Source: an uncultured Prevotella sp.
GTDB lineage: Bacteria > Bacteroidota > Bacteroidia > Bacteroidales > Bacteroidaceae
DNA length: 64,000 bases
Assembly (NCBI GenBank): GCA_934204655.1
Contig: CAKPZJ010000001.1
Coordinates: forward strand, 1 to 64,000
Reading direction: 5' to 3'
Part shown: piece by piece, positions 1-64,000 of the stretch
How positions within the stretch are numbered: the stretch's first letter is position 1
How the letters are laid out: every line of letters starts with the position of its first letter
Made by a program: the position numbers and the translations under genes
The notes under the pieces: generated by a model
What the model was told of the DNA's origin: nothing
Databases searched by the model: none
The model's input: the letters and a program-made list of their open reading frames with translations, nothing else

Positions 1-76
1 AATTATTGACAAGAAGTTTTTCCTTTTCAGACTAACAAAGATTTTTGCTTAATCCACACGCTTTTGCAGGTGACCC
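1..76. other. Possible element terminus abutting truncated gene
   Basis: This AT-rich stretch ends in CACGCTTTTGCAGGTGACCC (57-76). The same string, with CCACA-type flank, recurs at 55027-55060, where the CACGCTTTTG part is duplicated in tandem. Immediately after it begins the reading frame of an AraC-type regulator that lacks its first residues. A shared string at the edge of a broken gene suggests the end of a mobile or repeated element; that is inference, because the other end lies outside the window. Confidence 0.35.
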
Positions 77-142
77 ATATGTCTGGCCGGGTGTGCCCAG
101 TGCAGTATCGAGGGCCGCGAGTACCATATCGCCCGTGGCGAC

Positions 143-820
143 ATGCTTATCTGTTACCCCATGCTCTTCGTCAATAGCGCCATGGTTAACCTCGATTTTC
201 GTTGCCGAGGACTTATCCTGTCGCCACGCTATCTGGAATGCATATTTGTCGTGGGGGGCAACTACTGGGACGTGAGCATGGTGCTCCAGCGTACTCCCGT
301 GCTGCATCTGGACGATGAGGAGATGGCCAACATCCTCTTTGACTTTGACATCATCAAGCGCAAGTTGACCCAGAACGGCATGCCCCATTACCGCCAGAGC
401 ATCCAGTTGCTCCTGCAGTCGCTGCTGTACGAGTTTTACGACCGGCTGACCCCGCGCCTGCAACTGTCCGAAGAGCAGTACACCTATACATCGGCCGAGT
501 CGCTGTTCAAGCGGTTCGGGGCACTGCTCTCGCGCGAGTCACCACGGCGGCGCGATGTGCGTTACTATGCCACGGCGCTCTGTATCACCCCCAAGTACCT
601 CTCATCGATATGCAATAGACAGAGCGGGAAGACGGCCACCGAGCTCATTAATGCCACCACGCTCAGCTATGTACGCAATATGCTCCTATCGTCGGACAAG
701 ACCGTCAAGCAGATAGCTGCCGATGCAGGCTTCTCCAATCTCTCCTTTTTTGGCAAGTACGTGCGCCGCGAGTTAGGCATGTCGCCGCGCGACTTCAGGG
801 CCCGCCATGCCGACGACTGA
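143..820 (+). CDS. AraC-family transcriptional regulator, 5'-truncated
   Basis: The C-terminal third is a typical AraC DNA-binding domain with two helix-turn-helix segments. Visible pieces are ATALCITPKYLSSICNRQSG (first recognition region) and IAADAGFSNLSFFGKYVRRE (second), followed by the usual GMSPRDFR end. The N-terminal part resembles the cupin-like ligand-binding domain. The only in-frame ATG is at 143, but homologous-looking sequence (CAQCSIEGREYHIARGDM) continues upstream in frame to a TGA at 71-73. The natural N-terminus, perhaps 30-40 residues, is therefore missing and the gene is probably broken. It stands alone, followed by an intergenic repeat. A shortened but active protein starting at 143 cannot be excluded, since the DNA-binding domain is intact. 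Confidence 0.75.
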   Translation: MLICYPMLFVNSAMVNLDFRCRGLILSPRYLECIFVVGGNYWDVSMVLQRTPVLHLDDEEMANILFDFDIIKRKLTQNGMPHYRQSIQLLLQSLLYEFYDRLTPRLQLSEEQYTYTSAESLFKRFGALLSRESPRRRDVRYYATALCITPKYLSSICNRQSGKTATELINATTLSYVRNMLLSSDKTVKQIAADAGFSNLSFFGKYVRRELGMSPRDFRARHADD

Positions 821-865
821 ACCTCCTGCTCCGCGCGCCGTGGTCCATGGAAAACGCGTGTGAGC

Positions 866-1125
866 CCCGCGTTGATGGCGGGAGCCTCGCCCACTTCACA
901 GGGACATCTCTGAGCCATCCAAAAATAGTTGTTGGTTCGCCCGAAGCAATCACGGATTTTCTAAAGACCGACTATTACGTTTCTAAAGACGGCCTTTAGC
1001 TCGCTAAAGACGGCTTCCAGCATCTAAAAGACCGGTCTCCGCGGTTTTAATGACCGTTTCTGTCATCACCCCGGTGGTTCGCGCCCCGGTGCTTTTTATC
1101 TTTTTGCTTTTTTATCTTTTTACCA
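866..1125 (+). repeat. Dispersed intergenic repeat, copy A
   Basis: This gene-free stretch (821-1213) matches 12730-13022 in inverted orientation over about 200 bp, including GTTGGTTCGCCCGAAG-like and GGGACATCTCTGAGCCATCC-like segments. Its core (about 960-1070) is a run of 20-22-bp units each carrying TAAAGACCG, TAAAGACGG or TAATGACCG. It ends in a T-rich module of TTTTTAC/TTTTTGC words (1091-1123). Related cores occur at 36845-36960, 54855-54925 and 55735-56010. Function unknown. Confidence 0.7.
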
Positions 1126-1186
1126 TTCCCTCAGTGATAACACTTATTTTAGCCCTAAAACGAGATGGCGTTTCGGTGTTTTTTGC

Positions 1187-1194
1187 TAACTTTG
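1187..1194 (+). promoter_or_regulatory. -7 box for the DUF3822-rsmD operon
   Basis: TAACTTTG fits the Bacteroidetes TAnnTTTG -7 element and lies 20 bp before the ATG at 1214. No good -33 TTTG at 19 bp is visible. Confidence 0.5.
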
Positions 1195-1213
1195 CATACA
1201 TTATTATAATGAT

Positions 1214-1696
1214 ATGAAACCATCCCTTCGTACCAATGGATTGCTGTCAGCCTGTGTGCTGTTGCTGCTCGTGCTCTGCTGGGCCAGTGTGAGCACCCCG
1301 CTGCGGTTTGCCCGACAGCGGCAGCAGCGCGAAGCCGTGGTCAAGGAGCGGCTCCTGCTGATACGCCAGGCCCAGGCCGCCTACCTACGAGCCCAGGGCA
1401 GCTATGCTGCAGACCTGCATACGTTGGTGGCAGGCGGCTACATGGCCGACTCTGTACAGTATATACCCTACGCAGGGGGCAAGCGGTTCGAGCTGAGTAC
1501 CACCGTGATGGCCGGAAGGTCGGGGCGCAACGTACCGCTCATGGAGTGTGGCGCCGCGTATGCCGACTATCTGCGCGGGATGGATGCCACGGAGATAGAC
1601 AATATGACCCGGCAGGCCGAGGAGGCCGGACAGTATGCCGGACTGAAAATAGGAGACCTAACGACAGCCAATGACAATGCAGGAAACTGGGAATGA
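1214..1696 (+). CDS. Pseudopilin-like membrane-anchored protein of unknown function
   Basis: A 160-aa protein with one N-terminal hydrophobic segment (about residues 9-28), followed by a charged helix (QRQQREAVVKERLLLIRQAQ) and a small soluble domain. The pattern of one anchor plus an IRQAQxxYxxxxGxYaxdlxxLvxxGym motif recalls type II/IV pseudopilin-like proteins, but no prepilin peptidase site is obvious. It is first in an operon with DUF3822 and rsmD; its end overlaps the next gene by 26 bp, implying coupled translation. An envelope protein with the C-terminal domain in the periplasm is the likely topology. I do not recognise a specific function. Confidence 0.65.
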   Translation: MKPSLRTNGLLSACVLLLLVLCWASVSTPLRFARQRQQREAVVKERLLLIRQAQAAYLRAQGSYAADLHTLVAGGYMADSVQYIPYAGGKRFELSTTVMAGRSGRNVPLMECGAAYADYLRGMDATEIDNMTRQAEEAGQYAGLKIGDLTTANDNAGNWE

Positions 1697-2492
1697 CACC
1701 TCAAGACAGCCGCGGATGACGCTCCGTATAAGTAACCACTCGATGGCCTTTGCCATGGCCGACAGCCTGGCCGTCAAGGGGGTGGCCTTTGAACCCTATA
1801 CCGCCAAGAGTGGCATCTCTACGGCTGCCAACCTGCGCGAGGCGCTCCGCGCGTCGGCCCTGCTCGGTCGCGAGTGTGCCCGGGCACAGGTGCTCATCGA
1901 CGCGCCCGCGCTGCTGGTGCCCATCGAGGAGTACGATGAGGCCACGGCCGATGCCTTCTACCGCTATACGCTGGTAACGCCGGCCACCAGTGTGGTGATG
2001 AGCAGCGTGGTGCCCACGCTGAACAGCGTGGCCCTCTTCGGGGTGAACCGCGACTTGCGCCAGGTGATAGACGACCGTTATGCCGACGTGCGCTACATGC
2101 CGGTAGAGCAGCCCGTGTGGAGCTATCTGCACCGCCGCAGTTTCTCTGACACCTGCCACAGGCTCTATGCCTACTTCCATGATGAGCGCGTCAGCGTGTT
2201 CGCCTTTGACAAGAACCGCTTCCGCTACTGCAACGCCTTCGACGTGAGCCATGTCAACGACTGTGTGTACTTCATACTCTACGTGTGGCGCCAGCTGCAG
2301 CTCGATGCCGACCGTGACGAACTGTACCTGGCTGGTAACGTGCCCGAGCGCGACGAGATGGTGGGCCTGCTCAGGCGTTACCTGCGCAAGTGTTACGCAG
2401 TGAACCCCGCGGCCGAGTTTAACCGTGCGCCCATTACCGAAATCAAAGGGATGGCGCTGGATATGGTAACTCTATTTCTGAAAGGACGATGA
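1671..2492 (+). CDS. DUF3822 family protein
   Basis: A 273-aa soluble protein resembling the Bacteroidetes-restricted DUF3822 family, which is commonly encoded next to rsmD as here. It has no signal peptide and no membrane segment. Typical features are an early beta strand (TLRISNHSMAFAM) and a central region around YMPVEQPVWSYLHRR. The ATG at 1671 overlaps the upstream gene; the ATG at 1716 (MTLRISN) is an alternative start that fits the family better, because the first 15 residues look disordered. The stop overlaps the rsmD start as ATGA. Its conserved position suggests a role connected with ribosome or rRNA processing, but this is only contextual. Confidence 0.8.
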   Translation: MTMQETGNDTSRQPRMTLRISNHSMAFAMADSLAVKGVAFEPYTAKSGISTAANLREALRASALLGRECARAQVLIDAPALLVPIEEYDEATADAFYRYTLVTPATSVVMSSVVPTLNSVALFGVNRDLRQVIDDRYADVRYMPVEQPVWSYLHRRSFSDTCHRLYAYFHDERVSVFAFDKNRFRYCNAFDVSHVNDCVYFILYVWRQLQLDADRDELYLAGNVPERDEMVGLLRRYLRKCYAVNPAAEFNRAPITEIKGMALDMVTLFLKGR

Positions 2493-3019
2493 GAATTATA
2501 ACAGGTATCAACAAGGGACGTCACTTTGACATTCCCCGCTCGTTCAAGGCAAGGCCCACGACCGACTTTGCCAAGGAGAATATTTTTAATGTACTCAATG
2601 GGTACATAGACCTGGATGGGGCTACGGCCCTGGACCTCTTTGCCGGCACAGGCAGCATCTCGCTTGAGCTGCTGTCGCGCGGCTGCGCTCAGGTGATAAG
2701 CGTGGAGGCCGACCGCGACCACGCCGCTTTTATAAGGCAGTGCATGCAGAAGCTGGGAACCCACGCCAACGTGCTCATCAGGGGCGATGTGTTCAGGTTT
2801 GTCAAGAGCTGCCGTCAGCAGTTCGACTTTATCTTCGCCGACCCGCCCTATGCGCTGGAGCAGCTGGCCCAGATACCTGCCCTGGTACTCGACGGCGGTC
2901 TGCTGAAGGCCGATGGCGTGCTGGTGCTCGAGCACGGCAAGGGCTACGACTTCTCGGACCATCCCCGCTTTGTGGAGCACCGGGCCTATGGCAGCGTCAA
3001 CTTCTCTATCTTCCGCTGA
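2489..3019 (+). CDS. rsmD: 16S rRNA (guanine(966)-N(2))-methyltransferase RsmD
   Basis: A 176-aa SAM-dependent methyltransferase of the RsmD family, which methylates N2 of G966 in helix 31 of 16S rRNA during 30S assembly. The start MRIITGINKGRHFDIP and the RPTTDFAKENIFNVL segment are typical. The SAM-binding motif ALDLFAGTGSISLELLSRG lies near residue 50 and the catalytic motif FADPPYA near residue 115. Length matches the family. It is translationally coupled (ATGA overlap) to the DUF3822 gene and converges on cls with only 14 bp between stop codons. Confidence 0.93.
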   Translation: MRIITGINKGRHFDIPRSFKARPTTDFAKENIFNVLNGYIDLDGATALDLFAGTGSISLELLSRGCAQVISVEADRDHAAFIRQCMQKLGTHANVLIRGDVFRFVKSCRQQFDFIFADPPYALEQLAQIPALVLDGGLLKADGVLVLEHGKGYDFSDHPRFVEHRAYGSVNFSIFR

Positions 3020-3033
3020 CCGCGGGGCCGGGG

Positions 3034-4455
3034 CTACATCAGTGGCGAGAACAGACGAATAATGCTCTCCCACAGGCGCTGGCCGAAACCGCGGTGCATA
3101 AAGGCCGATTCGCTGGTGAGTAACTGGCAGTGGGCGAGGTCGTCATTAAAAACTTGTTTCATACGGAGAGCCATCTGCGAGTCATAGAAAAATATGTTGG
3201 ACTCGAAGTTGTTCTCAAAACTACGGAAATCTACATTCGTGGAGCCACAGGTACATAGGCTGTCGTCGGTCACTAACAGTTTGGAGTGATTGAACCCGGC
3301 CTGGTAGAGATATACCTTGACTCCGGCAGCCACCACCTGGCCTACAAAGGAGCGCGTGGCCCACTCGGGCAGCTTGGCGTCAGAGTGGGCGGGCACCATC
3401 AGACGCACGTCGACCCCTGCCTGGGCCGCCGTACACAGGGCGAAGAGCACCGGGTCGGTGGGCATGAAGTAGGGAGTCTCTATGTACACATAGTGGCGGG
3501 CCTCGAGCAGTATGCGCACGTACCCCTGCATAATATCGGGCCACGGCATGATGGGGCTGCTGGTTACCACCTGGGCAATGCAGTCATTGGGCGCGGTGTC
3601 AAGCATGGGGTAGTACTTGCGGTTGGTGATGAGCGTTCGGTCTACGAAGTACCAGTCTATCAGGAACGCTCGCTGTATGGCGTAGACCACTCCGCCCTCG
3701 ACCCTGAGGTGCGTGTCGCGCCAGGCGTGCCTCGCGGTGCCTTTCACGTACCTCAGGGCGATGTTCATGCCCCCTATGAAGCCCACCCGGCCGTCTATTA
3801 CGCACAGCTTGCGGTGGTTTCGGTAGTTAACCTTACTCGTGAAGGCCGGAAAGCGTACCGGCATAAACGTCTGGACGTCTATCCCGGCGTCGCGCATACG
3901 CTCGAAGAACCTGTTACTTACATTCCAGCATCCCACGTCGTCATATATCAGTCTTACCTCTACTCCCTGGCACGCCTTGTCTATGAGCGCGTCGGCCACC
4001 AGGTTGCCCAGCGCGTCGTCTACGATGATGTACGACACCATGTGTATGTGGGCTTTCGCGCTGCCTATGGCCTGGAGCAGGGAGTGTACAAACTGATAGC
4101 CATCGGTAAGTATCTCTACGTGGTTGTCCTTGAATGGCAGCGCCCAGTTCTGGTTGGCAAACATGCGAATGACCCGCTCGTGTGCCGTGGGTAGCGCCAG
4201 TCCGCTCTGCTCGGCAAACTCAAGCATACTGCGCTTCGTGAGCTGCTGCAAGCTACGCTCGCTGATCATGCGTTCCCTTCGCGTGTCTTGCCCGAAGAAG
4301 AAATAGAACACCACGCCTATCACTGGGATAAACGAGAGTACCAGTATCCACGCCAGGGTCTTGGCGGGCTGGCGGTTGTCCATCAGCACGCGCACCAGGG
4401 CAAACACGATGACAGCGGTGTATATCAGGAAAATTATCCAGTATAGGTATATCAT
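3034..4455 (-). CDS. cls: Cardiolipin synthase
   Basis: A 473-aa membrane-bound phospholipase D superfamily enzyme that condenses phosphatidylglycerol into cardiolipin. Two N-terminal transmembrane helices (about residues 3-22 and 35-54) are followed by two PLD domains. The first HKD motif (NHRKLCVIDG) lies near residue 211 and the second (NHSKLLVTDD) near 389, each followed by the expected Gly/Ser-Asn pair (GGMNI, GSTNVD). Length is normal. Its start codon overlaps the stop of the upstream TPR protein gene (ATGA at 4452-4455), so the two are co-transcribed and probably coupled, downstream of dnaG. Confidence 0.93.
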   Translation of the reverse strand: MIYLYWIIFLIYTAVIVFALVRVLMDNRQPAKTLAWILVLSFIPVIGVVFYFFFGQDTRRERMISERSLQQLTKRSMLEFAEQSGLALPTAHERVIRMFANQNWALPFKDNHVEILTDGYQFVHSLLQAIGSAKAHIHMVSYIIVDDALGNLVADALIDKACQGVEVRLIYDDVGCWNVSNRFFERMRDAGIDVQTFMPVRFPAFTSKVNYRNHRKLCVIDGRVGFIGGMNIALRYVKGTARHAWRDTHLRVEGGVVYAIQRAFLIDWYFVDRTLITNRKYYPMLDTAPNDCIAQVVTSSPIMPWPDIMQGYVRILLEARHYVYIETPYFMPTDPVLFALCTAAQAGVDVRLMVPAHSDAKLPEWATRSFVGQVVAAGVKVYLYQAGFNHSKLLVTDDSLCTCGSTNVDFRSFENNFESNIFFYDSQMALRMKQVFNDDLAHCQLLTSESAFMHRGFGQRLWESIIRLFSPLM

Positions 4456-6170
4456 GGTTGGGGAGAGTCTTTCTGCAACTGGGCCAGCTGGTATATGGCG
4501 TAGTCGCTGTTAGGGGTGTTGTCGAGCATCTGCCGGAGCAGCTGGGTGGCCTCGTCGCGGCGGCAGAGGGCCAGGAGCAGGTCGGCCTTGCGGCGTTGCA
4601 GAAAGTAGTAGAACGCTTGCTGGTTGTGGTCTTGCTCTTCTATGGCACCGTCGCGTGTTACGCTCTCCATGCCGTCGTTAATATAGCGCAGGGCTTCGTT
4701 GTCGCGCAGGCCCACCAGGCAGTTGACAAACTGCTCGGCGTAGATAATGTTGTTAAAGGGTAGGGTATGTAGCAGGTAGTAGTAAGCCTGGGTGAGCTGG
4801 CCCGTGTGGTAGTAGCAGCTGCCCACGAGGTAGCTCAGCTCGTAGTAGCTGCGCTGCTCGCTGTGCGAGAGCTGGTCGAAACGGGGTGCGTAGCGCTCGT
4901 AGGCAGCGCTCAGGAAGGGCAGGGCCTCGTAGAAACGGTGGTCCAGGTAGAGGCGGTGTCCGTAGTAGATGGTCCAGGCCAGGCCGCGGTCGGCACACAG
5001 GGCCAGCAGGTGCTGGGTGGGGGTGAGCTTGGGGTCATTGGGTGCGTGGGCCTTGTCGCGAGCCTCCTTCCACTGGTAGCTAAACTGGTCTACCAGCTGT
5101 TTGATGGGTTTCAGGTCGTGACCTATGACGATGGAGAGGGTGCGGGGCTCGCTGCTCACCAGTCCGGCCTGGCCGAAGTGGTCGGGCAGCGGCACCAGGG
5201 TACACGTTACGCGGTAGTAGAGTACGGCGGCGGTGGCATCCTCGGCCGACAGGTGCAGGATGAGGTGCTGCAGGGTGTCCGGGCGGTCAGCGCTGCAGTA
5301 GCTGATGTCGGCCATGGCCCACGAGCGTACAAACCGTCCATCGGCGATGAGCAGTCGGCCCAAGGCGTAGTTCGCTATGGCTTCGGGCACGGTCAGGGTG
5401 TCGGTGGTGCCGTCCTCGGTGCTCACCACCATGGTCTGTGGGGCAAATCCGGGTATGTTGAGCGCACGGGCAGCCATCTGCCCCGCGGTAGCCATGGCTG
5501 CCCCGGCCTGCTCGTGGGTGGGCAGCTCTGCCGGGTGGTTGGCCATGTGCAGCTCGTTGATGAGGGCCAGCTCATTGTGCCACTCGGCGTTGGCCTTCTC
5601 CACATCCCGGCCTGGCGCAGCCGTCATCTTCTTCTCATTGTCCTCGTACTCGCTCATCACGGTACGCTGCAGCCTGAACATGTCGCGCATGCACTCGGTC
5701 AGAACCTCCTTGGCGTTGTAGCGGTTTACCAGGAGCGAGGCCATGGTATGCACGTGTACCTTGGGGTTGTCGTCGTCTATGGTGTAGGAGGTCTTGATGG
5801 GTGTGTCGATAAGCAGACAGCGGTTGCAGACCGACCGCAGCAACTCAATGTTGGCCAGGGGAGCGGTAAAGATGTAGGCGTACATCAGCTGGATGTACAT
5901 GGTGTCTGGGGCAATGGTTATGGAGAAGTAGCCGTTCTGGTATTCGTACCGGCAGATGGTCTTCTCATCGCTCTCGGACCACTCGGGCTGGCACGACAGC
6001 TGCTTTAGGGCGGCGGTCACGGTGGCGCGGTTAGTGCCGAGGGTTACGTGGTCGGGCCTGAAGACCGACAGCCATCGGTCGGTCATGCGGTGCAGCAGGG
6101 CCGTGGCTGACTGGTACAGCACGTAGCCCAGCAGGATGATGAGAAGTATAGTGGAGAGTATAGCTTCCAT
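4452..6170 (-). CDS. Membrane-anchored TPR-containing protein, uncharacterised
   Basis: A 572-aa protein with one N-terminal transmembrane segment (about residues 4-23), a mixed alpha/beta middle region of no family I recognise, and a helical C-terminal third. That third shows tetratricopeptide-like repeats (YEALPFLSAAYERYAP, YLVGSCYYHTGQLTQAYYYL, residues about 410-560). The orientation suggests one anchor with a large soluble domain, more likely cytoplasmic given no cleavable signal. It sits 9 bp after dnaG and overlaps cls, so it belongs to that operon. The TPR region argues for a protein-protein scaffold role; a link to lipid or envelope homeostasis through cls is speculation. Confidence 0.75.
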   Translation of the reverse strand: MEAILSTILLIILLGYVLYQSATALLHRMTDRWLSVFRPDHVTLGTNRATVTAALKQLSCQPEWSESDEKTICRYEYQNGYFSITIAPDTMYIQLMYAYIFTAPLANIELLRSVCNRCLLIDTPIKTSYTIDDDNPKVHVHTMASLLVNRYNAKEVLTECMRDMFRLQRTVMSEYEDNEKKMTAAPGRDVEKANAEWHNELALINELHMANHPAELPTHEQAGAAMATAGQMAARALNIPGFAPQTMVVSTEDGTTDTLTVPEAIANYALGRLLIADGRFVRSWAMADISYCSADRPDTLQHLILHLSAEDATAAVLYYRVTCTLVPLPDHFGQAGLVSSEPRTLSIVIGHDLKPIKQLVDQFSYQWKEARDKAHAPNDPKLTPTQHLLALCADRGLAWTIYYGHRLYLDHRFYEALPFLSAAYERYAPRFDQLSHSEQRSYYELSYLVGSCYYHTGQLTQAYYYLLHTLPFNNIIYAEQFVNCLVGLRDNEALRYINDGMESVTRDGAIEEQDHNQQAFYYFLQRRKADLLLALCRRDEATQLLRQMLDNTPNSDYAIYQLAQLQKDSPQP

Positions 6171-6179
6171 GGCGGTGTG

Positions 6180-8171
6180 TCAAACTACTATGTTGGTGCC
6201 CAGCCTGCGGGCATAGTTGTTGCGAACGGTCTGCAGCTGGGTGTATTCTTTTATCAGTTCGTTCATGCGGGCCGGCTCCGAGGTGGCCGCGGCTATCTCG
6301 GTACTCAGGGCCTTGAGCCGCCGCTCCACATAGTCCATACGGAAGTCGAGCACCAGGTGCAGCGTCTGGTTGCGCAGCTGTTCCTCTTCTTCCTTCTGCC
6401 GCTCTCTGTCGTCGATATAGGCATCCTGGGGGGCAGGCTCGTCGTTGCGCGTCAGCTGTAGGCGGTCTACACACAGGTCGGCAGCCACGCGCCCTATCTC
6501 GATGTTCTCATGGTGTATGAAGTAGTTCTCGCTGTCAAAGTCGGGGTCGTCGGCATGGGCCACGGCTTCATCTAAGATGCGGCGGTAGAGTGGGTTGCTA
6601 AACTGCAGGCTGTCGGCCTGTAAGTCGTAGTATATGTACTGGGCCACAGTGAGGTCTACCGTGCCCCCGTCCTCGGTCTCTACCTGGCGGAACACCCTCC
6701 GGGCACCTTTGCGGATAATCATCTGCGCCAGCAAGCGCTCCACCTTCTCCTGGGCCGACACCGGCTGCCCTATAGAGGGCTGCGTGGCCGTCTCGGTGAC
6801 CATGGGCGGCGCCTCCTCGCCCCGCCGGGCTTCCGTGTTCTTGCTCTCCTTGGCCTCGCGGATAAAGTTGTTCATCGTATTGATAAGCGTAGACTCGGCC
6901 ACGCCTATCCGCTGTACACAGGTCTGTACATACGTGTCGCGCAGGATGGTATTGGTTACCAGCGAGATGCTCTTGATGATAGAGTTGATGGCCGCCGTGC
7001 GTTTCACGGGGTCGGTCTCGTTCTTCAGGAGCAGCTCGGTCTTAAACTGGATGAAGTCTGTCTCGTTGGCGTCTATGTACTGCCTCAGCTCGTCGGCCGT
7101 GTGCTTCCTGGCGAAGCTGTCTGGGTCGTCGCCGTCGGGCAGCAGCAGTACCTTGAGGTTCATTCCCTCTGACAGGAGCATGTCGGTGCCTTTCAGGGCG
7201 GCATGCAGGCCCGCCGCGTCGTCGTCGTAGATGAGGGTGATGTTGGATGTGAGCCTGTGGAGCATGTGTATCTGCGGGAAGCTGAGCGCGGTGCCCGAGC
7301 CGGCTACCACGTTCTCTATGCCAGCCTGGTGCATGGAGATAACGTCGGCCTGTCCCTCTACTAAATACACTCGGTCGTTCTTTACAATGGCCTTCTTGGC
7401 CTGGTAGATGCCGTAGAGCTCGTGGGCCTTGTGGTAGATGTCTGAGTCGGGAGAGTTGACGTACTTCATGTTGACCCCTTTGGTGCGCGAGTCGAGTACG
7501 CGGGCGGTGAAGCCCACCACTTTGCCGCTGAGGCCAATCCAGGGGAAAACCACGCGACCAGCGTAGCGGTCTATCAGTTCGCCCCGGTCGTTCTGGTAGC
7601 AGATGCCGGTCTTGAGGAGATACTCGGGCTGATAGCCCTGGACCTTGGCAGCATCGGGCAGGGCAAAGCGCGACTGCAGGTCGTAGCCCAGGCGGAACTT
7701 GGCGATGATGTCGTCGCGGAAGCCACGGCTGCGGAAGTAGGGCAGACCGTAAGTAGTGCCCTCGCCCTCAGTCTGGAGCTGCTGCTCGAAGTACTTGGCG
7801 GCCCACTCGTTGATGATAAACATCGACTCGCGCTCGCTTTGCTCACGGCGTTCCTCGTCGGTAAGCTCGCGCTCCTGTATCTCTATGTGGTACTTGTTAG
7901 CCAGCCAGCGCAGAGCCTCTGGGTAGGTCATCTGCTCGTGTTCCATGATGAAGGTGATAGCTGTACCTCCTTTACCACAACCAAAGCAGTTGAAAAAACC
8001 ACGAGTAGGTGAAACGTAGAATGAAGGAGTTTTCTCATTGTGGAAAGGGCATAGGCCAACATAGTTTATGCCTCGCTTGCGGAGCGACACAAATTCGGAC
8101 ACTACTTCTACTATATTTGTGGCGTCCTTAATTTTTTCTATTGTAGCACTGTCTATCCTTGCATTTTCCAT
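6180..8171 (-). CDS. dnaG: DNA primase DnaG
   Basis: A 663-aa primase that makes RNA primers at the replication fork. The N-terminal CHC2 zinc finger is complete (CPFHNEKTPSF...FNCFGCGKGG, residues about 41-66). The TOPRIM domain has VEGQADVISMHQAG near residue 270, where family members usually have EGYMD, and YDDDAAGLHA near 313, where DGDxAG is usual; the acidic catalytic residues are retained. A C-terminal helical DnaB-interaction region follows. It is first in an operon with the TPR protein and cls. A TAAATTTG -7 element at 8210-8217 lies about 40 bp before the start. Confidence 0.96.
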   Translation of the reverse strand: MENARIDSATIEKIKDATNIVEVVSEFVSLRKRGINYVGLCPFHNEKTPSFYVSPTRGFFNCFGCGKGGTAITFIMEHEQMTYPEALRWLANKYHIEIQERELTDEERREQSERESMFIINEWAAKYFEQQLQTEGEGTTYGLPYFRSRGFRDDIIAKFRLGYDLQSRFALPDAAKVQGYQPEYLLKTGICYQNDRGELIDRYAGRVVFPWIGLSGKVVGFTARVLDSRTKGVNMKYVNSPDSDIYHKAHELYGIYQAKKAIVKNDRVYLVEGQADVISMHQAGIENVVAGSGTALSFPQIHMLHRLTSNITLIYDDDAAGLHAALKGTDMLLSEGMNLKVLLLPDGDDPDSFARKHTADELRQYIDANETDFIQFKTELLLKNETDPVKRTAAINSIIKSISLVTNTILRDTYVQTCVQRIGVAESTLINTMNNFIREAKESKNTEARRGEEAPPMVTETATQPSIGQPVSAQEKVERLLAQMIIRKGARRVFRQVETEDGGTVDLTVAQYIYYDLQADSLQFSNPLYRRILDEAVAHADDPDFDSENYFIHHENIEIGRVAADLCVDRLQLTRNDEPAPQDAYIDDRERQKEEEEQLRNQTLHLVLDFRMDYVERRLKALSTEIAAATSEPARMNELIKEYTQLQTVRNNYARRLGTNIVV

Positions 8172-8209
8172 CTTAGAAATAGCCCTGAAGGCCCCTGTAA
8201 GTATAGTTG

Positions 8210-8217
8210 CAAATTTA
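8210..8217 (-). promoter_or_regulatory. -7 box of dnaG promoter
   Basis: On the minus strand TAAATTTG fits TAnnTTTG, placing a transcription start near 8203 and a 5' leader of about 30 nt before the dnaG ATG at 8171. Confidence 0.5.
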
Positions 8218-8259
8218 GAAATTTTTTTTGAGAATGGGCGGTGCCGTGGTGATAAATAT

Positions 8260-8305
8260 TACTATAAAAATGTAAAAGGGCGCAACCCTAATGAGAGTTG
8301 CGCCC
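8260..8305 (-). terminator. Rho-independent terminator after acyl-CoA dehydrogenase gene
   Basis: A perfect 9-bp stem GGGCGCAAC/GTTGCGCCC (8278-8286 with 8297-8305) with a 10-nt loop is followed on the minus strand by TTTTACATTTTT. It lies 26 bp past the stop of the dehydrogenase gene and separates it from the dnaG promoter. Confidence 0.8.
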
Positions 8306-8330
8306 CTATATATAATAATGTATAGTAGGC

Positions 8331-10055
8331 TTATTCGGCCTCAGCAGGCTCTACGGCACGGAAATCAGCCAGGTCGTCGGCCTTGAAGTTCTGTACGTAG
8401 GCTGCTTTGCCCAGCACGTCTTCCTCAGCCATACGCACGTAGACGTTAGCGCTCTTCTGGAAGAGCTCAGGGGCGCGTGTGGCATCATCGATAATGAGCA
8501 GGGACATGATAATCTCGGCTGTCATGTCATAGAGGCGACGCGCGAGGAAGTCGTGAACGTCCTGGTTCTGTGCTTCCTTGACGTAGTTGACAGCAGCCTC
8601 GTACTGCTCGACCATCTTAGCCACGCGGTCACGCAGGCCTTTCATGCCGTCGCTCACTTCGGCCTCGAGCATCTCCTTCATAATGGTGAGGTAGGTGCCA
8701 TTGGTGATGTAGCGTACAGCAGCTACCACCTGAAGCTGTGTAGTACCCTCGTAGATAGAGAAGATGCGGGCATCGCGGAACAGGCGCTGGCTCTTGTATT
8801 CCATGATAAAGCCCGAACCACCGTGAATACTGATGGCGTCGTAAGCATTCTGGTTGGCGTACTCAGAGTTCATACCCTTGGAGATAGGAGTAAATGCATC
8901 GGCGAGGCGAGTGTACTTCTTCATCTCAGCGCGCTCCTCGGCGGAGAGCTTGCGGTCGCGGGCGATGTCCTCGAGAGCCTTGTAGATGTCTACGTAGCGG
9001 GCTGTCTGATAGAGCAGAGAGCGGCCGGCATCGAGCTTGGCCTTCATGCGAGAAAGCATGTCGTACACAGCGGGGAAGTTTACTATCTTCTGGCCAAACT
9101 GGGCACGCTCCTTGGCATACGCCAAGCCCTCATTGTAGGCTTCCTGCTCTACACCCACCGACTGGGCGGCTATGCCGAGGCGGGCGCCGTTCATCAGAGC
9201 CATCACATACTTGATAAGACCCATGCGGGTGTTACCGCAGAGCTCGGCCTTGGCGTTCTTGTACACCAGCTCGCAGGTAGGAGAGCCGTGTATGCCCAGC
9301 TTGTTCTCTATGTGACGTACCGTGACGCCTCCGTCGCGCTTGTCGTAGATAAACATAGACAGGCCGCGGCCATCCTTGGTTCCCTCTTCCGAGCGGGCCA
9401 GCACCAAGTGTATGTCTGAGTCGCCATTGGTAATGAAGCGCTTCACACCGTTGAGCCTCCAGGTGCCGTCGGCATCCTGCGTGGCCTTGAGCATTACTCG
9501 CTGCAGGTCAGAGCCGGCATCGGGCTCGGTCAAGTCCATCGACATGGTCTCGCCGGCGGCGATACGGGGAATATACTTCTGTCGCTGCTCCTCTGAACCA
9601 AACTCATAGAGAGTGTCGATACAGCTCTGCAGACTCCAGACGTTTTGGAAGCCGGCATCGGCAGCCGAGATAACCTCAGAGAGCATAGAGAACACCACGT
9701 TAGGGATGTTCAGGCCGTTGTAGCGACGGGGCATGGAGATGCCCCAGAGCCCTGCCTTACGTGTGGCATCCAGGTTTTCGAATGTCTTGCTGGCGTATAT
9801 CATGCGGCCGTCCTCCAGGTGTGGGCCTTCGAGGTCCACGGCCTCCGAGTTGGGTTCAATGATGTTGGCAGCCACATCTCCGGTGATGTCCAGGATGCGC
9901 TTATAGTTCTCTATGGCGTCCTCGAAGTTTACGGGGGCGTCAGCAAATTTGTCCTTGTCAGCATAGTCGCGCTCCTTGAGGTCGACGATGCGCTTCATCA
10001 GAGGATGGTTCAGGTGGAACGCTATCTCTGGGTGGTCTGTATAATAGTTTGCCAT
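8331..10055 (-). CDS. Acyl-CoA dehydrogenase family protein
   Basis: A 574-aa flavoprotein of the acyl-CoA dehydrogenase family with the C-terminal extension seen in Bacteroidetes members (usual core about 380 aa). It oxidises an acyl-CoA to the enoyl-CoA and passes electrons to the electron-transfer flavoprotein encoded upstream by etfB and etfA. Visible features are MDLTEPDAGSDLQ (FAD/substrate region), RFITNGDSDIHLVLARS, and SIYEGTTQLQVV carrying the catalytic Glu of the family. Substrate chain length cannot be told from sequence. The gene follows etfA in the same direction but is separated from it by a 617-bp repeat/DUF559 cassette that ends only 9 bp before its ATG. Confidence 0.92.
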   Translation of the reverse strand: MANYYTDHPEIAFHLNHPLMKRIVDLKERDYADKDKFADAPVNFEDAIENYKRILDITGDVAANIIEPNSEAVDLEGPHLEDGRMIYASKTFENLDATRKAGLWGISMPRRYNGLNIPNVVFSMLSEVISAADAGFQNVWSLQSCIDTLYEFGSEEQRQKYIPRIAAGETMSMDLTEPDAGSDLQRVMLKATQDADGTWRLNGVKRFITNGDSDIHLVLARSEEGTKDGRGLSMFIYDKRDGGVTVRHIENKLGIHGSPTCELVYKNAKAELCGNTRMGLIKYVMALMNGARLGIAAQSVGVEQEAYNEGLAYAKERAQFGQKIVNFPAVYDMLSRMKAKLDAGRSLLYQTARYVDIYKALEDIARDRKLSAEERAEMKKYTRLADAFTPISKGMNSEYANQNAYDAISIHGGSGFIMEYKSQRLFRDARIFSIYEGTTQLQVVAAVRYITNGTYLTIMKEMLEAEVSDGMKGLRDRVAKMVEQYEAAVNYVKEAQNQDVHDFLARRLYDMTAEIIMSLLIIDDATRAPELFQKSANVYVRMAEEDVLGKAAYVQNFKADDLADFRAVEPAEAE

Positions 10056-10063
10056 AATTTTAG

Positions 10064-10223
10064 AGCCCCTCCCCAGCCCTCCCCCAAGGGGAGGGAGTAA
10101 GTTGGGGACTTTTTTTTAGCCCTTTCCAGGCCCTCCGCAAGGGGAGGGAGCAGGTCGGGGGTTTTTTGTTAGGCCCCACCCCAGCCCTCCTCCAAGGGGA
10201 GGGAGTCGGTGAGGATTGTTTTT
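10064..10223. repeat. Three tandem 53-bp palindromic repeats
   Basis: Units start at 10064, 10118 and 10171, each about 53 bp. Each carries the palindromic core CCCTCCnCnAAGGGGAGGG followed by a short spacer and a T-rich tract. In the reading direction of the operon the cores can form stable hairpins, so they could attenuate expression of the downstream dehydrogenase. Confidence 0.85.
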
Positions 10224-10225
10224 GT

Positions 10226-10558
10226 TTATTGTTTAATGTTGTTTTTTATAATAGTTATTACCTCTTCGATGCTGTTTGTTACCTGCTCATTGGTAAACCT
10301 TATTACCCGGTAGCCCATGTTGGTGAGCCGTTCGGTGCGCAGTGCGTCTTCTGCAGCCTGTCGTGGTTCCGAGTGGTAGCCTCCGTCTATTTCAACGACT
10401 AGTTGGCCGCTCAGGCAAACGAAATCGACGATGTAATCCCCTATGATGTGCTGCCTTCGGAAGTGGAAGCCACTCAGATGATTTCGTAGATACTCCCAAA
10501 GTAATGATTCGCTGGGTGTCATCTTTCTGCGGTTCTCCCGTGCAAATGCCTTTAGCAA
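10226..10558 (-). CDS. DUF559 (Vsr-like endonuclease domain) protein, start interrupted by amber codon
   Basis: A 110-aa member of the DUF559 / very-short-patch-repair-like family of the PD-(D/E)XK nuclease fold. The family signature is clear: MTPSESLLWEYLRNHLSGFH, then FRRQHIIGDYIVDFVC with the metal-binding Asp, then LVVEIDGGYH with the acidic/basic active-site pair. The reading frame begins further up at an ATG (10609-10607, MERPHPKYGTA) typical of the family, but a TAG at 10576-10574 interrupts it after 11 codons. The intact part starts at a TTG (10558). The nuclease core is complete, so a shortened protein could still be active. It is flanked by inverted G/C-rich repeats and codes in the same direction as the operon. 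Confidence 0.8.
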   Translation of the reverse strand: MLKAFARENRRKMTPSESLLWEYLRNHLSGFHFRRQHIIGDYIVDFVCLSGQLVVEIDGGYHSEPRQAAEDALRTERLTNMGYRVIRFTNEQVTNSIEEVITIIKNNIKQ

Positions 10559-10640
10559 TGTGTAGCGGTCGGGCTAAGCCGTCCCATATTTAGGGTGTGG
10601 TCGTTCCATCTTTTGTCAGCAGTACCCCCGTACAGTGTAA

Positions 10641-10680
10641 GCACTCCCTCCCCTTGGGGGAGGGTTGGGGTGGGGCTTCT
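10641..10680. repeat. Inverted copy of the 53-bp palindromic repeat
   Basis: CTCCCTCCCCTTGGGGGAGG and following bases are the reverse complement of the repeat copies at 10064-10223, closest to the third. It begins right after the etfA stop codon (10682-10684), so the cassette is bounded by inverted copies. Confidence 0.85.
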
Positions 10681-10681
10681 G

Positions 10682-11704
10682 TTACTTAGAGTTCTGTTTG
10701 TAATACTTGATGAGCTTGGGAACCACCTCTTCGACGGTACCAACGATAACGTAGTCGGCTATCTTGTTGATAGGAGCGTCGGGGTCGCTGTTTACAGAGA
10801 TGATGATGCCCGAGTCCTGCATACCGGCGATGTGCTGGATCTGGCCGGAGATACCGCAGGCGATGTACACCTTAGGATGAACGGTAACGCCGGTCTGTCC
10901 AATCTGGCGGTCGTGGTCTACCCAACCTGCGTCGACAGCGGCACGGCTGGCGCCAACCTCACCATGAAGTTCCTTGGCCAACTGGAAGAGCTGGTCGAAG
11001 CCCTCCTTGCTGCCCACGCCGTAACCACCGGCCACAACGATAGGAGCGCCCTTCAGGTTGTGCTTGGCAGCCTCTACGTGACGGTCAAGAACCTTGACAA
11101 CGAACGCTTCGGCCGACACGTACTTGCTAACCTCGGGATAAACCACCTCGCCCTTGGCCTTGCCGTCGTAGAGGGCTTTCTGCATGACACCAGAGCGCAC
11201 GGTGGCCATCTGAGGACGGTGGTCGGGGTTAACGATGGTGGCCACGATGTTGCCGCCAAAGGCGGGGCGTATCTGGTAGAGCAGGTGGTCGTAGTGCTTG
11301 CCGCTCTTCTTGTCATCGTAGTCGCCTATCTCCAGCTGCGTACAGTCGGCCGTGAGACCCGATGTAAGCGACGAAGATACGCGGGGACCCAGGTCGCGGC
11401 CTATTACGGTGGCGCCCATGAGTGCTATCTGCGGCTTCTCCTCCTTGAACAGGTTAACCAGTATGTCGGTATGCGGGGCCGATGTGTAGGGGAACAGGCC
11501 GTCGGCATCGAATACGAACAACTTATCTACGCCGTAAGGCAAGATTTGCTCTTCGACCTTGCCCTTGATGCCGGTGCCAGCCACGATAGCGTTGAGATCT
11601 ACCCCCAACTCATTGGCCAGCTTGCGGCCCTTAGTTAGCAATTCCTGAGAAACCTCGGCAACCTGGGTGCCTTCGATTTCACAATATACAAATACGTTGT
11701 TCAT
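10682..11704 (-). CDS. etfA: Electron transfer flavoprotein subunit alpha
   Basis: A 340-aa EtfA, partner of EtfB in the heterodimeric FAD protein that takes electrons from acyl-CoA dehydrogenase. The N-terminal domain starts NNVFVYCEIEGTQVAEVS. The C-terminal FAD-binding domain shows VVAGGYGVGSKEGFDQL, GASRAAVDAGWVDHDRQIG, TGVTVHPKVYIACGISG and SVNSDPDAPI, all standard. It starts 5 bp after etfB. The gene ends at a palindromic repeat that begins the inserted DUF559 cassette. Confidence 0.95.
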   Translation of the reverse strand: MNNVFVYCEIEGTQVAEVSQELLTKGRKLANELGVDLNAIVAGTGIKGKVEEQILPYGVDKLFVFDADGLFPYTSAPHTDILVNLFKEEKPQIALMGATVIGRDLGPRVSSSLTSGLTADCTQLEIGDYDDKKSGKHYDHLLYQIRPAFGGNIVATIVNPDHRPQMATVRSGVMQKALYDGKAKGEVVYPEVSKYVSAEAFVVKVLDRHVEAAKHNLKGAPIVVAGGYGVGSKEGFDQLFQLAKELHGEVGASRAAVDAGWVDHDRQIGQTGVTVHPKVYIACGISGQIQHIAGMQDSGIIISVNSDPDAPINKIADYVIVGTVEEVVPKLIKYYKQNSK

Positions 11705-11709
11705 ATCTA

Positions 11710-12579
11710 TTAACCAATAATCTTTTCGTCTAACAATTCCTTTATCAGTCCCTCTACATCGGCGTCGCTTGCCGTGAGGGTCTTGCTCTCCTTAGCCTGG
11801 AACACTATGTTCTGAACGGCCTTCACCTTAGTTGGCGAGCCGGCCAGTCCACACTGCTGAGGGTCTCCGTCTACGTCGGCCACGGTCCACTGGTTCAGCG
11901 TCAGGTACGGGCGCTCCTCATAGAGGGCTGCCCATGGCTCATCTCCCTTGCGCTCCATGGGGCAGGTGGCATACTTGTACTTCATGACCAGCTTGGCGTT
12001 ACAGGGACGGCAGGGGGCGGCGCTGCCGTTAACCGTTACCACTACAGGCAGCGGTGCCTCTACGGTCTCCACGCCTCCGTCGATGTGGCGGCGTATGGTG
12101 GCCTTGCCATTCTCTACCTTGAGTATCTCCTCGGCGTAAGTTACCTGGTTCAAGCCCAGCTTCTGAGCCACCTGAGGGCCCACCTGGGCTGTATCGCCGT
12201 CGATGGCCTGTCGGCCGCCTATCACTATGTCTACATCGCCTATCTTCTTGATGCCTGTGGCCAGCGCATACGATGTGGCCAGTGTATCGGCACCTGCAAA
12301 GAGACGGTCGGTAAGCAGCCATCCGGTATCAGCACCGCGGTAAAGTCCCTGACGGATTATCTCGCCAGCACGGGGAGGGCCCATGGTGAGCACGCCTACT
12401 GTGCTGCCGGGGTTCTGCTCTTTCAGGCGGAGGGCCTGCTCAAGAGCGTTCAAGTCTTCGGGGTTGAAGATAGCGGGCAGCGCGGCACGGTTAACGGTGC
12501 CCTCGGCGGTCATAGCGTCTTTGCCCACATTTCTTGTGTCTGGTACCTGCTTCGCAAGTACAACGATTTTCAAACTCAT
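11710..12579 (-). CDS. etfB: Electron transfer flavoprotein subunit beta
   Basis: A 289-aa EtfB, the AMP-binding subunit of the electron transfer flavoprotein. Typical segments are VVLAKQVPDTRNVG at the N-terminus, NPEDLNALEQALRLKE, and IVIGGRQAIDGDTAQVGPQVA. It is first in the etfB-etfA-dehydrogenase transcription unit. A strong promoter (TTTGG, 19 bp, TAATTTTG) lies 45-80 bp upstream. Confidence 0.95.
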   Translation of the reverse strand: MSLKIVVLAKQVPDTRNVGKDAMTAEGTVNRAALPAIFNPEDLNALEQALRLKEQNPGSTVGVLTMGPPRAGEIIRQGLYRGADTGWLLTDRLFAGADTLATSYALATGIKKIGDVDIVIGGRQAIDGDTAQVGPQVAQKLGLNQVTYAEEILKVENGKATIRRHIDGGVETVEAPLPVVVTVNGSAAPCRPCNAKLVMKYKYATCPMERKGDEPWAALYEERPYLTLNQWTVADVDGDPQQCGLAGSPTKVKAVQNIVFQAKESKTLTASDADVEGLIKELLDEKIIG

Positions 12580-12624
12580 AAGAAATATTTAAAATTATAT
12601 TGATTTCGATATAAATTACGGTCG

Positions 12625-12656
12625 CAAAATTACTAATATTTTACAGGTTGACCAAA
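12625..12656 (-). promoter_or_regulatory. Promoter of etfB-etfA operon
   Basis: On the minus strand TTTGG (12656-12652), a 19-bp spacer and TAATTTTG (12632-12625) give a full match to the Bacteroidetes primary promoter. Confidence 0.7.
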
Positions 12657-12729
12657 TTATTGTAATTAAATTTGCACAGACCGTTGCTATCTGTGCACAA
12701 ATAGCGGTGATTGTGCAATCGGCCAAGGC

Positions 12730-13022
12730 CATCAGAAAGGTAAAAAAGGTAGTTTGAAACGCAAAAAGGTAAAAGAGTAAAAAAGTAAAGAGCGCTCGGA
12801 AAGGTAAAGAGGTAAAAAGCGCTGGGATGGGAGCCCCCGCGGTGATGACGGAAACGGTCATTAAAAGCGTGGAGACCGGTCTTTACGATGCTGGAAGCCA
12901 TCTTTAGCGAACTGGGAACCATCTTTAGAAAATCCGCGATTATTTCGGACGAACCAACAACTAATTTGGGATGGTTCAGAGATGTCCTTGTGAAGTGAGA
13001 GAGGCTCCCGCAATCAGCGCGC
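12730..13022 (-). repeat. Dispersed intergenic repeat, copy B
   Basis: An inverted copy of the element at 866-1125. It has the same conserved end segment (GAACCAACAACTAATTTGGG, near 12951) and the CTCCCGCAATCAGCGC end near 13010. The core contains the complementary CGGTCTTTA/CATCTTTAG words every 20-22 bp. Its other end is an A-rich module of GGTAAAA and AGTAAAG words (12735-12820). It occupies most of the 690-bp gap between etfB and the helicase gene. Confidence 0.7.
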
Positions 13023-13112
13023 GCTGCTTATGCGTAACCTCCCCAATCCACCACCAGCGCCCAGGGAACGCTTTTTACTTTTAAAGTTTGCTCGGGCGCT
13101 GGCTTCTCATCG

Positions 13113-13194
13113 TTTACACCTTATTTATATATACGCGTGCGCGCGCGAGGGGGCGGGGGGAGTGTGGGGAGCGATAAAACGGGGGGAGGGGAGA
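13113..13194. other. Alternating pyrimidine-purine tract followed by G-runs
   Basis: A perfect 22-bp alternating pyrimidine-purine run (13126-13147, TATATATA then CGCG-type steps) is followed by five G-runs (GGGGG, GGGGGG, GGGG, GGGGGG, GGGG) within 13149-13192. The first can adopt Z-DNA and the second may form a G-quadruplex. A near copy of the first part, preceded by the same TACACCTTATT word, is at 28239-28268. Confidence 0.6.
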
Positions 13195-13235
13195 ACTTTG
13201 TGAGGCGTATAGGGGGCGATTAGAAAAAATATGCT

Positions 13236-13243
13236 TACTTTTG
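13236..13243 (+). promoter_or_regulatory. -7 box of helicase gene
   Basis: TACTTTTG fits TAnnTTTG and lies 25 bp before the ATG at 13269. No clear -33 box. Confidence 0.45.
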
Positions 13244-13268
13244 CGCTGTTGTCACAGACCCCGAGAAT

Positions 13269-14711
13269 ATGAGCATTGACGAATTTGTACGCCAGGTACA
13301 ACAGCAGCTGGGCTTCGAGCCCACGGCCGACCAGCACAGGGCCTTGCACGAGTTTGGCCACTTCCTCGCCGACCGCGAAACACGGGTGGCGATGATACTG
13401 CGTGGCTCGGCCGGAACCGGCAAGACATCGCTCACGGCAGCGCTGGTACGCACCCTGACCCGGCTGGGCCAGCGTATGGTGCTGTTGGCCCCTACGGGAC
13501 GCGCCGCCAAGGTGCTGTCGCTCTATAGTGGCATGGCGGCTTACACCATTCACCGCAAGATATACCGCGAGCGGGCCGTGGCGAGTGGGGGAGGGGTGTT
13601 CAACCTGAACGACAACCTACATACGGACACGCTCTTTGTGGTAGACGAAGCGTCGATGATAGCCAACGGCGCCGGAGGCGATAGCAGTTTCGGTACGGGC
13701 TGCCTGTTAGACGACCTGATAACCTATGTGTATGGCGGACGCAACTGCCGGCTGATGGTGATAGGCGACAGCGCCCAGCTGCCCCCCGTGGGCGAGGAGG
13801 AGTCGCCTGCCCTGAGCGCCGGGGTGTTAGAGGGCTACGCCCTGAGGGTGTACCGGGCCGACCTGACCGAGGTGGTGCGCCAGGCAGCCCTGAGCGGCAT
13901 ACTCTATAACGCCACCGTGATAAGGGCCATGATAACCCACGATGCCGCCACCCAGTTGCCCCGCATACAGCTGGCCGGCTTTGCCGATATATGCGTGGTG
14001 CCGGGCAACGAGCTGGTCGACGCGTTGGCCGCCAGCTATCATGCCGTGGGCATAGACGACACGATGGTGATAACGAGGTCCAACAAGCGGGCCAAGGTGT
14101 ACAACCTGGGCATACGCGCCATGATACTGGACCGCGAGGACGACCTGGCCACGGGCGACATGCTCATGGTGGTCAAGAACCACTATCTGCCGCCCACCCC
14201 CAAGGGCTCGGGCGACGCGCCCCCTTTCGCCTTTATCGCCAATGGCGACCGCTGCCGGGTTATCAAGGTGCGCCGCCAGCGCGAGTTCTACGGGCTGCGC
14301 TTTGCCGATGTGTGGCTCAGTTTTCCTGACTATGACGACTACGAGTTTCAGGCCACCTTGGTGCTCGACAGCCTGCTTACCGAGACCCCGGCACTCACCT
14401 GCGAGCAGGCCGATCAGCTCTACGAGGGCGTAATGGCCGACTATGCCGACCTGCCACGCAAGGCCGACCGTATGAAGGCCCTGCGTGCCGATACTTATTA
14501 CAACGCGCTCCAGGTTAAGTTTGCCTACGCCGTTACTTGCCACAAGGCGCAGGGCGGCCAGTGGGCCCACGTGTATGTAGACCAGGGCTACATGACCGAC
14601 GACATGCTTACGCCCGATTATATCCACTGGCTCTACACTGCCTTTACCCGCGCCACCGAGCGTCTGTATCTTGTCAACTGGCCCAAGAGCCAGATAGAGC
14701 CAGGCGGATAG
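13269..14711 (+). CDS. RecD2-like ATP-dependent DNA helicase
   Basis: A 480-aa superfamily 1 helicase of the RecD/AAA_30 type common in Bacteroidetes. Walker A GSAGTGKT is at residues 46-53, Walker B VVDEASM near 124-130, motif III GDSAQLPPVG near 160. The C-terminal UvrD_C_2-type segment VTCHKAQGGQWAHVYVD and the arginine-finger motif YTAFTRATERLY are near residues 420-465. It lacks RecB/RecC partners nearby and the long N-terminal domain of true RecD2, so it is probably a stand-alone 5'-3' helicase in repair or plasmid/recombination processing. Monocistronic, with its own -7 box. Confidence 0.88.
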   Translation: MSIDEFVRQVQQQLGFEPTADQHRALHEFGHFLADRETRVAMILRGSAGTGKTSLTAALVRTLTRLGQRMVLLAPTGRAAKVLSLYSGMAAYTIHRKIYRERAVASGGGVFNLNDNLHTDTLFVVDEASMIANGAGGDSSFGTGCLLDDLITYVYGGRNCRLMVIGDSAQLPPVGEEESPALSAGVLEGYALRVYRADLTEVVRQAALSGILYNATVIRAMITHDAATQLPRIQLAGFADICVVPGNELVDALAASYHAVGIDDTMVITRSNKRAKVYNLGIRAMILDREDDLATGDMLMVVKNHYLPPTPKGSGDAPPFAFIANGDRCRVIKVRRQREFYGLRFADVWLSFPDYDDYEFQATLVLDSLLTETPALTCEQADQLYEGVMADYADLPRKADRMKALRADTYYNALQVKFAYAVTCHKAQGGQWAHVYVDQGYMTDDMLTPDYIHWLYTAFTRATERLYLVNWPKSQIEPGG

Positions 14712-14740
14712 CCGCGGCCCGTGGGGCGATGGGTGGCCCC

Positions 14741-16522
14741 TTATCTGCTTACCTTAATCGTACAGTCGGCCACGGCACAGTCTACCTGTACCTGTCGTGG
14801 CCGCGTTATGCGTGTGTGCAGCGAGCCGTCGGCTCGCCGCTCATGGCGTACCTGTATGTTGCCGTAGGGGGTGGGGTAGGAGCCTTCGGCCCAACTGAGG
14901 TCGCCTAAGTGAGGTTCTATGCTGATGCGGCGGCAACCGGGCTCCTTGACCTGGACGCCTAACACATGGCGCGACAGCCAGGCAGTGGGCCCCGAGGCCC
15001 AGCCATGGCACAGGCTGCCACGGAAGCCCGGGTAGCAGTAGGCTCCGAAGTCGCCGTGAGCGTTTTTCTTCTTCGGGTCGCCCAGTTGGTCTATGCGGTT
15101 GGTGCCCTGGCCCCAGGCAGGGTCGTAGTCTTCCCAGAAGGTGGTGGCACCCAGGTCCAGCATGCCGCCCCAGTACTGGCGTATGGCGTCGATGGCCTCG
15201 CGGTAGCGTCCGGCACGCGCCTCGGCCTCTAACAGGTAGTAGCCGTAGAAGGTAGAGAAACCCCTGATGCCGTCGATGTAGCGGCTGTACATGGTCTGGG
15301 GCGGCAGGGTACCGCTGATGGCCATGAGTGCGGCCGCCTGGCGCAGCGATGTGGGCGGGGCGATGTGGGCCGACAATCGGGTGGCTATGGCCCGGCAGGT
15401 GGTGGCACGCGCGGTGTCGCCCAATACCCGGCACAGCTCGGCGGCATCGGTCATACTCCATACGAGCAGCGCCTTTACGCCCGTCCGCACCCCGCGCTTG
15501 TCGGCCTGGGAGGGCCAGTCTAAGAAGCAGTTGCCGTGAAATTCGCCTTCGCTGTCAACGGCATGGTCCAGCTGGTCTATCAGGCCGGTGATGTAGCCGC
15601 GGTGGCGCTCCAGGTAGTCGTGGTCGGCGTGGCTCATCCACCACTCGTACTGTATAATGAGGTACCACATGGAGTAGGCGGGCATGTTGTTGAGCCACTT
15701 GGGCAGCGGAAACTCGCGGCAGGCAAAGTCTATCGAGCGCGGGACCACCTCGTTGTAGCCAAAGACAGCATTGATGGTAGCCACCTCAGGGTGCATGTCG
15801 CCAGTCCATACCAGCCGGTCGCGCTTGATGCCGTCCCACAGAAATTCCTGCATGTTTAGATGTACGGTGTAGGCTCCGGTAAGCCAGATGGAGTCCAGCC
15901 GGGTGTCGCTGCACCTGAAACTGCCCCTGTAGGGTATGTCGCGGAAGCGGAAGATGGCTGCGGCCTCCTTGATGCGTATCGCGACGTCGGGGCGCAGCAG
16001 GTCTATGCGCACAAAGCGGAACCCCGTGTTGCCTATCTCTATCTGCCCGTCGCGCGGTATCTCCATGATGATGTCGCGCTTGGCATGGTCGTCGGTAGAG
16101 TAGCCCACCCGTGGCTTGGAGTTACTCGTGGTGCTCATACACTCCTGCACCGACTCGCCAAAGCGTATGCGCACCAGCGAGGGTTCGGGCTTGGTGCTGC
16201 TGCCCATGACCAGGCGCAGTCCGCCGTGTAGCTCGCGCCCGTAGTCCAGCACCAGTGAGGCCGTGTCGGCCGCCACCGTGCTCATCTCGCACATCCCCGT
16301 CCGTCCCAGTTCGGTCTGCCCGTTGGTCAGGCGTAGCAGGGCCTCGCTTTGGGTGGCGCGGTGGGTGGCCACGATACGCTGGGGCACCAGGTACACCTGG
16401 GTTATGGGGTCGGGGCGCATGCGCGCGCTGTCGGTTGCAGTAAATACGGGTGGCAGATGGGTCTGGGCGGTGGCGGTTAGGGCCATGAGGACCACGGTGA
16501 GTACTATTAGTCTTATTCGCAT
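14741..16522 (-). CDS. GH78-like (alpha-L-rhamnosidase family) glycoside hydrolase, secreted
   Basis: A 593-aa protein with an N-terminal signal peptide (about residues 1-20, ending TATAQ). A beta-sandwich region is followed by an (alpha/alpha)6 barrel. The diagnostic segment LWDGIKRDRLVWTGDMHPE (residues about 228-246) corresponds to the GH78 motif with the general-acid Glu/Asp region, and GPTAWLSRHVLGVQ with a beta-sandwich C-terminus follows. It is shorter than typical multi-domain rhamnosidases (about 900 aa) and has no SusCD pair nearby. The substrate may be a rhamnose-containing glycan, but this is inferred from the family. It is transcribed alone from a promoter near 16560. Confidence 0.78.
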   Translation of the reverse strand: MRIRLIVLTVVLMALTATAQTHLPPVFTATDSARMRPDPITQVYLVPQRIVATHRATQSEALLRLTNGQTELGRTGMCEMSTVAADTASLVLDYGRELHGGLRLVMGSSTKPEPSLVRIRFGESVQECMSTTSNSKPRVGYSTDDHAKRDIIMEIPRDGQIEIGNTGFRFVRIDLLRPDVAIRIKEAAAIFRFRDIPYRGSFRCSDTRLDSIWLTGAYTVHLNMQEFLWDGIKRDRLVWTGDMHPEVATINAVFGYNEVVPRSIDFACREFPLPKWLNNMPAYSMWYLIIQYEWWMSHADHDYLERHRGYITGLIDQLDHAVDSEGEFHGNCFLDWPSQADKRGVRTGVKALLVWSMTDAAELCRVLGDTARATTCRAIATRLSAHIAPPTSLRQAAALMAISGTLPPQTMYSRYIDGIRGFSTFYGYYLLEAEARAGRYREAIDAIRQYWGGMLDLGATTFWEDYDPAWGQGTNRIDQLGDPKKKNAHGDFGAYCYPGFRGSLCHGWASGPTAWLSRHVLGVQVKEPGCRRISIEPHLGDLSWAEGSYPTPYGNIQVRHERRADGSLHTRITRPRQVQVDCAVADCTIKVSR

Positions 16523-16552
16523 GGTAGGGAGTTAAGTTGAAGTCTGTAGCTG

Positions 16553-16585
16553 CAAATGTAGTGCATTAATCCCGTCTGGCCAAGG
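16553..16585 (-). promoter_or_regulatory. Promoter of the GH78-like gene
   Basis: Minus strand CCTTGG (16585-16580), 19 bp, TACATTTG (16560-16553). The -33 box is imperfect. Leader about 25 nt. Confidence 0.45.
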
Positions 16586-16695
16586 CTTTTGGCGTAAAAA
16601 TGAGCACCGTCCGTAGGTTTCTTCCTGTAACTGCCGTTACCCTGGGAGGCCATGCTGCTGTCTACCTGTGCGGTGCCCCCTTGGGGGGTGACAAA

Positions 16696-16726
16696 AAAAG
16701 TGGCAGCCGCGATGGCTGCCACTTTT
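16696..16726 (-). terminator. Terminator of alaS
   Basis: A 13-bp perfect stem (AAAAGTGGCAGCC at 16696-16708 with its complement at 16714-16726) and a 5-nt loop is followed on the minus strand by a T-run. It lies 29 bp past the alaS stop. Confidence 0.8.
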
Positions 16727-16754
16727 GGTATAGAGTTCTAAAGGAGTATAGTGT

Positions 16755-19376
16755 TTAGAGGTTGGCCAGCTCGACCACCTTATCTACAGCGGCACTGAGG
16801 CCGTCAATATTCTTGCCGCCAGCTTGGGCATAGTGGGGCTGACCGCCGCCACCACCCTGGATGAGTTTGGCAGCTTCGCGTATCATCTTGCCCGCGTTGA
16901 GACCATGGTCGCTTACCATATCGTCGCTCAGCATAACTGAGAGCAGGGGCTTGTCGTGAGCCGTAGAACCAATGACGCAGAGCAAGTTGGTGGGCAATGC
17001 CTCGCGTATCTTGAACACCAAATCCTTAGCCGATGCCGGCTCAAAGGGGATGATGGCCTTGACCACGTGTACGTCATTGATTATGGTAGCCTTATCTACC
17101 AGCGTCTTGGCCATGCGGTCTACAGCCTGCGCACGGAAGCTCTCGATGTCTTTCTTCATAGCATCGTGCTCCTCGATGTACTTGGCGATAACACCCTGTA
17201 AATCTTTGGCGTTGTTGAACAGGCTCTTAATCTCGCGCATGGTGTCCTCTAAGGCGTAGAAAGTCTCTTCGCAGGTCTTGCCGGTAAGGGCCTCGATACG
17301 GCGGATGCCGGCAGCTACCGAACTCTCGCTGATAATCTTGAACATGCCGATGCGGCCGGTGCTCTTGGCGTGAATACCACCGCAGAACTCGCACGATGGA
17401 CCGAAACGAACCACGCGCACCTTGTCGCCGTACTTCTCGCCGAACAGGGCGATGGCTCCCAACTTCTTGGCTTCCTCTAACGGCGCGTCGCGATGCTCGT
17501 CGAGAGGCAAGTCCTGACGTATCATGTCGTTGACGAGACGCTCTACCTGGCGCAGCTGGTCATCGGTAACTTTCTGGAAGTGAGAGAAGTCGAAACGAAG
17601 GGTATCAGCGCTCACATACGAGCCCTTTTGTTCTACATGGTCGCCCAGCACCTGCTTGAGCGCGTAGTCCAGTAGGTGAGTAGCGGTATGGTTGGCCGCG
17701 CTGGCCTCGCGCTTGTCTACATCCACGCAAGCCATAAACTGCGCCGTGATGTCCTTGGGCAGCTGCTTGACGATGTGTATCGACTGGTTGTTCTCGCGCT
17801 TGGTGTCTATGACCTCTACGGTCTCGTCGCCGTTGACCAGTACACCCGTATCGCCTACCTGGCCGCCCATCTCACCATAGAATGGCGTGTAGTCGAGCAC
17901 CAGTTCGTAGAACGAAGTCTTCTTCTGGGTAACTTTGCGATAACGCAGGATGTGGCACTCGTACTCAGTGTAGTCGTAGCCCACAAAGTGCTGGTTGCCT
18001 TCGGCCACTTCTACCCAGTCGCCGTTCTCGACCGAGGCGGCGTTGCGTGCGCGGTCCTTCTGTTTCTGCATCTCAGCGTCAAACTGCTGCTCATCGACCG
18101 TGAAGCCATGCTCACGGCAGATAAGCTCAGTAAGGTCGAGCGGGAAACCGTAAGTATCAAACAGCCGGAAGGCCTGGACACCGTCAAGCTGGGTCTTGCC
18201 CTCGGCCTTGAGATGGTCCATAGCCGTCTGGAGCATGTTGATGCCCTTCTCGAGGGTACGCAGGAACGAATCCTCCTCCTCTTTCATAACGCGGCCGATG
18301 AGTTCGCGCTGTGCGGGGAGCTCAGGGTAAGCCTGGCCCATCTCCTGGATGAGCACGGGGAGAAGTTTGTAGATGAAAGCCTCCTTTTGGCCGAGGAAAG
18401 TGTATGCGTAGCGGATGGCGCGACGCAGGATACGGCGGATAACGTAACCTGCCTTGGCGTTAGAGGGCAGCTGGCCATCAGCGATGGAGAACGCTACGGC
18501 CCGCAGGTGGTCGGCCACCACGCGCATAGCCACATCGGTGTCCTCGCTGCCCCCGTATTTCAGTCCGGTAAGGCGCTCCTCCTCATGGATAAGCGGCTGG
18601 AAGATGTCGGTATCGTAGTTAGAGTGCTTGCCCTGGAGCATGCGAACCAGGCGCTCGAAGCCCATACCGGTATCGATGACATTCATAGACAGCGGCTCGA
18701 GGCTGCCGTCGGCCTTGCGGTTAAACTGCATGAACACGATGTTCCAAATCTCGATGACCTGAGGGTCGTCCTTGTTGACAAGGTCGCGTCCGGGCACGTC
18801 ACCACGCTCATTCTCGGGGCGCGAGTCAACGTGTATCTCAGAGCAGGGGCCACAGGGACCCGTGTCGCCCATCTCCCAGAAGTTGTCGTGCTTGTTACCG
18901 TTGATGATGTGGTCGGCAGGCAGGTGCTTGGCCCAGTAGCCAGCGGCCTCGTCATCGCGGGGAATATTCTCTTCGGGCGAGCCCTCGAAAACAGTAACAT
19001 ACAGATCCTTGGGGTCAAGATGCAGCACGTCGACGAGGTATTCCCAGGCGTAGTCGATAGCTCCCTGCTTGAAGTAGTCGCCAAAGCTCCAGTTGCCGAG
19101 CATTTCAAACATGGTGTGGTGGTAAGTGTCGTGGCCCACCTCCTCCAGGTCGTTGTGCTTGCCGCTCACGCGCAGACATTTCTGTGAGTCGGTGCGGCGG
19201 CGAGGCTCGGGGGCCTTGGTACCCAGTATGATGTCCTTCCACTGGTTCATACCTGCATTTGTAAACATCAGCGTGGGGTCGTCCTTGATAACCATTGGTG
19301 CCGACGGGACGATAACGTGTCCTTTAGACTCGAAGAATTTTTTGTACGAGTCACGGATTTCATTTGCTGTCATCAT
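16755..19376 (-). CDS. alaS: Alanyl-tRNA synthetase
   Basis: A class II synthetase (873 aa from the chosen start) that charges tRNA-Ala and edits mischarged Ser/Gly. Class II aminoacylation motifs are in the N-terminal half ([25 protein letters not shown]). The editing domain has HTATHLL near residue 561 and [13 protein letters not shown] near 660, and the C-terminal DHHA1 domain ends with [14 protein letters not shown]. The start at 19376 ([15 protein letters not shown]) matches the family. A longer frame to 19442 would run through the promoter, so it is rejected. Its promoter is superimposed on that of the divergent merR gene. Confidence 0.97.
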
Positions 19377-19426
19377 ATTTGTTTTTGCTTTAATATGCTT
19401 TATAATTTCATCTTTTTCCAAAAACT

Positions 19427-19462
19427 CTTGCAAAGGTACCAAGAAATGCGTATTTTTGCAAG
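19427..19462. promoter_or_regulatory. Superimposed divergent promoters of alaS and merR
   Basis: Plus strand, toward merR: CTTGC (19427-19431), 19 bp, TATTTTTG (19451-19458). Minus strand, toward alaS: CTTGC (19462-19458), 19 bp, TACCTTTG (19438-19431). Each -33 element touches the other promoter's -7 element, so the two cannot be occupied together. Confidence 0.65.
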
Positions 19463-19487
19463 TAATTGTATAAAAAGGTGCAAATAA

Positions 19488-19835
19488 ATGCTTACAAAGG
19501 ACAAGGAGCTCAAGCTCTACTACTCCATCAAGGAGGCAGCTCAGCTATTGGGTGTTAATGAGAGTACGCTACGGTACTGGGAGAAAGAGTTCCCACAGCT
19601 CAGACCGAAGACGCAGGCGCTCAATAAGGTGCGCCAGTACACGGCCGAGGACTTGGAGCTGCTCAAGACCATCTACAGCCTGGTCAAGGTGCGTGGTTTC
19701 AAGTTGGCTGCCGCCCGTAAGATGCTTAGCGAGAACCGTAAGGGAGTAGATAAGAGTAGCGAAGTACTGGAGACGCTGCTGTCAGTGCGCAGCCAGTTGC
19801 AGGAGCTGAAACGCCACCTGTCAGGAATAGTATAA
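19488..19835 (+). CDS. MerR-family transcriptional regulator
   Basis: A 115-aa protein consisting almost only of a MerR winged helix-turn-helix: [20 protein letters not shown] then [11 protein letters not shown], and a second wing region ending at RKMLSE. A short C-terminal coiled-coil tail ([20 protein letters not shown]) would support dimerisation. There are no Cys or other ligand-binding domain residues, so its signal is unknown. It shares a mutually exclusive divergent promoter with alaS; a role in controlling that promoter is possible but not shown. Confidence 0.9.
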
Positions 19836-19876
19836 GGATATATGTGGGGGGCTGGGCAGGCCCCATCAAATAGACG

Positions 19877-19919
19877 AAAGACCGTGACCTCGGCATAGAT
19901 AGCCGTAGTCACGGTCTTT
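19877..19919. terminator. Bidirectional terminator between merR and relA
   Basis: A perfect 12-bp stem AAAGACCGTGAC (19877-19888) with GTCACGGTCTTT (19908-19919), plus an inner CGGC/GCCG stem. The A/T ends serve both convergent genes. Confidence 0.8.
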
Positions 19920-19944
19920 AAGTATGTGTGGGTGTGTATAAGGG

Positions 19945-22215
19945 TTAGTTTATGCGCATTACTTCTTGCAATCCGTCTACCTTCTTGAGCTTTTCCATGA
20001 TGAGCTTTACATCGCTGCGGTCGTGAACGCGCAGCTCTATCGTTCCGTCGAATATGCCCTTGTCGGCCGTGACGGTCACCTTGTGGATGTTGATGTCTAA
20101 CTCGTCGGTAATGACCTTCGCCACATCGAGTATCATACCCTTGCGGTCTATGCCTTTAATCTCTATCGTAGCGTCGAAGAACAACAGGCGGTGCATGTCC
20201 CACTTAGCATCGAGTATGCGGTTGCCAAAGCTGGTCTTGAGCTTGCTGGCCACCGGACAGTTGCGCTTGTGTATCTCGATATGGTTCTTATTATCTATGT
20301 AACCCAAGATGTCATCGCCGGGGATGGGGTGGCAGCAGTGGCGGAACACGTACTTGCTGATATGCTCCTCGTTGATGATACACGGTTTCTTCTTGTTGAA
20401 ACCATCCTTGACCGTAAATGGCTCAGCGGGAGCTGTGGACTCGCTCTTCTTGTCCTTGCTGAGGTTCAGGAAGGGCACATACTTCTTCCAGCCCGTGGTG
20501 ACGCTGCTCTTCTTGTCTTTCTCGTTGAGCTTGGCCAGGTCCTTCTCGCCCAGGATGATGGTTCGCTCGCCGATGGAGAGAAACAGGTCCTCGTGCTTGG
20601 ATATGTCGTGATACTCGCAGAGCTTGTCCAGGTTCGAGGTGGTGGTTGCCAGATCGTTCTTCAGCATCCACTCGTTCAGGATGGTTTCTCCCCGCTTCTG
20701 TATCTCCCTGTTCTCGCGGCGCAGGATGGCCTGTATCTTTCCCTTGGCCTTGGCGGTAGACACAAAGTTAATCCACGAGGGCTGAACGTGCTGCGCCTTG
20801 GAAGCCAAGATTTCTACCTGGTCGCCACTCTGTAGCTTATGGCTCAGCGGAACCAACTTGTGGTTTACCTTGGCCCCTATGCAGTGGCTGCCTAAGAACG
20901 TGTGTATCTGGAAGGCAAAGTCGAGCGCCGTACAGCCTGCCGGCATGGTCTTGATTTCGCCCTTGGGCGTGAAGACGAATATCTCCGAGGCAAATAGGTT
21001 GAGCTTGATAGCGTCCAGGAAGTCCATGGCATCGGGCTGCGGGTCGTCCAGTATCTCCTTGATGGTGCGCAGCCAGCTGTTCAGTTCGCCCTCGTCCTCC
21101 TGGATGTCTCCCCCTTCCTTATACTTCCAGTGCGCGGCAAACCCTTGCTCTGCTATTTCGTCCATACGGTCCGACCGTATCTGTACTTCTATCCACCGAC
21201 CCTGCTTACTCATCAGCGTGACGTGCAGAGCCTGATAACCGTTGGCTTTGGGATGGTTGAGCCAGTCGCGCAGGCGGTCGGGGTGCGACTTGTAAATCTT
21301 GCTGATGGCCACGTAGATGTTGAAGCACTCGTTAATCTCCTCCTCGCGCACCTTGGGGGTGAAGATGATGCGCACGGCGAGTATGTCGTATATTTCATCA
21401 AAGGTCACGTGCTTGGTCTGCATCTTGTTCCAGATGGAGTAGGGACTCTTTACACGTGCGATGATTTTGTACTTTACCCCGGCGGCATCGAGCGACTGGT
21501 GGATGGGTGCCGTGAAGTCCTCAAAGAGTTTGTCGCGCTGCTCCTTGGTAAAGTTCAGCTTGTTAGTGATGTTGGCGTATTCTTCAGGGTGTTCAAACTT
21601 GAAGCTCAGGTTTTCCAGCTCGGTCTTAATCTTGTAGAGCCCTAACCTGTTGGCCAGCGGGGCATAGATGTAGAGTGTCTCGCCGGCTATCTTGTACTGC
21701 TTGTTGGCCGGCTGTGATGCCAGGGTGCGCATATTGTGCAACCGGTCGCATATCTTGATGAGTATGACGCGTATGTCGTCGCTCATGGTGAGCAGCAACT
21801 TCTTGAAATTCTCGGCCTGGGCCGATGCGTGCTCGCCAAAGATGCCTCCGCTTATCTTGGTGAGACCGTCTACTATCTGGGCTATCTTCGGCCCGAAGAT
21901 ATTCTCGATGTCCTCGACGGTATAGTCGGTGTCCTCGACCACATCGTGTAGCAGGGCCGCGCTGATGCTGGTAGACCCTAAGCCCATCTCCTCGCAGGCT
22001 ATCTGGGCCACGGCTATGGGATGCAGAATGTAGGGCTCGCCAGACAGCCTCTTGACTCCCTTGTGTGCCTGGCGGGCAAAGTTGAAAGCCTTGTTAATGA
22101 TGTCTATCTTCTTTCGGTGCCTGGAGGCCAGATAGGTATCCTTCAGATGCTGAAAGGCATCATCTACCATTTTCTCTTCCAACTCTTCCTTGGTCTTAGG
22201 TTGCTGCGTGTCCAT
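19945..22215 (-). CDS. Bifunctional (p)ppGpp synthetase/hydrolase, RelA/SpoT family
   Basis: A 756-aa Rel protein of the stringent response. The HD hydrolase domain shows SGEPYILHPIAVA and ALLHDVVEDT (HD at residues 90-91). The synthetase domain carries RVKSPYSIWNKMQTK and DILAVRIIFT near residues 260-285. TGS (VFTPKGEIKTMPAGCTALDFA) and a C-terminal ACT domain follow. The intact HD motif points to both making and breaking (p)ppGpp. It is last in the parA-parB-DUF5683-mltD-rel cluster, 32 bp after mltD, and ends at a strong terminator. Confidence 0.95.
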   Translation of the reverse strand: MDTQQPKTKEELEEKMVDDAFQHLKDTYLASRHRKKIDIINKAFNFARQAHKGVKRLSGEPYILHPIAVAQIACEEMGLGSTSISAALLHDVVEDTDYTVEDIENIFGPKIAQIVDGLTKISGGIFGEHASAQAENFKKLLLTMSDDIRVILIKICDRLHNMRTLASQPANKQYKIAGETLYIYAPLANRLGLYKIKTELENLSFKFEHPEEYANITNKLNFTKEQRDKLFEDFTAPIHQSLDAAGVKYKIIARVKSPYSIWNKMQTKHVTFDEIYDILAVRIIFTPKVREEEINECFNIYVAISKIYKSHPDRLRDWLNHPKANGYQALHVTLMSKQGRWIEVQIRSDRMDEIAEQGFAAHWKYKEGGDIQEDEGELNSWLRTIKEILDDPQPDAMDFLDAIKLNLFASEIFVFTPKGEIKTMPAGCTALDFAFQIHTFLGSHCIGAKVNHKLVPLSHKLQSGDQVEILASKAQHVQPSWINFVSTAKAKGKIQAILRRENREIQKRGETILNEWMLKNDLATTTSNLDKLCEYHDISKHEDLFLSIGERTIILGEKDLAKLNEKDKKSSVTTGWKKYVPFLNLSKDKKSESTAPAEPFTVKDGFNKKKPCIINEEHISKYVFRHCCHPIPGDDILGYIDNKNHIEIHKRNCPVASKLKTSFGNRILDAKWDMHRLLFFDATIEIKGIDRKGMILDVAKVITDELDINIHKVTVTADKGIFDGTIELRVHDRSDVKLIMEKLKKVDGLQEVMRIN

Positions 22216-22247
22216 GATGGTACCCTTTATGTGAAACAGGTGAATTG

Positions 22248-23564
22248 TTACTTAACCCTAATCTTCTTGCCAGCGCGGATATTGCTGCCGCTAATCTTGT
22301 TGAGTTTCTTCAGGCGTGCCACGGTGGTGTGGTTGCGCTCGGCTATCTCGGAGAGCGTATCGCCGTTGCGTACCGTTACGTTCTTGCCGCCTTTCTTCTT
22401 GCGGCTCCTGGACTTAGACTTGCTCTTAGAGCGGCTCTTGGTCTGCTTGGTGTAGACAGGGGTGTCCTCGTTGACCTTTACCTCGGTGCGCTTGGTAAGC
22501 AGCTCGTCGGTATTGTAGGCATAGATAGAGTCTTCCTTATCTATAAAGTTAGTGATGAGGGTCGAGGGAAGTTTCAGGGTCGACGGCTGTGAGCTGCCGT
22601 TGATGATGTTGCGTCTGTACTGCGGATTTAGCTCCTGAATCTGGGCTATATCCATGTTCAGCACCTTGGCTATCTGCTCAAAGTGTATGTCGCGGGTCAC
22701 CATGACGGTGTCGGTCTTTACCGGCAGGTCGGTCTCCATCGGGCAGATGTTGTGGTCGCAGTAGTAGTTCATTATGTAGTTAGCCGCGATAAACGCTGGC
22801 ACGTAGCCGCGGGTCTCCTTGGGCAGGTAGGGGTATATCTCCCAGTAGTCGTTCTTTCCCTTGGACCGGTGGATGGCCTTGTTAATCTTGTCGGGCCCTG
22901 CGTTGTAAGCCGCGATGACCAGGTTCCAGTCGCCGAATATCTTGTAGAGGTCGCTCAGGTACCTGGCTGCCGCATACGATGCCTTGATGGGGTCGCGGCG
23001 CTCATCTACGAGCGAGTTGATTTCCAGCCCATAGTTCTTGCCCGTCTTGAGCATGAACTGCCACAGTCCCGTGGCGCCTACCCGCGACACCGCCTTGGGG
23101 TTGAGCGCCGACTCGATGACTGGCAGATACTTCAGTTCCAGGGGCAGCCCGTAAGTTTCGAGCGCCTGCTCAAAGATAGGCATGTAGAAGTTCTGCGCGC
23201 CGAGCATGTAGCTTACGGAGCGGCGCAGGTGGCTGCTATAGCGGTCTATGAACTTCTGGACGATGTCGTTATAAGGCATCTCGATAACTGACGGGATGCG
23301 CTTCAGTCGGCTTATGTACTCCTCCTTAGTATATATAGGGTTCACATCGGGCATGTTGCAGTCGGATGCCGGCTTCATATACGTCTTCGAGTTGTATAGG
23401 TACAGCAGGCTGTCCACTTCAGACAGCATACCTTCTGGCAGATCGATAACTTCCTGTTTGCCCTTGTTGTCTGTAACGGTTATTTCGGTTTCGTTGTTCT
23501 GTGCCCGGAGGGTGGCCGTGGCACTCAGTATCAGCAGGGCGATTATCGTATATATCTTCTTCAT
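22248..23564 (-). CDS. Lytic transglycosylase with LysM domain (MltD-like)
   Basis: A 438-aa periplasmic or outer-membrane-associated enzyme that cleaves peptidoglycan glycan strands. It has an N-terminal signal peptide (about residues 1-21, ending LRAQ). The SLT domain holds the catalytic Glu in LPVIESALNPKAVSR near residue 150, and GATGLWQFMLKTGKNYG and NLVIAAYNAGPDKINKA. A basic linker (KSRSKSKSKSRSRKKK) precedes one C-terminal LysM domain (VRNGDTLSEIAERNHTTVAR) that binds peptidoglycan. Part of the par/rel operon. Confidence 0.93.
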   Translation of the reverse strand: MKKIYTIIALLILSATATLRAQNNETEITVTDNKGKQEVIDLPEGMLSEVDSLLYLYNSKTYMKPASDCNMPDVNPIYTKEEYISRLKRIPSVIEMPYNDIVQKFIDRYSSHLRRSVSYMLGAQNFYMPIFEQALETYGLPLELKYLPVIESALNPKAVSRVGATGLWQFMLKTGKNYGLEINSLVDERRDPIKASYAAARYLSDLYKIFGDWNLVIAAYNAGPDKINKAIHRSKGKNDYWEIYPYLPKETRGYVPAFIAANYIMNYYCDHNICPMETDLPVKTDTVMVTRDIHFEQIAKVLNMDIAQIQELNPQYRRNIINGSSQPSTLKLPSTLITNFIDKEDSIYAYNTDELLTKRTEVKVNEDTPVYTKQTKSRSKSKSKSRSRKKKGGKNVTVRNGDTLSEIAERNHTTVARLKKLNKISGSNIRAGKKIRVK

Positions 23565-23640
23565 TACTATGGTAGGTCTTTTCGTGCAGACTCTAATTAA
23601 ATATGTTGCTTAAAATAATAATTTCACTTGTGTAGGGGGC

Positions 23641-24384
23641 TCAGAACGTCAGACAGCACTGCAGGCCGATGGCCGAGGAGGTCAGCGGACTGGCCGCGGC
23701 CCACTCCTGCTGGTTCTTGATGACCGAGGGCGATATCTTGAGGCTCAGGTCCTTGGAAATGTCAAACTCGGAGAGCGATGCGTCTACGTAGGCATCTACT
23801 ACCGACAGCAGGTACACGCCTACCATGGCGAATACGCTCATGTCGCGCCACTTGCGGTAGCGGTCCTTGCGGTTCTTGAACAGCCGCTGGTAGTACTCGC
23901 GGTTGCTGTCGTCTATCTTGCTGCCTAAATAGAGGAACTGGTTGTAGCTCTGAGTATTGGGGTCGTCGTCCATCAGATCCATATAAGCCTGGGCGTAGTC
24001 CTTGTACATCATGTTGTTCCACCGCAGGGCGTAGGCACAGCCTACAAAACCACCATACACGATGGGCAACTTCCAGTACTTACGGTTATATATCTGGCCA
24101 GCGCCCGGCAGCACCAGGGCGAGCCACAGCGCACGCTTGGCCTCGGGCCGCCAAGTGGCCCAGTCGCGCTTGGGCTTCACCTTCAGCGTGTCGGTGCTCT
24201 TGGCCGTCAGCGTATCCAGTCGTAGGGCTGTCTGTGTGTCGGCAGACTTCACGGTGTCCTTGGCCACTGTGTGCCGACCGGCCACCTTAGTGGTATCGGC
24301 ATACTGCGCGTAAGCCAATACAGGTAAAACCGTCCACAGGACAGCTACCATGAGAACCACACCTAACTTATGGATAATCTTCAC
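23641..24384 (-). CDS. DUF5683 domain-containing membrane protein
   Basis: A 247-aa protein with a signal peptide (about residues 1-26), a charged linker, and the DUF5683 core: RALWLALVLPGAGQIYNRKY (hydrophobic, Gly-rich) followed by KLPIVYGGFVGCAYALRWNN and a third hydrophobic stretch near residue 180. The PGxGQIYNRxYWK motif is characteristic of this Bacteroidetes family, which is regularly found between parB and a lytic transglycosylase, as here. Function unknown; an inner-membrane role in envelope growth is a contextual guess. Confidence 0.85.
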   Translation of the reverse strand: MKIIHKLGVVLMVAVLWTVLPVLAYAQYADTTKVAGRHTVAKDTVKSADTQTALRLDTLTAKSTDTLKVKPKRDWATWRPEAKRALWLALVLPGAGQIYNRKYWKLPIVYGGFVGCAYALRWNNMMYKDYAQAYMDLMDDDPNTQSYNQFLYLGSKIDDSNREYYQRLFKNRKDRYRKWRDMSVFAMVGVYLLSVVDAYVDASLSEFDISKDLSLKISPSVIKNQQEWAAASPLTSSAIGLQCCLTF

Positions 24385-24390
24385 CGTGCG

Positions 24391-25296
24391 TCAGCCTTTC
24401 AGTTTGTCTATTAAGAGTATGATGCGCTCCAGGTCGGCCTCGTTGGCAAAAGGTATGCTTATCTTGCCTTTGCCCTTGGCCGAGCAGGTCATCTGTACCT
24501 TGGTCGCAAATACCGTGGAGAGCTGCCGGGTCAGCGTGCCCATCTTCTCGGTGAGCTGGGGCTTGGCCACTATCTTCTGCTCCTTGTCGCCTAATTCCTC
24601 ATTCTTTATCCGCTTGACCAGCTCCTCGACCTTGCGTACCGAGTAGTTGTTCTTGATGATGTCCTTGAACAGCTTGATTTGCTGCGAGGGACTCTCGAGC
24701 GAGAGCAGGGCCCGCGCGTGACCCATGTCGAGTACCTTCTTCTGCAGGGCCATCTGCACCTGAGCCGGCAACTTGAGCAGCCGCAGGTAGTTGGTTATGG
24801 CGGTGCGGCTCTTGCCTACCCGCTCGCTGATACGTTCCTGCGTCATGCCGCTCTCCTCTAACAGGTGCTCGTAGGCCAGGGCTATTTCGATGGCATTGAG
24901 GTCCTGGCGCTGCAGGTTCTCTACCAGGGCCAGCTCCATGATGTTCTCGTCGTTTACCGTGCGTATGTAGGCAGGTATAGAGGTGAGCCCGGCCAACTGC
25001 GAGGCACGCCAGCGGCGCTCGCCGGCTATAATCTGATAGCGGTTGTCGGCCACCTGGCGCAGGGTGATGGGCTGTATGATGCCCAGCTCGCGTATGCTGA
25101 CCGCCAATTCCTCCAGGGCTTCCTGGTCGAACTCGTGTCGCGGCTGGTTGGGGTTCGCCTCAATCTGGTCTATGGCTATCTCGTTAATAGTAGACGATCC
25201 GCTGGTCTTGACGGTATCGGTAGAGATGAGGGCGTCCAGTCCGCGTCCCAGCGCGTTACCCTTGTTGGATATATTGAATTTCTTGTGTGGAGGCAT
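24391..25296 (-). CDS. parB: Chromosome partitioning protein ParB
   Basis: A 301-aa ParB/Spo0J. ALGRGLDALI is the usual N-terminal ParA-contacting segment. ANPNQPRHEFDQEALEELA and IAGERRWRASQLAGL form the ParB/CTPase domain, with the arginine box GERRWRA. A helix-turn-helix (ERISERVGKSRTAITNYLRL) binds parS, and the C-terminal basic region dimerises. It starts 6 bp after parA. I saw no convincing parS site in the window. Confidence 0.95.
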   Translation of the reverse strand: MPPHKKFNISNKGNALGRGLDALISTDTVKTSGSSTINEIAIDQIEANPNQPRHEFDQEALEELAVSIRELGIIQPITLRQVADNRYQIIAGERRWRASQLAGLTSIPAYIRTVNDENIMELALVENLQRQDLNAIEIALAYEHLLEESGMTQERISERVGKSRTAITNYLRLLKLPAQVQMALQKKVLDMGHARALLSLESPSQQIKLFKDIIKNNYSVRKVEELVKRIKNEELGDKEQKIVAKPQLTEKMGTLTRQLSTVFATKVQMTCSAKGKGKISIPFANEADLERIILLIDKLKG

Positions 25297-25302
25297 GGTG
25301 TC

Positions 25303-26067
25303 TTACTTGTTTTTTTCGATGATTTCCTTAGCTAAGCTGAGGTGGTTCTTGGCTCCGGCCGAGTCGGCGTCGTACAGGATGACGGGCAGTCCGTGGCTGG
25401 GGCTTTCGCTCAGCTTAACATTGCGCTGTATGACGGTCTTGAAGACCAGCTCCTGGAAGTGGCGCTTCACCTCGTCGTAAATCTGGTTGGCCAGGCGCAG
25501 GCGGCTGTCGTACATGGTGAGCAGGAAGCCCTCTATTTCCAGTTTCGGGTTCAGCTTGCTCTTGATAATCTTTATCGTGTTGAGCAGCTTGCTTATTCCC
25601 TCAAGTGCGAAGTACTCACATTGTACCGGGATGATGACTGAGTCGGCCGCCGTGAGCGAGTTGACGGTGATAAGGCCCAGCGAGGGTGCGCAGTCTATCA
25701 GTATGTAGTCGTACTCGGCCCTCATGGGCGCCAGCAGTTCCTTCATTACCTTCTCCCTGTTCTTCAGGTTGAGCATCTCGACCTCTGCGCCCACCAGGTC
25801 TATATGGCTGGGAATGATGTCGAGGCCTTCTATGTCGGTAGTGTATATGGCGTCGCGTACATCGGCATGGTCTATGATACACTCGTACAGCGAGCACTCC
25901 ACCTCCTTGATGTCTACGCCCAGGCCGCTTGACGCGTTGGCCTGCGGGTCAGCATCTACCACCAGTACAGTTTTCTCTAATGTTGCCAACGAGGCAGCCA
26001 GATTGATGGTAGTAGTGGTTTTGCCCACACCACCTTTCTGGTTGGCCATAGCGATTATTTTTCCCAT
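25303..26067 (-). CDS. parA: Chromosome partitioning ATPase ParA
   Basis: A 254-aa ParA/Soj ATPase. The deviant Walker [14 protein letters not shown] is at residues 11-23, followed by [17 protein letters not shown] and the Walker [16 protein letters not shown]. Works with ParB to segregate the chromosome origin region. First gene of the operon with parB, DUF5683, mltD and rel. A TAACTTTG -7 element (26107-26100) lies 33 bp upstream. Confidence 0.96.
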
Positions 26068-26099
26068 TTTATAAGTCTTTCTAAGAATTATTTAGGTTG

Positions 26100-26107
26100 C
26101 AAAGTTA
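26100..26107 (-). promoter_or_regulatory. -7 box of parA operon
   Basis: TAACTTTG on the minus strand, 33 bp before the parA ATG. Confidence 0.5.
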
Positions 26108-26149
26108 CATATTTTATGTGATAAAGTCGTCATCTTAAAGGTTTTTTCG

Positions 26150-26157
26150 TACTTTTG
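26150..26157 (+). promoter_or_regulatory. -7 box of surE
   Basis: TACTTTTG on the plus strand predicts a start near 26164 and a leader of about 77 nt. It rules out the GTG at 26157 as the surE start. Confidence 0.5.
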
Positions 26158-26183
26158 TGACCAAAAGTGGGGGCAAGCTGACG

Positions 26184-26222
26184 GTCGCGGGCTCGCTCGC
26201 GACGGCTCCGGCGCCTCTGGAG
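26184..26222 (+). other. Two GC-rich hairpins in the surE leader
   Basis: GTCGCG/CGCGAC (26184-26189 with 26198-26203) and CTCCGG/CTGGAG (26206-26211 with 26217-26222, one G-U pair) sit side by side in the 5' leader, an unusually GC-rich patch for an intergenic region here. They end 19 bp before the first ATG. Confidence 0.45.
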
Positions 26223-26240
26223 AGTACCATTAGAATTGTA

Positions 26241-27014
26241 ATGATGATGAATAGAAAGCCTTTGATACTGATTTCTAACGACGATGGCTATCAGGCTGTT
26301 GGCATAAGGGCCCTGGTAGATATGGTGCGCGACATGGGCGAGGTGGTGGTATGCGCTCCCGAGTCAGCGCGGTCGGGGTTCTCACGCGCGTTTTCGGCCG
26401 AAGATCCCCTGAGGCTCCGCCGTCGGCACAACATGGGCGAGGTGGTGGTGTGGTCGTGCTCGGGTACTCCGGTCGACTGCATCAAGCTGGCTGTGAGCAA
26501 GCTCTGCGACGGACGGGTGCCCGACCTGGTCTTAGGGGGCATCAACCACGGCGACAACTCTACCGTTAACTGTCACTACTCAGGCACCATGGGTGTGGCC
26601 ATCGAAGGCTGTCTGAAGGGCATCCCCTCGGTGGCGTTCTCTAACTGCGACTACGATACCGAGGCCAGTCAGGAGCATCTGCGCCACTATGTGCGTCGGG
26701 TGGTTCGGCGCGTGCTGACCGACGGGCTCCCCGATGGCGTGTGCCTGAACGTCAATTTTCCCAACCGTAAGCAGTTCGAGGGCATCCGCGCCTGCCGCAT
26801 GACCCGTGGCCAATGGGTTAACGAAGTGGTACAGGAGCGCCACCCCCGTGGCTACGACTACTACTGGATGGTAGGCGAGTACCGCAACGACGAACCCGAT
26901 GCGCCCGATACCGACCAGTGGGCCATTAACCATGGCTATGTAGCCATTACACCCACCACTATCGACGTGACCGCTTACGCGATGATAGATACGCTGAACA
27001 ACTGGAACTTATGA
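26241..27014 (+). CDS. surE: 5'/3'-nucleotidase SurE
   Basis: A 257-aa SurE phosphatase (from the ATG at 26241) that dephosphorylates nucleoside 5'- and 3'-monophosphates. The metal site is visible at the N-terminus (LISNDDGY, the paired Asp), then CAPESARSGFSRAF and LGGINHGDNSTVNCHYSGTM. Three consecutive ATGs (26241, 26244, 26247) could start it; all lie downstream of the predicted transcription start. The stop overlaps the lpxB start (ATGA), so the two are coupled. Confidence 0.94.
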   Translation: MMMNRKPLILISNDDGYQAVGIRALVDMVRDMGEVVVCAPESARSGFSRAFSAEDPLRLRRRHNMGEVVVWSCSGTPVDCIKLAVSKLCDGRVPDLVLGGINHGDNSTVNCHYSGTMGVAIEGCLKGIPSVAFSNCDYDTEASQEHLRHYVRRVVRRVLTDGLPDGVCLNVNFPNRKQFEGIRACRMTRGQWVNEVVQERHPRGYDYYWMVGEYRNDEPDAPDTDQWAINHGYVAITPTTIDVTAYAMIDTLNNWNL

Positions 27015-28210
27015 AATACTATCTCATCGTAGGAGAGGCCAGTGGCGACCTCCATGCCAGCCATCTGATGCGGGCTCTGCAGCAGCACGACCCCCAGGCC
27101 AGTTTCAGGTTCTTCGGGGGCGACCTCATGTCGGCCGTGGGCGGCACTCGGGTGCGCCACTACCGCGAGCTGGCTTACATGGGCTTTGTGCCTGTACTGA
27201 TGCACCTGCGTACCATCTTCCGCAATATGGCTATGTGCAAGCGCGACATCAGTACCTGGGCCCCCGACGTGGTTATCCTGGTCGACTATCCAGGCTTCAA
27301 CCTCGACATAGCCCGCTATGTACATGCCCACACGCATATCCCTGTCTACTACTATATCTCTCCTAAGATATGGGCGTGGAAAGAGTGGCGCATCCGCCGT
27401 ATTCGCCGTGATGTCAGCGAGATGTTCTCCATCCTGCCCTTTGAAGTGCCCTTCTACGAGCAGCGTCACCACTATCCCATACACTATGTGGGCAACCCCA
27501 CGGCCGATGAGGTGCGCTCGTTCAGGGCCTCGTACCACGAGTCAAGGGCCGACTATGGCCGTCGGCACAGGATTGACGGCCGCCCCATCATAGCCCTCTT
27601 GGCGGGTAGCCGCCGTCAGGAAATCAAGGACAATCTGCCCGCTATGCTCACGGCCACCGAACAGCTGCTGGCCCAGAGGGGATGGACAGGCCGCTACCAG
27701 ATGGTGCTGGCCGGTGCCCCGTCTATCGACGACGCGTACTATGCCCCCTTTACAGCGGGCCACGCGGTGACCTTGGTGCGCAATGAGACCTATGCCCTGC
27801 TTACCCATAGCGTGGCGGCACTGGTAACCAGCGGTACGGCCACCTTAGAAACTGCGCTCTTCGGCGTGCCCCAGGTGGTGTGCTACCGTACCCCCGTCCC
27901 GCGGCTCATACGGTTCGCCTTTAACCACATCATCAAGGTGAGGTATATATCGCTGGTCAACCTGATAGCCGATGCCGAGGTGGTACCCGAGCTGATGGCC
28001 GACCGGTTTACGCTGACGGGTATCAGCACTTGGCTGGAGCGCATATTGCCGGGCGGAACCGGGCGCCAGGCTATGCTGACCGGATATGCCGAGGTGGCCA
28101 GGCGCCTGGGCGACGCGGTGGCCCCCGAGAACGCGGCCCGCATTATCTGCCGCCTGTTGCGCGCGGGTGCTTCGGGCGCAGGGGCGGGTTCTGACGGTTC
28201 CCAACCCTGA
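27011..28210 (+). CDS. lpxB: Lipid-A-disaccharide synthase
   Basis: A 399-aa GT19 glycosyltransferase that joins UDP-2,3-diacylglucosamine and lipid X to form the lipid A disaccharide at the inner face of the cytoplasmic membrane. The start YLIVGEASGDLHASHLMRAL and the segments YYISPKIWAWKEWRI and LLAGSRRQEIKDNLP are characteristic, with a C-terminal ATLETALFGVPQVVCYRT. Coupled with surE by an ATGA overlap, an arrangement seen in other Bacteroidales. Confidence 0.95.
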   Translation: MKYYLIVGEASGDLHASHLMRALQQHDPQASFRFFGGDLMSAVGGTRVRHYRELAYMGFVPVLMHLRTIFRNMAMCKRDISTWAPDVVILVDYPGFNLDIARYVHAHTHIPVYYYISPKIWAWKEWRIRRIRRDVSEMFSILPFEVPFYEQRHHYPIHYVGNPTADEVRSFRASYHESRADYGRRHRIDGRPIIALLAGSRRQEIKDNLPAMLTATEQLLAQRGWTGRYQMVLAGAPSIDDAYYAPFTAGHAVTLVRNETYALLTHSVAALVTSGTATLETALFGVPQVVCYRTPVPRLIRFAFNHIIKVRYISLVNLIADAEVVPELMADRFTLTGISTWLERILPGGTGRQAMLTGYAEVARRLGDAVAPENAARIICRLLRAGASGAGAGSDGSQP

Positions 28211-28238
28211 CGGACCGCCGCCAGGCGATGGCTGCCGC

Positions 28239-28268
28239 TACACCTTATTATATATACACGCGCGCGTA
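28239..28268. repeat. Second copy of the alternating pyrimidine-purine motif
   Basis: TACACCTTATT followed by a 20-bp perfect alternating run (28249-28268, TATATATA then CACGCGCGCG-type steps). It matches 13113-13147 closely and lies 29 bp after the lpxB stop. The rest of the 162-bp gap shows no clear promoter for the next gene. Confidence 0.6.
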
Positions 28269-28372
28269 GACCGACAGGTGTCGGGCCGGTGTGGTGCCCC
28301 CAAGTACTGCAACTATGCCAGACTGAAAAATGACAACTTAAAAAGAAACAAACATAACAGACCCATATTATC

Positions 28373-30706
28373 ATGAAATTAACCCAAAAACTCTTACTGC
28401 TGCTGGCGCTGCCGTGTGCATTGCCAGCTATGGCGCAGAAATCGTTGCCCAAGTTGGGCAAGGCCCCTATCAGTCAGATTGTCAAGGCCATGACCTTAGA
28501 CGAGAAAGCCCACTTGTTAGTGGGCGTCAAGTCCAAGGAGGGGCTGGACATTATAGCCAACGGAGCCGGACTTACCTATGCCATACCCCGTCTGGGTGTT
28601 CCGCATACCATTATGATGGATGGTGCCACCGGCGTGCGTATGGACACACTTATCCGTGGCGATGGCAAGGCATACTATGCCACCGGATTTCCCATCGCCA
28701 CTATGCTGGCGGCCACCTGGAACACCGACCTGGTACGCCGGGTGGGGCAGGGCATGGGCGATGAGCTGTTGGCCTACGATGGCGATATCCTGCTGGCCCC
28801 CAGTCTTAATATCCACCGCAATCCCCTTAACGGGCGCAACTTCGAGTACTACTCCGAGGACCCCATGCTCTCGGGCTATATGGCTGCTGCCGCCACACAG
28901 GGACTGCAGTCGCGTGGCGTGGGAGCCACCGTCAAGCACTTCGCTGCCAACAACCAGCAGACCATGCGTATGTTTAACGATGCCCGCGTATCTCAGCGAG
29001 CCCTGCGCGAAATCTATCTGCGCGGGTTCGAGGTGGCCATACGCGAGGGGCACCCCTGGGCGGTCATGTCGTCCTACAACCGCATCAACGGACTGCACAC
29101 CCAGTTCAGCCGGCCGCTGCTCACAGACCTGCTGCGGGGCGAGTGGCACTTTAACGGCATAGTGATGACCGACTGGGTAGAGTCGCGCAACACGCCCGTG
29201 CAGGTACATGCCGGCAACGACCTGCTCATGGGCGGCACACCGCAGCAGGTTCAGGAGATACTGGACAACGTGAAGAGCGGGCGGCTGTCCATGGCCGATG
29301 TCAACACCAATGTGGCCCGTGTGCTGCGTTACATCATGCGCACCCCGCACTTCCGCCATCATGTGGGCGACTATAAGCCCGACCTCAAGGGCCATGCCCA
29401 GCTGTCGCGCGAGGCTGCCTCTGAGGGTGTCGTGCTGCTCAAGAACGCACTTCCTGCTCATTTCGTTGCCACTGACGTTCAGGGCCAGTCGGCCCAGCCT
29501 CTGCCTCTGCGCAGCGACGACCGCGTGGCCCTCTTCGGTGTCGGCTCGTATAAGTTCTATGCCAATGGGCGCGGTGCGGCCGATGTCTACAAGTCCTACA
29601 CCGTCAACCTGGTGCAGGGACTGTACAACGACAAGGTACAGGTAGACACCCTGCTGGACCAGTATTACAACCAGTATATGGCCAACGAGAACCTGCTGCT
29701 CAAAGAGTCCAATACGCCTACCTTTAAGAACTGGTTCTTCGGTATGCGCGAACCCCAGGAGGCTACTATCAACCCCGCCTTTATAGGCTACCGTGCCAAG
29801 GACTGCTCTAAGGCCATTATCACTATAGCCCGTAACTCGGGCGAGGCCGAAGACCGTGATTACCGCGAGGGCGACTACCTCCTTACGTCTGCCGAGCTCA
29901 CCCTGATAGACAATGTTAGCACCGCCTTCCACGCCCAGAAGAAGCCTGTCATTGTGGTACTCAATGTGGGTGGCGTGATTGATGTTGCGCCCTGGCGCGA
30001 CAAGGTCGACGCCATCGTACTGGCCTGGCAGCCTGGCCAGGAGGGCGGCAATGCCGTGGCCGATGTGCTCACCGGGCGTGTGTGCCCCTCGGGCAAGTTG
30101 CCTGTAACCTTTGCCAACAAGTACCAGGACTATCCGTCGGCAGATAATTTTCCCCTGCACTACAAGTTCAACTGGGACGAACTGCTTCGCCCCGACTCGG
30201 TGGCTCTGGCTAAGAAGAACTTAGGTTATACTGACTATGCCGAGGGCATCTATGTGGGCTACCGCTACTTCAATACCCAGCAGAAGGCTGTCGCTTATCC
30301 CTTCGGCTATGGCCTCTCTTATACCACCTTCGGTTACGGCCAGGCCACGGCCCGCATCGTCAAGGGGCGTTGCCTGGTGTCGGTGCCCATCACCAATACA
30401 GGCCGCGTGGCTGGTAAGGAGGCTGTGCAGCTCTACGCCACCGCTCCCAAGGGCAAGCTCGACAAGCCTGCCCGTGAGCTCAAGGCTTTTGCCAAGACTC
30501 GCCTGTTACAGCCTGGGGAGACCCAGGTGGTGAGCATGTCGTTCCCCGTGGCCGACTTGGCCTCGTTCGATGAGAGCCGTATGGCCTGGGTTACCGATGC
30601 TGGGCAATATGCCCTGTCAGTGGGTGCCTCGGTCGAGGATATACGCACTACTGCTACTGTCAGCCTGCGTAAGCCTATTGTCAAGGTAGCCCCTACCAAG
30701 ATATAA
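28373..30706 (+). CDS. Glycoside hydrolase family 3 (beta-glucosidase-like), secreted
   Basis: A 777-aa GH3 enzyme with signal peptide (about residues 1-22, ending AMAQ). The N-terminal TIM barrel has MMDGATGVRM, SLNIHRNPLNGRNFEYYSED and VGATVKHFAANNQQ, and the catalytic nucleophile Asp in GIVMTDWVESRNTP near residue 266. The alpha/beta sandwich domain contains IVVLNVGGVIDVAPW and LAWQPGQEGGNAVADVL. A C-terminal fibronectin III-like domain ends the protein. The domain set is that of periplasmic beta-glucosidases/xylosidases; substrate not determinable. Monocistronic, ended by a strong hairpin. Confidence 0.92.
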   Translation: MKLTQKLLLLLALPCALPAMAQKSLPKLGKAPISQIVKAMTLDEKAHLLVGVKSKEGLDIIANGAGLTYAIPRLGVPHTIMMDGATGVRMDTLIRGDGKAYYATGFPIATMLAATWNTDLVRRVGQGMGDELLAYDGDILLAPSLNIHRNPLNGRNFEYYSEDPMLSGYMAAAATQGLQSRGVGATVKHFAANNQQTMRMFNDARVSQRALREIYLRGFEVAIREGHPWAVMSSYNRINGLHTQFSRPLLTDLLRGEWHFNGIVMTDWVESRNTPVQVHAGNDLLMGGTPQQVQEILDNVKSGRLSMADVNTNVARVLRYIMRTPHFRHHVGDYKPDLKGHAQLSREAASEGVVLLKNALPAHFVATDVQGQSAQPLPLRSDDRVALFGVGSYKFYANGRGAADVYKSYTVNLVQGLYNDKVQVDTLLDQYYNQYMANENLLLKESNTPTFKNWFFGMREPQEATINPAFIGYRAKDCSKAIITIARNSGEAEDRDYREGDYLLTSAELTLIDNVSTAFHAQKKPVIVVLNVGGVIDVAPWRDKVDAIVLAWQPGQEGGNAVADVLTGRVCPSGKLPVTFANKYQDYPSADNFPLHYKFNWDELLRPDSVALAKKNLGYTDYAEGIYVGYRYFNTQQKAVAYPFGYGLSYTTFGYGQATARIVKGRCLVSVPITNTGRVAGKEAVQLYATAPKGKLDKPARELKAFAKTRLLQPGETQVVSMSFPVADLASFDESRMAWVTDAGQYALSVGASVEDIRTTATVSLRKPIVKVAPTKI

Positions 30707-30731
30707 TCGCTTACATGCGTATATACACATT

Positions 30732-30767
30732 GCGCCCGGCCATTCTGTAACGAGAATGGCCGGGCGC
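30732..30767. terminator. Terminator after GH3 gene
   Basis: A perfect 15-bp stem (GCGCCCGGCCATTCT at 30732-30746 with its complement at 30753-30767) and a 6-nt loop, 25 bp past the stop. No long T-run follows on either strand. Confidence 0.65.
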
Positions 30768-30823
30768 TTGGGTTATAGAGATTGCTTTGCTGCTTCTGTG
30801 GATAGTAGAAGGGTATTTATGCC

Positions 30824-30862
30824 ATACGCCCGGCAAATCTGTAAGAGACTTGCCGGGCGTAT
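30824..30862. terminator. Second hairpin, before the secreted protein stop
   Basis: A 13-bp perfect stem (ATACGCCCGGCAA at 30824-30836 with 30850-30862). It shares the GCCCGGC centre with the hairpin 80 bp away and probably terminates the minus-strand gene ending at 30895. Confidence 0.6.
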
Positions 30863-30894
30863 CTGTTGTTGTGCAGGCTTAGTGCGTGGCCGCC

Positions 30895-32374
30895 TTATCG
30901 CTTTAGGGTCTTATAGGTCTTGCCGCCCTGCTTTATGATGTAGATGCCAGCCGGCAACTGGTTGGTCGTGGTGCCCATGTACACGCCCTGCAGGTTGTAC
31001 ACGGCGGTGGGAGCCTCGCTGTTGTTGGCCGAGGGTAGGTCTACGGCCGTAGCCACATCCTCTATCTGGCTGTACATATACTTTGAGCGCTTCTCGTATT
31101 GCTGTGTCTCTGTGTTGTAGCGCTCATATAGATCGCTCAGCATTTCGCCTGTGGCCTCGTCGTACTCGTAGGTGTGGCGTTCGTTCTCGACTATACTCCA
31201 GGTCTGTCCCTTGTCGAACGACCAGCACCTTGCATAGAAGGTGTTGTTTCCATGCTCGTCGTGGGTAGATGTAAGTTTGTAGCGCGATTCCTCGGTACCA
31301 TCCTCGTTGTAGTTCCAGCTCTTAAACCATTCCTGTAAGCGTCTTCCATTGATAGTCTTGATTACGGTCTCGCGCTTCTGGACTATCTCATTGCTGCTAT
31401 ATGTGCCGTCGCTGTTGTAATCTTCGTAGCTTTCGTTTATATAGTGTTCGGTACCATCATCGCTGACGGTCTTTTTGGTACGTTCTAAAACCTTAAAGTA
31501 GCTTTCCGTCTCGCGTACGTATCCGCCTTTGCCGTCATAGGTGTTTTTGAGCGTGTATATATTGCTCACTCCAGTACCATCCGGGGTGAGAATATATATA
31601 TTGCCGCTTTTCAGCAGGTTGTCATTGTCTTCATCTAATTCCAGAGAGGTAAAGCATACCTTGTCGAAGTCGTACACCTGGCCATTGGTCTTGTGCCATA
31701 CCAGGTCGAGAGCCTGTTTGCCATAGGATGTTTCTCCCCTGTAACTCGAGTAGAATTTAGTAATCATGCTGGTTATCTTGGTACCCGATTTGTCGTACGT
31801 GTTAGACAGCATATCCCTGGCTATGTCAGAAGAACTGATACTGGTTTTGCTTACCTCTGTAATGTTGTTCTGGCTGTTGCGCGTAAAGGACAGCCTGTTT
31901 TGTTCCTTCGGGTTAATCCATTTCTTCGTGGCTTCATCATAGCTGTAACTGAGGCAGCCCATGTACAGGTCTTTCAGTATGGGGTCGTCATAGAGAAACT
32001 CGTTGTAGGAATAGGGCGTGTTGTTGATAGTCCATTTGGAAGAGGTGTTGTGCCCCTGGGCATCGTACGTGTATTCCGTAAGGTTTATGCCGCCAGATAC
32101 GGTGCTGGTTTCCTTTCGGCTGAGCAGATTACCCTTATTGTCGTAGCTGAAAGCTATGTCGCTGCTTTTGGTCCAGGTGGCACCGTTGTCCTTGGTGGTA
32201 TAGTAGGTACCTGCCTTGGGGCGCCATATACTGCCAGGTGCGGCCTGGACTACGCGTGCCGGTGATGCAGCTAAGGCGTTTGCCTGCTCAACGGTTGTAA
32301 CAAAGTGCTGGGCGTGGGCTTGTACCCCCCCCCAAGAGAATGGCCGTGGCCATAGAGATGTAAATTTTTCTCAT
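30895..32374 (-). CDS. Secreted T9SS-type surface protein, out of frame at a nine-G tract
   Basis: Coding sequence runs from an ATG at 32374 to 30895 (about 490 aa), but the frame breaks in the signal peptide. A run of nine G (minus strand; C at 32325-32333) shifts it by +1. With eight G the start would read MRKIYISMATAILLGG, then VQAHAQ, a normal signal peptide. As it stands only 28 codons are read before a TGA. The body is rich in YD, KG and Tyr/Thr repeats like RHS/YD-type beta sheets (FSYDNKGNLLSRKETS, TYDAQGHNTSS). It ends in a type IX sorting domain (YNLQGVYMGTTTNQLPAGIY). The closed state may be phase-OFF or a sequencing slip. The part from 31962 down is an uninterrupted frame. Confidence 0.75.
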
Positions 32375-32459
32375 ATATACTGATATTGTTGGTTAATGTT
32401 GCGTTAGCTGTCGCTCATACCAGATACTTACAGATATTGGCTATGATGACCTATAGGTA

Positions 32460-32491
32460 CAAAGGTAACGTAAATAGTTGGATTTGCCAAA
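32460..32491 (-). promoter_or_regulatory. Promoter of the poly-G surface protein gene
   Basis: Minus strand TTTGG (32491-32487), 19 bp, TACCTTTG (32467-32460): a full consensus promoter giving a leader of about 80 nt to the ATG at 32374. The gene is therefore well promoted although its frame is broken. Confidence 0.65.
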
Positions 32492-32619
32492 GAAAAAGAT
32501 ATGAAATGTTGCAGGCGGTGTCTGGTGGAGGCTCGTCCACGGTAGCAGGGTGTGGCCACGCTATCACCCAGTAGCAGTTTTGGACTATGCCGGTCGGCCT
32601 GGGTCATGGGGGTACATAA

Positions 32620-32651
32620 AAAGGATGCAGGGCCGTGGCCTTACATCCTTT
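32620..32651 (-). terminator. Terminator after tRNA-Cys
   Basis: Minus strand stem AAAGGATG/CATCCTTT (32651-32644 with 32627-32620) followed by TTTTTATG, just past the tRNA 3' end. Confidence 0.65.
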
Positions 32652-32656
32652 AGAAG

Positions 32657-32727
32657 AGGTACCTAGCAGAGTCGAACTGCTCTACACGGTTTTGCAGACC
32701 GTTACCTAACCGCTCGGCCAAGGTACC
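32657..32727 (-). tRNA. tRNA-Cys (GCA)
   Basis: A 71-nt cloverleaf on the minus strand. Acceptor GGTACCT pairs with AGGTACC, discriminator T. The anticodon loop CTGCAAA gives GCA, and the T-arm contains GTTCGACTC. CCA is not encoded. Its own promoter lies just upstream. Confidence 0.95.
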
Positions 32728-32744
32728 CTTTGCGATTGTGTGTG

Positions 32745-32776
32745 CAAAGGTAGTGCAAATAATTGTGATGCGCAAA
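32745..32776 (-). promoter_or_regulatory. Promoter of tRNA-Cys
   Basis: Minus strand TTTGC (32776-32772), 19 bp, TACCTTTG (32752-32745). The -33 box lies directly after the stop codon of the small FeoB-associated gene. Confidence 0.7.
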
Positions 32777-32779
32777 CTT

Positions 32780-32935
32780 TTAGGGATGTTTTTTTTGCTG
32801 TCGCTTGCATTTGGCATAAAAAGCACAGCCCTCGCACCCCGTGCGCCCACACTTCAGCAGCAGGTAGAGCCTGCGGGCTATGTACACGGCACAGCCCGCC
32901 AGTATCAGATAGAGTATCAGGTGCTGTATAGACAT
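32780..32935 (-). CDS. FeoB-associated Cys-rich membrane protein
   Basis: A 51-aa protein starting MSIQHLILYLILAG: one N-terminal transmembrane helix (residues about 5-20), a basic RR hinge, then a Cys cluster CGRTGCEGCAFYAKC and a basic tail. This layout (helix, then C-x4-C-x2-C-x5-C) matches the FeoB-associated small Cys-rich proteins thought to assist ferrous iron uptake. It is the third gene after feoAB and sdaA, 14 bp past the sdaA stop, in the same direction. The Cys could bind iron or an Fe-S cluster; that is inference. Confidence 0.82.
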   Translation of the reverse strand: MSIQHLILYLILAGCAVYIARRLYLLLKCGRTGCEGCAFYAKCKRQQKKHP

Positions 32936-32949
32936 GGCGAGTGGGGCCG

Positions 32950-34140
32950 TTAGGGGTTAAAGGTCTTGGCCAGACCGCCGGCACTGGTCTCCTTGTAGAG
33001 CGAGGGCAGGTCGTGGCCCGTCTGCTTCATTACCTGTACCACGCGGTCGAAGCTCACACGGTGCTTGCCGTCAGAGAAGGCCGAGTAGAGATTGGCATCG
33101 AGCGAGCGGGTGGCGGCAAAGGCGTTGCGCTCTATACAGGGTATCTGTACCAGTCCGCATACAGGGTCGCAGGTCATGCCGAGGTGGTGTTCCAGTCCCA
33201 TCTCGGCCGCATACTCTATCTGCGCCGGACTGCCGCCGAAGAGCTGACAAGCCGCCGCGCTGGCCATGGCGCAGGCCACGCCCACCTCGCCCTGACAGCC
33301 CACATCGGCACCCGAGATGGAGGCATTCTGCTTGACCAGGTTGCCTATGAGACCCGCCGTGGCCAGGGCGTGCAGGATGCGGCTGTCGGAGAACTGGTGC
33401 CCGTGCGACAGGTGGTAGAGCACCGCCGGCACCACGCCACACGCCCCACAGGTGGGAGCCGTTACGATGGTGCCGCCAGAGGCGTTTTCCTCGCTGGCCG
33501 CCAAGGCATAGGCGTAGACCAAGCCCCGCGTCTGCAGCGACTGCTTGTAGCCCGTGGCCTTGACATAGTAGGTGGCCGCCTTACGGGGCAGGTTGAGCGG
33601 GCCGGGCAGTACGCCCTCGTGGTTCAGGCCGCGCTTGACACACTCCTGCATGGTCTGCCACGCCTTCTGGAGGTAGGGCCAGATGTCCTTGCCCTCGCAC
33701 AGCTCGACATACTCCCAGTACGAGCGGCCGTGCTGCTCGCACCAGTTCTGTATCTCAGTGAGGGTGCCCATCTCGTACACTTCGGGCGTGTCAAACATGT
33801 CATCGGACTTGCCCTCAGACAGGGCACCGCCGCCCACGCTGTACACCACCCACTCGTCGTGGCCGTCGGCACAGAACTTCATGCCATTGGGGTGGTAGGG
33901 CAGGAATATCTTGGGCTCCCAGTGTATGTTGACGGGCGCGATGGGGCTCAGCACCTCGTCGATGGCTATGTCGGTCATGTGGCCCTTGCCCGTGGCAGCC
34001 AGACTGCCGTAGAGGGTTACGTCGAAGAGGCGGGCATCGGCATGGCGCTTGGCATATATCTGTGCCGCGCGCTGTGGCCCCATGGTATGGCTTGATGAGG
34101 GGCCTTTACCTATCTTATATAGTTCTTTGAGCGATTTCAT
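32950..34140 (-). CDS. sdaA: L-serine ammonia-lyase (iron-sulfur)
   Basis: A 396-aa single-chain L-serine dehydratase that converts serine to pyruvate and ammonia with a catalytic [4Fe-4S] cluster. The beta domain begins KELYKIGKGPSSSHTMGPQRA and the alpha domain contains TAPTCGACGVVPAVLYH and CDPVCGLVQIPCIERNAFAA, supplying the conserved Cys ligands. Length fits the fused bacterial form. It lies 23 bp downstream of feoAB and upstream of the FeoB-associated gene, so an iron-dependent enzyme is placed inside an iron-uptake transcription unit. Confidence 0.95.
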   Translation of the reverse strand: MKSLKELYKIGKGPSSSHTMGPQRAAQIYAKRHADARLFDVTLYGSLAATGKGHMTDIAIDEVLSPIAPVNIHWEPKIFLPYHPNGMKFCADGHDEWVVYSVGGGALSEGKSDDMFDTPEVYEMGTLTEIQNWCEQHGRSYWEYVELCEGKDIWPYLQKAWQTMQECVKRGLNHEGVLPGPLNLPRKAATYYVKATGYKQSLQTRGLVYAYALAASEENASGGTIVTAPTCGACGVVPAVLYHLSHGHQFSDSRILHALATAGLIGNLVKQNASISGADVGCQGEVGVACAMASAAACQLFGGSPAQIEYAAEMGLEHHLGMTCDPVCGLVQIPCIERNAFAATRSLDANLYSAFSDGKHRVSFDRVVQVMKQTGHDLPSLYKETSAGGLAKTFNP

Positions 34141-34162
34141 GAGTTTTGTATTGTTAGAGAGT

Positions 34163-36583
34163 TTATCCTATGAGCGACCCTATCTGGTACACCGCGGCCG
34201 ACACGCACCAGGCCACCACCGTGGTGTAGCCCGCCGCGAACAGCGCCCAGCGCCACGAGCCCGTCTCGGACTTGATGGCCGCTATGGTGGCTATACAGGG
34301 GAAGTAGAGTAGTACGAAGAGCAGGAAGCAGTAGGCCGAGAGCGGGGTTACCCCGTCGGCACTCATCAGCTGGTGCAGTACCTGGTACTTGTGCGCGTTG
34401 CCGTCGCTGTCGTCGGCCATGTCCTCGCTGTTGGCATAGAGCACGCCTAAGGTCGAGGCCACTATCTCCTTGGCACCCACGCCGGCCACTAAGCCCACAT
34501 CCAGTTTCCAGTTGAACCCCTGGGGCGTAAACACGGGCTCTATGGTCTTACCGATGCGCCCTATGTAGCTCTGCTCCTGCTGTTGCTGCTCGGTGAGCTG
34601 GTCGTTGTGGGGAAAATAGCCCAATGCCCAGACCACGATAGAGGCCACTAAGATGATGCCACCCATCTTGCGCAGATACTGCTTGCCCTTCTCCCAGGTG
34701 TGGCGGCCTATGGCCTTCCATGTGGGGAAGCGGTAGGGCGGCAGCTCCATCACGAAGGGCGTGTCCTCGCCCTTGACCACGAAGCGGCAGAGTACTCGGC
34801 TGGCCACCACCGACATGGCTATGCCTATCAGATAGAGCGACAGCATGACGAGCGACTGGTAGCGCACGGCGAAGAAGGTGCCCGTAATCATAATATAAAT
34901 AGGTAGGCGGGCCGAGCAGCTCATCATGGGCAGTATGAGCATGGTGACCAGGCGGCTGCGACGGCTCTCGATGGTGCGGGTGGCCATCACGGCAGGCACA
35001 TTGCAGCCGAAACCCATGATAAGGGGTATGAACGACTTGCCGTGCAGCCCCATCTTGTGCATCAGTCGGTCCATGATAAAGGCGGCGCGTGCCATGTAGC
35101 CGCTGTCCTCCATGTAGGATATGAAGAAGTAGAGTATCAGTATCTGTGGCAGGAACACGATGACAGAGCCCACGCCGCCTATGACGCCGTCGGTCAGCAT
35201 GTCCTTGAGCGGGCCCTCGGGCATGTGCTGTCCCACCATCTGTCCCAGCCAGTCTATGCCGCTCTCTATCCAGTTCATGGGCACCTGCCCCAACAGGAAG
35301 GTGGCGCTGAACATCACGAAGAGCAGCAGGATGAATATGGGGAAGCCCACAAAGCGGTTGGTGATGATGCTGTCTATCACATGGGTTACCTGGTAGGTGT
35401 CTTTCTTGTGGCCCGGCATGTAGCCGGCCTCCTGCAGCGCACCGTTGATAAATCCGTACTTGGCATCCATGATGGCCGTCTCGCTGTCGTCGCCCGTCTC
35501 TTCCTTGACGCGGGCCGCGGCCTCATCGCGGTGGCGCAGTATCTCGTCGGCATCGGGCAGGGTGCGTATATAGCGCTCTGCGTCCTTGTCGTTCTCTAAC
35601 AGTTTGATGGCCAGGTATCGTGTCGAGTAGCGCTGGCGCAGGTTGGGGGCCTGCTTCAGGTGTTCCTGTATCTCCTCGATGCCATGCTCTATCTCGTGTC
35701 CGTGGTTGATGTGTACGTGGCGGTAGTGGGGGTCGTCGCCCTCGTTGCCCTCATACATATTTATAATAGTGCGAAACAGCTGGTCTACGCCCCTGCCGGT
35801 GGTAAACACGGTGGGTATCATCGGCACGCCGAAGAGCCGGCCCAGGTGGTCGCTGTCTACCTGGTCGCCGCGGGCTTCGGTCTCGTCAAACATGTTGAGG
35901 GCGCACACCATGCGCACGTGCATGTCTATCAGCTGGGTCGTCAGGTACAGGTTGCGTTCCAGGTTGCTCGCGTCGATAACGTTGATGATTATATCGGGTG
36001 TCTTGTCTATAATCTGCCGGCGCACATAGAGCTCCTCGGGCGAATAGGCCGAGAGCGAGTAGGTGCCCGGCAGGTCTACCAGGTGAAAGGTGTAACCTTC
36101 GAACTGGGCTATGCCCTCCTTGGCATCGACGGTCACACCGCTGTAGTTGCCTACGCGCTCGTGGGCACCCGAGGCAAAGTTGAAAAGCGACGTCTTGCCA
36201 CAGTTGGGGTTGCCCACTAAGGCCACGCTTATGTCGTGGCTCTTGCGGATGGCCTCATTCTCGAGCTGCTGGTCTGTGGGGGTGTCTTGACAGGCACCCT
36301 GTGTGTCGGCCTCGGCTTCGTCGGGGCGTACCTGGGTCTGCTCGGCCTTGGCCATCTCGTCGGGGGTAACCACCTCGATCATGTCGGCCTCGCTGTGGCG
36401 CAGCGACACCTCGTAGCCCATGATGCGGTACTTTACCGGGTCGTGCAGGGGCGCGTTGAGCAGCACCTCTACCTTCTTGCCCTTGATAAATCCCATCTCA
36501 ACGATACGCTTGCGAAAACCGCCATGGCCCATCACCTTGACGATAACGCCCTTGTCGCCTGTCTTTAGTTCTGATAGCTTCAT
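34163..36583 (-). CDS. feoB: Fused FeoA-FeoB ferrous iron transporter
   Basis: An 806-aa protein with an N-terminal FeoA/SH3-like domain (residues about 1-73) fused to FeoB. The G domain has G1 GNPNCGKT (124-131), NYSGVTVDAKEG (G2 region), DLPGTYSLSAYSPEE (G3) and ALNMFDE (G4-like). The membrane part has Gate motifs around PLIMGFGCNVPAVMATRTIE and MLILPMMSCSARLPIYIMI, and about 8-10 helices. It imports Fe2+ across the inner membrane. The fusion is typical for Bacteroidetes. First gene of the operon, with a consensus promoter near 36618-36648. Confidence 0.96.
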   Translation of the reverse strand: MKLSELKTGDKGVIVKVMGHGGFRKRIVEMGFIKGKKVEVLLNAPLHDPVKYRIMGYEVSLRHSEADMIEVVTPDEMAKAEQTQVRPDEAEADTQGACQDTPTDQQLENEAIRKSHDISVALVGNPNCGKTSLFNFASGAHERVGNYSGVTVDAKEGIAQFEGYTFHLVDLPGTYSLSAYSPEELYVRRQIIDKTPDIIINVIDASNLERNLYLTTQLIDMHVRMVCALNMFDETEARGDQVDSDHLGRLFGVPMIPTVFTTGRGVDQLFRTIINMYEGNEGDDPHYRHVHINHGHEIEHGIEEIQEHLKQAPNLRQRYSTRYLAIKLLENDKDAERYIRTLPDADEILRHRDEAAARVKEETGDDSETAIMDAKYGFINGALQEAGYMPGHKKDTYQVTHVIDSIITNRFVGFPIFILLLFVMFSATFLLGQVPMNWIESGIDWLGQMVGQHMPEGPLKDMLTDGVIGGVGSVIVFLPQILILYFFISYMEDSGYMARAAFIMDRLMHKMGLHGKSFIPLIMGFGCNVPAVMATRTIESRRSRLVTMLILPMMSCSARLPIYIMITGTFFAVRYQSLVMLSLYLIGIAMSVVASRVLCRFVVKGEDTPFVMELPPYRFPTWKAIGRHTWEKGKQYLRKMGGIILVASIVVWALGYFPHNDQLTEQQQQEQSYIGRIGKTIEPVFTPQGFNWKLDVGLVAGVGAKEIVASTLGVLYANSEDMADDSDGNAHKYQVLHQLMSADGVTPLSAYCFLLFVLLYFPCIATIAAIKSETGSWRWALFAAGYTTVVAWCVSAAVYQIGSLIG

Positions 36584-36617
36584 GAATTACTTGTCTTTCC
36601 TTATGATTATTCGACTG

Positions 36618-36648
36618 CAAAGTTAGCGTAAACTGCACAAAGCGCAAA
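36618..36648 (-). promoter_or_regulatory. Promoter of feoAB
   Basis: Minus strand TTTG (36648-36645), 19 bp, TAACTTTG (36625-36618); leader about 30 nt. No Fur-box palindrome was recognised around it. Confidence 0.65.
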
Positions 36649-36844
36649 GCCCAAGCCCCAGTATTTTGCTAATCCATGTCGCGTGTGGGCAAAATACCTA
36701 TAAATGGGGATGAGGAGCAGCCCGCAAAGGCCCTGGGCTGGTTCTATGCCATCTTCTGCGTCCCTCGTTCTTCCTGCCCAGGTTCTTCCCGGCACGCTCG
36801 CAGCCCTCTGCCATCCCGTCCTCTGCCCCACCCGCCTTTTCCTG

Positions 36845-36960
36845 ACCGACCTTTAACGAGTGGGAGCCGTCATTAGCGTGCTGGGAGCTGTCTTTAGCAT
36901 CGTAGAGACCATCATTAGCATCGTAGAGGTCGTCTTTGGTGTCGCGGAAATGGTTCAGGC
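36845..36960 (-). repeat. Dispersed repeat, copy C, exact 21-bp period
   Basis: Four to five consecutive 21-bp units such as CATTAGCATCGTAGAGGTCGT and CTTTAGCATCGTAGAGACCAT, ending in GGAAATGGTTCAGGCCCG, which parallels GGGATGGTTCAGAGATG of copy B. The units are the most regular of the family. The rest of the 740-bp gap 36584-37326 holds the feoAB promoter, a hairpin terminator and the promoter and leader of the next gene. Confidence 0.7.
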
Positions 36961-37004
36961 CCGCTTCTTCACCCTTATTTCACCTAAAATGAGTACTTCG
37001 GTGG

Positions 37005-37034
37005 CACAAAAAGCCGTAAAAACGGCTTTTTGTG
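37005..37034. terminator. Strong hairpin upstream of the surface-protein promoter
   Basis: A 13-bp stem (CACAAAAAGCCGT at 37005-37017 with 37022-37034) and 4-nt AAAA loop with T-runs on both strands. It would stop readthrough into the promoter at 37083 or terminate an unrecognised upstream transcript. Confidence 0.65.
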
Positions 37035-37082
37035 TTAACAAAAAAAAAATAACAATAAAAATTAATATAAAGATAGTTTTTG

Positions 37083-37090
37083 TATCTTTG
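37083..37090 (+). promoter_or_regulatory. -7 box upstream of the 1375-aa protein gene
   Basis: TATCTTTG fits TAnnTTTG and implies an unusually long leader of about 230 nt to the ATG at 37327. Confidence 0.55.
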
Positions 37091-37326
37091 CCCATTGTCA
37101 GACGAGCGATGGTAACTGCCTCCATCTGTCTGGTCAACTTGCTGATAATAAAGGACGTGCCCACCCGTAGTCTGCCCGTTTCACTTCGCCGCCGTATGAC
37201 ACCCTGCTGGATAGCGTAGACAACGTGGGGCTCCTCCGCCGACTTGTTGTCAGGCATGGTAACATCAATAACTTAAAACATTGTCACTCGGCCATAGAGG
37301 AGTAGGCCGCAAACTAATTTATCAAC
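37091..37326 (+). other. Long structured 5' leader
   Basis: It opens with a hairpin of two helical parts, CAGAC/GTCTG and GATGG/CCATC (about 37099-37132). A distant CCCAC (near 37160) can pair with GTGGG (near 37226). The composition is GC-rich in contrast to the AT-rich gene start. The minus-strand frame here reads AEEPHVVYAIQQGVIRRRSE, a string I associate with small hypothetical proteins annotated repeatedly in Prevotella genomes. This would mean that the DNA or RNA sequence itself is conserved. That association is from memory and unchecked. Confidence 0.4.
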
Positions 37327-40300
37327 ATGAAAAATCAATTTTTACACAAGTTCCTCGCCCTGCTACTCATAGCATTGGGCGCAGCCACCGGTGCCCTCGC
37401 ACAGAATGTGGCTAAAATCGGCACCACAGAGTATGCCTCTCTGCAAGAGGCTTTTGATGCGGCAGCTGCGTATTCATCTGCAACAAGTACGAAAAAGACT
37501 TATATTTATATATTGGCTGATGCCTCTTTTGATAAAATAGAGTATGAGGGTAAGTATGTTACTGTCAATTTGCAAAAACATATTGTAAAGGGAAACAATA
37601 TTATTGTTAAAGGCAAGGATGCGGTTCTCAATATTATAGATTCAAGGGCAAAGGCTCCTACTGTGAGTACTGATGATAATTACATGGTTTCTTATTCTAC
37701 AGGAGGTACGTTAGAGTTGACGGGCAGTATAACCGCTACAGATGGAGCTATTGTTAAGGTGGGAAGTGGAAAGGTTGTTTCAACTACCACTATGGCTCTT
37801 TGTGCCCAAGGCGATGTTACTGGTGCAAATTCAATTGAATCTACAATTGAAATTACTGGTGGCTATATCAAGGCTCAGGAGTTTTGTGTGAGCCCGCAAG
37901 GAAGGGGCGCAACAGCTATAATTTCCGGAGGTGTACTCGAGTCGTTGGATAATGCTGTTGTAGCTGGGAATGGTACCAACACCCAAACGGAGAAACGTGG
38001 CGGCACGACTATTACTATTAGTGGGAAGTGTACACTTATAGGGCGTATTCAGAGTAAAGGCTATGCGGCTTGTGGTATATACCATCCACAGGAAGGCAAT
38101 TTACTTGTTAAATATGCGAGCGGTGGTGAACCGAAGATAATAGCTGTTAATGGCGCTGGTATCGTGATGCGTGGTGGAACTTTGGACTTCAAGGCTGGTA
38201 GCGTTATAGCTACGGGTGACAAGAATTTTTCTGGAAAGGTAGGAGATTCTCCTGTAGTGGTAGGAACCAGCGGCATCGTATTTGACCGCGATTGCAATTA
38301 TTATGATGTGGCCAATACCAAGATAGGTATAACAGGTACAGGAAAAATAAATATTTCAGGCCCTAACTCAGCGATACAGGTGATAAATAATGATGCCAAA
38401 GATATTTCGGGCGTGTTTGATATTACTACTGGTAATTATTCTTCTGATATTTCATCATGTTTGGGTTCTACGGTAGAGTGCAATAAACATGGGGATACCT
38501 ATCTCGTTGGAGATTTTAAGGCACAGATAGGTGATGTGAAGTATTTAAATTTACGTGATGCTTTTAAAGAAGCCGTAACGGGGGATGTTGTGAAAATACT
38601 GAAAGATGAAGTAGGGCTGTCTTATGAGCCCAGTGTAACTAATAAGGATATAGTTCTTGACTTGAATGGAAAGAGCATTAAATATCGTGATATTCTTGTT
38701 GGTGCTTCGGGCAAGTTGACGATTAAAGACTCTTCTGAGGGGCAAACAGGCGTACTCGATGCTAACACATCAAATTATGCTGCTTGTATTAAAGCTGGCG
38801 GCAAACTGGTGTTAGAAAGTGGAAAGATAACAAACACCTATAATAATAACAATGTTGGCAATGTAGCTGTTCGAGTATATGGTGATGATAAAACAGGGAT
38901 ACAGTCTACATTTGATATTAAGGGTGGTGTTGTCGAAACAAAGGGCACCCCTGTCTTTGTGTGTTACAAGGGTGCCACTGTCAATATGACTGGAGGCGAG
39001 TTGAAAGCTTCTGGTTTGGCTTGTATCGCTGGCAATGGAACAGACACTGGCGGCACCACTATCAATATCAGTGGTGGTATGCTTACGGCTACTGCGGCCG
39101 ATGAGGCTTCGGCAGCCTGTGGTATCTATCATCCGCAGGAGGGTACACTCAATATTACTGGCGGTACCATCAACGTAGCCGATGGCGTAGGTGTGCTGGT
39201 ACGTGGCGGAAAGATGAACATGACCGGCGGCGAGGTGAACGCCACAGGCGATGTCTCGAAGACCGGAACTGTGGGCGACTCGCGCCAGGTAGTTCCTACC
39301 AGTGGCGTGGTGTTAGACCGCGACAGCAACTATCCTGCTGTGACTACGGCCGAGGTGAAGATAGACAAGGATGCCAAGGTGAGTGGCGCCAAGGCAGCTG
39401 TAGAACTGCTTAACGCAAACAATGTAGCTGATGCCAAGAAGGCCGTACAACTCAAGGGCGGTACTTATAGCAGCGACGTGTCGGCCCTGCTGGATGAGAA
39501 CTCAGTAGCAGCTAAGAACGAAGACAACACCTACTCTATCACCACCTACTATGCTAAGGTGGGCGACCAGAAGTATGTTACTCTCAAGGAGGCTTTCACC
39601 GCTGCCACCGACGGACAGACCGTAGAGGTGATAAATGATATAGAAAACTTCGAAACTCTCACTATTAACAAGTCTGTTAAACTGTTTATGTATGACAAGG
39701 CTAAGGGCAAAGGTTATATGATAAACGGCCAGTCAATTACTGTTGGTGAGAATGGCTCACTCTCTATTGGAAATATCAATCGTGCGACAAATGTAACAGT
39801 GTCCAACGATGGCAATTATACCGTATCCTATGATAACAACAGTGGAACCTTGTCACTCACAGGAAGAATATCGGTCGTAAATGGCGGTGTGGTAACCCTC
39901 TATGGCGGCATGGTAGAATCTACGAAGAGCTATGCTATACTTGCTGATGGCAACCGTACTACTTCTGCAGACGAGATATCTTCTACTATTAATATATATG
40001 GTGGCTATATCAAGGCACAAGAGGCTTGTGCTTCAGTTCGTGGTAAAGGAGCTAATCTGAATATTAAAGGCACTCCTGTGATGGAGTCGTTGGATAATGC
40101 TGTTATCATGGGTAGTGGAAATGCAATAGATAACGGCACTAAAATCAATATTAATGGAGCATGTACGCTTATCGGCCGAATTAAGTCTCCAGGTTATGTT
40201 GCCTGTGGCATCTATCATCCTCAAGATGGAGAATTGACGATTCGCTATGGCTCGAAGACCCCGGAAAAGTCAGCAAGAATTATTGCTATCAATGGCGCAG

Positions 40301-41454
40301 GTATCGTAATGCGTGGTGGCAAACTCAACTTTACCGGCGGTTATGTAATTGCTACGGGTGATAAGGACCTCACCGGTAAGGTGGGTGACTCACGTGTCGT
40401 GGTAGGTACCAGTGGCATTGTGTATGACAGCGAGTGTGGTTATCCGTCTGTTAAGACTGTAAGTATCAACGTAGCTCCAGGTTCTGACCCATATGCCGTT
40501 ATCAAAGGTAGTAAGTCGGCTATTGATGTTGTGAAAGCCGCTGATGATGTTGATGCTGACAAGGCCATAACCATTCATCATGGTACTTTCAGCAGCGATG
40601 TGTCAGCCTACTGCGTAGACGGTTTCACCGCTACTCCCAACGCCGACGGTACCTATGGCATAACCGAGGTAGGCGACGCTATGCTGGTATATGCGGACAG
40701 CTATACCAATGTGGAGACAGGCGGTAAAGTGGAAATTGATGCTGATAAGCTGAACAAAATGCTAATTACTAAAGATGTGCCTGGCGTTGATATAAGTTTG
40801 AAAGTAAACTTTGCCAATACTAATTGGCACTCGTTTGTGGCTCCGTTCGATTTTGTATTGACCGCAGAAATGCTGCAGAACTTTGGTTTTGCCAAATTGT
40901 ATAATTGTGATTTGGACAATGGCAACACGGTGTTCTCATTCAGGGAATTGGCAGCTGGCACTAAGATAGAGGCGTATCAGGCTTATCTCATCAAGACCAC
41001 TACTACGGGTTATTCTACATTAAATGTAGGAAAAGCAGATGTGGTGACCGCAAAAACTCCCAGTGATTGTTCGTCAACAGATGAGTATTATGTGTTCCAT
41101 GGAGTGATGGAAAACACTACTATTGCGGATAAGTATGGATACTATCTGCGTTCGGAAACCCAGTCATTGGTTTATAATAACAATGTAGAGGCTTGGATAC
41201 CCCCATTCTCATTCTACTTGACTATGCAGAACCGTAAAACTAATGAATTTATTGTTCCTACGCAGACCGCCGCCGCTCCCCGTTTCCAAGTCATTGGTGA
41301 AGGTGAGGCTACGGGCATTACGGATGTTACTACAGATGTGAATAGTGTAGCTGCTAAGGTGTATAACTTGCAGGGTGTAGAGGTTGGTACTTCTACCGCA
41401 GGTTTGCCAAAGGGTGTATATATCCAAAATGGACGTAAGATAATGGTTAAATAA
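37327..41454 (+). CDS. Large secreted three-repeat surface protein with T9SS sorting domain
   Basis: A 1375-aa protein with signal peptide (about residues 1-25, ending ALAQ) and three homologous units of about 340-380 aa: residues about 28-397, 398-740 and 741-1120. Each opens with a motif like AKVGDQKYVTLKEAFTAA and the first and third contain ESLDNAV, GYxACGIYHPQ, GAGIVMRGG and GDSxVVVGTSGIV. The Gly/Thr-rich TGG and SGG turns suggest a parallel beta-helix. A C-terminal region (NWHSFVAPFDFVLTAEMLQN) leads to a type IX sorting domain (KVYNLQGVEVGTSTAGLPKG). Base composition switches inside the gene: AT-rich in unit 1 and early unit 2, GC-richer around 39090-39620 and after 40580. Probably an adhesin or surface-display protein; substrate unknown. 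Confidence 0.85.
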   Translation: MKNQFLHKFLALLLIALGAATGALAQNVAKIGTTEYASLQEAFDAAAAYSSATSTKKTYIYILADASFDKIEYEGKYVTVNLQKHIVKGNNIIVKGKDAVLNIIDSRAKAPTVSTDDNYMVSYSTGGTLELTGSITATDGAIVKVGSGKVVSTTTMALCAQGDVTGANSIESTIEITGGYIKAQEFCVSPQGRGATAIISGGVLESLDNAVVAGNGTNTQTEKRGGTTITISGKCTLIGRIQSKGYAACGIYHPQEGNLLVKYASGGEPKIIAVNGAGIVMRGGTLDFKAGSVIATGDKNFSGKVGDSPVVVGTSGIVFDRDCNYYDVANTKIGITGTGKINISGPNSAIQVINNDAKDISGVFDITTGNYSSDISSCLGSTVECNKHGDTYLVGDFKAQIGDVKYLNLRDAFKEAVTGDVVKILKDEVGLSYEPSVTNKDIVLDLNGKSIKYRDILVGASGKLTIKDSSEGQTGVLDANTSNYAACIKAGGKLVLESGKITNTYNNNNVGNVAVRVYGDDKTGIQSTFDIKGGVVETKGTPVFVCYKGATVNMTGGELKASGLACIAGNGTDTGGTTINISGGMLTATAADEASAACGIYHPQEGTLNITGGTINVADGVGVLVRGGKMNMTGGEVNATGDVSKTGTVGDSRQVVPTSGVVLDRDSNYPAVTTAEVKIDKDAKVSGAKAAVELLNANNVADAKKAVQLKGGTYSSDVSALLDENSVAAKNEDNTYSITTYYAKVGDQKYVTLKEAFTAATDGQTVEVINDIENFETLTINKSVKLFMYDKAKGKGYMINGQSITVGENGSLSIGNINRATNVTVSNDGNYTVSYDNNSGTLSLTGRISVVNGGVVTLYGGMVESTKSYAILADGNRTTSADEISSTINIYGGYIKAQEACASVRGKGANLNIKGTPVMESLDNAVIMGSGNAIDNGTKININGACTLIGRIKSPGYVACGIYHPQDGELTIRYGSKTPEKSARIIAINGAGIVMRGGKLNFTGGYVIATGDKDLTGKVGDSRVVVGTSGIVYDSECGYPSVKTVSINVAPGSDPYAVIKGSKSAIDVVKAADDVDADKAITIHHGTFSSDVSAYCVDGFTATPNADGTYGITEVGDAMLVYADSYTNVETGGKVEIDADKLNKMLITKDVPGVDISLKVNFANTNWHSFVAPFDFVLTAEMLQNFGFAKLYNCDLDNGNTVFSFRELAAGTKIEAYQAYLIKTTTTGYSTLNVGKADVVTAKTPSDCSSTDEYYVFHGVMENTTIADKYGYYLRSETQSLVYNNNVEAWIPPFSFYLTMQNRKTNEFIVPTQTAAAPRFQVIGEGEATGITDVTTDVNSVAAKVYNLQGVEVGTSTAGLPKGVYIQNGRKIMVK

Positions 41455-41473
41455 CATAATAATATTACAAATA

Positions 41474-41638
41474 ATGGACAAAGTAAAAGAAGCGTACATT
41501 AAACCGAGTATGTTGGTAGTAGCTGTAGGTGATAATCTAATGGATGCAGTAATCGGTACATCAAAAGTAGTTGAGACTAAGCCAGGCAAACTTACCGCTC
41601 CCCGATACGATGACAGCGAACCTGATTGGGATGAGTAA
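41474..41638 (+). CDS. Small 54-aa peptide gene of unknown function
   Basis: An ATG 19 bp past the previous stop opens a 54-aa frame. It starts MDKVKEAYIKPSMLVV, has a short hydrophobic centre (LVVAVGDNLMDAVIG), and ends in an acidic tail with a late Trp (DDSEPDWDE). An N-terminal K-x-Y-x-K-P, a hydrophobic part and an acidic Trp-containing tail is a layout I have seen in short Bacteroidales peptides, but no family can be assigned. It is followed by a clear terminator, so it forms one transcript with the large surface protein gene. Possible roles (RiPP-like precursor, chaperone or secreted cofactor) are speculative. Confidence 0.65.
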   Translation: MDKVKEAYIKPSMLVVAVGDNLMDAVIGTSKVVETKPGKLTAPRYDDSEPDWDE

Positions 41639-41662
41639 ACACGGATAGTGTAATGAAAAATC

Positions 41663-41712
41663 AAGCCTATGCGAGAGGGGCAACACCCACTTGGCATAGG
41701 CTTGTTTTTTAT
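41663..41712 (+). terminator. Terminator after the surface protein/peptide unit
   Basis: A 10-bp perfect stem AAGCCTATGC (41663-41672) with GCATAGGCTT (41694-41703), followed by GTTTTTTAT. Confidence 0.85.
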
Positions 41713-41787
41713 GGTTCTCATCCTTGGTGGGGAAGCGTATTCTGACATATTTATAGCGGCCGCGGTTGTTGGCGCGTTATGTTTTGA

Positions 41788-42026
41788 TATTATTGCTGTC
41801 CGCTAAAAACAAATGATAAGCAGATAACAAGTTTACACACAATACGATAAACCTATTTGCTTGCATTGGGGCTTACTTTTTGCAAAAGACTGTAATTGTA
41901 ACCAAGAGTATTGATTTTTGGAAAAATCAGCCGTAAATATGATATTTATGACACGTTTTTCACAAAATTCAGACATCTCTACTTACATTCACTTTTGGCT
42001 GAAAGTTTTAGCGGACAGCAATAATA
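41788..42026. mobile_element. MITE-like element with 21-bp terminal inverted repeats
   Basis: A 239-bp AT-rich stretch bounded by perfect 21-bp inverted repeats (41788-41808 and 42006-42026), each containing TTGCTGTCCGCTAAAA. Inside are short coding-like scraps that run into the repeats. On the plus strand ATGACACGTTTTTCACAA gives MTRFSQNSDISTYIHFWLKV up to the right repeat. This is what an internally deleted insertion sequence leaves behind; the parent family (perhaps IS4-like) is not certain. No target duplication could be confirmed. Confidence 0.7.
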
Positions 42027-42223
42027 GTCAACTTGTCTCTCATGCTGTATCAGCGAGTTGTTGTTTATGGTTGCATCGCTGTGTACTATAAAGTCGGCTT
42101 TTTTCCTAAAAGCTATCTCTCTAATCAGGTTGTAATAGTTTCAGGTGGCATCCTCGTCTTTTTCCTCGTGAGAAGTGTCAGTCCTAATTTTATAGCGGTC
42201 GAAAACTTTTAGCGACAGCAATA
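42027..42223 (-). pseudogene. Decayed coding fragment next to a third, imperfect element end
   Basis: Minus-strand reading from about 42190 gives RYKIRTDTSHEEKDEDAT, a TGA, then NYYNLIREIAFRKKADFIVH and SDATINNNSLIQHERQVD up to the MITE end at 42026. The protein-like character and the stop suggest a gene remnant of unknown family. At 42206-42223 CTTTTAGCGACAGCAATA repeats the MITE right end with one base missing, so a related element end lies there as well. Confidence 0.4.
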
Positions 42224-42259
42224 TAAAAAAAATCCCGGTGCCTTGGTGGGCACCGGGAT
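42222..42259 (-). terminator. Terminator of the envelope operon
   Basis: Minus strand stem ATCCCGGTGCC (complement of 42249-42259 with 42232-42242), 6-nt loop, then TTTTTTTTATATT. It lies 33 bp past the ppiD-like stop. Confidence 0.85.
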
Positions 42260-42291
42260 GGATATGTGGGGTGAATAGAGTTGCTTCTATG

Positions 42292-44433
42292 TTAGAAGAA
42301 CAGGTAACGGTTGTCAACGACCTTAGCGTTAGCATACAGCTCGCTCATGAAATTGCCGGCATATTGCATGACGCGCTGGCGGAGCTTGGCTTCCTGTGTC
42401 TTGGCATCGTACTTGCCAGGGCGCATGGTCTTGTTGGTAACGCTGAATACGTAGACACCGGCATTGCCCTTAACTGGGGTCTTGCTGAACTGGCCCTTGG
42501 CTGTGGCAGCAACGGCACCGCTGAGGGCGGGCTCGCTGGCACCTGTAGCCGGAACGAATACTGGAGCGGCGAAAGTAATCTGGTTGACGGTAGATACATT
42601 GGCACCCTTGGCCTGAGCGTCCTTAACAGACTTGGCACCCTTAACCTTGGCTGCCAGCATCTCTGCCTTCTTGTCCTTGAGTACCTCGGCCTTCACCATG
42701 TCGAGTACCTGGCTGTCATCGAGGCCACGGTAACCCTTCTCGTGTATCTTGTCCAGGATAACTACCAGCAGATGGTTGTTGTCGCCACACTCGTACATGG
42801 GCGAAACCTCTTTTTCCTTAGCCTCGAAGAGCCACTTCATAGCCTCGCGGGTGCTGTGGATGCCGGCCAGATAGTGCTGGGCGGTAGTGATGTCGCTGGC
42901 CTCGCTCACGCGATAACCATTCTTGGCAGCATTCTTCACGATGAGCTCCTCGGTGTTGTTGGCGCTTACGAATGAGCTAAACTTGTTATAAGCGGCACCG
43001 TAGGTGTCCTTAGAGAACTCGATATTCTTCTTGATGACGGCTGCGGTGTACTTAGTAACCATAGCCTTGCGGTCTACTATCTGGAGTACTACGCTTCCCT
43101 GGGTGAAGTTGAGCACCTTGGTCTCGTTGACAGCCATAGTGTTGAGGCTGTTTACGAAGTTCTTGGTGTCATTGTCCATAGAGGGAGCCGACTGGTACTG
43201 GGCAGAGGTAATCCACATCTTGTCGCCAGTCTGGTTGTACTTCTTAGCCAGGGCCTCGAAGTCGGCACCGGCAGCCAGAGCCTTATAGATAGAGTCGGCA
43301 GTGGTCTGGGCAGCCTGAGGCGTCTCGGCGGCTACCTGTATCTGACGGTACTGTACCGAGTCGGGCATCTGGGTCTTAGCTACTAACTTGATAAGGTTGA
43401 GCGTGTTGTCCTGAGCGTTGACCACGGGGCCGTAAGTCTGGCCTACGCCCATAGAGTCGATGCGTGCGGCGATGTCGGCAGGCAGGGCAGCCTTGGTTAC
43501 AGGCAGTCCCAGGTAAGGCACGAGTGATGCGCTCTTGCGTATCACCTCTGTGGGGTCGGCCGCCTCGCTGAGGCTCTTGGTATAACCGGCAAACTCTTTC
43601 TGGATGGCGGCACGGTCGGCAGCAGAGGGTGTTACCTCTACGTCAACGTACTTGATGTCGCGGCTCTCAACAAACTGCTCGAAACGGGGCTTGAGCTCGT
43701 TGTACTTAGCCTTCAGGTCTGAGTTGGATATCTGCACCTTGCTGTCGTCGATAGACGAGTAGGGCAGGGCGGCCAGCTGTATCTGTGCCTCCTCGTTTTC
43801 CTCCTTGAACGAAGCCTTGGCCTCGATGGGGTTAGAGAGCAGGCAGTGAGCGAGCAGGCTCTGGTACTTCTGAGCGAGGGTTTGCTGGCGGAGAGTCTTC
43901 TCGATAAAGCTCCAGTACTTGTAGAGTGTCTGGTACTGCTGGGCCAGCTGAGGGTTGGCACCCTGCTGGGTCTTGTAATCGGCGAGGAACTTCTGGAGCT
44001 GGTTAACATCGAAACGGCCCGTCTGCTGGTTGATAAACGGAGTCTGCATGAGCAGAGGGTTGGTGCCCTGCTTGAGGATGTTCTGGAGTTCACCATCAGT
44101 AACTCTCAGGCCTAACTTCTCAGCCTCAGACTCTATCATCTTGCTCTGTACGTAGCTGTTCCAAACCATGTCCTTGACCTGGTTGAGCTGCTCCTCGTTC
44201 AGATTGTCAGTGCCCTGCTGCATCTTGATAACCTCGGAGTACTCGTCGACGAGTTTCTGGAAGTCCTGAACACTGATTTTCTCACCTAATACTTCGCCGA
44301 CTTGCTGGCGCTGTTCGTTCTTAGTAGACTCGCACGAACGAACCGCCTCTTCGGCGATGAACGCAAAAAGGCCCACTGCTATGATGATGATAAGCAGAAC
44401 GCCTTTGCTTCTGATTTTTCCTAATGCTGCCAT
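42292..44433 (-). CDS. PpiD/SurA-type periplasmic peptidylprolyl isomerase
   Basis: A 713-aa inner-membrane-anchored chaperone. One N-terminal transmembrane helix (residues about 13-29, SKGVLLIIIIAVGLFAFIAE) precedes a SurA N-terminal-like helical domain (VLGEKISVQDFQKLVDEYSE, residues about 45-190). A parvulin-type rotamase region lies around residues 345-450 (QYRQIQVAAETPQAAQTTAD, LAAGADFEALAKKYNQTGDK). It assists folding of outer-membrane proteins leaving the Sec translocon. It ends the run of envelope genes and has its own promoter-like boxes in the 106-bp gap before it. Confidence 0.9.
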   Translation of the reverse strand: MAALGKIRSKGVLLIIIIAVGLFAFIAEEAVRSCESTKNEQRQQVGEVLGEKISVQDFQKLVDEYSEVIKMQQGTDNLNEEQLNQVKDMVWNSYVQSKMIESEAEKLGLRVTDGELQNILKQGTNPLLMQTPFINQQTGRFDVNQLQKFLADYKTQQGANPQLAQQYQTLYKYWSFIEKTLRQQTLAQKYQSLLAHCLLSNPIEAKASFKEENEEAQIQLAALPYSSIDDSKVQISNSDLKAKYNELKPRFEQFVESRDIKYVDVEVTPSAADRAAIQKEFAGYTKSLSEAADPTEVIRKSASLVPYLGLPVTKAALPADIAARIDSMGVGQTYGPVVNAQDNTLNLIKLVAKTQMPDSVQYRQIQVAAETPQAAQTTADSIYKALAAGADFEALAKKYNQTGDKMWITSAQYQSAPSMDNDTKNFVNSLNTMAVNETKVLNFTQGSVVLQIVDRKAMVTKYTAAVIKKNIEFSKDTYGAAYNKFSSFVSANNTEELIVKNAAKNGYRVSEASDITTAQHYLAGIHSTREAMKWLFEAKEKEVSPMYECGDNNHLLVVILDKIHEKGYRGLDDSQVLDMVKAEVLKDKKAEMLAAKVKGAKSVKDAQAKGANVSTVNQITFAAPVFVPATGASEPALSGAVAATAKGQFSKTPVKGNAGVYVFSVTNKTMRPGKYDAKTQEAKLRQRVMQYAGNFMSELYANAKVVDNRYLFF

Positions 44434-44486
44434 TATTTATAATTTTATTTGTATTTGTTTTTTTGCCTGTTAGACGTAAATGCGTA

Positions 44487-44505
44487 CAAAAATAGTACAA
44501 AAATA
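44487..44505 (-). promoter_or_regulatory. Tandem -7 boxes upstream of the ppiD-like gene
   Basis: Two TATTTTTG boxes on the minus strand (44505-44498 and 44494-44487), 11 bp apart, 54-65 bp before the ATG, suggest separate transcription of the ppiD-like gene. Confidence 0.45.
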
Positions 44506-44539
44506 TTAATTAACAGAATTTTTCGGGGGAAAATTGCTG

Positions 44540-45811
44540 TCAGCCGTTAACTTTTAGTTGTACAAGGATGATTTTACTGGTGGTGTTTTTGATTATCTTG
44601 AACTCGAAGTTACCTATCTTGACAACCTCGTTGAGCTTAGGAAAGCTCTCGTAGTAGTGCAGGATGAGGCCACTGACGGTCATATAGTCGTCGCTCTCGG
44701 GCAGGTGGAGATCAAACAGTTCGTTGACCTTGTCTATCTCTAAGCGGGCCGACAGCAGATACTCACCGTTGTCCAGCTTCTTAGCGACATACTTGGAGCT
44801 GTCGTGCTCGTCCTCGATGTCACCGAAAATCTCCTCGACGATGTCTTCGAGCGACACGATGCCGCTGGTGCCGCCAAACTCGTCGATAACCACGCCGAGC
44901 GACTTTTTCTCCTGGAGGAAGGTGCGCATAAGTTTCTGGGCGGCCATGCTCTCGGGCACAAAGGGAATGGAGTAGATGTGCTCCTTCCATTGGGCGGCGT
45001 TGCGGAATATTTCGAGCGAGTGGATGTAGCCCACGATGTGGTCTATGTCGTCGCGGTACACGATAATCTTAGAGTTGCCGCTTTCGATGAACTTCTGTTG
45101 CAGCTCCTCGATACTGCAGTCGATGCTCACAGCATTAATCTCGGTGCGGGGCACCATGCAGTCGCGTACGCGGATGTCGGAAAACTCGAGCGCGTTCTGG
45201 AAAATCTTCACCTCGTCGTCAATGTCCTTGTCGTCCTTGGCACTGTCGATGCTGGAGTGTACCAGGTAGTCGAGGTCAATCTTGGAAAATCCCTCATCAT
45301 CGTCCTCCTTTTCCATGCGGATGCCCACTATGCGGAGCAGGCACTTGGACATAAAAGTGGAGAACTTGCTGATGGGCCACAGCACGATATAGAAGATGTA
45401 GGCGATGGGCGCGAACAGGGTAAGCAGTTTGTTGGCATTGTTCTTGAACAGCGTCTTGGGCAGAAACTCGCCCGTGAAGAGTACCACCAACGTGGATAGC
45501 AGGGTGTCGGCTACGACCTTGGCCCCCGGGTCCCAAGAGGCAAAGAGGGTCTTGTCAAAAAACTGGGCAAAGAGTATGCCGTAGATGACCAGCACGATGT
45601 TGTTGCCTACCAGCATGGTGCTGACAAAGCCATTGGGGTGACTATAGAATACGGAGAGCAGTCGCTGGGCGAAGGCGTTTTTCTCCCGGTCCATCTCGGC
45701 CCGCATGCGGTTGCTGGACACAAAGGCTATCTCCATGCCGGAGAAAAAGGCCGAGAAAACCATGGAAATGAGAATACTGATGAGCAGGGGTATGTCTATC
45801 GTAGTTTCCAT
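44540..45811 (-). CDS. CNNM/CBS/CorC-type hemolysin-family membrane protein (GldE-like)
   Basis: A 423-aa protein with an N-terminal CNNM transmembrane domain (about residues 1-190, beginning LLISILISMVFSAFFSGMEI), a CBS pair (VRDCMVPRTEINAVSIDC, residues about 215-330) and a C-terminal CorC_HlyC domain (about 345-423). Members are linked to Mg2+/Co2+ efflux. In Bacteroidetes the homologue next to lptC is often called gliding-associated GldE, but gliding itself is not implied. It starts 2 bp after lptC. Confidence 0.88.
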   Translation of the reverse strand: METTIDIPLLISILISMVFSAFFSGMEIAFVSSNRMRAEMDREKNAFAQRLLSVFYSHPNGFVSTMLVGNNIVLVIYGILFAQFFDKTLFASWDPGAKVVADTLLSTLVVLFTGEFLPKTLFKNNANKLLTLFAPIAYIFYIVLWPISKFSTFMSKCLLRIVGIRMEKEDDDEGFSKIDLDYLVHSSIDSAKDDKDIDDEVKIFQNALEFSDIRVRDCMVPRTEINAVSIDCSIEELQQKFIESGNSKIIVYRDDIDHIVGYIHSLEIFRNAAQWKEHIYSIPFVPESMAAQKLMRTFLQEKKSLGVVIDEFGGTSGIVSLEDIVEEIFGDIEDEHDSSKYVAKKLDNGEYLLSARLEIDKVNELFDLHLPESDDYMTVSGLILHYYESFPKLNEVVKIGNFEFKIIKNTTSKIILVQLKVNG

Positions 45812-45813
45812 AA

Positions 45814-46503
45814 TTAATGCGTAAGAGGTATTGAGGTGTTGCGGGGCTGAGGCATAGGTGCCGGGCGTAGCTGGCTCTTGACGGTGTCGGGTGCGGTGCG
45901 CAGGGTGTCATCGTCGCTGCCGAAGTCGCCTTTCTCAAAGGAACCCTTGCTGTTAGAGATGAAGTACTTAGTCATCTTCTCATCGCTACGGAAGTAGCTG
46001 CCCTGGATTTCGCGCTCAGGGGTAATGAGCTTGGAGAATACATGGGAGTACAGCTCGTGCTGGTTCTCGTCCCAGAAGAGTTGTTCGCTGGAAAAGCGCA
46101 GGCCGTCCTTGGTGAGTATGCGTACGCGGCCACGTAGTTCCCATACGCGGCTCTCGTCAAAGTAGTAGGCGGTGTCGCACTGGATGTAGGACTGTACGTG
46201 GAACTTCTCGTCGAACTGCTCCAGGAAGAGGGCCTTGTCAAAAATCCAGCGGGAGGGATGCCTGTTTTGGTTGATTTCCCACCGCTCGGTGACGATGCGG
46301 TACTTGATGACCCCCGAGTCGGAGATAAGGGTGTTGACACCATACGAAACCATCATCGCGACAGAGTCGCGGGGATTGATGGCTGGCGCAGTGTGCTCTT
46401 GCTGTTCTTGACAGGAAGAGATAAGGATGACTGCAAGTATGGGGATAAGGGCAGCGTGTCTCAAAACCGATAGTGATGTGGCCTGGGTTAATCTACTTTC
46501 CAC
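45814..46503 (-). CDS. lptC: LPS export periplasmic lipoprotein LptC
   Basis: A 229-aa LptC-family protein that links the LptBFG transporter to the LptA bridge. The N-terminus carries a lipobox-like LISSC (Cys at residue 31), as is common for Bacteroidetes LptC. The body has the beta-jellyroll signature (IKYRIVTERWEI, SYIQCDTAYYFDESRVWELR, VFSKLITPEREIQGSYFRSD). The tail after residue 195 is Pro-rich and may be disordered. It overlaps the upstream outer-membrane protein gene by 16 bp. Confidence 0.88.
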   Translation of the reverse strand: MESRLTQATSLSVLRHAALIPILAVILISSCQEQQEHTAPAINPRDSVAMMVSYGVNTLISDSGVIKYRIVTERWEINQNRHPSRWIFDKALFLEQFDEKFHVQSYIQCDTAYYFDESRVWELRGRVRILTKDGLRFSSEQLFWDENQHELYSHVFSKLITPEREIQGSYFRSDEKMTKYFISNSKGSFEKGDFGSDDDTLRTAPDTVKSQLRPAPMPQPRNTSIPLTH

Positions 46504-47783
46504 TTTGCAAACCAGCGCTCGTTAAACACCAGGCCGATATTGATGCGGAAAATATTCTCCTTGATAAAGCCAGGGGCCGAAGAACGTACCCACTGTCCGC
46601 TGATGTTGAGGTATGAGCGGTTGTTGTAGGCATTTACGATGGGGATGCCGAAACCCATGCTGGCACTGATTTCCTTGGGGCCGTCCTGGCCGTTGACGGT
46701 AACATAGGGAGTGGCATACGACACACCAGCACGATACTTGAGTCGACGGAAGAAGCTACGTCCCATCTCCTCGCGGCAGTACTCGCCACCCAAGGTAACC
46801 TTGTGACGGTCCTTGAGCACGCGTTGCAGGGTGAACTGAGGCTCGCCATCGACAGACGAGAACTCGGGAAAATCTACCGAACCCCATTTCTGTAACGTAT
46901 AGTCTACTCCTACCTTCCACTGATTGTTGTGGTTATAGGTAAAGCTATAGCCAAACATGTCGGGGATAGCCAGGCCATTGGTTATACGCAAAGGGGGGAG
47001 TGTGTCGGGCTTGCTCTCCTGCGAGTTGGTCTTGATGACCAGGCACTCAGGGTCGGCATTTAACTTGTGACCGGGGCTGTAAGTTACAGCAACCGTCAGT
47101 AGGTCTTTCTTGCTAAGTGGCAGGGCTCCCTGGATGCCAAAGTCTAGTTTGTAACTGCGTATATCGGCTGAATAGTAGCGCGAAATAGTATTGGCATAGC
47201 TGTCGCTATAACTATTGACCAGGCTGCGGTTGTAGTCGCCCCAAAGGTAAGAGAAGTTGGCACCGATGGACAGTCCCTTGAAAGGCTCCCAGCCAGCTCC
47301 GATGAACGCCTGATGCACACCGCCGCTACCCGAATAGGTGTTAGAAGACAGGGTGGTCTGAGCGTTGCCGACGTAAGAGGTGGTACCGTAGTTGTAGCCT
47401 ACCGTAGTAAAGGGCAGCAGACCGAAACCGATGCCGAAATGGCGGAAGGCGCGGAAACCAGCTATCACATAGTCGAGGTCGGCATTATTGGCATTGCGCT
47501 TCTGGCCATTCTCGTTGAAGTTGGTAATCTGTCCCGATAAGCCAGCGTCGAAAATGAAAGAAAGGGAGTCGATGGCCGAGTAAGAGGCAGGGTTGAGGTA
47601 GTTAACCTGGTTGTGCTCGCGGAAACCCAGACCTAATCCGTTCATGCCACGGCTGAAACCGCTTGACTGGTCGGCGAGTAAGCCTAAACCAAACTGGCTG
47701 TAGGGAGAGTTGGTTCCACTCTGTGCCATTATGCTTATAGTTGCCCAGACAAAGAGGGCAACGCTCAAAAGTGCTCTTTTCAT
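46488..47783 (-). CDS. Outer-membrane beta-barrel protein
   Basis: A 431-aa protein with signal peptide (about residues 1-20, ending SIMAQ) and the aromatic, alternating hydrophobic strands of a barrel, ending with a terminal aromatic strand (FNERWFAKWKVD). The NSPYSQFGLGLL start and RGMNGLGLGFRE are typical of a Bacteroidetes family loosely related to FadL-like transport barrels, usually encoded before lptC. First gene of the envelope operon, with a TAATTTTG -7 box at 47815-47808. The exact substrate is unknown. Confidence 0.82.
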   Translation of the reverse strand: MKRALLSVALFVWATISIMAQSGTNSPYSQFGLGLLADQSSGFSRGMNGLGLGFREHNQVNYLNPASYSAIDSLSFIFDAGLSGQITNFNENGQKRNANNADLDYVIAGFRAFRHFGIGFGLLPFTTVGYNYGTTSYVGNAQTTLSSNTYSGSGGVHQAFIGAGWEPFKGLSIGANFSYLWGDYNRSLVNSYSDSYANTISRYYSADIRSYKLDFGIQGALPLSKKDLLTVAVTYSPGHKLNADPECLVIKTNSQESKPDTLPPLRITNGLAIPDMFGYSFTYNHNNQWKVGVDYTLQKWGSVDFPEFSSVDGEPQFTLQRVLKDRHKVTLGGEYCREEMGRSFFRRLKYRAGVSYATPYVTVNGQDGPKEISASMGFGIPIVNAYNNRSYLNISGQWVRSSAPGFIKENIFRINIGLVFNERWFAKWKVD

Positions 47784-47807
47784 TATAATGATAATCTATA
47801 TAGCGTG

Positions 47808-47815
47808 CAAAATTA
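47808..47815 (-). promoter_or_regulatory. -7 box of the envelope operon
   Basis: TAATTTTG on the minus strand, 25 bp before the ATG of the outer-membrane protein gene. Confidence 0.5.
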
Positions 47816-47861
47816 TTGAAAAAAAACGAAACGACAGAACGAAAAATCCAAAAAAACAAAC

Positions 47862-47869
47862 TATTTTTG
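47862..47869 (+). promoter_or_regulatory. -7 box immediately before the DUF4105 gene
   Basis: TATTTTTG ends only 4 bp before the GTG start codon at 47874. With the usual 5-8 nt spacing the transcript would begin at or inside the start codon. Confidence 0.45.
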
Positions 47870-47873
47870 CATC

Positions 47874-49082
47874 GTGAAACATTTTAATATACTTTTTAGA
47901 GTATCACTTTGGGCTATTTTACTGTCTTTAACATGTACATCGGCCAAGGCGGATGACGGGGGGAGTATTCCGGAGGTTGACTCGGTGGAAATAAGTCTAC
48001 TTACCTGTGGCCCCGGCCACGAGGTCTACTCGCTTTATGGCCATACGGCCCTGCGCTACAACGACCGCCGGACGGGCGAGGACTGGGTGGTCAACTACGG
48101 CATGTTCTCCTTTCGTCAGCGGTTCTTTATACTGCGCTTCGTCTTCGGCATCACTGACTACGAGATGGGTATCATACCCTTCGGGGATTTTATGGCAGAG
48201 TACGAGGCAGAAGGGAGATGGGTCTATCAGCAGACGCTGAACCTCTCGGCAGCAGACAGGCTTGCCATCCGTACCGCCCTGATGGACAACTATAAGGAAG
48301 AGAACCGCACCTATCGGTACAACTTCTTCTATAACAACTGTACGACCAAGGCCCGCGACCTGATAATAGACCATATATATAATAAGGTGGAGTTCCCGAC
48401 GCCGAGTAATGCCGGTATAACCTACCGGGGCATGATACACGAGTGGAATGAGGACTCGCCCTGGTGCCGGTTGGGCAACGACCTGTTGCTGGGCGTTAAG
48501 GCAGACCGCGAAGTGACCACCCGTGACAGACAGTTTCTGCCAGACAGTCTGCGCAAGAGTTTCGCCGGGGCAAAAATAATCCTCCCGACGGGCCAGCAGA
48601 TACCCTTAGTGTCGCGGAGCGAGATGCTCTATCAGCCGGGGGCAGCGGTGGCCGACGAGGGCTGCGGACTGACACCCTTGGGGTGCTCGCTGCTGTTGCT
48701 GGCAGTAGTGTTGGCGGTGTCGTTGGCAGAATGTTATTCGCATAAGATATACTGGGCGTTTGACGGGCTGTGGCTGTTGGCCAACGGATTAGCCGGGCTA
48801 ATCTTGGTGCTGATGATATTCTCGCAGCATCCAACGGTAAGTCTTAATTTTCAGATATTTTGCCTGTGCCCATGGTCGCTGGTAGTCCTGTGGCCCGCTC
48901 TGCGCAATCTGCGTAAGCGGAAGTGGAGCAAGGGGCTGTATGTGTCACTGGCCCTGTTAGGATTGTCGCTCCTTTTGGGCATCTGGCAGCATTATGACAG
49001 CTCTATATATATTGTGGCATTATCTTTGCTGTTAAGGTTGATGGTGCTACATCACTGGTGTAAACGAAAAAGAGTGATATGA
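47874..49082 (+). CDS. DUF4105 domain-containing membrane protein
   Basis: A 402-aa protein starting at GTG, with an N-terminal signal-like helix (about residues 6-24) and a DUF4105 domain (residues about 40-230). Conserved features are CGPGHEVYSLYGHTALR, a His/Cys thiol-protease-like pattern, and YNFFYNNCTTKARDLI with the second Cys. Four to five hydrophobic helices follow (residues about 265-390). The Cys/His pattern has suggested a papain-like peptidase or transferase acting in the periplasm. It overlaps the next gene as ATGA, so the two are coupled. Confidence 0.85.
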   Translation: MKHFNILFRVSLWAILLSLTCTSAKADDGGSIPEVDSVEISLLTCGPGHEVYSLYGHTALRYNDRRTGEDWVVNYGMFSFRQRFFILRFVFGITDYEMGIIPFGDFMAEYEAEGRWVYQQTLNLSAADRLAIRTALMDNYKEENRTYRYNFFYNNCTTKARDLIIDHIYNKVEFPTPSNAGITYRGMIHEWNEDSPWCRLGNDLLLGVKADREVTTRDRQFLPDSLRKSFAGAKIILPTGQQIPLVSRSEMLYQPGAAVADEGCGLTPLGCSLLLLAVVLAVSLAECYSHKIYWAFDGLWLLANGLAGLILVLMIFSQHPTVSLNFQIFCLCPWSLVVLWPALRNLRKRKWSKGLYVSLALLGLSLLLGIWQHYDSSIYIVALSLLLRLMVLHHWCKRKRVI

Positions 49083-50482
49083 ATAGATGTTTTACGGCGA
49101 TACTGCTCGCAATGACAGCGTCGGGTTATGGCCAGTCGCTACAACCCGCCCCTAAACTTGTGGTGAATATCACCATTGACCAGTTGCGCACTGATTATAT
49201 CGAGGCGTTCTCTCCGCTGTATGGGCAGAACGGCTTTAAAAAGTTGCTTTCGGAGGGCAGGGTCTACGAGGCGGCAAGCTATGATTTTGCCCCGGTAGAC
49301 AGAGCTTCGGCCGTGGCCTCTGTAAGCACCGGCACTACACCTTATTATAATAATATAGTAGGCACGCAGTGGTTGGATCGCAGTTCGTTGCGGCCGGTGT
49401 TCTGCGTGGATGACCCGAAGTACAGTACATCGCCAGGCCGACTCTCTACATCGACTATTGGCGATGAGCTGAAAGTGGCTACCAATGGCTCTTCGTTGGT
49501 ATATGCCCTGGCACCGGCCCGTGATGCCGCTGTGTTGTCGGCAGGCCATGCGGCCGACGGCGCCGTGTGGATAGACGACAAGAAGGGCGTGCTGACCACC
49601 ACGGACTATTATCCGGCAAAGGTCAGGAAATGGCTGGAAGCCTACAATGCCGTATATTCGCAGCGGGCGACCGATGACCGGACTAAGAACCTGGCCGTGG
49701 CCCATGCCGCCGAGGCTTGTGTTACCGAGAATGCCTTGGGGCGCGACGCCTACACAGACTATCTGGCCGTAACGCTTTCTGCCAAAGGCCGTAATGCCAC
49801 TAACTGGCAGACAGACATGGAGGGCGTGTACACCAAGCTGGATGCCCTGTTGGCCAGTCTGATAGGGAATATCGAAAAGCAGGTGGGCAAGCAGAACGTG
49901 CTCTTTATGGTAACCAGTACGGGGTACACGGATGAAGAGAATGTAGACTATTCCAAGTATCGGATACCCACTGGCACCTTCTATATTAACCGTACGGCCA
50001 ACCTCCTTAATATTTATTTAGGCGCTGTGTACGGGCAGGGCAAATATGTGGAGACCTGTTTTCATAACGAGATTTACCTCAATCATAAGTTGATTGAGCA
50101 GAAGCGACTCAGCCTGAGCGAGGTGCTGGGGCGCAGTCAGGAGTTCTTAATCCAGAACTCGGGTGTCCGCGATGTGTACACCACCGACCGCCTGTTGAGT
50201 GGCAATGCTGATGTCCGCAAACTCCGCAACGGCCATCACCCTGCCGTGAGCGGCGACATCATCGTCGAGGTGGCCTCGGGGTGGCAATTATATAATGAGG
50301 ACAATCAGGAGAAGTACACCAGCCGCTCTTCGTTTGTCCCCTTTCCTATTATTTTCTATGGCGCAGGCGCCAAGGCTGAACATATTAACTTGCCGGTAAC
50401 CGTAGAGCGTATAGCTCCTACCATAGCCAAGGCCATCCGTATCCGGGCCCCTAATGCCTGCAAGGCAGAACCGCTGTTCTGA
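49079..50482 (+). CDS. Alkaline phosphatase superfamily protein (phosphodiesterase/nucleotide pyrophosphatase type)
   Basis: A 467-aa secreted protein with signal peptide (about residues 1-19, ending YGQS) and the alkaline phosphatase superfamily fold. The first metal-binding Asp is in LVVNITIDQLRTDYIEAFS and the nucleophile region is VDRASAVASVSTGTTPYYNN. The C-terminal His lies in RKLRNGHHPAVSGDIIVEV. Substrate unknown; likely a monoesterase or diesterase in the periplasm. Coupled to the DUF4105 gene by an ATGA overlap. Confidence 0.85.
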   Translation: MNRCFTAILLAMTASGYGQSLQPAPKLVVNITIDQLRTDYIEAFSPLYGQNGFKKLLSEGRVYEAASYDFAPVDRASAVASVSTGTTPYYNNIVGTQWLDRSSLRPVFCVDDPKYSTSPGRLSTSTIGDELKVATNGSSLVYALAPARDAAVLSAGHAADGAVWIDDKKGVLTTTDYYPAKVRKWLEAYNAVYSQRATDDRTKNLAVAHAAEACVTENALGRDAYTDYLAVTLSAKGRNATNWQTDMEGVYTKLDALLASLIGNIEKQVGKQNVLFMVTSTGYTDEENVDYSKYRIPTGTFYINRTANLLNIYLGAVYGQGKYVETCFHNEIYLNHKLIEQKRLSLSEVLGRSQEFLIQNSGVRDVYTTDRLLSGNADVRKLRNGHHPAVSGDIIVEVASGWQLYNEDNQEKYTSRSSFVPFPIIFYGAGAKAEHINLPVTVERIAPTIAKAIRIRAPNACKAEPLF

Positions 50483-50746
50483 TAAGTCCGGTGGCCGTCT
50501 CTGGCAGTCGGACAGATAGTGGGAGCGTGCCCTTGAGTTTGGTCTCGTTGTTCGGAGTGGCTGCGGTGTTGCTGCTGGCCCTCATGGTCAGCGTGGCGAG
50601 GGCGTTTCTGTCAGTATTATTGATGGCGGCATGAAAGGGCTAACTTCCATTGAGCGAATTAATTACAACGGCATCGTGCGAAATTGTGAAAAAATATTCG
50701 TAACTTTGCATTCTGATAATGGGAAAAATAAAAAAACATATAAACA
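50483..50746 (+). promoter_or_regulatory. Intergenic region with secA promoter
   Basis: A TAACTTTG -7 box (50701-50708) lies 39 bp before the secA ATG. Upstream (50493-50633) a GTG-started frame of 46 codons reads hydrophobic (SLFGVAAVLLLALMVSVARA) but shows no convincing ribosome-binding context; it is not called as a gene. Confidence 0.5.
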
Positions 50747-53700
50747 ATGAACTTCAATAAATTACTCAAGTCACTCTTTGGCGATAAGTCAACCCGTGAC
50801 ATGAAGCTGATACAACCTTTAGTTGAAAAGGTAAAAGAGGCATATCCAGCCATCAAGGCTCTAAGCAATGATGAGCTGCGTGCTAAAACCAAGGAAATCC
50901 AGAAATATGTACAGGACTCTGCTAAGGCAGAGAAAGAAGAAATAGCCAATCTGAAAGCTACCATCGAGAACACCCCGATAGACGAGCGTGAGAAGATATT
51001 CAACAAGATAGACAGCCTGGAAAAGGATGCGCTCGAAAAGTATGAGAAGGCACTGAACGAGGTGATGCCGGTAGCTTTCAGTATCGTGAAAGACACCGCC
51101 CGCCGTTTCGCTGAGAATGAGGAGACTGTAGTTACGGCCAACGACTTTGACCGCGAACTTGCCGCCAACCCTGCCAATGACTTTATCACCATCGATGGCG
51201 ACAAGGCGATATACCATAATGAGTGGACAGCCGGTGGCAATAAGATAAAGTGGGACATGGTACACTACGATGTACAGTTGTTTGGTGGTATTGCTCTTCA
51301 CCAGGGTAAGATAGCCGAGATGGCAACTGGTGAGGGTAAGACCCTGGTGGCCACGTTGCCTGTTTTTCTTAACGCACTTACCGGTAACGGTGTACACATG
51401 GTGACAGTGAACGACTATCTGGCCAAGCGTGACTCTGAGTGGATGGGCCCGCTCTATATGTTCAACGGCTTGAGTGTAGACTGTATCGATAAGCATCAGC
51501 CCAACTCTGAGGCTCGTCGCAAGGCTTATCAGGCAGATATAACCTTTGGAACCAACAATGAGTTTGGTTTCGACTATCTGCGCGACAATATGGCCATATC
51601 TCCCGCAGACCTGGTTCAGCGCAGCCATAACTACGCGATAGTCGACGAGGTCGACTCGGTATTGATAGACGATGCCCGTACACCTCTGATTATATCTGGT
51701 CCTACGCCCAAGGGAGACGACCAGATGTTCGAGCAGTACCAGCCATTAGTAGAGCGGCTCTATGAGGTTCAGCGTAAGCAGGCTACCGAGCTGCTGGCCG
51801 AGGCCCGCCAGAAAATAACGGCTGCGCAGAATGAGCCTGATGCTAAGAAAGCTCAGGAACTTCGCACGGAGGGTTTCCTCTCCCTCTTCCGTTCTTACAA
51901 GGCCCTTCCTAAAAACAAGGCGCTTATTAAGTACCTGTCAGAAGATGGCATTAAGTCTGGGCTGCAGCGCACGGAGGAAACCTATATGGAGAACAACAAC
52001 CGCCGCATGCCCGAGGCTGTAGCCCCGTTGTACTTTGTGGTGGACGAGAAGCTGAATAGCGCTGACCTGACAGACAAGGGAACCGCATGGCTGGCCCAGC
52101 AGGTTCACGATGACCAGTTGTTCGTGCTGCCCGATATAGCCTCGGAGCTGTCGGACCTGGAGAGTGACAAGGGGCTGACAGACCAGGAACGGGTAGATAA
52201 GAAAGACGAACTGATGGCCCACTATGGCGTGCAGAGTGAGCGCGTTCATACGCTGCAGCAGCTCTTGAAGGCTTACACCATGTTTAATAAGGATGACGAG
52301 TACGTCGTTATCAATGGCGAGGTGAAGATTGTAGACGAGCAGACGGGCCGTATCATGGAGGGACGCCGCTGGAGCGATGGACTGCACCAGGCTGTCGAGG
52401 CCAAGGAGCACGTTCATGTTGAGGCTGCCACTCAGACATTCGCCACCATTACCTTGCAGAACTACTTCCGTATGTATCATAAGCTGTCGGGTATGACTGG
52501 TACGGCTTCGACAGAGGCTGGCGAGTTCTGGGACATCTATAAGTTGGACGTGGTCGAGATACCTACCAACAAGCCTGTTGCCCGTATTGATATGGACGAC
52601 CGTCTGTATAAGACCAACCGTGAGAAATATCGTGCGGTTATCCAGGAGATAGAGGCTATGCGTAATGCAGGGCGCCCCTGTCTGGTGGGTACAACTTCGG
52701 TAGAAATCTCTGAGTTGCTCAGTAAGATGCTTACCATGCGCAAGATACCTCACGAGGTGCTCAATGCAAAGAACCACTTGCGCGAGGCCCACATTGTGGC
52801 CAAGGCAGGTCAGAGCGTGAATGGCCTGGGTGCTGTGACCATCGCCACCAATATGGCTGGTCGTGGTACCGATATCAAGTTGTCGCCCGAGGTGAAGGCG
52901 GCTGGTGGTCTGGCCATCATTGGTACAGAGCGCCACGAGAGCCGTCGTGTAGACCGTCAGCTCCGTGGTCGTGCCGGTCGTCAGGGCGACCCCGGCTCAT
53001 CGGTCTTCTATGTTTCGTTGGAAGATAAGCTGATGCGTCTGTTTGCCGCTGAGCGTATCGCCAAGGTTATGGACCGCCTAAAGTTTGAGGACGGCGAGCG
53101 TATCGAGGCTCCTATCATGTCGCGTGCCATCGAGCGTGCTCAGAAGAAGGTCGAGGAGAACAACTTCGGTATCCGTAAGCATCTGCTCGAATACGATGAT
53201 GTGATGAACAAGCAGCGTACCGTGATTTATGAGAAGCGCCGCCATGCCCTTATGGGCGAGCGTATCGGTATGGATATTGCCAATGTCATCTGGGATCGCT
53301 GTGTTACCATTGTGCAGCGCAATGACTATGCTGGGTGCAAGGAGGAATTCCTGAAAGTACTCGCCATGGAGTGCCCGTTTAGTGAGGAGGAATTTCTCTC
53401 TGGCAAGCCCGATGATTTAGCTGAGCGCGCGTTCCAGGAAGCAATGGCCGCGTTCAAACGTAAGACCGACCGTATTCAGGGCGTAGCCTACCCCGTTATC
53501 AAGCAGGTCTACGAGGCTCAGGGCGACCGCATAGAGCGCATCAATGTGCCCATTACCGATGGCCGTCAGCTGTTCTACATCCCCTGCAACCTGAAGGAAG
53601 CTTACGAGAGCGAGGGCAAGGATGTGGTAAAGCAGTTCGAGAAGTCGGTAGTGCTCCGCATCATTGATGATGACTGGAAAGAGAACCTCCGTCAGCTCGA

Positions 53701-54088
53701 CGACCTTCGTCATAGCGTCCAGAACGCTTCGTATGAGCAGAAAGACCCGCTCCTTATCTTCAAGCTGGAGAGTGCAAAGCTCTGGGACTCTATGATTGAC
53801 GACATGAATACCCGTATCGCTTCTATCCTCATGCGCGGTCAGATACCCGAGATAGAGCAAGGCGTTCAGGAGGCTGCCCCCGAGGCTCGCTCTCAGCGCT
53901 ATAATGAGCAGAAAGAGAGCTTGGAGGATGAGGCTCAGCAGGCTGCTGCTCAGCACGATACACGCGAGGCTGCCGACCAGGTCAACCATACTCCGTATGT
54001 TGCCCAGCGTATGCCCCGTCCTAATGACCCATGCCCATGCGGTTCTGGCAAGAAGTTCAAGAACTGCCACGGCCGAAATATCCGATAA
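50747..54088 (+). CDS. secA: Preprotein translocase ATPase SecA
   Basis: A 1113-aa SecA, longer than the 901 aa of E. coli, as usual in Bacteroidetes, which carry an insert in the first half (residues about 335-440). Walker A is in [20 protein letters not shown] near residue 190, [16 protein letters not shown] near 302, and the second motor domain has [12 protein letters not shown] and [14 protein letters not shown]. The C-terminal zinc-binding segment [14 protein letters not shown] binds SecB or ribosomes. It powers export through SecYEG. Confidence 0.97.
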
Positions 54089-54090
54089 AG

Positions 54091-54795
54091 ATGATAACTG
54101 TCAGTAATTTACTGAAGAAGTTTGGCGACAAGACAGCCGTAGATATTCCCGAGTTAACCATTAACGACGGGGATATCCTCGGACTTGTAGGCAACAACGG
54201 GGCTGGCAAGACTACCCTGTTTCGCCTTGTGCTCGACCTACTTAACGCTGACACTGGAGAGATAACCATTAATGGCATAAACCCTGCCGCCAGCGAAGAC
54301 TGGAAGCAGATGGTGGGAGCCTATATCGATGAGGGCTTTCTGATAGACTTCCTTACGCCCGAGGAGTATTTCGAGTTTGTCGGCAAGGTCAACGGCCTTA
54401 CCAAGGAGACTATCGCTGAGCGCCTGTCGTTCTTCGAGCGTTTCATGGCGGGCGAGGTTATGGGGCAGAAAAAGTATATCCGCGATTTTTCTGCGGGCAA
54501 TAAGCAGAAAGTGGGTATCGTTTCGGCCTTGCTGGGCCATCCCGAGTATGTTATCCTTGATGAGCCGTTCAACTTCCTTGACCCCTCGAGCCAGATATTG
54601 CTTAAGAAGCTCTTGGTTGACTATGTCCAGCAGAATCAAGCAACCGTACTTGTAAGTAGCCACAATCTCCAGCACACTATCGACATCTCTACCCGTGTAG
54701 TCCTGTTAGAGCATGGGCGTGTTGTTAAGGATTTGCCCAACCATGAGGGCAGCGCCGAGCAAGAATTGGATAGTTACTTTGAAGTAAACGAATGA
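54091..54795 (+). CDS. ABC transporter ATP-binding protein
   Basis: A 234-aa ABC ATPase starting at 54091, 2 bp after secA. Walker A GNNGAGKTT lies near residue 34, the signature RDFSAGNKQKVGI near 131, Walker B YVILDEPFNF near 154, and the H-loop SSHNLQHT near 190. Overall similarity is to multidrug/gliding (GldA/CcmA-like) ATPases. The expected permease is not encoded on either side: a terminator follows directly, so the partner must lie elsewhere. Confidence 0.88.
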   Translation: MITVSNLLKKFGDKTAVDIPELTINDGDILGLVGNNGAGKTTLFRLVLDLLNADTGEITINGINPAASEDWKQMVGAYIDEGFLIDFLTPEEYFEFVGKVNGLTKETIAERLSFFERFMAGEVMGQKKYIRDFSAGNKQKVGIVSALLGHPEYVILDEPFNFLDPSSQILLKKLLVDYVQQNQATVLVSSHNLQHTIDISTRVVLLEHGRVVKDLPNHEGSAEQELDSYFEVNE

Positions 54796-54818
54796 CAGAC
54801 AATACATAACCTTTATAC

Positions 54819-54850
54819 AAGGCCCTGAGACCATCGCGTCTCAGGGCCTT
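54819..54850. terminator. Terminator after the ABC ATPase gene
   Basis: A 12-bp perfect stem AAGGCCCTGAGA (54819-54830) with TCTCAGGGCCTT (54839-54850), 8-nt loop. Confidence 0.8.
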
Positions 54851-54854
54851 GTGG

Positions 54855-54925
54855 CTTATAGGGATGTAGAGATGGCCTTTAGGCAAGCAGTGATGGCTGC
54901 CAGAAGTGTAGAGATGGTCATTAGA
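54855..54925 (-). repeat. Dispersed repeat, copy D (short, degenerate)
   Basis: Words such as GTAGAGATGGCCTTTAG and GTAGAGATGGTCATTAG recur about 42 bp apart, echoing the GTAGAGACCATCATTAG units of copy C. No flanking homology is clear. The remainder of 54926-55300 is AT-rich with no gene seen. Confidence 0.45.
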
Positions 54926-55026
54926 GGGTCAAAGCTGATAGCTGTAATTTTCTACGATACAATATGGCACGTGACGCTTTTTGTTTATTAAAACGTACAA
55001 CTTGGAGTTTTATTGTGTTTCGATTT

Positions 55027-55060
55027 CCACACGCTTTTGCCACGCTTTTGCAGGTGACCC
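55027..55060. repeat. Copy of the string found at the truncated araC boundary
   Basis: CCACACGCTTTTG, then CCACGCTTTTG, then CAGGTGACCCC. The core CACGCTTTTGCAGGTGACCC also occurs at 57-76. The partial duplication suggests slippage or repeated insertion. Confidence 0.5.
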
Positions 55061-55300
55061 CTTCTTATTCATGTTTATCAACTTATATTAATTCCGCCAA
55101 CGGGTTATCATAAATAATTGCTATATGTGGGAGTTTTGCTTTCATACTTAATGAGTTAGGGAAAATGTATTATAGCAATATAGCCTTATGTGTTTTATAA
55201 TAAACTTGTAATACATTAAGGAGAAAGTGCAGAGAATGAAAAAGGATAGTATGGATAGTTATGTTTATATCCTAATAGGAGAATCATAACTGCTAAGTAG

Positions 55301-55372
55301 TAGTCGGTAAGGGAATCGAACCCTTATGCCAAGATTGAGAATCTTGTATCCTAACCGTTAGATGAACCGACC
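55301..55372 (-). tRNA. tRNA-Glu (CTC)
   Basis: A 72-nt cloverleaf on the minus strand. Acceptor GGTCGGT pairs with ACCGACT (one G-U pair), discriminator A. The anticodon stem CAAGA/TCTTG has the loop TTCTCAA, anticodon CTC. The T-arm is AAGGGTTCGATTCCCTT. It lies 27 bp after tRNA-Ser. Confidence 0.9.
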
Positions 55373-55399
55373 GTTAGTCGCATTGTCAAACTCTGCCTG

Positions 55400-55487
55400 C
55401 GGAAGGAGGGGGATTCGAACCCCCGGTACAGTAAACCCGTACGGCAGTTTAGCAAACTGCTGGTTTCAGCCACTCACCCATCCTTCC
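55400..55487 (-). tRNA. tRNA-Ser (GCT)
   Basis: An 88-nt class II tRNA with a long variable arm. Acceptor GGAAGGA pairs with TCCTTCC, discriminator G. The anticodon loop TTGCTAA gives GCT and the T-arm carries GGTTCGAATCC. It probably shares a transcript with tRNA-Glu. Confidence 0.93.
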
Positions 55488-55533
55488 AGGGGTATCGCTC
55501 TGATAGCCAAGCATTGTTTCTCAAATGCGTGTG

Positions 55534-55565
55534 CAAAGGTAGCGGTTTTATCTGATACCTGCAAA
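55534..55565 (-). promoter_or_regulatory. Promoter of the tRNA-Ser/tRNA-Glu unit
   Basis: Minus strand TTTGC (55565-55561), 19 bp, TACCTTTG (55541-55534), a perfect consensus identical in both boxes to the tRNA-Cys promoter. Confidence 0.7.
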
Positions 55566-55734
55566 TTTTTCCTACATTTTTTTAGCATATTTTTTTATTG
55601 TCCCTATGAGTCCCGTGGCTACTGCGCTGATAATGAGCGCGGCCGACTCGTCCGCCTGAGCCCAGTGGGTGAGGGCGGTTGCCCTCGCTTCTGCGCCAAG
55701 GGCCATGCTGCTGCATGCTCGCGGCGGTCACGGG

Positions 55735-56010
55735 AGATGAAAAGTAAAAAAGTAAAAGGGTAAAAAGGTAAAAAGCGCAGCTGGCGAACCATCACAGATG
55801 AGCCTGTGACATCGGGGGAGGTGTAAAGGACAGTCTTTGTGTTTCTAAAGACGGCTCCCAGCTCGCTAATGACGGCTCCGGAAAATGTAAAGACGGTCTT
55901 TTTATCTCCCACAATGGCCATTGATGGGCAGAAAAACGTCACCGGCCTTTTCCCAGCGCTTTTTACCTTTTGGCTCTTTTACCTTTTACTTTTGAAAAGT
56001 ACCTTTTTGC
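55735..56010 (+). repeat. Dispersed repeat, copy E
   Basis: The core (about 55835-55900) has TAAAGACGGCTCCCAGCTCG, TAATGACGG and TAAAGACGGTC units. It is flanked on the left by an A-rich module (GTAAAAAGGTAAAAAGCGC, 55742-55775) and on the right by its inverted T-rich counterpart (AGCGCTTTTTACCTTTTGGC, 55955-56010). This copy therefore has the A-rich and T-rich modules on both sides as inverted repeats. Confidence 0.65.
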
Positions 56011-56077
56011 TTTTTAAAATCGTTTTTTTTATGCCCCGTGGAAATAATTGGGCATTTGGTGCGTTATATTAGGTAGA

Positions 56078-57550
56078 ATGGAACGACAGACAGACTCGTA
56101 TAGACATATACTGAAGTACACCAGCCTATTCGGGGGCATCCAGGGACTGAACATACTGGTGGGGATGATACGCAACAAGTTGGTGGCGGTCATCCTCGGC
56201 CCTAACGGCATGGGCCTCATATCGCTCTTCAACTCTACCATCAAGTTGGTGTCCGACTCTACCAACATGGGCGTGTCGGTAAGTGGTGTGAAGACCCTCT
56301 CGGAAGCCTACGAGCAGGGCGATGCGACTGCGCTGGCCGAACAGGTGCGCCTGGTGAGGTCGTGGAGCATGGTGGTGGCCCTGTTGGGACTGGTGGTGTG
56401 CGTGCTGGCGGCTCCGCTGATAGACAGCTGCTCGTTTTCCTGGGGCAGCCACACCCTGCACTATCTGCTCCTGTCGCCCGTAGTGGCGCTGATGGCCCTT
56501 ACGGGAGGCGAGATGGCGGTGCTCAAGGCTGTCAGACGGTTGCGCGCGCTGGCCAAGGTGTCGGTCTATAATGTCTTTGCCGTGCTGGTGGTTACCATAC
56601 CTCTTTATTATATATACGGCGAGGCCGCCATAGTGCCCTCGCTGGTGGCTGCGGCCCTCATACAGGCCGTGCTCACCATGGCCTACTCGTTCAGGCTCTT
56701 TCCGCCGCGCGTGTCGCTTAGCCTGAGTTACCTGCGTAGGGGCGACAGGATGCTGCGGTTGGGCATCTCGTTTGTCGTGGTAGGCATGATGGGCAGCGGG
56801 ATGGAGTTTGCGATACGCTCGTACCTCAATGTGGCCGGGTCGCTCGTTACGGTGGGCCTGTACAATGCCGGCTACATGATGACGATGACCTATGGCGGCA
56901 TGGTCTTTGCCGCCATGGAGACCGATTACTTCCCCCGGCTCTCGGCCGTGGCCGCCCCGGGTGCCGCGATGAACCGCTGTGTCAACAGGCAGATAGAGGT
57001 GTCGGTGGTGCTCATCGCCCCGCTGTTAGTGGCCTTCATGTTCGGACTGCCCGTGTTGTTGCCCCTGCTCTTCAGCGGTCGCTTCATGCCCGTTATCGGC
57101 ATGATGCAGTTCACGATAGTGGCCCTCATGGTGCGAGCCGTCAAGTTGCCCATAGCCTACATTCCGCTGAGCCGCAGCGACTCTCGCTCGTACCTGCTCA
57201 TGGAGAGTGCCTACGTGGTGATGATACTGCCGCTGATGTACGTGTGCTTCGGCCGATGGGGCATCACCGGTACCGGCGTGGCCCTGCTCATAGGCTCCCT
57301 GCTGGACCTTGCCCTGCTGCTCGCCTATAACCGCTGGCGCTACGGCTACCGGCCCTCGCGTTCCACGCTGCTGTGCGTGGGTCTGCAGCTTCCCCTCGTG
57401 GTGGCAGCCCATCTGCTTGCCGGTGTGCCGTCGCCCTGTGCCTGTTGGGGTGGGGGAGCGGTGCTGCTCGCGCTGAGCTTGGCCTGCTCGCGGTGGCTCT
57501 TCGTGCGGCAGCGGCGGCGTCAGATAACCGATGGAGGGCCCCGCGTATGA
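56078..57550 (+). CDS. Wzx-type polysaccharide/oligosaccharide flippase
   Basis: A 490-aa MATE/Wzx-family membrane protein with about 12 hydrophobic helices. The start at 56078 (MERQTDSYRHILKYTSLFGG) fits the family; the upstream extension from 56048 does not. Early segments LVAVILGPNGMGLISLFNST and DSTNMGVSVSGVKTLSEAYE are typical of O-antigen translocases. Its partner could be the glycosyltransferase that overlaps its stop (ATGA), forming a two-gene glycan unit rather than a full polysaccharide locus. Confidence 0.88.
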   Translation: MERQTDSYRHILKYTSLFGGIQGLNILVGMIRNKLVAVILGPNGMGLISLFNSTIKLVSDSTNMGVSVSGVKTLSEAYEQGDATALAEQVRLVRSWSMVVALLGLVVCVLAAPLIDSCSFSWGSHTLHYLLLSPVVALMALTGGEMAVLKAVRRLRALAKVSVYNVFAVLVVTIPLYYIYGEAAIVPSLVAAALIQAVLTMAYSFRLFPPRVSLSLSYLRRGDRMLRLGISFVVVGMMGSGMEFAIRSYLNVAGSLVTVGLYNAGYMMTMTYGGMVFAAMETDYFPRLSAVAAPGAAMNRCVNRQIEVSVVLIAPLLVAFMFGLPVLLPLLFSGRFMPVIGMMQFTIVALMVRAVKLPIAYIPLSRSDSRSYLLMESAYVVMILPLMYVCFGRWGITGTGVALLIGSLLDLALLLAYNRWRYGYRPSRSTLLCVGLQLPLVVAAHLLAGVPSPCACWGGGAVLLALSLACSRWLFVRQRRRQITDGGPRV

Positions 57551-58542
57551 GCACCGCAATGCCTGTATGCTCGGTACTGGTGGCGGCCTACAACGCCGAG
57601 CAGTACCTTGCCCAGTGCCTGGACTCGCTGGTGGGGCAGACGCTGGCCGATATAGAGGTGATAGTGGTCGACGACGGTTCGGCCGACCGCACCCTGCAGA
57701 TAGCGCGGCGCTATGCCCGGGCCGATGCCCGCGTAAAGTGTCTGGCGCTTATGAGCAATCATGGGCAAGCCTATGCGCGCAACCAGGCGCTCGGTCTGGC
57801 TTCGGGCCGCTACATCTGCTTCCTGGATGCCGACGACTGGTATGCCCCTGATGCTATCGAGCAGGCCGTCAGCGTGTTCAGCCGCTATCCTGATACCGAC
57901 TGCGTGCTCTTTGACGTGGTGATGTGGCGTTCGGCCGACGACTGGCAGTTGGCCCAGAGTGAGCCCTTTGATAGCCTGACAGGCTACGAGGCTTTTCGCA
58001 AGAGCCTTACCTGGCAGATACACGGTGTGTACATGGTGCGCGCAGGCATACATCACCGCTATCCTTACGACGACACGTGCCGGGCGTATAGCGACGACAA
58101 TACTACGCGCATACATTATTATATAGCACGCCACGTGCGCCGCTGCCATGGCCGCTACTATTACCGTCAGCATGCCGGCTCGGTTACCCACCAGGTCAGC
58201 CTGCGCCACTTTGACTATCTGCGGGCCAATGAGAGCATGCGGCGCCAGCTGATGCAGCTCGGCGTAGCCGACGACGTGTTCAGCGAGTACGAGAACGTGC
58301 GCTGGCTGGTACTGGTAGACTGTTACCGGTTTTACTACCTGCACCGCCGCGAGATGGGCCCCTGGATGCGCCGCCGGGCACAGGCCGAGATGCGCCGCGT
58401 GTGGCGCGGCATAGAGGTGGGCCGTCTCTACGCCCGTAACCACTACAAGTTGGGCTATATGCCTCTGCGCTGCAGTTGGCGCCTGTTCTGCTGGCAGGAG
58501 CAGGTGTACTTCGGGCTCAAGCGGTGGCTGCACAGGTTGTAA
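57547..58542 (+). CDS. Family 2 glycosyltransferase
   Basis: A 331-aa GT2 enzyme starting at the ATG overlapping the flippase stop. The nucleotide-sugar fold shows CSVLVAAYNAEQYLAQCLDS, VIVVDDGSADRTLQIARRYA and the metal-binding LDADDWYAPDA near residue 95. A C-terminal helical basic region (MRRRAQAEMRRVWRG) may contact the membrane. Donor and acceptor sugars are not predictable. Confidence 0.9.
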   Translation: MSTAMPVCSVLVAAYNAEQYLAQCLDSLVGQTLADIEVIVVDDGSADRTLQIARRYARADARVKCLALMSNHGQAYARNQALGLASGRYICFLDADDWYAPDAIEQAVSVFSRYPDTDCVLFDVVMWRSADDWQLAQSEPFDSLTGYEAFRKSLTWQIHGVYMVRAGIHHRYPYDDTCRAYSDDNTTRIHYYIARHVRRCHGRYYYRQHAGSVTHQVSLRHFDYLRANESMRRQLMQLGVADDVFSEYENVRWLVLVDCYRFYYLHRREMGPWMRRRAQAEMRRVWRGIEVGRLYARNHYKLGYMPLRCSWRLFCWQEQVYFGLKRWLHRL

Positions 58543-58813
58543 CCGAGGCTCTTCGGGCTGTTCTGCCGATGGCCGGCTCTGTGCTGTGGATGGCTTTGGC
58601 CGAAGCCGTGAGGTCCAGCCGTCCGAGGGTGAGTATAATCGTACTTTTCGATAGGCATGTATAGCTGTCATAAATAGCTGTTAATCTTCTGCTTAGCCAT
58701 CGCCGTACCCGTAGTTGTCCTCTCGGGCATCGTTAGTGTTACAATGGCTTAAAAGTTTGTTAAACCCATGAAAAAAAACTACGGCTTTTTCGTCCGTTTC
58801 CATAATATTTGGC

Positions 58814-58821
58814 TATCTTTG
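58814..58821 (+). promoter_or_regulatory. -7 box of nhaD-type gene
   Basis: TATCTTTG, giving a leader of about 75 nt to the ATG at 58904. The upstream part of the gap (58543-58813) shows no gene. Confidence 0.55.
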
Positions 58822-58842
58822 CAGAAGATTGGCGGAGCCTCG

Positions 58843-58881
58843 GGCATGTGGTTACCCCCATGCCGATGGCAGGCAGCCATC
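58843..58881 (+). other. Two contiguous hairpins in the nhaD-type leader
   Basis: GGCATG (58843-58848) pairs with CATGCC (58859-58864); directly next to it GATGGC (58865-58870) pairs with GCCATC (58876-58881). The pair of stacked stems sits 22 bp before the start codon. It may be a cis-regulatory RNA; I cannot match it to a known riboswitch class. Confidence 0.4.
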
Positions 58882-58903
58882 TACATGTCATAAAAAAGAA
58901 ACG

Positions 58904-60247
58904 ATGACACTCGTCATAGTAGTCATATTGGTATTGGCCTACATCCTGATTGCCACGGAAGCCCTGACAAAGGTGAACAAGGCCGCTGTTGCTGTGTTTG
59001 CGGGAACAGTAGGGTGGATTTTGTACATCTGCTATGGTACAGACTACGTGATGAGTCAGCACTTGGCCGATTATACCGACTTCCTGGCCGGCGCCAGGAC
59101 CACCAGCGTAGTGGTCAAGGAGTACATCGCACAGAACGTGTTCCTCAAGTACGTGGGCCGGGCTGCCGAGATAGTGCTCTTCCTGCTGGCCACGATGACC
59201 ATTGTCGAGATACTCAACAACAACGGATGCTTTGACTTTATTACCCAGCTGATGAAGACCCGCCGTAGCCGTAGGCTGCTGTGGGCCTTGTCGCTTTCTA
59301 CGTTTGTCATATCGGCCAATCTGGACAATCTCACCACCACGGTGATGATGCTCACCATGATGCGCAGCGTGGTGCCCCACTGGCGGTCGCGGCTGTACTA
59401 CGGCTCGGCCATCGTGCTGGCTGCCAACTGCGGCGGAGCCCTCACCGTGATAGGCGACCCGGCGGGCCTGTTCCTGTGGAATATGGGCCACGTTACGCCC
59501 ACGGCCTACTCGCTGTCCATGGCGGTTCCCTGCCTGGTGGCGTGGCTGTTGCCCACCTGGTGGATAGGTCGCAGTCTGCCCGAGCATATCGATACCGAGT
59601 GGGTGACCATGCCCTATCGTGGCGACGATACCAGGCTCAACGTATGGCAGCGCTTGCTGATGCTCATCGTGGGCATTGGCGGTCTGTGGTTCATCCCCAC
59701 ATTCCACAGCATTACCAAGCTGAGTCCATTCTTGGGCGCGTTCTGCGTGCTGTCGGTCTTGTGGATTGTCAATGAGGTGATGAACCATCGGTTTATGAAC
59801 GTTGACGAGATGATACAGCGCCGCATACCCCGGGTGTTACAGTATGGCGTCATACAGATGATGCTCTACGTGATGGGCATCATGTTGGCGGTGGGCGTGG
59901 TACAGGAGACGGGTGCCGTGAGCTGGCTGACCCGGCAGATAGACATATATCTCGGCACACCGTGGCTCATGGGCATCGTGGCCGGTGGCGTGAGCACCTT
60001 CTTGGACAGCTTCGCCTCGGCGGTGAGCTTCTTCACCCTCGGCAAGCAGTGTGCCCTCAACGACGGGTACTGGAGCCTTATCGCCTTTGCCACCGCCATG
60101 GGCGGCAACATCTTCTGCATAGGTTCCATAAGCGGTATGGCCCTGCTGCGGGCCGAGCGTGTAAAGTTAGGGTGGTACTTTAGCCACGTGGGGTGGAAAG
60201 CCCTGGTAGGCGCAGCCGTCGGCTTAGTGCTGATGCTTATAATATAA
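58904..60247 (+). CDS. nhaD: NhaD-type sodium/proton antiporter
   Basis: A 447-aa inner-membrane protein with about 12 helices, of the NhaD branch of the IT superfamily. Segments LVIVVILVLAYILIATEALT, SANLDNLTTTVMMLTMMRSV, AANCGGALTVIGDPAGLFLW and SFASAVSFFTLGKQ are characteristic. The ATG at 58904 follows the predicted transcription start; the longer frame from 58829 is within the leader. It exchanges Na+ (or Li+) for H+. The gene is followed 29 bp later by pfkA, probably on one transcript. Confidence 0.9.
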   Translation: MTLVIVVILVLAYILIATEALTKVNKAAVAVFAGTVGWILYICYGTDYVMSQHLADYTDFLAGARTTSVVVKEYIAQNVFLKYVGRAAEIVLFLLATMTIVEILNNNGCFDFITQLMKTRRSRRLLWALSLSTFVISANLDNLTTTVMMLTMMRSVVPHWRSRLYYGSAIVLAANCGGALTVIGDPAGLFLWNMGHVTPTAYSLSMAVPCLVAWLLPTWWIGRSLPEHIDTEWVTMPYRGDDTRLNVWQRLLMLIVGIGGLWFIPTFHSITKLSPFLGAFCVLSVLWIVNEVMNHRFMNVDEMIQRRIPRVLQYGVIQMMLYVMGIMLAVGVVQETGAVSWLTRQIDIYLGTPWLMGIVAGGVSTFLDSFASAVSFFTLGKQCALNDGYWSLIAFATAMGGNIFCIGSISGMALLRAERVKLGWYFSHVGWKALVGAAVGLVLMLII

Positions 60248-60276
60248 ATAGGTGGAAATTGAAATAAAAAATAGAT

Positions 60277-61254
60277 ATGGCAAGGATTCAAACAATCGGA
60301 GTACTTACATCTGGAGGCGATGCCCCCGGCATGAACGCCGCCATCAGGGCGGTAACCCGTTCGGGCATCTGCAATGGATTTAGGATAAAGGGCATCTACC
60401 GCGGGTACGACGGCCTGATCAACGACGAGGTCGTGGACTTTACCACGGAGAACGTGAGCGGCATCATCATGTCGGGTGGAACCATTCTGAAGACAGCCCG
60501 TTCCAAGGAGTTTATGACCGACGAGGGAAAGCAGAAGGCGTACGAGACCCTGAAGAAAGAGGAGATAGACGCGCTGGTAGTTATCGGCGGTAACGGTTCG
60601 CTTACCGGTGCCCGCGACTTCGCCGAGATGTTCGACGTGTGCTGCGTGGGTCTGCCCGGTACCATCGACAACGACCTCTACGGCACCGACTCGACCATCG
60701 GCTACGACACCACCATGAACACCATCGTGGAGTGTGTGGACCGCATCCGCGACACCGCCCAGAGCCATGAGCGCATCTTCTTTGTCGAGGTTATGGGACG
60801 CGATGCAGGCTTCCTGGCCCAGAACAGCGCCATCGCCTCGGGTGCCGAGGCCGCCATTATCCCCGAGGACTCTACCGATGTAGACCAGCTGGCCCAGTTT
60901 ATGGAGCGCGGCATACGTAAGTCTAAGCGCTCTTGCATCGTTATCGTGTCTGAGAGTCCCAAGTGCGGTGCCCTCTACTATGCCGACCGTGTACGCAAGG
61001 AGTTCCCCGGCTACGATGTGCGTGTATCTATCTTAGGCCATCTGCAGCGCGGTGGCCGTCCATCGGCCCACGACCGTATATTGGCCTCTCGCACAGGTGT
61101 GGGAGCCATCCAGGCCATCATGCAGGGCCAGCGCAACGTGATGGTGGGCGTGCGCAACAACGAGATAGTGTATGTGCCACTGTCGGAGGCCATCCGCTCG
61201 GACAAGCCGTTTGACAAGTCGCTCATCAAGGTACTCGATGAGCTTAGTATCTAA
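60277..61254 (+). CDS. pfkA: 6-phosphofructokinase
   Basis: A 325-aa ATP-dependent phosphofructokinase, committing fructose 6-phosphate to glycolysis. The nucleotide-binding Gly motif is [19 protein letters not shown] at the N-terminus. The catalytic loop is [20 protein letters not shown] with TIDNDL near residue 128, and [13 protein letters not shown] and [15 protein letters not shown] follow. The Gly at the position after the GGD distinguishes the ATP- from the PPi-dependent type. Standard length. Confidence 0.95.
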
Positions 61255-61292
61255 AACTATTAACAAGAATATTCAAATCACAAAATACATAG

Positions 61293-62822
<1,530 letters not shown>

Positions 62823-62847
62823 GATGTATATATAATAAGGTATCTAT

Positions 62848-63090
62848 ATGCTGACACTAAAAGTTATTTCTCCTGAGAAGATAATCTTCACCGGTGAGGT
62901 GGAGAGCGTTACCGTACCCGGCACCCTCGGCGAGTTCGAGGTGCTGGACGGCCATGCTCCCCTGATATCCTCGCTTGAGAAGGGTACGGTGGTCTATAAG
63001 CCCGTTCAGGGCGAGCGGGCCCAGTTGGCCATCCGCGGAGGATTTGTCGAGGTTCAGAAGAATCAAATCAGTTTGTGTGTAGAATTATAA
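62848..63090 (+). CDS. atpC: F0F1 ATP synthase subunit epsilon (short form)
   Basis: An 80-aa epsilon subunit containing only the N-terminal beta-sandwich domain (VISPEKIIFTGEVESVTVPG, GEFEVLDGHAPLISSL). The C-terminal helical pair found in proteins of about 130-140 aa is absent, as commonly in Bacteroidetes. Without the helices the enzyme should lack the epsilon-mediated ATPase inhibition seen in E. coli; that is inference. Confidence 0.93.
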   Translation: MLTLKVISPEKIIFTGEVESVTVPGTLGEFEVLDGHAPLISSLEKGTVVYKPVQGERAQLAIRGGFVEVQKNQISLCVEL

Positions 63091-63098
63091 ACTCTCGA

Positions 63099-63527
63099 AT
63101 GACAAATATGGATAATCGCCCAGACGACATTGACAAGCGCTATTGGAAATATCTGCGGCAGGGGGTGAGTCTCTGTGCCGCCCTGTTCTTCCTGCTGCTG
63201 TTGATGGCTTCACAGTACCCATCGTTGGTGCTTCCATTGGCCGTCAGCGCGGTCTATGCGCTGGTGGTCGAGGTGGCCGATGCCGTAGCCTGGAGAAAGG
63301 TGGCCGCCGGGTCGCCCGACAGCATGCCCACTTTCTTTATGGCGGTATCTGGTCTCCGGTTCATGGTGGCCCTGGTGGTGATGTTTGTCTACTTCCTGCT
63401 GGCCGGAAAGACCGGCAAGGCCGACATGGGCACCTTTATCCTGATATTTGCTCTTTTTTATGTGGCAGTGCTCCTCCATCATACCCTGTTCTTTGCCCGT
63501 AGGCGCAAGAAGGACACGAGGGAGTAA
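63099..63527 (+). CDS. Small ATP synthase operon membrane protein (AtpI-like)
   Basis: A 142-aa protein with four hydrophobic helices (residues about 22-40, 45-65, 80-102, 110-132) and basic termini (ARRRKKDTRE). In Bacteroidales such a gene sits between atpC and atpB and fits a role like AtpI in assembling the c-ring. No conserved AtpI signature was identified. Start at 63099 (ATG) or 63108 (MDNRPDDID). Confidence 0.7.
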   Translation: MTNMDNRPDDIDKRYWKYLRQGVSLCAALFFLLLLMASQYPSLVLPLAVSAVYALVVEVADAVAWRKVAAGSPDSMPTFFMAVSGLRFMVALVVMFVYFLLAGKTGKADMGTFILIFALFYVAVLLHHTLFFARRRKKDTRE

Positions 63528-63551
63528 GTCGTGTTACATTATATATATAAT

Positions 63552-64000
63552 ATGAAACAGATTAAAACATTCATACTGCTCTTGGTGCTGGCGCTGACGC
63601 CTTGGCACGCCATGGCGGCCAACGGTGGCAAGCAGGAGACACTGGATATTCCGGAGATAGTGCTGGAACACCTGGCTGATTCTTATGAGTGGCACATTGC
63701 CACGTATCAGGACAAGAGCCTAAGCATCCCCCTGCCTATCATCATCCGTAGCGGTGCTACGGGCGAGTGGCATCTCTGTACCGCGAGTACGCTGCCCAAG
63801 GGTTTCTACTTTGACGCGGCACATCACGGGAAAATCTATGAGAAGATGCCCGACGGCACCAGCGAGCGCCCGGTAGACCTGAGCATTACCAAGGATGTGT
63901 TGCAGATATGGATAGCCGTAGCTGTGATGCTGGTAGTATTCGGGTGCAGTGCCCGGTGGTACCGCAGACACGACGAGCTGGCCGAGGCACCCAAGGGATT
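63552..64000 (+). CDS. atpB: F0F1 ATP synthase subunit a, N-terminal part (runs off window)
   Basis: The last 449 bases encode the first 149 residues of the a subunit. An extended N-terminus with signal-like segment (MKQIKTFILLLVLALTP), a periplasmic domain (DSYEWHIATYQDKSLSIPLP) and the first transmembrane helix (IWIAVAVMLVVFGCSARWY, near residue 120) match the Bacteroidetes form of AtpB. The gene continues past the window. Confidence 0.85.
   Translation, partial: MKQIKTFILLLVLALTPWHAMAANGGKQETLDIPEIVLEHLADSYEWHIATYQDKSLSIPLPIIIRSGATGEWHLCTASTLPKGFYFDAAHHGKIYEKMPDGTSERPVDLSITKDVLQIWIAVAVMLVVFGCSARWYRRHDELAEAPKG

Follow-up and report, generated by a model that had tools for sequence, protein, structure and literature searches.

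The gene considered here lies on the minus strand of a 64,000-nucleotide stretch of DNA, hereafter the window. Its body, delimited by frame analysis, is an intact coding region of 476 codons plus a stop (30895-32325) for a putative secreted protein. The start codon ATG at 32372-32374 opens a signal-peptide coding region (32308-32374) that is interrupted by a homopolymer of nine G (32325-32333), the proposed slippage tract, which covers the last base of codon 14, codons 15 and 16, and the first two bases of codon 17, counted from the ATG. The signal peptide was judged by eye and not by a predictor; the protein P0001, a full-length natural copy, reads MRKIYISMATAILLGGVQAHAQ across this region. 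At the present tract length, translation from the ATG gives an out-of-frame product of 28 residues that ends at a stop at 32288 (32288-32374, minus strand). The frame of the body is open from 32370 to 30895 (491 codons plus a stop), and the 476-residue body, whose reading begins at the tract's last G, starts with VQAHAQHFVTT. A mechanical gene call places the start of the window's own gene at an internal Met, at position 31962. A sequence-only reading of this DNA had claimed that nine G in codons 14-17 throw the ATG frame out of phase and that the body holds no stop, and the frames bear out both statements.

The same reading had described a full-consensus promoter, and TTTG-N20-TACCTTTG is indeed present at 32460-32491 on the minus strand, matching TTTG-N20-TAnnTTTG, which we take to be the Bacteroidetes promoter consensus. 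The window contains five promoter-type sites, where shuffled sequence is expected to yield 0.21. Further upstream, the gene is preceded by a tRNA-Cys (32656-32727). Two GC-rich inverted repeats follow it at 30732-30861, GCCCGGCAA...TTGCCGGGC and GCGCCCGGCCATTCT...AGAATGGCCGGGCGC, and are perhaps terminators.

The length of the tract was considered as evidence of a switch in itself and was dropped, as composition can account for a G9. The tract is the sole run of at least seven G or C in the window. Words of eight G are not over-represented (two seen, both inside the G9, against 3.14 expected from dinucleotide shuffles), and the expected number of G9 or C9 words per 64 kb ranges from 0.81 under a Markov model of order 1 to 0.054 under order 5. 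The case for a switch must therefore rest on position and comparison.

The sole orthologous DNA compared, and the one locus returned by a search of genome contigs, is contig JALEKD010000025.1 (L001) of the Prevotella sp. metagenome-assembled genome SUG78 (G001). Identity to the window over three aligned segments is 95.2, 92.8 and 94.5%. Judging from this similarity, the window most likely comes from SUG78's own species of Prevotella or from a sister species. L001 also has an ATG (at 9954), and its promoter still fits the consensus with one base changed. At the equivalent site its tract is seven G long, against nine in the window, a difference seen in this one genome pair, while the flanks of the tract are identical over 30 bases before it and 54 after it. 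Neither DNA copy is in frame: the window gives a product of 28 residues and L001 one of 33. Twelve indel events separate the two sequences in 21.2 kb of alignment: nine lie outside genes, one of these in the 5' leader of the G-tract gene, two are triplets within its body, and the G tract alone disrupts a coding frame, a count that speaks against a noisy assembly. The aligned parts of the window hold four homopolymers of at least seven bases; one is unchanged, a T8 run carries a substitution, and the two that differ in length between the genomes are the G tract and a T7 run outside genes. SUG78 itself was the only genome to yield a full ortholog, both among 149 relatives and among 398 genomes of the genus; 20 of the 149 relatives gave matches, and the 19 besides SUG78 matched parts of the gene only, mostly the tail. 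A search of viral contigs for more orthologous DNA returned none.

More registers of the tract can be read from proteins. Fifteen database proteins (P0001-P0015) were compared, with registers deduced from protein sequence. P0001, of 492 residues, is full-length and 100% identical over the 476-residue body, and P0002-P0005 (85-90%) are likewise full-length and contain LGGV. If the Gly codons are taken as GGG, P0001-P0005 imply eight G, a length that the sequence-only reading had proposed would restore the frame. P0006 joins the body out of the third upstream frame, as would be expected from a tract of seven G like that of L001. In P0009-P0011 the annotated start is the internal Met equivalent to window position 31962; they are probably off copies, although a gene-calling choice or truncation at a contig end could also explain them. 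P0007 and P0008 (75 and 74%) begin with an ordinary signal peptide lacking the Gly-Gly run, which makes the G tract look derived. The more distant P0012-P0015 are uninformative on the tract. The comparison of strains that had been suggested yields nine G against seven. Of the two outcomes named beforehand as contrary to a switch, a uniform length in frame and additional stops in relatives, neither fits the assemblies and proteins compared.

The body contains no stops in the window or in L001, although both copies are out of frame. A neutral simulation at half the observed divergence gave an expectation of 3.1 stops per lineage and a probability of 0.047 of none. The dN/dS of the body between window and L001 is 0.47, against 0.00-0.11 in nine other genes on the same contigs. 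A body that stays open and constrained while both genomes are out of frame makes decay unlikely. Along the protein (body 30895-32325 and P0001-P0006), pairs of alleles alternate between near-identity and 64-76% identity; for example, P0001 and P0004 are 100% identical in one block of 60 columns and 72% identical in the preceding block. This pattern suggests that the alleles are mosaic, through recombination between them, and fast mosaic evolution with an intact frame would fit a surface antigen under diversifying selection.

P0001 is modelled (pLDDT 81) as a long all-beta protein, and its similarity to YD/RHS proteins is weak. The YD-repeat model TIGR01643 scores 18.7 bits against a cut-off of 15.8 in a single stretch, and the Pfam RHS_repeat model reaches 16 bits, under its cut-off of 22. 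The top Foldseek rows for the model are RHS proteins, with query TM-scores of at most 0.24; VIA-align returned mainly outer-membrane barrels, plus OspA, and a sequence profile search of solved structures gave three rows, the best with an E-value of 0.045. No function is claimed from the fold.

The C-terminal tail VYNLQG...LPAGIYIIK (30898-31047, minus strand) resembles the tails of otherwise unrelated proteins and is a possible sorting tail of the type IX secretion system (T9SS) that falls below the cut-off of the type A sorting-tail model TIGR04183. This model gave no row for the body (E-values up to 1) or for P0001 (up to 10), and 12.1 bits, short of its cut-off of 23, for the tail of the SUG78 copy. 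In 13 of 14 control genomes it finds matches at E-values up to 10, one of them above the cut-off. Since the tail of this gene misses the cut-off, TIGR04183 was set aside as proof of type IX export. Five other tails in SUG78 do exceed it, and the T9SS translocon SprA/Sov is encoded in that genome (TIGR04189, 2653.5 bits), while 0 of the 14 control genomes match. The earlier designation of the product as a type IX secreted protein is therefore only partly supported: the translocon and the tails of other proteins speak for it, and the tail of the gene itself falls short; from these sequence matches, type IX export of the putative secreted protein is plausible. Elsewhere in the window, the plus-strand gene at 37327-41454 encodes a protein of 1375 residues with a signal-peptide-like start and a similar tail, VYNLQG...LPKGVYI.

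Other poly-G loci occur in the same genome and its relatives. SUG78 (about 2.3 Mb) holds 40 G tracts of at least seven bases, grouped by hand as 24 G7, eight G8, six G9 and two G12. It is unexceptional in this respect, being one of 28 genomes of 149 with at least 14 G9 words (hand count). One of the two G12 tracts (L082, 6512-6523) interrupts the signal peptide of a gene for an outer-membrane beta-barrel protein (4274-6541, minus strand) and is out of frame; homologs of this protein carry PF14905. The protein P0016, 100% identical to this barrel protein, begins MGGGIFAL, which implies, at the level of the protein sequence, a tract register other than that of L082. The second G12 (L033, 3126-3137) reads as C12 and falls about 37 codons past the first Met of a 513-codon frame; this frame is open through the C12, and by eye its end resembles a sensor kinase. 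The remaining 14 SUG78 tracts of at least eight G are mostly between, upstream of or inside genes, and no claim is made for them. In genome G015, a G10 lies out of frame in the signal peptide of a lipoprotein (L102, near 1501); P0046, 98% identical to this lipoprotein, starts past the tract, and in P0047 (74%) the start is continuous. G10-G11 tracts were also seen near the 5' ends of frames in other Prevotella relatives (L089, L096, L108, L113), which by eye resemble acyltransferases, a CapA-like protein and an acetyltransferase-like protein.

Tracts of ten or more G are present at least once in 79 of the 149 relatives. We sampled 90 of them, comprising 30 loci at one per genome and 60 picked by hand in listed order; the hand-picking skipped 27, mostly contig ends and clusters, and the L082 barrel tract is among the 90. 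As controls, 114 tracts of exactly five G and 3996 positions were placed with the same crude gene model. The long tracts avoid gene interiors, where 20 of 90 lie, compared with 74 of the 114 G5 tracts and 2766 of the positions. They fall within 400 bases upstream of a gene in 28 cases (G5, 6; positions, 216), near a gene start in 25 (G5, 21, p 0.13; positions, 678, p 0.011) and elsewhere in 17 (G5, 13; positions, 336). Any unstable repeat should keep out of gene interiors, and this avoidance does not by itself prove switches. The genus-wide excess at gene starts was not relied on either, as it is weak and a frameshift within a gene mimics a start in a crude gene model.

We consider it likely that the G-tract gene is a translational simple-sequence-repeat contingency locus, that is, a phase-variable gene, because tract lengths differ, full-length copies exist, the body is constrained and the same architecture recurs at other loci. 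The suggestion of phase variation made from the sequence alone is thus strengthened by the tract-length difference, the full-length copy, the constrained body and the similar loci. Replication slippage at the tract would add or remove a G, and only one of the three registers would join the ATG and the start of the signal peptide to the body. In the on state, the cell would make and export the full protein, presumably displaying it at the surface; in the off state, translation would stop after about 30 residues. The window would then record an off cell or lineage, and switching would be reversible, with both states mixed within a population. The benefit may be escape from phage or host recognition, or bet-hedging between niches.

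The recorded lengths could instead be homopolymer miscalls, the true tract being always in frame. Homopolymers are classic sites of error, and P0001, with its identical body, is in frame; but no other frame-breaking coding indel separates the window from L001 in 21 kb, L001 is itself off-register with a different length although it comes from a different genome, P0006 and P0009-P0011 are further candidate off-register copies, and by the protein evidence a second locus, the barrel gene, behaves alike. An assembly or sequencing error is accordingly unlikely. A young pseudogene, with loss of function fixed in these lineages, would agree with two out-of-frame DNA copies and with a dN/dS above that of the neighbours, yet the 476-codon body is open in the window and in L001 with triplet indels only, dN/dS is below 1, the promoter is kept and a full-length copy with an identical body exists elsewhere, so we regard this as very improbable.

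It is also conceivable that every tract length yields protein, through transcriptional slippage or ribosomal frameshifting across the tract, which would then tune the level of expression instead of switching it. Homopolymers can cause polymerase slippage, which lends this reading some credit, but alone it leaves the difference in tract length between two close genomes unaccounted for, and we hold it to be quite improbable.

What is known of phase variation in Bacteroidales is mainly DNA inversion. In Bacteroides, the invertible promoters of capsule and SusC/SusD loci resemble the present case in varying the surface within the same order, but they are inverted by a recombinase, whereas the repeat in the Prevotella gene is of a single base and requires no recombinase (PMC3090145, PMC11868660). 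One of these sources only suggests slippage, for one polysaccharide locus in B. fragilis YCH46 (PMC3090145). The architecture also resembles that of the translational poly-G contingency genes of Helicobacter canadensis, where a scan took G tracts of at least seven bases and ranked frameshifted ones or those longer than nine as strong candidates; these genes too have a long G tract at the 5' coding end and an out-of-frame genome state, but they belong to another phylum and reads show mixtures of lengths, whereas for the Prevotella gene the differences are between assemblies only (PMC2823697). Similarly, Helicobacter pylori sabA is an outer-membrane adhesin gene with a 5' coding repeat and in-frame and out-of-frame alleles in related isolates; it differs in having a CT dinucleotide repeat and a promoter poly-T, and in being experimentally verified (PMC2715451). 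None of the literature matches listed, in which subscription journals are sparsely covered, described phase variation by repeat slippage in Prevotella. The mechanism is well known in Helicobacter, and for Prevotella we did not find it reported in the literature searched.

Beyond the single gene, we tentatively raise, with slightly less than even confidence, the possibility of a poly-G phasome in Prevotella, in which many long tracts at promoters, leaders and signal peptides would be slippage switches. If so, outer-membrane, lipoprotein and polysaccharide-modifying genes would be switched, and Bacteroidales would possess a second system of phase variation beside DNA inversion. Read mappers detect inversions as flipped segments; single-base slippage switches would escape those methods and can pass for assembly errors or pseudogenes. 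Should Prevotella use such switches, the surface variation of these commensals would be underestimated, and the state of each switch could be recovered from metagenome reads that already exist.
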